Assembly (NCBI GenBank): GCA_017555685.1
Contig: JAFZFW010000018.1
Coordinates: 1-18,162 of the forward strand
Length of the DNA: 18,162 nt
Source: Methanocorpusculum sp.
GTDB taxonomy: Archaea; Halobacteriota; Methanomicrobia; Methanomicrobiales; Methanocorpusculaceae
Direction of reading: 5' to 3'
Shown here: in pieces, positions 1-18,162 of the stretch
How the letters are laid out: the number at the start of each line of letters is the position of its first letter
Position numbering within the stretch: position 1 is the first letter of the stretch
Program-made: the position numbers and the translations under genes
The notes under the pieces: generated by a model
Databases searched by the model: none
Told to the model about the DNA's origin: nothing
The model's input: the letters and a program-made list of their open reading frames with translations, nothing else

Positions 1-671
1 AGGTCGGAGGCGTTGAAGATATAGAAGAATGCCCAGACAGCCATGCTTGCAGAAATCGTGAGGTAGCCAAGAGCAGATGCAGACTTTTTGAAGTCAGTCT
101 CCTGGTCTGCAGATAAGGTCTTGCCAAGCGGAAGGATAATTCTCTCGGATGCGCAGGCGAAGGCATAGTACAGAGCGAGAACTGCGAGGATGAGGTGAGA
201 GTAGCCATGAATCACATTCATGAGGTTGGCAGGAGAGAGGAAACCGATAATGTTGAATCCCTCAAGTCCAATAAGGAGTGCAAGCGGATACTTTGCCTTG
301 TCTTTTGCTGTCAGCAGAATGAGTGCCAGAATCAGGAGGAAAATCTGAAGAATGGCATTAACAAAGAAAAAATCAACATTATCTCCTGCAGATATTCCAA
401 TCAAACTCGCTGTTGTCATGAGAAGTTTAATCGAACCAAACATCAGGAAGGTAATGGCGATTAAATCACGTTTTCCAAGAACTGCAAGAAGAATGCCGAA
501 TAATAGGAGAAGGATACTGCACACAATATCTGTTCCTGTCAGAACAGACAGAGTATTCTCAGCAGTCTGGGAAAGGAAGGAAGTACAGACCACAAGAGTA
601 GTCAGTGCAAGCACAAAGAATCCCGCGGCGGACAGGTAGTTCCGCATTTCATTTTTTGCTATTTCATTCAT
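1..671 (-). CDS. Multi-pass membrane protein, possibly AceTr (GPR1/FUN34/YaaH) related; 3' end outside window
   Basis: The minus strand reads open from ATG at 671 to the window edge, giving 223 codons with no stop, so the C-terminus is missing. The start has a good ribosome binding site (GGAG, 8 nt upstream). The product is very hydrophobic, with likely membrane helices near residues 13-33, 48-66, 70-93, 101-121, 128-146, 153-173 and 199-219. The block around residues 153-184 (IHGYSHLILAV, then ERIILPLGK) resembles by eye the last helix and LPxG tail of acetate/succinate transporters of the GPR1/FUN34/YaaH family. The NPAPLGL signature of that family is not evident, so the family call is tentative. 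A seventh helix starts after the LPLGK segment, so the protein may be longer than the usual six helices, possibly a duplicated unit. It is divergent from the ABC1 kinase gene. A palindrome at 711-728 lies about 40 bp before its start and may be its operator. Plus-strand reading frames here are shadows of this gene. Confidence 0.75.
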   Translation of the reverse strand, partial: MNEIAKNEMRNYLSAAGFFVLALTTLVVCTSFLSQTAENTLSVLTGTDIVCSILLLLFGILLAVLGKRDLIAITFLMFGSIKLLMTTASLIGISAGDNVDFFFVNAILQIFLLILALILLTAKDKAKYPLALLIGLEGFNIIGFLSPANLMNVIHGYSHLILAVLALYYAFACASERIILPLGKTLSADQETDFKKSASALGYLTISASMAVWAFFYIFNASD

Positions 672-710
672 AACTGAATCTCCAAGTAAGACAAGAAAGG
701 ACTCGTCTTA

Positions 711-728
711 ATCCTACTGTAGTAGGAT
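711..728. promoter_or_regulatory. Palindromic operator-like site 1
   Basis: The 18-mer ATCCTACTGTAGTAGGAT is an inverted repeat with 7-bp arms (ATCCTAC / GTAGGAT) around a TGTA centre. It is the exact reverse complement of the site at 946-963. It lies 40-57 bp upstream of the minus-strand membrane gene, where an archaeal repressor or activator could block or recruit TBP/TFB. The cognate regulator is unknown. Confidence 0.65.
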
Positions 729-826
729 GTAAAGAAAAATGATGACGTTTCAAAATTTGCCGGAATATGCAGATATTTAGGGGTATTTTTCTGCTGATGA
801 TTAATGGAAAACAGATTCGTCTTTCA

Positions 827-844
827 ATCCTACATAAATAGGAA
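827..844. promoter_or_regulatory. Palindromic operator-like site 2 (degenerate)
   Basis: ATCCTACATAAATAGGAA keeps the TCCTA and TAGGA half-sites of the neighbouring sites with the same 16-bp outer spacing, but the centre is not symmetric and the arms are 5-6 bp. Start-to-start distance is 116 bp from site 1 and 119 bp to site 3, so the three are almost evenly spaced. Confidence 0.5.
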
Positions 845-945
845 CGAAAATGCTGTTTTTTAGAGAGGGAGAAAGCGGGCGAAAAATCCGTATTCCGCTC
901 TCCAAAGAAAGATAAAAGAAGATTTTATCATAGATGAAAACTTAT

Positions 946-963
946 ATCCTACTACAGTAGGAT
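946..963. promoter_or_regulatory. Palindromic operator-like site 3, overlapping a TATA-like element
   Basis: ATCCTACTACAGTAGGAT is an inverted repeat with 7-bp arms and is identical to site 1 read on the other strand. A TATA-like TTATAT (942-947) overlaps its left edge, so a bound regulator could control a plus-strand promoter there, which would give the ABC1 gene a leader of about 135 nt. Confidence 0.6.
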
Positions 964-1060
964 TACAACTGCTCTTTTCAAAACCCGGGAAAACCTGGAT
1001 TCACTGTATGATTCCTTAGCCACAGCAGACAAAATACAGACAAGAGCATTCCCCCGAAGA

Positions 1061-1074
1061 AATACTATATCTAC
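1061..1074 (+). promoter_or_regulatory. Candidate TATA box for the ABC1 kinase gene
   Basis: AATACTATATCTAC lies about 40 bp before the ATG at 1108. Transcription starting about 26 bp downstream would leave a leader of roughly 10-15 nt. No strong ribosome binding site precedes the start. Confidence 0.4.
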
Positions 1075-1107
1075 CTATGCGGCCTACAATACTACATAAC
1101 GGTCAAA

Positions 1108-2760
1108 ATGGGAAATATGAGCCTTCGACGATACGGACAGATTGCCGATGTTTTAGTCAAATACGGATTCGGCTTCTACTTAAATGAACTCTTCCCGGGT
1201 GCAGCCATCTCCAGAACCGCAAAGAAGAGTCAGGCAGACGAATACAGTGAATACTCCGTCTATGCCAGATTCCGCATGGCTCTCGAAGACTTAGGCCCGA
1301 CCTTTGTCAAGTTCGGTCAGCTCATGAGTACCAGAACCGAACTCTTCCCGCAGGAGATGATTGCAGAACTCTCCAAACTGCAGGACAGAGTAGGTGTTGT
1401 TCCTTTCGACGAGGTAATCCCGACACTCGATAACTACATCCCCGACTGGAGAGACCTGTTCACCTCCATTGACCCGAAGCCCTTAGCCGCCGCCTCCATT
1501 TCCCAGGTGTACCGTGCGGTCACCGAAGACGGAACGGTTCTCGCTCTCAAAGTTCAGAGACCGAAGATTGCCGAGAAAATCGAGCAGGACATCGGTCTTC
1601 TGCGTTCCATCGCAAAACTCATCGAAGAGAAAAAGCCCGAGCTTCGCATGTACAACCCGGTATCGTTAGTCGAAGACTTCGGCGTCCAGATTAAAAAAGA
1701 GCTGGACTTCACCCGGGACGGAAACAACGCCGAGCGCCTTGCCCGCAACATGAAGCGCTCCGGCCTTCCGCGGATTAAAATTCCGAAAATCTACTGGGAA
1801 TACTCGGGAAAAGAACTCCTTGCGATGGAGTTTATTGCCGGATTCAGAAGTGACGATGTAGAGACCATCAAATCCCACGGAATCGACCCCAAAGAACTGG
1901 CAAACTTAGGGCTTAAGGCTTTCATGATTCAGATTTTCCAGGACGGCTTCTACCACGGAGACCCGCACGCAGGAAATATTCAGGTGTCTCCCAAGGGAGA
2001 AATTGTCTTCCTCGACTTTGGCGTCTGCGGTGTCCTGATGAAGGACATGCGAAACAAGTTCATCTCTTTGATGCTTGCACTCTTCTCCGCAGACACAGAC
2101 TTAACGCTTCGCTGTATCAAAAACTTAGGCGTCAAAATCCCGCAGTCAGGTATAGAAGAAATCCGCGGAGAACTCTACCTTGCCCTGCAGGACTTCAAAG
2201 AGATGGGAAGCCGCATGAACTTCCCGGCTCTCCTTGGAACCGTACAGGAACTCTTCCAGAGAAACAACATCAGAATCCCGCCGAACATCATGCAGCTCTT
2301 AAAGGCGCTGATGCTGGTCTCCAACATCGCCTTCACGCTCGATCCCGACCTGCAGTTTGTCGACGAAGCCCAGCCGTTCTTAAAACAGATTCTGGCTGAA
2401 GACATGAAAAGCCCGGACACCGTACAAAAGCGGATGCTTGAGGCAAAAATGAAGATGGAAGATCTCGCCAATGTCCCCAAACAGATAAGCAGTGTTTTGG
2501 AGATGGCATCCGAGGGCAAACTCAAAGTAGACATCGCCGCAAAAGAGGTCGGACGCTTGAGTGACACCATCAGCAGTTCAGTTGACAAACTCGTCATCGG
2601 TTTGATGATGGCATCAATTGTTATCGGTCTCTCGCTTGTTATGATGAGCCAGAACTTTACGATGAGCTTCATCCCGATTGTTGCCTACATAGTTGCCGTC
2701 ATTATAATTATTGTTGTCTTCTGGACAATGCGTGCCCGTTCACGCAGAATCAAAAACTAA
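1108..2760 (+). CDS. ABC1/UbiB-family atypical protein kinase-like protein, membrane anchored
   Basis: The 550-residue product has the complete set of ABC1 (UbiB/ADCK/COQ8) motifs: KFGQ at 68-71 in the N-terminal extension, the Ala-rich loop AAAS at 127-130, the ATP-binding Lys 148, the catalytic segment HGDPHAGN at 283-290 and DFG at 303-305. Two C-terminal membrane helices (about 496-513 and 521-541) match the usual UbiB anchor. Characterised relatives are ATPases or kinase-like proteins needed for ubiquinone synthesis or lipid handling. Methanomicrobiales are not known to make quinones, so the substrate here is unknown and more likely another isoprenoid or membrane lipid (inference). The start at 1108 is the first ATG; 1117 is an alternative. 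The gene ends 39 bp before the transporter gene, which has its own promoter. Confidence 0.93.
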   Translation: MGNMSLRRYGQIADVLVKYGFGFYLNELFPGAAISRTAKKSQADEYSEYSVYARFRMALEDLGPTFVKFGQLMSTRTELFPQEMIAELSKLQDRVGVVPFDEVIPTLDNYIPDWRDLFTSIDPKPLAAASISQVYRAVTEDGTVLALKVQRPKIAEKIEQDIGLLRSIAKLIEEKKPELRMYNPVSLVEDFGVQIKKELDFTRDGNNAERLARNMKRSGLPRIKIPKIYWEYSGKELLAMEFIAGFRSDDVETIKSHGIDPKELANLGLKAFMIQIFQDGFYHGDPHAGNIQVSPKGEIVFLDFGVCGVLMKDMRNKFISLMLALFSADTDLTLRCIKNLGVKIPQSGIEEIRGELYLALQDFKEMGSRMNFPALLGTVQELFQRNNIRIPPNIMQLLKALMLVSNIAFTLDPDLQFVDEAQPFLKQILAEDMKSPDTVQKRMLEAKMKMEDLANVPKQISSVLEMASEGKLKVDIAAKEVGRLSDTISSSVDKLVIGLMMASIVIGLSLVMMSQNFTMSFIPIVAYIVAVIIIIVVFWTMRARSRRIKN

Positions 2761-2767
2761 TCCTCTT

Positions 2768-2778
2768 AATTTATAACA
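2768..2778 (+). promoter_or_regulatory. TATA box implying a leaderless SNF transporter mRNA
   Basis: AATTTATAACA is centred about 27 bp before the ATG at 2800. Archaeal initiation would then fall at or next to the start codon, and no ribosome binding site is present, which fits a leaderless transcript. Confidence 0.5.
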
Positions 2779-2799
2779 TCCTGCATTCAATAATACCAT

Positions 2800-4140
2800 A
2801 TGTCTGATGACGGAGGACGCGGAGGATTCAGCGATTCACTGGGTTTTATCCTGACTGCAGCTGGAACTGCTGTCGGTCTTGGATGTATCTGGAGATTCCC
2901 CTACCTTACCGCTGAGCATGGCGGAGGACTCTTTATCCTTTGTTACCTTGCTATTCTTCTGACATTTGGAATCACCTTAATGGCTGTTGAGTTTGCTATC
3001 GGCAGACGAACCGGACTTGGTGTTCTTGATGCATTCACCAACCTCAACCCGAAGTTCAAGTTCTTAGGGGTAACCTGTATCGTTGTCTGTGCACTCAGTC
3101 AGCCGTATTTTGCCGTTCTCGGAGCCAATATTACCAAATACGGATTCCTGTATCTTTCCGGAGCAGGAGCTGAAGCAGCCGCTCCCGGATTCTACTCTGC
3201 ATACATCGCATCAACCTTTGAGCCGCTTCTCTGGCTCGGATTCTACCTTATAATTGCCGGAATTATCGTCTACTGCGGAGTGCAGGGAGGTATCGAACGC
3301 GTCTGCAAAGTAGTTCTTCCGATGGAGATTATCTTAATAGCAATTCTGGTCTATGACTGCTTAAGTCTCCCAGGAGCGATGGACGGACTTGTCTACTTCT
3401 TAGCTCCGCATCCGGAAAACTTCGGTGCGGATTCAGTTCTGGCAGCACTCGGACAGGTGTTCTACTCGCTCTCACTGGGACTTGGTGTGATGGTGACCTT
3501 CGGATCGTACCTGAACAAGAAGGCCAACATCTTCAAATCATCAGGCTCTGCAGTATTCTTCACCTTCATCGTCTCCATGCTTTCCGGAGCACTCATCGTT
3601 CCGGCAAGCTACCTCTATACCGCCGGTGACCCGGCAGCAATTGGATCCGGCGGACTTTTTGAATCACTGCCGCTGGTGTTTTCCATGATGCCGTTTGGCG
3701 CTGTCACCGGATGTGCATTCTTCATCCTGCTTGCATTTGCCGCCTTAACCTCCACAATCGCCGAGTTTGAAGTGGTGGTTACCGCACTCAAAGACCGGCT
3801 TGGATTTTCCCGTCTCAAGGGAGTTCTCATCATGGGCATCTATGTCTTTATCGTCGCGGGAATCATCTCGCTTGGATACGGAGTGCTCGACTGGATTCGC
3901 ATCGGAGACATGTACTTGCTCGAAATGTTCGACTTCGCAAGTGGTACAATTCTTCTCCCGCTGATGGTTCTGTTAATCTGTCTTCTGGTCGGTTACTTCT
4001 CCCGCCCGAAGATTATTTTAGATGAGATGAACCTCAAAGAGGGATCACTGCTGCGCTATGCAATGATGATTCTGATTAAGTTCGTCTGTCCGGTCTGTAT
4101 CGCGCTTATCTTCGTGACCAACATCATTGGAATGTTTTAA
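2800..4140 (+). CDS. Neurotransmitter:sodium symporter (SNF/NSS) family transporter, LeuT fold
   Basis: The 446-residue integral membrane protein has the prokaryotic SNF length (11-12 helices). The signature first helix reads GTAVGLGCIWRFPY at residues 22-35, followed by GGG at 41-43. Helix 6 carries the unwound SLSLGLG (223-229) and helix 8 carries AALTST (314-319). Family members import amino acids or related amines with Na+. By ungapped alignment to remembered LeuT, the Na2 ligands are kept (Gly22, Val25, Ala314, Thr317, Ser318). The Na1 site looks altered: Cys29 replaces the near-invariant Asn, Ser223 replaces Thr254, and Thr255 replaces Asn286. Ser259 falls at the chloride/Glu290 position. 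The gene has its own promoter and ends at a T-rich tract. The substrate cannot be told from sequence. Confidence 0.93.
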   Translation: MSDDGGRGGFSDSLGFILTAAGTAVGLGCIWRFPYLTAEHGGGLFILCYLAILLTFGITLMAVEFAIGRRTGLGVLDAFTNLNPKFKFLGVTCIVVCALSQPYFAVLGANITKYGFLYLSGAGAEAAAPGFYSAYIASTFEPLLWLGFYLIIAGIIVYCGVQGGIERVCKVVLPMEIILIAILVYDCLSLPGAMDGLVYFLAPHPENFGADSVLAALGQVFYSLSLGLGVMVTFGSYLNKKANIFKSSGSAVFFTFIVSMLSGALIVPASYLYTAGDPAAIGSGGLFESLPLVFSMMPFGAVTGCAFFILLAFAALTSTIAEFEVVVTALKDRLGFSRLKGVLIMGIYVFIVAGIISLGYGVLDWIRIGDMYLLEMFDFASGTILLPLMVLLICLLVGYFSRPKIILDEMNLKEGSLLRYAMMILIKFVCPVCIALIFVTNIIGMF

Positions 4141-4150
4141 CATCTCCTCT

Positions 4151-4158
4151 CTTTTTTC
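4151..4158 (+). terminator. T-tract terminator after the SNF transporter
   Basis: A run of six T (4152-4157) within a pyrimidine-rich stretch begins 11 nt after the stop. Archaeal RNA polymerase can terminate at such U-tracts. No stem is evident. Confidence 0.4.
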
Positions 4159-4198
4159 CGCTCCATATTGCTCATGGAAAACAGTGCTCCGAACACCA

Positions 4199-4239
4199 AT
4201 CTTATATAAATATGTATGCTTACAGCAAGTATATATACA
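4199..4239 (+). promoter_or_regulatory. Two TATA-like elements before the radical SAM gene
   Basis: TTATATAAA (4202-4210) and TATATATAC (4230-4238) precede the ATG at 4284. The distal one predicts a leader of about 50 nt, the proximal one a leader of about 25 nt. The weak GCTGAT motif just before the start could act as a ribosome binding site. Confidence 0.45.
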
Positions 4240-4283
4240 AATGACGCAAATCTCTAATTACAGACTTGAAATAGCTGATAATT

Positions 4284-5675
4284 ATGTCCGATATGAGTAT
4301 AAAACAGAGACTTCAGGCATTTGGAATCAAACGGATTCTGAACTACCTTGACACAAACCCTGATGAAAATATCCCCAAGGTTCTTGACTGGGTGGAACGG
4401 TTTGATAAAGACAAGACCTTAGTGGAAGACGGACCGCTGCCAACGGTCAAACGCGTTTTATCCGATAAGGAAGGTGTCTGGTACAAGTTTGTCCGCGACT
4501 TGTATGCAGACGTTGATGATGATTTCAGAAAAAAGGTTTTTGAGAATTTTATTGTAAACTCCGTAATCCTTGGCCGCGAGAAGAAGATTAAACTCCGCGA
4601 TGAGGAAGGATGCAACATTCCCTGGGCAATTTTAATGGACCCGACATCAGCCTGTAATTTAGCATGCGTTGGATGCTGGGCTGCCGAGTACGGCCACAAG
4701 ATGAATCTCACCTTGGAAGAATGGGATTCAATCATCACCCAGGCAAAAGAGATGGGTACATACTTCTTCATCTATTCCGGCGGCGAACCGCTGGTTCGAA
4801 AGAAGGACATCATCAAAATGTGTGAAAAGCACAACGACTGTATCTTCTTATCTTTTACCAATGGAACATTAATCGATGAGGATTTCGCAAAAGAGATGCT
4901 CCGCGTTGGAAACTTCATTCCGGCAATCAGTGTTGAAGGAGATGCAAAAGCAACCGATGACCGCCGCGGAATCGGCGTGTATAATCGCTTAACCCGCGGC
5001 ATGGAGATTTTACAGCGCAACAAACTGCCGTTTGGTATCTCCTGCTGTTATACAAGCAAAAATGTGGAGGCAATCGGAAACGATGCGTTCATCGATGATA
5101 TGATTGCCAAAGGAGCCAAGTTTGCCTGGTTCTTCACCTACATGCCGGTTGGACGCGATGCAGTCCCGGAGCTTATCGCACGCCCGGAGCAGAGAGAACA
5201 CATGTACCGCTTTGTCCGCCACATCAGAGAGAGCCGCCCGATTTTTGCAATCGACTTCTGGAACGACGGAGAATATGTAAACGGCTGTGTAGCAGGCGGC
5301 AGATTCTATCTCCATATCAATGCAAACGGTGACATCGAACCGTGCGCATTCATCCATTACTCGGACTCCAACATCCGGGAAAAAACGCTTCTTGAAGCAT
5401 ACAAGTCCCCGCTGTTTATGCAGTACCGCGAAAACCAGCCGTTCAACCATAATCACTTACGCCCCTGCCCCTGCCTCGACAACCCGCATAAGTTAGTCGA
5501 GATGGTGGAAAAGTCCGGCGCAAAGTCTACGGATGTTCAGGCGCCGGAAGATGTCCATGACTTAGCGGCAAAGTGCGAGAGCGTTGCAGAAAACTGGGGA
5601 AGTCGTGCGGATGAACTGTGGGCGGAAAACCGTGCCGCAAAAGCTGCATCCCGTGCAGAAGCACAGGAAGCATAA
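4284..5675 (+). CDS. Radical SAM protein with a SPASM/Twitch-like C-terminal cysteine region
   Basis: The 463-residue product has the radical SAM cluster motif CNLACVGC (Cys124, Cys128, Cys131) and the SAM-binding GGEP at 166-169, preceded by a helical N-terminal region of about 110 residues. The C-terminal half has Cys335, Cys354, Cys395 and Cys397 in contexts like GDIEPCAF and RPCPCLD, as expected for an auxiliary Fe-S cluster of the SPASM/Twitch kind. The last 45 residues are rich in Ala, Glu and Arg and probably form a charged helix. Such enzymes modify peptides or proteins, or build cofactors, through a 5'-deoxyadenosyl radical. No precursor peptide gene or partner substrate gene is seen, so the reaction is unknown. 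The flavodoxin-like gene 53 bp downstream could supply electrons (inference). Confidence 0.9.
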   Translation: MSDMSIKQRLQAFGIKRILNYLDTNPDENIPKVLDWVERFDKDKTLVEDGPLPTVKRVLSDKEGVWYKFVRDLYADVDDDFRKKVFENFIVNSVILGREKKIKLRDEEGCNIPWAILMDPTSACNLACVGCWAAEYGHKMNLTLEEWDSIITQAKEMGTYFFIYSGGEPLVRKKDIIKMCEKHNDCIFLSFTNGTLIDEDFAKEMLRVGNFIPAISVEGDAKATDDRRGIGVYNRLTRGMEILQRNKLPFGISCCYTSKNVEAIGNDAFIDDMIAKGAKFAWFFTYMPVGRDAVPELIARPEQREHMYRFVRHIRESRPIFAIDFWNDGEYVNGCVAGGRFYLHINANGDIEPCAFIHYSDSNIREKTLLEAYKSPLFMQYRENQPFNHNHLRPCPCLDNPHKLVEMVEKSGAKSTDVQAPEDVHDLAAKCESVAENWGSRADELWAENRAAKAASRAEAQEA

Positions 5676-5679
5676 TCCC

Positions 5680-5687
5680 CTTTTTTC
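5680..5687 (+). terminator. T-tract terminator after the radical SAM gene
   Basis: Six T (5681-5686) follow the stop codon by 5 nt, with no stem. This may be a U-tract terminator, and it is followed at once by the next gene's TATA element. Confidence 0.35.
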
Positions 5688-5692
5688 CCATA

Positions 5693-5703
5693 ACCTTATA
5701 CGA
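5693..5703 (+). promoter_or_regulatory. TATA box for the flavodoxin-Nudix pair
   Basis: ACCTTATACGA is centred about 30 bp before the ATG at 5729, so the transcript would start within a few nucleotides of the start codon. Confidence 0.4.
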
Positions 5704-5728
5704 TTGAGCGCCGTATTTTACAGTACGC

Positions 5729-6223
5729 ATGAAGGCAGTTGTTCTCTATCGGTCAAAATACGGAAGCACGAAGCAGTATGCTCTGTGGATTGCAGAAGAG
5801 CTTGGTGCAGATATTTTCCCGGCAGATACATTCTCTGCAGAACAGTTTTCCACATATGATACAGTAATCTTCGGCGCTCCAATCTTTGGCGGGGCGATTT
5901 TAGGGATTGCAGCGGTTGCTGACAATATGGCTGTCCTCAAAGAAAAGCGGCTGTTTGTTTTTACGGTCGGCATCACTTCTCCGGATGCGGAAAAGAATCT
6001 TTCCGACCTGCGGGAGAAGAACTTCCCTGACTCTCTGATTAAGCAGGCAGAACACTTCCACCTCCGCGGAGCACTGGAAGCAGAAAAGCTTACCTTTGGA
6101 CACAAACTTCTGCTGAAGATGATTAATTCATCCATGAGAAATAAACTCGACCTGCATCAAAACCATGTCTCCTTTGAGGCAATTCTGCCGCTGATTGAAG
6201 CGGTACGGAGGGAAAATCCATGA
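5729..6223 (+). CDS. Flavodoxin-domain protein (HemG/flavodoxin-like)
   Basis: The 164-residue product starts with a beta strand and the FMN phosphate-binding loop YRSKYGSTKQ (7-16). YDTVIFGAPIFGG (43-55) corresponds to the second FMN loop, and FTVGITSP (78-85) follows the third strand. The segment FHLRGAL (110-116) recalls the FxxRGxL region of HemG-type, menaquinone-dependent protoporphyrinogen oxidases. The fold therefore predicts an FMN-binding electron carrier or oxidoreductase; a protoporphyrinogen oxidase role is unproven. Its stop overlaps the start of the Nudix gene (ATGA), so the two are translationally coupled. It may reduce the upstream radical SAM enzyme, judged only from proximity. 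Confidence 0.82.
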   Translation: MKAVVLYRSKYGSTKQYALWIAEELGADIFPADTFSAEQFSTYDTVIFGAPIFGGAILGIAAVADNMAVLKEKRLFVFTVGITSPDAEKNLSDLREKNFPDSLIKQAEHFHLRGALEAEKLTFGHKLLLKMINSSMRNKLDLHQNHVSFEAILPLIEAVRRENP

Positions 6224-6729
6224 CAATAATCTACGACACCCCGCGGCTTGTTATCGAGACAAAAGACATCACGCTTCCAAACGGCAAAGAGCGGAAGTAT
6301 CTGTTTGTACAGCCGGTGGAAGCGGTCTGTATTCTGCCGACGGATGAAGAGTATGTGTATCTTATCCGGCAGTACCGTGCAGTAATCGACTCGTATATCT
6401 TAGAGGTTCCTGCCGGCGGCATGGATAAGGCTGGCGAGAGCCGTGAAGATGCCGCACGCCGCGAGCTTGCCGAAGAGGCACGGATGAAAGCAGAAGAGAT
6501 TATTCCCCGCGGATTTGTGTATTCATCCCCAGGGTTCTGTACGGAAAAGCTCTGGCTCTTTGAGGCGAGAGGGCTTTCGCCGTGTGAGGATCTGGCGATG
6601 GATGAGGACGAGATTATTGAGTCTGTGAAGGTGAAGCGGGATGATGTCTTCGGCATGATTACATCAGGCGAGATTTCGGATGCGAAGACGATTGCACTGC
6701 TGACACGAGTACTTGCGAAGGAGAAATGA
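6220..6729 (+). CDS. Nudix hydrolase, ADP-ribose pyrophosphatase-like
   Basis: The 169-residue product has a Nudix box starting at Gly67: G-x5-E73-x7-R81-E82-L83-x-E85-E86, with Ala87 where Gly is usual. The arrangement of an N-terminal beta sheet, the LEVPAGG lead-in and the box in the middle matches the ADP-ribose pyrophosphatase (NudF-like) group, which splits ADP-sugars to AMP and a sugar phosphate. Pro104 and Gly105 (SSPGFCTEK) lie about 20 residues after the box, as in that group. A GGAGG ribosome binding site (6208-6212) lies inside the end of the flavodoxin gene, and the ATG overlaps that gene's stop by 4 nt. The substrate is inferred from the family and not shown. Confidence 0.88.
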   Translation: MTIIYDTPRLVIETKDITLPNGKERKYLFVQPVEAVCILPTDEEYVYLIRQYRAVIDSYILEVPAGGMDKAGESREDAARRELAEEARMKAEEIIPRGFVYSSPGFCTEKLWLFEARGLSPCEDLAMDEDEIIESVKVKRDDVFGMITSGEISDAKTIALLTRVLAKEK

Positions 6730-6785
6730 GGGAAGTAATGCCCGCCGGTTGACACGCAAAACACACTCAACACCCGGGGGCAAAC

Positions 6786-6799
6786 CTACTATTTTATCT
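6786..6799 (+). promoter_or_regulatory. TATA box for the cofE operon
   Basis: CTACTATTTTATCT lies about 30 bp before the ATG at 6823. There is no ribosome binding site, so this mRNA is probably leaderless or nearly so. Confidence 0.4.
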
Positions 6800-6822
6800 T
6801 CATACAAAAGAAAAACAAAACT

Positions 6823-7560
6823 ATGTCTATTCAGGTCTCCGGAATTACCGGCATCCCTCTTATCAAAACAGGCGACAACATCGCTGAAATCCTCTGCGAA
6901 AAAACCGCATTCGAGGATGGAGACATTGTCTGTATTGCATCCACCATCGTCTCGAAAGCAAACGGCTACCTTCGCGCATTAAAAGACATCGAACCAAGCG
7001 AAGACGCCGTCCGCATCTCCGGACTCACCAAAGAAGACCCGCGTTTTATTCAGGGTATTCTTGACTCTTCCAAAGATATCATCATCGAATACCCGTTCAT
7101 CTTATCCGAAGTCCCCTGCGGACACGTTGGTGTCAGAGCAGGTGTTGACAACAGCAATGTTGAAGGAGAAAATATCATCATCCTCCCGCAGGACCCGATG
7201 GGAGACGCCGCAAAACTCCGCGACGAAATCAAGGCTATCTGCGGAAAAGAAGTCGGCGTCATCATCACTGACACCTGCGGCAGAGCATTCCGCAGAGGAC
7301 AGTGCGGAACAGCCATCGGATGGGCAGGCATGACTGCCATCCGTGACTTCAGAGGCGACCACGACCTCTTCGGCCTTGAACTCGAAATCACCGAAGAAGC
7401 AGTCGTTGACGAAATCGCTGCATTCTCCAACTTCATCATGGGTGAAAGCAACGCCGGAATCCCGGCAGTCAAGTTCTCCGGATGCGGAACCTGGACCGGA
7501 CACGACAACCTCTACTTCACCAAAGAAGAGGACTTCATCAGACGCGCCATCCACATCTAA
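6823..7560 (+). CDS. cofE: Coenzyme F420-0:L-glutamate ligase (F420 gamma-glutamyl ligase)
   Basis: The 245-residue protein matches the archaeal CofE length and motifs: GVRAGVDNSNVEG (103-115), and TDTCGRAFRRGQCGTAIGWAG (149-169), the family block usually written DTFGRPFR...AIG. CofE adds L-glutamate residues through gamma linkages to F420-0 using GTP and a divalent metal, making the polyglutamylated F420 used as hydride carrier in methanogenesis. It is a soluble cytosolic homodimer in characterised relatives. This is the single-domain archaeal form without the FMN-binding C-terminal domain of mycobacterial FbiB. It leads an operon: the HisA/HisF-related gene starts 3 nt after its stop. Its presence is the strongest marker here for an F420-dependent organism. 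Confidence 0.95.
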   Translation: MSIQVSGITGIPLIKTGDNIAEILCEKTAFEDGDIVCIASTIVSKANGYLRALKDIEPSEDAVRISGLTKEDPRFIQGILDSSKDIIIEYPFILSEVPCGHVGVRAGVDNSNVEGENIIILPQDPMGDAAKLRDEIKAICGKEVGVIITDTCGRAFRRGQCGTAIGWAGMTAIRDFRGDHDLFGLELEITEEAVVDEIAAFSNFIMGESNAGIPAVKFSGCGTWTGHDNLYFTKEEDFIRRAIHI

Positions 7561-7563
7561 AGC

Positions 7564-8232
7564 ATGAAAGTAATTCTTGCAGCCGACTTACAAGACGGTC
7601 TGGTCGTACACGGGCAGAGCGGAAACAGAGCAGAATACAAACCGCTTACCTGGGGGCTTTCTCCGTCCGCCGAGCCGCACTCCTACATCGCTGTGATGAA
7701 GCCGAAGTATCTCTACATCGCAGACTTAGACAGAATCGCCTTCTGCGGAGACCACACCGAGACGATTCTGCGCCTGAAAGATGCAGTATCTGAGATGTAT
7801 GTTGACCGCGGCACAGAAATTCCCGAAGAATATCTGCCGGCCCCAATCCACACCATCGTCGGAACTGAGACTATTGATGCCCCATATGAGGAGTTTAGCG
7901 GAGGATATCTCAGCATCGACATCAAAGACGGCGCAGTGATTCCGGGCGGAGAAGCACCCGCAGAGTTTCTGGCTTCCGTCGCGGACACACCGTTTGAAGG
8001 GTTCATCATCTTAAACATCAGCTCGGTTGGAACCGAGTGCGGTATTGACCCGGCATTCGTTGCCACGCTTCGGGCAGTCACCAAAAAGCCGCTCTTCTAC
8101 GGAGGAGGAGTGCGCTCGGAAGCAGACCTGAAAGTCTTAGCTGACGCAGGATTTGACGGGGCAATTGTATCGACTGCAGTTCACAAAGGGGCAATCCCCT
8201 TAGCACTCATTCAGGAGGGAGAGTTTTGTTAA
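7564..8232 (+). CDS. HisA/HisF-related TIM-barrel protein
   Basis: The 222-residue product has the HisA/HisF half-barrel pattern: Asp8 at the end of the first strand (AADLQDG) and Asp119 at the matching place in the second half (LSIDIKDG), the two acid/base positions of HisA. Phosphate-binding loops are FYGGGVRSEAD (178-188) and GAIVSTAVHKG (199-209). It is shorter than HisA (about 240) and its middle diverges, fitting the hisAF-related family known from methanogens, whose function I do not know to be settled. The gene is squeezed between cofE (3-nt gap) and tmk (7-nt overlap). Co-transcription with cofE suggests a coenzyme-pathway isomerase rather than histidine synthesis (inference). Confidence 0.82.
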   Translation: MKVILAADLQDGLVVHGQSGNRAEYKPLTWGLSPSAEPHSYIAVMKPKYLYIADLDRIAFCGDHTETILRLKDAVSEMYVDRGTEIPEEYLPAPIHTIVGTETIDAPYEEFSGGYLSIDIKDGAVIPGGEAPAEFLASVADTPFEGFIILNISSVGTECGIDPAFVATLRAVTKKPLFYGGGVRSEADLKVLADAGFDGAIVSTAVHKGAIPLALIQEGEFC

Positions 8233-8825
8233 TCACACTGGAAGGAATTGACGGGTCCGGGAAATCCACGCTGTACCGCGGCTTGGAAGAGAGATTAGCG
8301 GATTTAAACCCGCTCTTTACCCGTGAGCCGGGATCCCCGTACTTAGGAGATGCCGTCCGCCATGCTATCGCAGAAAACAGTGACCCGTTAGCAGAAGCAG
8401 CACTGTTTGTCGCAGACCATGCAGTGCACTTAGCAACCGTTGTCCGCCCTGCACTGGAAGAGGGAAGACTGGTTATCTCCGACCGGTACTCTGACTCCCG
8501 CTTTGCATATCAGCAGGTGTCTCTTGCAGGATACCACGAGAACCCCAAAGAATGGCTGACTGCCGTACATGCCCGCTGGTCAATTGTCCCGGACATCACC
8601 TTCCTGCTGCTTATCTCTCCAAAGACCGCGCTTTCACGCCTTGGCGACCGCGGGGAGCGGGAACACTTCGAGCAGGAAGAGTTCTTAGAGGAAGTCCAGA
8701 AGAACTATCTGGCACGGATGGAGGAAAACCCGACGCGGTTCATTTTAGTGGATGCAGAACTCAATCCGGAGACCATCCTCGATTTCGTGGAAAAGAGTAT
8801 CCGCGAGCGGATAAACAAACAGTAA
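8226..8825 (+). CDS. tmk: Thymidylate kinase (dTMP kinase)
   Basis: The 199-residue product has the P-loop GIDGSGKST (7-15), the dTMP-binding FTREPGSPYLG (31-41), the DRY motif 86-88 (ISDRYSDS), and a LID-like segment SRLGDRGEREHFEQ (137-150). These define thymidylate kinase, which makes dTDP from dTMP with ATP. The start codon is TTG at 8226, placed 7 nt after a strong GGAGG (8214-8218). An ATG start would delete the P-loop. It overlaps the preceding gene by 7 nt, so it is the last gene of the cofE operon. In the helix after the TREPG motif no large insertion is seen, in keeping with the short archaeal form. Confidence 0.94.
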   Translation: MLITLEGIDGSGKSTLYRGLEERLADLNPLFTREPGSPYLGDAVRHAIAENSDPLAEAALFVADHAVHLATVVRPALEEGRLVISDRYSDSRFAYQQVSLAGYHENPKEWLTAVHARWSIVPDITFLLLISPKTALSRLGDRGEREHFEQEEFLEEVQKNYLARMEENPTRFILVDAELNPETILDFVEKSIRERINKQ

Positions 8826-8842
8826 GAGGGGAGTTCCCCTCT
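8825..8842. terminator. GC-rich hairpin between convergent genes
   Basis: AGAGGGG (8825-8831) pairs perfectly with CCCCTCT (8836-8842) across an AGTT loop, beginning at the last base of the tmk stop codon and followed by CTATTTT. It sits exactly between the convergent tmk and carboxymuconolactone-decarboxylase-like genes, so it could end transcription of the plus-strand operon. Confidence 0.5.
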
Positions 8843-8847
8843 CTATT

Positions 8848-9285
8848 TTACTTGAAGATTGATTCTGCCGCTGTCTTTCCGTAGACATAGGCAGGCATTC
8901 CGGCAAGCATGAAGGCAACACGAAGTGCTTCATCAACTTCGCCTAACGTGATGCCGAGATTTTTTGCACCCTGCAGCTGAGCGTGTACTGCATGGCTGTC
9001 ACGCATAGAAGCAGCGACAGCAATCGCCATCAGCTTTTTCTGCTTTCTGGAGAGAAGCCCGTCTGCCCAGATGTAGGAGTCGAGCTTTAAGACCGCGTCA
9101 TGCATTGCCGGGTCGGATTCGGCAAGGGTTCTGAAGAAAACCGGAACATGTCCGATTTTTGATTCGAGGTCATGGTGTTTTCCAGGGAACCCTCCACCGT
9201 CTTTGGAAGAGACGGCACAAGTACCTCCGGACATAGTAGTTCCGCCTTCTTTGGACGGAATGCAGGGATCAGACTTTGGTGTCAT
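8848..9285 (-). CDS. AhpD/carboxymuconolactone-decarboxylase-like protein lacking the CxxC pair
   Basis: The 145-residue product has the all-helical CMD core from about residue 40: FFRTLAESDPAMHDAVL, then KQKKLMAIAVAASMRDSHAVHAQLQGAKNLG (81-111), then GEVDEALRVAFMLAGMPAY. In redox-active AhpD proteins this helix pair carries C-x2-C-x3-H. Here His101 is kept, but the Cys positions are Met94 and Ser97, so a thiol peroxidase-reductase role is unlikely. The first 36 residues are not part of the domain and contain Cys8 and Cys23. Met18 (9234) is a possible alternative start. A TATA-like AGTTATAGT about 24 bp upstream of 9285 fits the longer, leaderless form. It is divergent from the FMN reductase gene. 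The function is unknown. Confidence 0.8.
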   Translation of the reverse strand: MTPKSDPCIPSKEGGTTMSGGTCAVSSKDGGGFPGKHHDLESKIGHVPVFFRTLAESDPAMHDAVLKLDSYIWADGLLSRKQKKLMAIAVAASMRDSHAVHAQLQGAKNLGITLGEVDEALRVAFMLAGMPAYVYGKTAAESIFK

Positions 9286-9303
9286 ACTATCTCATATGGC
9301 GGC

Positions 9304-9314
9304 TGACTATAACT
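9304..9314 (-). promoter_or_regulatory. Candidate TATA box for the CMD-like gene
   Basis: Read on the minus strand the element is CAGTTATAGTC, about 20-29 bp before the ATG at 9285. It lies 40 bp from the divergent TATA box of the flavoprotein gene. Confidence 0.35.
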
Positions 9315-9348
9315 GAGTGGAGTTTGAGGAAGTATTCGCTAAACCCCA

Positions 9349-9360
9349 CGTTATAAATAC
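9349..9360 (+). promoter_or_regulatory. TATA box that decides the flavoprotein start
   Basis: CGTTATAAATAC is a near-consensus archaeal TATA box about 28 bp before the ATG at 9383. It makes that ATG the start of a leaderless mRNA, and it rules out the upstream in-frame start at 9317, which would lie before the promoter. Confidence 0.6.
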
Positions 9361-9382
9361 TTCAAAAGAAAAATTCATTTTT

Positions 9383-9988
9383 ATGACGAAAATGGTAGCG
9401 GCTATCCTCGGCAGCAATATTCTTGGAGGAAATACCGATAAACTCCTGAAGGAAGCAATACGGGGCGTAGAGGATGCGGGTTGTACTGTTGAAAGAATCA
9501 ACGCTGCCCACATCAATGTTCACGCCTGCATGCAGACATTCGGCTGCATGTTCGAACCCCGGTGCGCAATCGAGGACGGTTTTGATAAATACTTCAATAT
9601 CTTAAAGAAAGCCGACGGCGTAATCGTTGCATCTCCAGTGATGACCTACGGAGTGCCCGGAGCACTAAAATCGTTTATCGACCGGTGTCAGCCGTTTTAT
9701 ATGGCAAAATACTACCGAAAGCAGCCGTTTATCAAGCCGGACCATGCAAAAATCCGCAAAATGCTCTTCATCTGCATCGGAGGTATGGACAAAGACGATA
9801 TCTTTGTCGGCCCTACACTGACCATGAAGGCATTCTCCGACATCATCGATGCAAAATACTCTGATGAGCTTCTGCAAAATGACATGGATACCATCGGAAA
9901 CATCGAGAAGAAGCCGGAGGTATTAGCTGCCGCATACGAGAAAGGATTTGCTCTTGGAAAAGGAATCGTCGATGCACGTCAGGAGTGA
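9383..9988 (+). CDS. NAD(P)H-dependent FMN reductase / iron-sulfur flavoprotein-like protein
   Basis: From ATG 9383 the product has 201 residues. The flavodoxin-like FMN loop is GSNILGGNTDKLLKEA (10-25), and SPVMTYGVPGALKSFIDR (84-101) is the second flavin and dimer contact region typical of this family. Between them lies a Cys segment, C49-x5-C55-x5-C61-x3-D. Iron-sulfur flavoproteins of methanogens have C-x2-C-x2-C-x4-7-C. Here the second Cys is Thr52, so only three ligands remain and a standard [4Fe-4S] cluster would need an outside ligand. The family passes electrons from ferredoxin or NAD(P)H to small acceptors. The gene overlaps the alkylation-repair gene by 17 nt. A longer reading frame opens at 9317, but its first 22 residues precede the TATA box. 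Confidence 0.86.
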   Translation: MTKMVAAILGSNILGGNTDKLLKEAIRGVEDAGCTVERINAAHINVHACMQTFGCMFEPRCAIEDGFDKYFNILKKADGVIVASPVMTYGVPGALKSFIDRCQPFYMAKYYRKQPFIKPDHAKIRKMLFICIGGMDKDDIFVGPTLTMKAFSDIIDAKYSDELLQNDMDTIGNIEKKPEVLAAAYEKGFALGKGIVDARQE

Positions 9989-10649
9989 GTTGGAAAAACT
10001 CGCTGAGCCCAAGTATCAGAAGTTCTCCTCCTCCCTGCTCCCGGGTGTGGAAAACATTTTAGGAGTCAGAATCCCGAAGCTCCGGGTGCTTGCAAAGCAG
10101 ATTGCCAAAGAGAACTGGAAGGAATTCTTAGAGGATGCAAAAGACGATTCCTTCGAAGAGATTCTGCTCCAAGGTCTGGTTATCGGCTATGCAAAGGCAA
10201 GCACGACAGAAATTATCACTGCACTTGATGCCTTTGTCCCGAAAATCGATAACTGGTCGGTCTGCGACAGCACGGCAATGAGCCTCAAAGCCGCAAAGAA
10301 CCATCCGGCATACTTTGGCTACGCGAAAGCATGCCTCGCGGAGGGAACAGAGTTTTCTGTCCGCTTCGGGCTTGTACTGCTGACGGCGCATTTCGTATCC
10401 GATGAGTATATCGACGCGGTGTTAGAGATTCTTGAAAACACCAGACTTTCGGGCTACTATGCAAAGATGGCGTGTGCGTGGGCGGTCTCGGAATGCTATG
10501 TGAAGTATCCGGAAAAGACCGAACGCTGGCTTGCTGCGGCAAAACTGGATGACTGGACGCTGAACAAATCCATTCAGAAGATAAAAGAGTCTTTGCGGGT
10601 GAGTGCTGAGGATAAAGAGCGGCTTGACGGGATGAAGCGGAGAGAGTAA
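9972..10649 (+). CDS. AlkD-like DNA alkylation repair protein (HEAT-like repeats)
   Basis: The 225-residue product matches the COG4912 type of DNA alkylation repair protein throughout: YQKFSSSLLPG (15-25), GVRIPKLRVLAKQI (31-44), DNWSVCDS (93-100) with Trp95 and Asp99, RFGLVLL (131-137), YYAKMACAWA (162-171), and WTLNKSIQKIKESLRVS (195-211). These correspond to the catalytic Trp/Asp and Arg positions of AlkD, which removes positively charged N3- or N7-alkylated bases without flipping them. The start ATG 9972 is chosen because it has an AAGGA element upstream and begins the conserved domain; a TTG 24 nt further upstream is less likely. It overlaps the flavoprotein gene by 17 nt and so is probably co-transcribed. 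Its stop abuts the stop of the convergent gene. Confidence 0.88.
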   Translation: MHVRSELEKLAEPKYQKFSSSLLPGVENILGVRIPKLRVLAKQIAKENWKEFLEDAKDDSFEEILLQGLVIGYAKASTTEIITALDAFVPKIDNWSVCDSTAMSLKAAKNHPAYFGYAKACLAEGTEFSVRFGLVLLTAHFVSDEYIDAVLEILENTRLSGYYAKMACAWAVSECYVKYPEKTERWLAAAKLDDWTLNKSIQKIKESLRVSAEDKERLDGMKRRE

Positions 10650-11414
10650 TTACTGCATTCTCATCCGCTCATCATAGGTGCGAAGGGCCCTTACCATATC
10701 CACATAGCGGAACTCAGGCCAGGTCGGCACACAGAAGTAAACTGCCGCTTCGTTTCCGTTTGCAAGCCACGGCAGGAAGTTCGATGTCCGGCGGTCGTTG
10801 GCTGTGCGGAGAATCAGGTCAACTGCCGGCATGTCTCCTAACGGATACATGGTCTCGGTGAGTTTGTCCGGCGTGATATCTTCAAGCGTGATACTGCCAT
10901 CCTGATACGCGGAAACTACCCGGCGTGCAGTCTCGACGATCTCATTTCTGCCCCCGTAGGCAAGGGCGAAATGCACATAATAATCATGGAAGTCGCGGGT
11001 TCGCTCTTCCACCGCCTCGATTTCCTTGAGAACATGCGGCGGGATAAGCGTTCTGTCGCCGACAACGGTGACATTGATTTTATTCTCAACAATACGGGCA
11101 TCGGTTAACATCTGTGTGAACTTTTCCACGAAAAGGTCCATCAGACCGTTTACCTCCGCCGAATCGCGTTTGAAGTTCTCGGTGGAGAATGCATAGAAGG
11201 TAACATGTCTGATGTCAAGCTTCTTTGCCCACTCAAGAACCCGAAGAGTCGTCTCAGCACCGAGCTTGTGTCCCGTATCAACACTTAACCCCCGCTCCCG
11301 TGCATACCGGCGGTTTCCATCCTGAATGATGGCGACATGCTGCGGAGTGTACGTCAGTTTCCGGAGAACTGACTCTGCATAGATACGTTCTGCTGCGGCA
11401 CGGAGACGCTTCAA
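10650..11414 (-). CDS. uppS: cis-Prenyltransferase (polyprenyl diphosphate synthase, UppS family)
   Basis: The 254-residue protein has the catalytic HVAIIQDGNRRYAR (26-39) with Asp32, the YAFSTENFKR block (74-83), and the C-terminal ILRTANDRRTSNFLPW (201-216) followed by a WPEF motif. These mark a cis-prenyltransferase. In archaea it extends geranylgeranyl diphosphate with isopentenyl diphosphate to make the long polyprenyl carrier for glycan and N-glycosylation steps at the membrane. The start codon is TTG at 11414, preceded by a textbook GAGGTGAT ribosome binding site (11422-11429 on the minus strand), and it overlaps the radical SAM stop (TTGA). It is the third gene of the lysS operon. The Gln before DGN is commonly Met or Leu. 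Confidence 0.93.
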   Translation of the reverse strand: MKRLRAAAERIYAESVLRKLTYTPQHVAIIQDGNRRYARERGLSVDTGHKLGAETTLRVLEWAKKLDIRHVTFYAFSTENFKRDSAEVNGLMDLFVEKFTQMLTDARIVENKINVTVVGDRTLIPPHVLKEIEAVEERTRDFHDYYVHFALAYGGRNEIVETARRVVSAYQDGSITLEDITPDKLTETMYPLGDMPAVDLILRTANDRRTSNFLPWLANGNEAAVYFCVPTWPEFRYVDMVRALRTYDERMRMQ

Positions 11415-12415
11415 AGAGGAATCACCTCAACAATCATACCATCGTTGGGGTAACGCTCGATAATCTTTCTCTCGCCGCCGAACTTGCGCGGGATTTTTCT
11501 CATCTGCTGCCAGTCAAGTTCGATGGTTCCGTCCTCCATCTCCTCATAGTAGCTTCCCGGACGCATCAGCGAGAGAATCATCTCAAGGTCATCTAACGGA
11601 TCCATAACACCGTACATGATAGTGCCGTCCTCGGTAATCATGTCAAACGGACGGGCAGAGTTTCTGGCGATGCGCTTTAAGCGTTCGCGAAGCTGTACGG
11701 AGTCCTTGAAGGTGGAGGTACAGTAGTGTACCTTCGGATAACCGTTGACCTCGCCAGCCCACTTGGTCGAGCCTTTGATGGCGTTACAGAGCGGGTTAAT
11801 CGGTTCGAGCTTTCGAAGGCGCATAGCTTCAGCACAGGCGTCTCCCCATTCGAGCTGGTTGATGTTGAAGAAGTCAAGCGAGTCGAAGAGCGGGAAGAAG
11901 TGGCGAAGTCCCTGCAGAGAGGGCACTTCAATTCCCACATCAAAGCCCATGCGTTTAGCTGCCGCGATGGACTTCGGATACTCTGACTCCATAATACCCG
12001 CCCATTCCTCATGCGGCGGGTGCATGCGGATTTCATCCACACACGACTGCAGAGCTGCTAAGTCCTCTTCGGTCGGAGCGCGGCCGGTGTATAAGTGGAT
12101 GTGGTGGTCTTCACCGAAGTGCTTTTTGAGGGCAGTACAGAACTCAACGACCCGCTCGATTACCAAAAGCGGTTCGCCTCCGGTAACACCGGTTCCAAGA
12201 GCATCCATGATTTCTGCCTCTTCGATTGCTTCTTCCGGTGTTGTTACCTGCTGGTCGTTTGCAAAGATGACGTCCACGTCCTTTCTCTCTTCGGAAAGCG
12301 GACAGTACCAGCAGGTTCTGTCGCACAGACCGGAGATGAAGAGCACAAGCTTTGCTCCCTGATAACAAAGCTTGCATCCTTCGGAAAGGTTTCTGGGGAT
12401 TTTGTCTTTCGCCAT
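11411..12415 (-). CDS. Archaeal radical SAM protein, COG2108-like, function unassigned
   Basis: The 334-residue protein has two Cys motifs near its N-terminus: GCKLC (Cys14, Cys17), and CDRTCWYC (Cys31, Cys35, Cys38), the radical SAM cluster motif. They are joined by QGAKLVLFISGL. GGEP at 79-82 is the SAM-binding strand. This N-terminal CxxC plus CxxxCxxCPLS pattern is that of the COG2108 group of archaeal proteins distantly related to pyruvate formate-lyase activase, with no function I know of. The last 60 residues are a charged beta-rich tail. It begins 2 nt after the lysS stop without a clear ribosome binding site, so translation is probably coupled, and it overlaps uppS by 4 nt. The operon suggests a translation- or isoprenoid-linked role (inference only). 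Confidence 0.88.
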   Translation of the reverse strand: MAKDKIPRNLSEGCKLCYQGAKLVLFISGLCDRTCWYCPLSEERKDVDVIFANDQQVTTPEEAIEEAEIMDALGTGVTGGEPLLVIERVVEFCTALKKHFGEDHHIHLYTGRAPTEEDLAALQSCVDEIRMHPPHEEWAGIMESEYPKSIAAAKRMGFDVGIEVPSLQGLRHFFPLFDSLDFFNINQLEWGDACAEAMRLRKLEPINPLCNAIKGSTKWAGEVNGYPKVHYCTSTFKDSVQLRERLKRIARNSARPFDMITEDGTIMYGVMDPLDDLEMILSLMRPGSYYEEMEDGTIELDWQQMRKIPRKFGGERKIIERYPNDGMIVEVIPL

Positions 12416-12417
12416 GA

Positions 12418-13932
12418 TTATGCCATTAATGCAAGACGGGCAAGAGTTTCTTCGCGGCCTAATGCCTCTAAGAACCAGCCAAGACGCGGACCTCTGTCTG
12501 CACCTAAGAATGCGCGGTATACTGCAGTGAAGACGTCCTTTCCAGTGACTCCGTGTGCTTCTGCTGCGTCATAGACTGCATTGTGGATGATGTCTGCCTT
12601 CCACTCGGCGTCTTTGATGGCTGCTGCGTATGCGGCAACAGCTGCTTTGACATTGGCCGGCTCGTTTGCGGCAACTTCCGGTAAGGTCTCGGCGATAGCG
12701 AACTTTGCGTCCTCCGGAGCGTAGCGCTCGAGCCAGATTCTTGCACGGTTTGCCTGGTCGAGGGTTGCGTTTCTGTCGGCAACCTCGTATCCGCTGCGCT
12801 CTAACATGGAGAAGAGATCCTCATCAGTTCTGGCAATCTGGACAACAGTGGTCATGTGGCGGAACGGAATAGCAGACTGCGGGGAGTTAATCTTGGAGAG
12901 CTCGTACTCGCGGGAGTCGCCTGCACGTGCTGCACGGTCGTACTCGTCGATTAAGCGTAAGAGTCCCATTCCCGGATCGAAGGCGATGGTCTTGTCCGGC
13001 TTGGTCTTGGCAATTAAGAAGCGAAGAACCTCCGGCGGTACGATGTCAAGCATATCGCGGATGGTGAGGACTACGCCCTTGGAGGAATGCATCTCGCCCT
13101 TTCCTTTGAGACTGATCCACTCGTAGGTTACCGGGACCGGCTCCTGGTAGTCGTAGATTTCGCGGGTGATGAGCTTTCCGGTATCGTAGGATCCTCCAGG
13201 GGATGCGTGGTCTTTTCCGAACGGCTCAACGGTGACACCGTGGGTTGCCCATCTCATCGGCCAGTCAACACGCCAGACGAGTTTTCCTTCTCCCTTGGAG
13301 TAGTCGGAGACGCCTTCGTGTCCGCACGGGCACTTGTAGGTGACGGTGTGGTTTTCGACATCGTGGGAGAGAATCTGTGCACGGGAAATCTGACCGCAGT
13401 TTCCACAGATTGGGTAGTACGGAGTCCAGCCTTCCTCAAGCTGTCTGCCGGAGACACGCTCTAAGATTTCCTTAATCTCTTCTGCGTGGATTAATGCCTT
13501 GGCAATCTGCTCGGTAAACATTCCGGAGCGGTATGCTTCGCTGGTTCTGATGACACGCGGGTGGATGTCTAACTCCTCGATTGCAGACAGGAATGGTTCG
13601 AGGAAGTGTTCTGCATAGCTTTTGTGCTGTCCGCACGGGCACGGGATGTCGGAGACCGGCCAGCCGATATATTTCTGGTATTCGTCGGAGAGGAATGGGT
13701 AGACTTTGCGCAGTGGGTCAAAGTCGTCTGCGATATAGACAAGCTCTGCTTCGGTGCCGCGGGCAAGGAGAGCTTTGTAGATCATGTCTCCGGTCATGAC
13801 TTCACGCATGTTTCCAAGGTGGATCGGACCAGACGGGGTGATACCGGTCGCAACTCTCTGCGGGGCATCGGATGGGACCTGAGCAGCCTTCGCATCTGCC
13901 CAGTGGATTTTCTCATGTACTTTTTCTTCCAT
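12418..13932 (-). CDS. lysS: Class I lysyl-tRNA synthetase
   Basis: The 504-residue protein has the class I signatures: PIHLGN (36-41) for HIGH and MHSSKG (281-286) for KMSKS, with GITPSG before the first and WISLKGKGE before the second. It has the archaeal metal-binding Cys set (Cys176, Cys179, Cys201, Cys203) and an extra CPC at 98-100. It attaches lysine to tRNA-Lys and replaces the class II enzyme in many euryarchaea. The start chosen is ATG 13932, since GGTGA lies 7 nt before it (13941-13945). In-frame TTG (13947) and GTG (13944) further out overlap that site and would add five or four residues. It is first in an operon with a radical SAM gene and uppS. The C-terminal third is the Ala-rich helical anticodon-binding region. 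Confidence 0.95.
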   Translation of the reverse strand: MEEKVHEKIHWADAKAAQVPSDAPQRVATGITPSGPIHLGNMREVMTGDMIYKALLARGTEAELVYIADDFDPLRKVYPFLSDEYQKYIGWPVSDIPCPCGQHKSYAEHFLEPFLSAIEELDIHPRVIRTSEAYRSGMFTEQIAKALIHAEEIKEILERVSGRQLEEGWTPYYPICGNCGQISRAQILSHDVENHTVTYKCPCGHEGVSDYSKGEGKLVWRVDWPMRWATHGVTVEPFGKDHASPGGSYDTGKLITREIYDYQEPVPVTYEWISLKGKGEMHSSKGVVLTIRDMLDIVPPEVLRFLIAKTKPDKTIAFDPGMGLLRLIDEYDRAARAGDSREYELSKINSPQSAIPFRHMTTVVQIARTDEDLFSMLERSGYEVADRNATLDQANRARIWLERYAPEDAKFAIAETLPEVAANEPANVKAAVAAYAAAIKDAEWKADIIHNAVYDAAEAHGVTGKDVFTAVYRAFLGADRGPRLGWFLEALGREETLARLALMA

Positions 13933-13960
13933 ATTGAGTTTCACCAAAAATGGATGTGTC

Positions 13961-13981
13961 TGTATATATGGAACTTATAGA
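13961..13981 (-). promoter_or_regulatory. Promoter of the lysS operon
   Basis: On the minus strand, CTATAAG (13974-13980) and ATATATA (13963-13969) are both possible TATA boxes. The outer one places the transcript start near 13951, which keeps the GGTGA site in a leader of about 19 nt, so it is preferred. Confidence 0.45.
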
Positions 13982-14101
13982 GAGATAATACTTGGGTGGT
14001 TCAGGTGTTTGCAGAACTCTGATGCCGCATCGAAAAAATATTTCCAGACAAAAAAATCAGAACCCGCCCCGCAGAACATGCGGACGCGGAAAAATAAAAG
14101 G

Positions 14102-14123
14102 TGAACTGAATTGCTTCAGTTCA
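14102..14123. terminator. Perfect 9-bp stem terminator after the AGCS gene
   Basis: TGAACTGAA (14102-14110) pairs with TTCAGTTCA (14115-14123) around TTGC, starting 10 nt beyond the AGCS stop on the minus strand. The minus strand then reads CACCTTTTATTTTTCC, so the hairpin is followed by a T-rich tract. The rest of 13981-14101 contains no gene that I can support. Confidence 0.55.
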
Positions 14124-14132
14124 GAAAGGGTC

Positions 14133-15608
14133 TTATTCCTTCTTATCCTGGACTGGCCAGCAGGTGATACCCTTCTGGTCCGGGAGACAGGACGGGTCAA
14201 AGACCGGCTCTTCGACACCATCGCCTCTCTGGTCGAAGTAGTCCTTGAGTGCTGCAAAGGCGTACTTACCGAGGAAGAGGATGATTGCAGTGTTGAAGAT
14301 ACCCATGAATGCCTGGAAGGTATCTGCTAAGTCCCATGCGAGACCCATGGACATCATGGAGGAGAAGAAGACCATTGCAACGATGACAATACGTAAGACG
14401 ACAAGTGCGCCCTTCTTCTCAGTGATGAACTTTAAGTTGGTCTCACTCATGGAGTAGTAGCTGATTAAACTGCTGAATGCGAAGACCAGCATGAAGACAG
14501 ACAGGACGTATGGTGCTGCTGCGCCGAGCATAGTTGCTCCGAGTGCTTCTGCAACAAGCGGGACACCGTTTAAGGAACCTGCAAGACCAAGCTCTGCGAA
14601 GTTGTAACCCGGATATGCCTGGTTGGTGTAGATGATAATCATGAATGCAGTTGCAGAACAGACAACAAGAGTGTCGATTAAAACACCGACAGACTGCATC
14701 AGACCCTGCTTTGCCGGGTGCTTAACATCTGCGGAAGAGGAGACGTTCGGGATAGAACCGATACCTGCTTCGTTGGAGAAGACACCACGCTTCAGACCCC
14801 AGAGAATCATCATACCCATACCTCCACCGACAAACTGCTGAACGCCGAATGCGTAGGAGAAGATGGTCTCGATAACTGCCGGAACCTGAGTGAAGTTGAC
14901 TAAAACAACAGCAAGTGCAAGAAGCATCCAGAGGACTGCCATAGTCGGAACGAGCCAGGTGGAGACACGTGCGACTCTCTTGATACCGCCGAAGACGATT
15001 AATGCTGCAAGGACTGCAAGAACAACTGCAAAGACGATTGCAAGGTCTGCACCGAATGCAGTCTGGAGAGCGTTGGATGCCTGGTTTGCCTGAACACCGA
15101 CGAACATAAGACCGTAGGTGACGATGACTAAAAGTGCCATGAAGATTGCAAACTTTGGCTTGCCAAGACCGTTCTTGACATAGTATGCCGGACCGCCGTG
15201 GAAGTAGCCGTCGCCCTTCTTCTCCTTGAAGATCTGACCGACAGTACACTCAACGAAACTGGTTGCTGCACCGATGCAGGCGAAGACCCACATCCAGAAG
15301 ACAGCTCCCGGACCTCCCATAACGATTGCTGCAGCAACACCAGCGATGTTACCGACACCAATTCTTGCACCCATACTGGTACAGAATGCCTGGAAGGAGG
15401 AGATGGTCTGCTTACCTTTCTTTTCTTTAATACCGGTAAAGGCAACTCTGCATGCCTCACCAAGTCTGTTCAGCTGAACACCCTTGGTTCTGACAGTAAA
15501 GTAGAGGCCTAAACCAATCAGGAACACGAATGCAAGATACCATGCATAGGTGTTAATAACTAAGTTGACGCTGGCGATTGCGTCATTGATAACCTCAAAG
15601 AAACTCAT
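14133..15608 (-). CDS. Alanine/glycine:cation symporter (AGCS family)
   Basis: The 491-residue protein has about 11 membrane helices and the AGCS hallmarks: ARIGVGNIAGVAAAI (81-95) with GGPGAVFWMW (98-107), GGPAYYVKNGLG (138-149), FSNEAGIGSIPN (277-288), HPAKQGLMQSVGVLIDTLVVCSATA (297-321), and FSSLISYYS (378-386). Members import alanine or glycine with Na+; the structure of the Methanococcus maripaludis homologue AgcS belongs here. The cytoplasmic C-terminal tail of about 40 residues carries Cys474 and Cys483. The start ATG 15608 lies about 35 bp after a TATA box, with no ribosome binding site, so the mRNA has little or no leader. Methanogens can use such import for nitrogen or biosynthesis; no adjacent catabolic gene is seen. 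Confidence 0.94.
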   Translation of the reverse strand: MSFFEVINDAIASVNLVINTYAWYLAFVFLIGLGLYFTVRTKGVQLNRLGEACRVAFTGIKEKKGKQTISSFQAFCTSMGARIGVGNIAGVAAAIVMGGPGAVFWMWVFACIGAATSFVECTVGQIFKEKKGDGYFHGGPAYYVKNGLGKPKFAIFMALLVIVTYGLMFVGVQANQASNALQTAFGADLAIVFAVVLAVLAALIVFGGIKRVARVSTWLVPTMAVLWMLLALAVVLVNFTQVPAVIETIFSYAFGVQQFVGGGMGMMILWGLKRGVFSNEAGIGSIPNVSSSADVKHPAKQGLMQSVGVLIDTLVVCSATAFMIIIYTNQAYPGYNFAELGLAGSLNGVPLVAEALGATMLGAAAPYVLSVFMLVFAFSSLISYYSMSETNLKFITEKKGALVVLRIVIVAMVFFSSMMSMGLAWDLADTFQAFMGIFNTAIILFLGKYAFAALKDYFDQRGDGVEEPVFDPSCLPDQKGITCWPVQDKKE

Positions 15609-15637
15609 GCGGTACTATGTTTCTCATCAGAAACTAA

Positions 15638-15648
15638 TTAATATATGG
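15638..15648 (-). promoter_or_regulatory. TATA box of the AGCS gene
   Basis: On the minus strand CCATATATTAA ends about 30 bp before the ATG at 15608, predicting a leader shorter than 10 nt. It lies in the 69-bp gap after the small orphan gene. Confidence 0.5.
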
Positions 15649-15677
15649 TTGAGCAGGAAACGGCTACTCAAAAACGA

Positions 15678-15995
15678 TTAGAGAGAATCCAGGGAAACAC
15701 CAAGGAAATCATCGGCGTTTGTGGACTCATTAATACCAAAGGCGGAAAATGCCGCGCGCGATTCCAGAGAATTGGCGGCTTCTGCGACATAATCCAGGAT
15801 ATCGATCGATAACTCACGCTTCGCCTTGCTCGCACGCATCTGCTCGACAAGGAAACGCATCGTCTCCGGAGATTCATTGCGCAGTTTGGCAAGAGAGATT
15901 ACACAGAGATATATTCTGGTGAGATTCCTGTCGGTACCGGTAACGGTATCGAAGAACGCCTTAATCACCTGTGCCTGGTAGACCTCACTTCCCAT
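15678..15995 (-). CDS. Small helical protein of unknown function
   Basis: I do not recognise this 105-residue protein. It is predicted to be all alpha: YQAQVIKAFFDTVTG (6-20), NLTRIYLCVISLAKL (24-38), PETMRFLVEQMRASKAKREL (43-62), and IDILDYVAEAANSLE (64-78), with an acidic tail (AFGINESTNADDFLGVSLDSL). There is no signal peptide, membrane helix, Cys motif or DNA-binding signature; the two-residue-charge pattern suggests a small helical bundle or dimer. The ATG is preceded by a TATA-like AGATATATTAGG centred about 32 bp upstream, so it probably has its own leaderless transcript. It lies between the YchF-type GTPase and AGCS genes on the same strand, with independent-looking promoters on both sides. 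Codon use is like its neighbours, which supports a real gene. Confidence 0.75.
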   Translation of the reverse strand: MGSEVYQAQVIKAFFDTVTGTDRNLTRIYLCVISLAKLRNESPETMRFLVEQMRASKAKRELSIDILDYVAEAANSLESRAAFSAFGINESTNADDFLGVSLDSL

Positions 15996-16019
15996 AGATA
16001 TTCTATATTGAGTTCTTTA

Positions 16020-16032
16020 TCCTAATATATCT
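16020..16032 (-). promoter_or_regulatory. TATA-like element for the small helical protein gene
   Basis: On the minus strand AGATATATTAGGA is about 25-37 bp before the ATG at 15995, consistent with initiation within a few bases of the start codon. Confidence 0.4.
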
Positions 16033-16038
16033 TCCCGC

Positions 16039-17214
16039 TTACTTTGCGGTACTGACAATCTTGATGACATCTCCGGTCTTGAGCTCAGCAGAATCCTTAA
16101 TCCGCATCTTGCTCTTGGCATCGACTGCATAGAGGAAGCCGTTTCCTATGTCGGTGTGGATACGGAATGCAAGGTCACGCGGGGTAGTTCCTTTCGGAAG
16201 AAGGAGTGCATCCGGCAGTACGACGCCTTTTGCATTGCAGTATTTTCCTTCGTCTTCTACCGGATAGACGATAATCATACCAAGCTCATCGAAGACCACA
16301 CGGTTTAAGGTCTCCTGAACACCGGTGTTTCCGAGCTTTTTCATGTTCTCGGCAATCATGGTAAGTGCCTTTACCTGCGGAGCAGAGAGTTTTGCACCCT
16401 CAACCGGTGCAAAGGAGGAGTCCCCCGGTAAGTACTGTAAGAGCTTTGCAGAGGCAGCAGACTTTAAAGCGAGTTCACCTGCAGCAATCGTCGGGACTGC
16501 ACCAAGCCCTTTTAATGCTTCGAGGTTTTCTTCGGATGCCTGGTCTGCTTTGTTTGCAGCGATAATCATCGGCTTGGATACGCGAAGAAGAACTGCGGCA
16601 AGTTCTGCGACTTCCGCTTCAGTTGCCTTTGCAAGATTGATGCCGCACTCGTCAACTGCTTCACGAATCTCAACCGGGCTGATACGAAGACCGGCTAAAG
16701 CCCCGCCGAGCAGATCGATTAAGACCGGTTCTCTGTTCTGTGCCTGGCGAACCAGACGCGGAAGGTGCTTCTGGATGATGCCTGCCATCCACATGGCAAA
16801 CTCGTATCTGAGGAACTCAACATCCTCTTTCGGGTTTCTGGTGCCGATGTCAACCGGGTTTCCTTCTGCATCGGTACTGCCGGATGCATCTACAACCTGG
16901 ATGATAGCATCTGCCTCACGGAGATTGTCTAAGAACTGGTTTCCAAGACCGCGGCCTAAGTGTGCGTCCGGGACAAGACCGGCGACATCTAAGAGTTCGA
17001 CCGGCGTGAAGCGGATTCCGTCAACACACTGCGTACAGGTGTCAGAAACACCTAACTCTTTGCACGGGCAGGGGGAACGCACATAGGCAACGCCTTTGTT
17101 TGCATCAATCGTCGTGAACGGGTAGTTGGCGATTTCAACGTTTGCAAGGGTTAATGACTTGAAGAACGTTGATTTGCCGCAGTTTGGTTTTCCGGCGAGG
17201 GCGATAAGTAACAT
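16039..17214 (-). CDS. YchF/Obg-like P-loop NTPase, archaeal type with Cys-rich insert
   Basis: The 391-residue protein has the P-loop GKPNCGKS (8-15), the switch region YPFTTIDANKG (31-41), DVAGL (76-80) as G3, NKAD (221-224) as G4, and a C-terminal TGS domain (about 330-391: LPDALLLPKGTTPRDLAFRIHTDIG). The order matches the YchF (OLA1-like) group, which binds ribosomes and acts in translation or stress control. The canonical NKxD at G4 differs from the NxxE of ATP-preferring bacterial YchF, so GTP may be preferred here (inference). Between switch I and G3 there is a CPC-x8-CTQC insert (Cys49, Cys51, Cys60, Cys63), which looks like a metal site and occurs in the archaeal branch as I remember it. 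A weak AGGAT lies before the ATG. The upstream 108 bp contain a possible TATA at 17289-17297. Confidence 0.92.
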   Translation of the reverse strand: MLLIALAGKPNCGKSTFFKSLTLANVEIANYPFTTIDANKGVAYVRSPCPCKELGVSDTCTQCVDGIRFTPVELLDVAGLVPDAHLGRGLGNQFLDNLREADAIIQVVDASGSTDAEGNPVDIGTRNPKEDVEFLRYEFAMWMAGIIQKHLPRLVRQAQNREPVLIDLLGGALAGLRISPVEIREAVDECGINLAKATEAEVAELAAVLLRVSKPMIIAANKADQASEENLEALKGLGAVPTIAAGELALKSAASAKLLQYLPGDSSFAPVEGAKLSAPQVKALTMIAENMKKLGNTGVQETLNRVVFDELGMIIVYPVEDEGKYCNAKGVVLPDALLLPKGTTPRDLAFRIHTDIGNGFLYAVDAKSKMRIKDSAELKTGDVIKIVSTAK

Positions 17215-17322
17215 GATAATATCCTATTCAGTATGTATGTGTATGAATGGGTTTGGGGAATAGTTATGTCTTGTGTGTGACAGTGCGGAAAATATTTGAG
17301 ATAAGAGAGATCGCCAAAATAC

Positions 17323-18162
17323 TCACGCCGGATAGTGGTAGGAGACAACGCCTCCTTCCTCTACCGCGTTTGCATATGCGAAGACATTCTCCTCAATCAC
17401 TGTGCGGTCAACAGAAGAGGAGAGCTCTTTTGCAAAGAATGCTGCCGCATCTTCAGGGATAATACAGCGCGATGAAGACATAGTGCAGGTGTCCAGAAGT
17501 CCGGAGGCGGCAGTTTTGATTACTGCACGGTCAACCATCGGAACAAGCGCCGGCTCCATAATATCATAGATGCAGGCACCCGGTTTTTCATGCAGAGAAC
17601 CTTTGTTCAGATCAAGACCTGCACCAACACAGGCTGCAGCGGTTGTTGCGTAGAGAACTGCATATCCGCGGGAGAATAAGACATTGACTGCATCCGGCGA
17701 AGCTCCTTCTACCCGGCGGGCATAACCAAGCGCTCTTGGTACAACGCGGGAGAGAATCTCATAGTACATGTTCTTCGTAAGCGAGTAGCCGCGGGTCAGC
17801 TCAGGCAGAGTAATCAGATACTCAAACTCGGAACGTGCATGAGTTAAAAGCTCGAACTCACCCTGATAGAATAAGTCAGGCCGGGAAGCAGAAAGCTCAT
17901 GCAAAAACCGCATGCGGGCATCCGCTGCCGCTTCTGCTGCGGCAAGCGCAAAGGCATGTTTTGGAACAGCATCCTGCGCGGAGGAAAGACGCGGCTTTTC
18001 GGAGCGGAAAAGCGAACCTTCCGGCTTTCCGTGAATATCAAAGAAAGAGACAGGAATCTCCCGCTTCGCACACTGCGAAATGACAGAAGTATGCAGAAGA
18101 TTATCCCCTGCAATCAGCAGATGCGAAACATCAGACAACGCATAGCGCTCTGCTTCCCGCAT
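17323..18162 (-). CDS. cas1: Cas1-family protein outside a visible CRISPR locus; N-terminus beyond window
   Basis: The 280 codons seen (279 residues plus stop) begin inside the family's N-terminal beta domain: SHLLIAGDNLLHTSVISQC is the usual second-strand block (about residue 45 of a full protein), so the first ATG in view is probably internal. The helical domain is clear: DAVNVLFSRGYAVLYA (157-172), AGLDLNKGSLHEKPG (181-195) with the catalytic His191, and YDIMEPALVPMVDRAVI (199-215) with Asp200 and Glu203. The first catalytic Glu, normally in an EGxxxRxY-like stretch, aligns to Tyr126 in GYSLTKNMYYEIL (125-137), so it seems lost. Cas1 integrates spacers with Cas2, or transposon ends in casposons. 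Neither cas2, another cas gene, nor repeats appear within this window. A stand-alone Cas1 is therefore the working call. Confidence 0.83.
   Translation of the reverse strand: MREAERYALSDVSHLLIAGDNLLHTSVISQCAKREIPVSFFDIHGKPEGSLFRSEKPRLSSAQDAVPKHAFALAAAEAAADARMRFLHELSASRPDLFYQGEFELLTHARSEFEYLITLPELTRGYSLTKNMYYEILSRVVPRALGYARRVEGASPDAVNVLFSRGYAVLYATTAAACVGAGLDLNKGSLHEKPGACIYDIMEPALVPMVDRAVIKTAASGLLDTCTMSSSRCIIPEDAAAFFAKELSSSVDRTVIEENVFAYANAVEEGGVVSYHYPA

Follow-up and report, generated by a model that had tools for sequence, protein, structure and literature searches.

What becomes of a Cas1 homologue that stands apart from cas2 and seems to have lost the first glutamate of its metal site? The question is raised by the last open reading frame of the stretch analysed here, which we call the window (18162 bases, the whole of contig C135); it comes from a genome of the Methanocorpusculum group that is 69% complete in 168 contigs. 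Within the window the frame codes for 279 amino acids on the minus strand (17323-18162) before it runs off the contig end, and it scores 95.8 bits to Pfam Cas_Cas1 (cut-off 22.3) and 81.6 bits to TIGR00287 (cut-off 71.7). The resemblance to Cas1 is not due to chance, because the gene is carried by 217 of the 232 genomes of the class. The original prediction was therefore right to take it for a real Cas1 homologue, but the ATG seen in the window is internal. Contig C85, which overlaps the window end by 193 nucleotides with 2 mismatches, supplies the first 28 residues, starting from a GTG 28 codons upstream that is preceded by GGAGG. The rightward extension that had been proposed thus completed the gene, and no cas gene was found past the contig end on C85. 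The full-length form is represented by a database protein, P0001 (307 aa, 99% identical); a window residue number is the P0001 number minus 28.

The group of stand-alone methanogen Cas1s mentioned for this locus at the outset turned out to be Cas1-solo group 1 of the Methanomicrobiales, a group reportedly described in Makarova 2013, which we cite through PMC4046053 and PMC9939771. The former (Krupovic 2014) describes the group as exclusive to the Methanomicrobiales, with no evidence of horizontal transfer and no member with the full catalytic set. The window gene is a further member of this already known group, since the published features that we tested are those of its family: it is restricted to the order, vertically inherited, located away from CRISPR and incomplete in its active site, and nothing was found that would exclude membership. 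The published statement that none keeps the full catalytic set needs one exception, as lineage L090 (7969-8895; probably the Lac Pavin MAG) has kept the Glu, His, Asp and Glu, without the Gly. Casposases (Cas1-solo group 2, here 6opm) differ in that, according to PMC4046053, they retain the four catalytic residues in full and lie with polB; the window gene has neither the complete set nor a polB beside it. No polB family was met in a Pfam scan of 23 further proteins of the window and C85, as anticipated for a gene outside a casposon, and a casposon remnant was rejected on this ground. Our literature search, made mostly without subscription papers, found no work on the function of Cas1-solo group 1.

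The solo gene is present in all 33 genomes of the family, in 194 of the 199 of the order sample and in 133 of 135 when only the high-quality genomes of the class are counted. It is nearly always single copy: second matches, among those listed in the order sample, score like ordinary Cas1 or reflect a split gene, with the exception of G162, in which two copies score 286-288 bits. Across 392 genomes sampled from the phylum, the 8 matching genomes outside the order scored 75-101 bits, again the ordinary-Cas1 level, and full-length solo members of the order scored 196-508 bits. A scan of 84,980 species genomes with the signature pattern gave 132 matches, all of them relatives; among the matches listed (80 of 132), the titles were of the order Methanomicrobiales or of a Euryarchaeota archaeon. 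The restriction to Methanomicrobiales reported for group 1 is recovered here, and there is no sign of horizontal transfer, given a conserved gene place and a tree that broadly follows families (from a short search with many weak forks, in which f6 is not one group and the long-branched L088 falls among f2). A decaying pseudogene was rejected on the basis of dN/dS, computed for pairs that are 70-98.5% identical with a dS of 0.05-1.2, some genomes entering twice under different locus ids, and of the retention of the gene across the class. The counts leave out pieces of our own window (L001, L002, L003, L028), ordinary Cas1s (P0070, P0071) and fragments (P0040, P0113, P0115); the frame of L085 is full length, its 220 aa form coming only from the choice of start codon.

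Features of the solo cas1 locus (window coordinates and residue numbers; P0001 numbers in brackets)
Feature	Position	Strand	Remark
Cas1-solo group 1 gene (residues 29-307 of full protein)	17323..18162	-	start on contig C85
YchF-related GTPase	16039..17214	-	co-directional neighbour downstream of solo cas1
Glu102 (130)	17857..17859	-	218/218 relatives, 5/19 ordinary Cas1s
Arg124 (152)	17791..17793	-	218/218 relatives; Gly in 16/19 ordinary Cas1s, never Arg
Tyr126 (154)	17785..17787	-	at catalytic-Glu position of ordinary Cas1, from alignments
Tyr133-Tyr134-Glu135 and Arg139 (161-163, 167)	17746..17766	-	invariant YYExxxR signature
His191 (219)	17590..17592	-	catalytic His column; present here, lost in many relatives
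Asp200 (228)	17563..17565	-	column Asp 191, Glu 27 of 218
Glu203 (231)	17554..17556	-	third metal-ligand column; Glu or Asp in 190/218

His191, Asp200 and Glu203 are all present in the window protein and the first catalytic Glu is missing, both as first read from the sequence. The solo-family profile, compared with the Thermotoga Cas1 4xtk, places an aromatic residue on the catalytic Glu, ungapped to the conserved Tyr, and phmmer aligned Tyr-Ser of full-length P0001 on Glu-Gly of the casposase 6opm. The position also falls to Tyr126 when the solo proteins are aligned with 19 non-redundant ordinary Cas1s from the order: all 19 of these have the Glu and the His, and 18 have Gly right after the Glu. 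With the Archaeoglobus protein 4n06, phmmer opened a one-residue gap that brings Ser127 (P0001 Ser155) onto the Glu; neither candidate is Glu. The Glu-His-Asp/Glu metal site of the Cas1 of CRISPR adaptation is thus absent, with Tyr (Ser by one alignment) at the Glu position.

The same site has been lost in various ways across the 218 distinct solo sequences. The Glu column reads F65 H58 S37 Y31 E17 A4 Q3 D2 and one other, the His column H83 Y59 N24 F23 and others, and the third-ligand column E151 D39 N13 and others, so that Glu or His is absent in 217 of 218; of the 307 positions ranked by conservation, the Glu column comes 197th and the His column 183rd. The two-residue active site put forward for this gene fits this member, but is too narrow for the family, in which His is lost as freely as Glu. 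Most named Methanospirillum members have kept the Glu (Asp in one) and lost His and the third ligand. Since these members keep the Glu and one lineage all four residues, the loss of catalytic activity in the solo family is a prediction from sequence.

Other positions have become fixed. Invariant in all 218 solo sequences are E130, R152, Y161, Y162, E163, R167 and D239 (P0001); in the 19 ordinary Cas1s, Y161 and D239 are equally fixed, E163 and R167 occur once each and Y162 occurs in 3. Taken with the poor conservation of the Glu and His columns, this means that one site was released while another set became fixed. Helical angles place residues 149, 152, 156, 160 and 163 of helix 147-165 (P0001) on the face opposite 154, 158 and 161, and R167 lies just beyond the end of this helix. 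We infer that the invariant residues are exposed at the surface, but they could instead form internal salt bridges.

We find it fairly probable that the solo protein is a non-cutting scaffold of Cas1 fold with a new invariant surface and a housekeeping role independent of CRISPR. The predicted fold is that of Cas1 as a whole; a catalytically dead, vertically inherited core protein would have kept it while giving up the metal-dependent strand-transfer site and gaining a new invariant set (E102, R124, Y134, E135 and R139 in window numbering). Its task would be to bind or to serve as a scaffold without cutting, probably still as a dimer, and it may hold a partner through the new surface, in a housekeeping process that would need neither Cas2 nor spacer acquisition. 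The domesticated role suggested at the outset agrees with a gene that is stand-alone, not part of a casposon and unlinked to cas2, and its everyday job is probably unrelated to immunity. A narrower version is quite possible, and we offer it tentatively: the Cas1 fold would have turned into a housekeeping protein of the whole order, in which a new site of invariant Glu, Arg and Tyr residues, across from the dead integrase site, binds a partner or ligand of the cell and not prespacer DNA, with a part in neither immunity nor transposition.

The main rival to this partner-binding role is a Cas1 dimer that still binds DNA without cutting it, with branched or bent forms as its target and a part in repair, replication or chromosome structure, which we judge rather unlikely. 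DNA-bound integrases are indeed among the closest solved folds, but the family is net acidic, with a median net charge of -5 and pI of 6.2 against +5 and 8.9 in the 19 ordinary Cas1s (Mann-Whitney p = 2e-8, ignoring kinship), a set that leans to typical Cas1, being what remained of 50 loci from the Pfam matches listed, many from the top, once those at least 70% alike were removed. P0001 itself stands at -6, and within the genus some relatives come close to neutral. Among 8 positions that are basic in at least 75% of the ordinary Cas1s, five (101, 107, 222, 268 and 269; P0001) are mostly not basic in the solo proteins, whereas 93-100% of them have a basic residue at each of positions 16, 111, 152, 167, 177 and 260, and 99% have kept Arg178. 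The DNA binding originally proposed is thereby weakened, although the six newly basic positions speak for it. The charge pattern makes simple DNA binding less likely, but does not count against contacts made by specific arginines. The fold and the conserved Q91, Y161, R178, N188, D228 and D239 (P0001) are shared with the ordinary CRISPR Cas1 of the order, from which the solo proteins differ in the loss of Glu, Gly and often His, in their net acidity, in having no adjoining Cas2 and in the fixed E130, R152, E163 and R167. As these six conserved residues are kept and six positions are newly basic, some DNA handling may remain. A repair role has a precedent in Haloferax Cas1 (PMC9051519), but that role is described there as needing the active site, so that a dead Cas1 could not serve in the same way. 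An RNase HII gene on C85 and an AlkD-like gene at 9948-10649 would suit repair, but neither is adjacent, and the conserved direct neighbours are acylphosphatase and, here, archaemetzincin genes, not repair genes.

The solo protein might otherwise regulate CRISPR adaptation, by joining true Cas1 or Cas2 in mixed complexes that are inactive, as its fold is the same as that of Cas1 and both kinds are present in many genomes. We regard this as very improbable, for the solo gene persists without a Cas2 match: 30 genomes from 17 genera, all at least 95% complete, have no PF01867 match besides it, and none of the 30 has a match to the Cas2 family PF09827, against 27 of the 30 genomes with a further Cas1, even if other Cas2 families could be missed by a profile that matched in 7 of 14 named genomes and, at threshold, not in E. 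coli. With a Cas2 profile built from these same genomes, 50 of 52 ordinary cas1 loci showed an adjoining Cas2, but none of 42 solo contexts showed a Cas2-like ORF, and no second Cas1 was found in those contexts either (40 wider contexts were clustered, with ten representatives named, and the wider contexts were tested for both). At the locus itself, the absence of a link to cas2 was borne out, with no Cas2-like ORF in the window or C85. No 22-mer recurs at 40-100 bases in these two contigs, and the genome of the window, at 69% completeness, has no PF09827 match. The weakest alternative, a still active nuclease or integrase using another metal ligand such as Glu121 (P0001 Glu149), is scarcely credible: Glu121 is conserved in 208 of 218 sequences and every one of the 218 has Asp or Glu at the Asp200 position, but 4xtk and 6opm carry a Glu at the place of Glu121 beside the catalytic one, and the two positions are five helix residues (~140 degrees) apart, which led us to reject this replacement, named at the outset as a possible refutation. 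In addition, 135 of the 218 sequences have something other than His in the His column (a gap in five).

That a methanogen order has a dead integrase among its core genes suggests that components of adaptive immunity can be recruited for routine cellular work, and the obvious targets for mutation are the residues that never vary. There is also a practical side. Because databases name the solo proteins 'CRISPR-associated endonuclease Cas1', a tally of cas1 genes would suggest CRISPR adaptation in methanogens that possibly lack it, such as the 30 genomes with the solo gene only.

The surroundings of the gene are conserved, and no neighbouring gene points to a process. In Methanocorpusculum, 17 of 24 short loci have the YchF-related GTPase within 400 bases of solo cas1; outside this genus an acylphosphatase gene is convergent with solo cas1 in 33/35, 5/5 and 68/68 loci of three sets that overlap in genomes. 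An archaemetzincin-like (PF07998) gene on C85 (L003 271-1074) overlaps the solo cas1 start by 7 bases, and such a gene is directly upstream on the same strand in 24/24 Methanocorpusculum loci and 5/5 of the sister genus, but in 0/35 elsewhere. The common neighbours are genes for acylphosphatase, a repeat-like protein of ~1200 aa, phosphomannomutase, a MobB/MoaE protein, DUF5806 and acyl-CoA ligase. Apart from the RNase HII and AlkD-like genes, the other genes of the window and C85 are metabolic, transport and translation genes. The AlkD-like gene (DNA alkylation repair enzyme-like, PF08713) is about 7 kb from solo cas1. A 105-aa ORF in the window (15678-15995) has no Pfam match and also follows YchF in the relative L098. 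The ~1200-aa protein (L072 4157-7771 and relatives) is without a clear Pfam family, with a weak repeat match below the cut-off; its gene frequently lies two genes downstream of solo cas1 in the order (17 of the 35 wide contexts).
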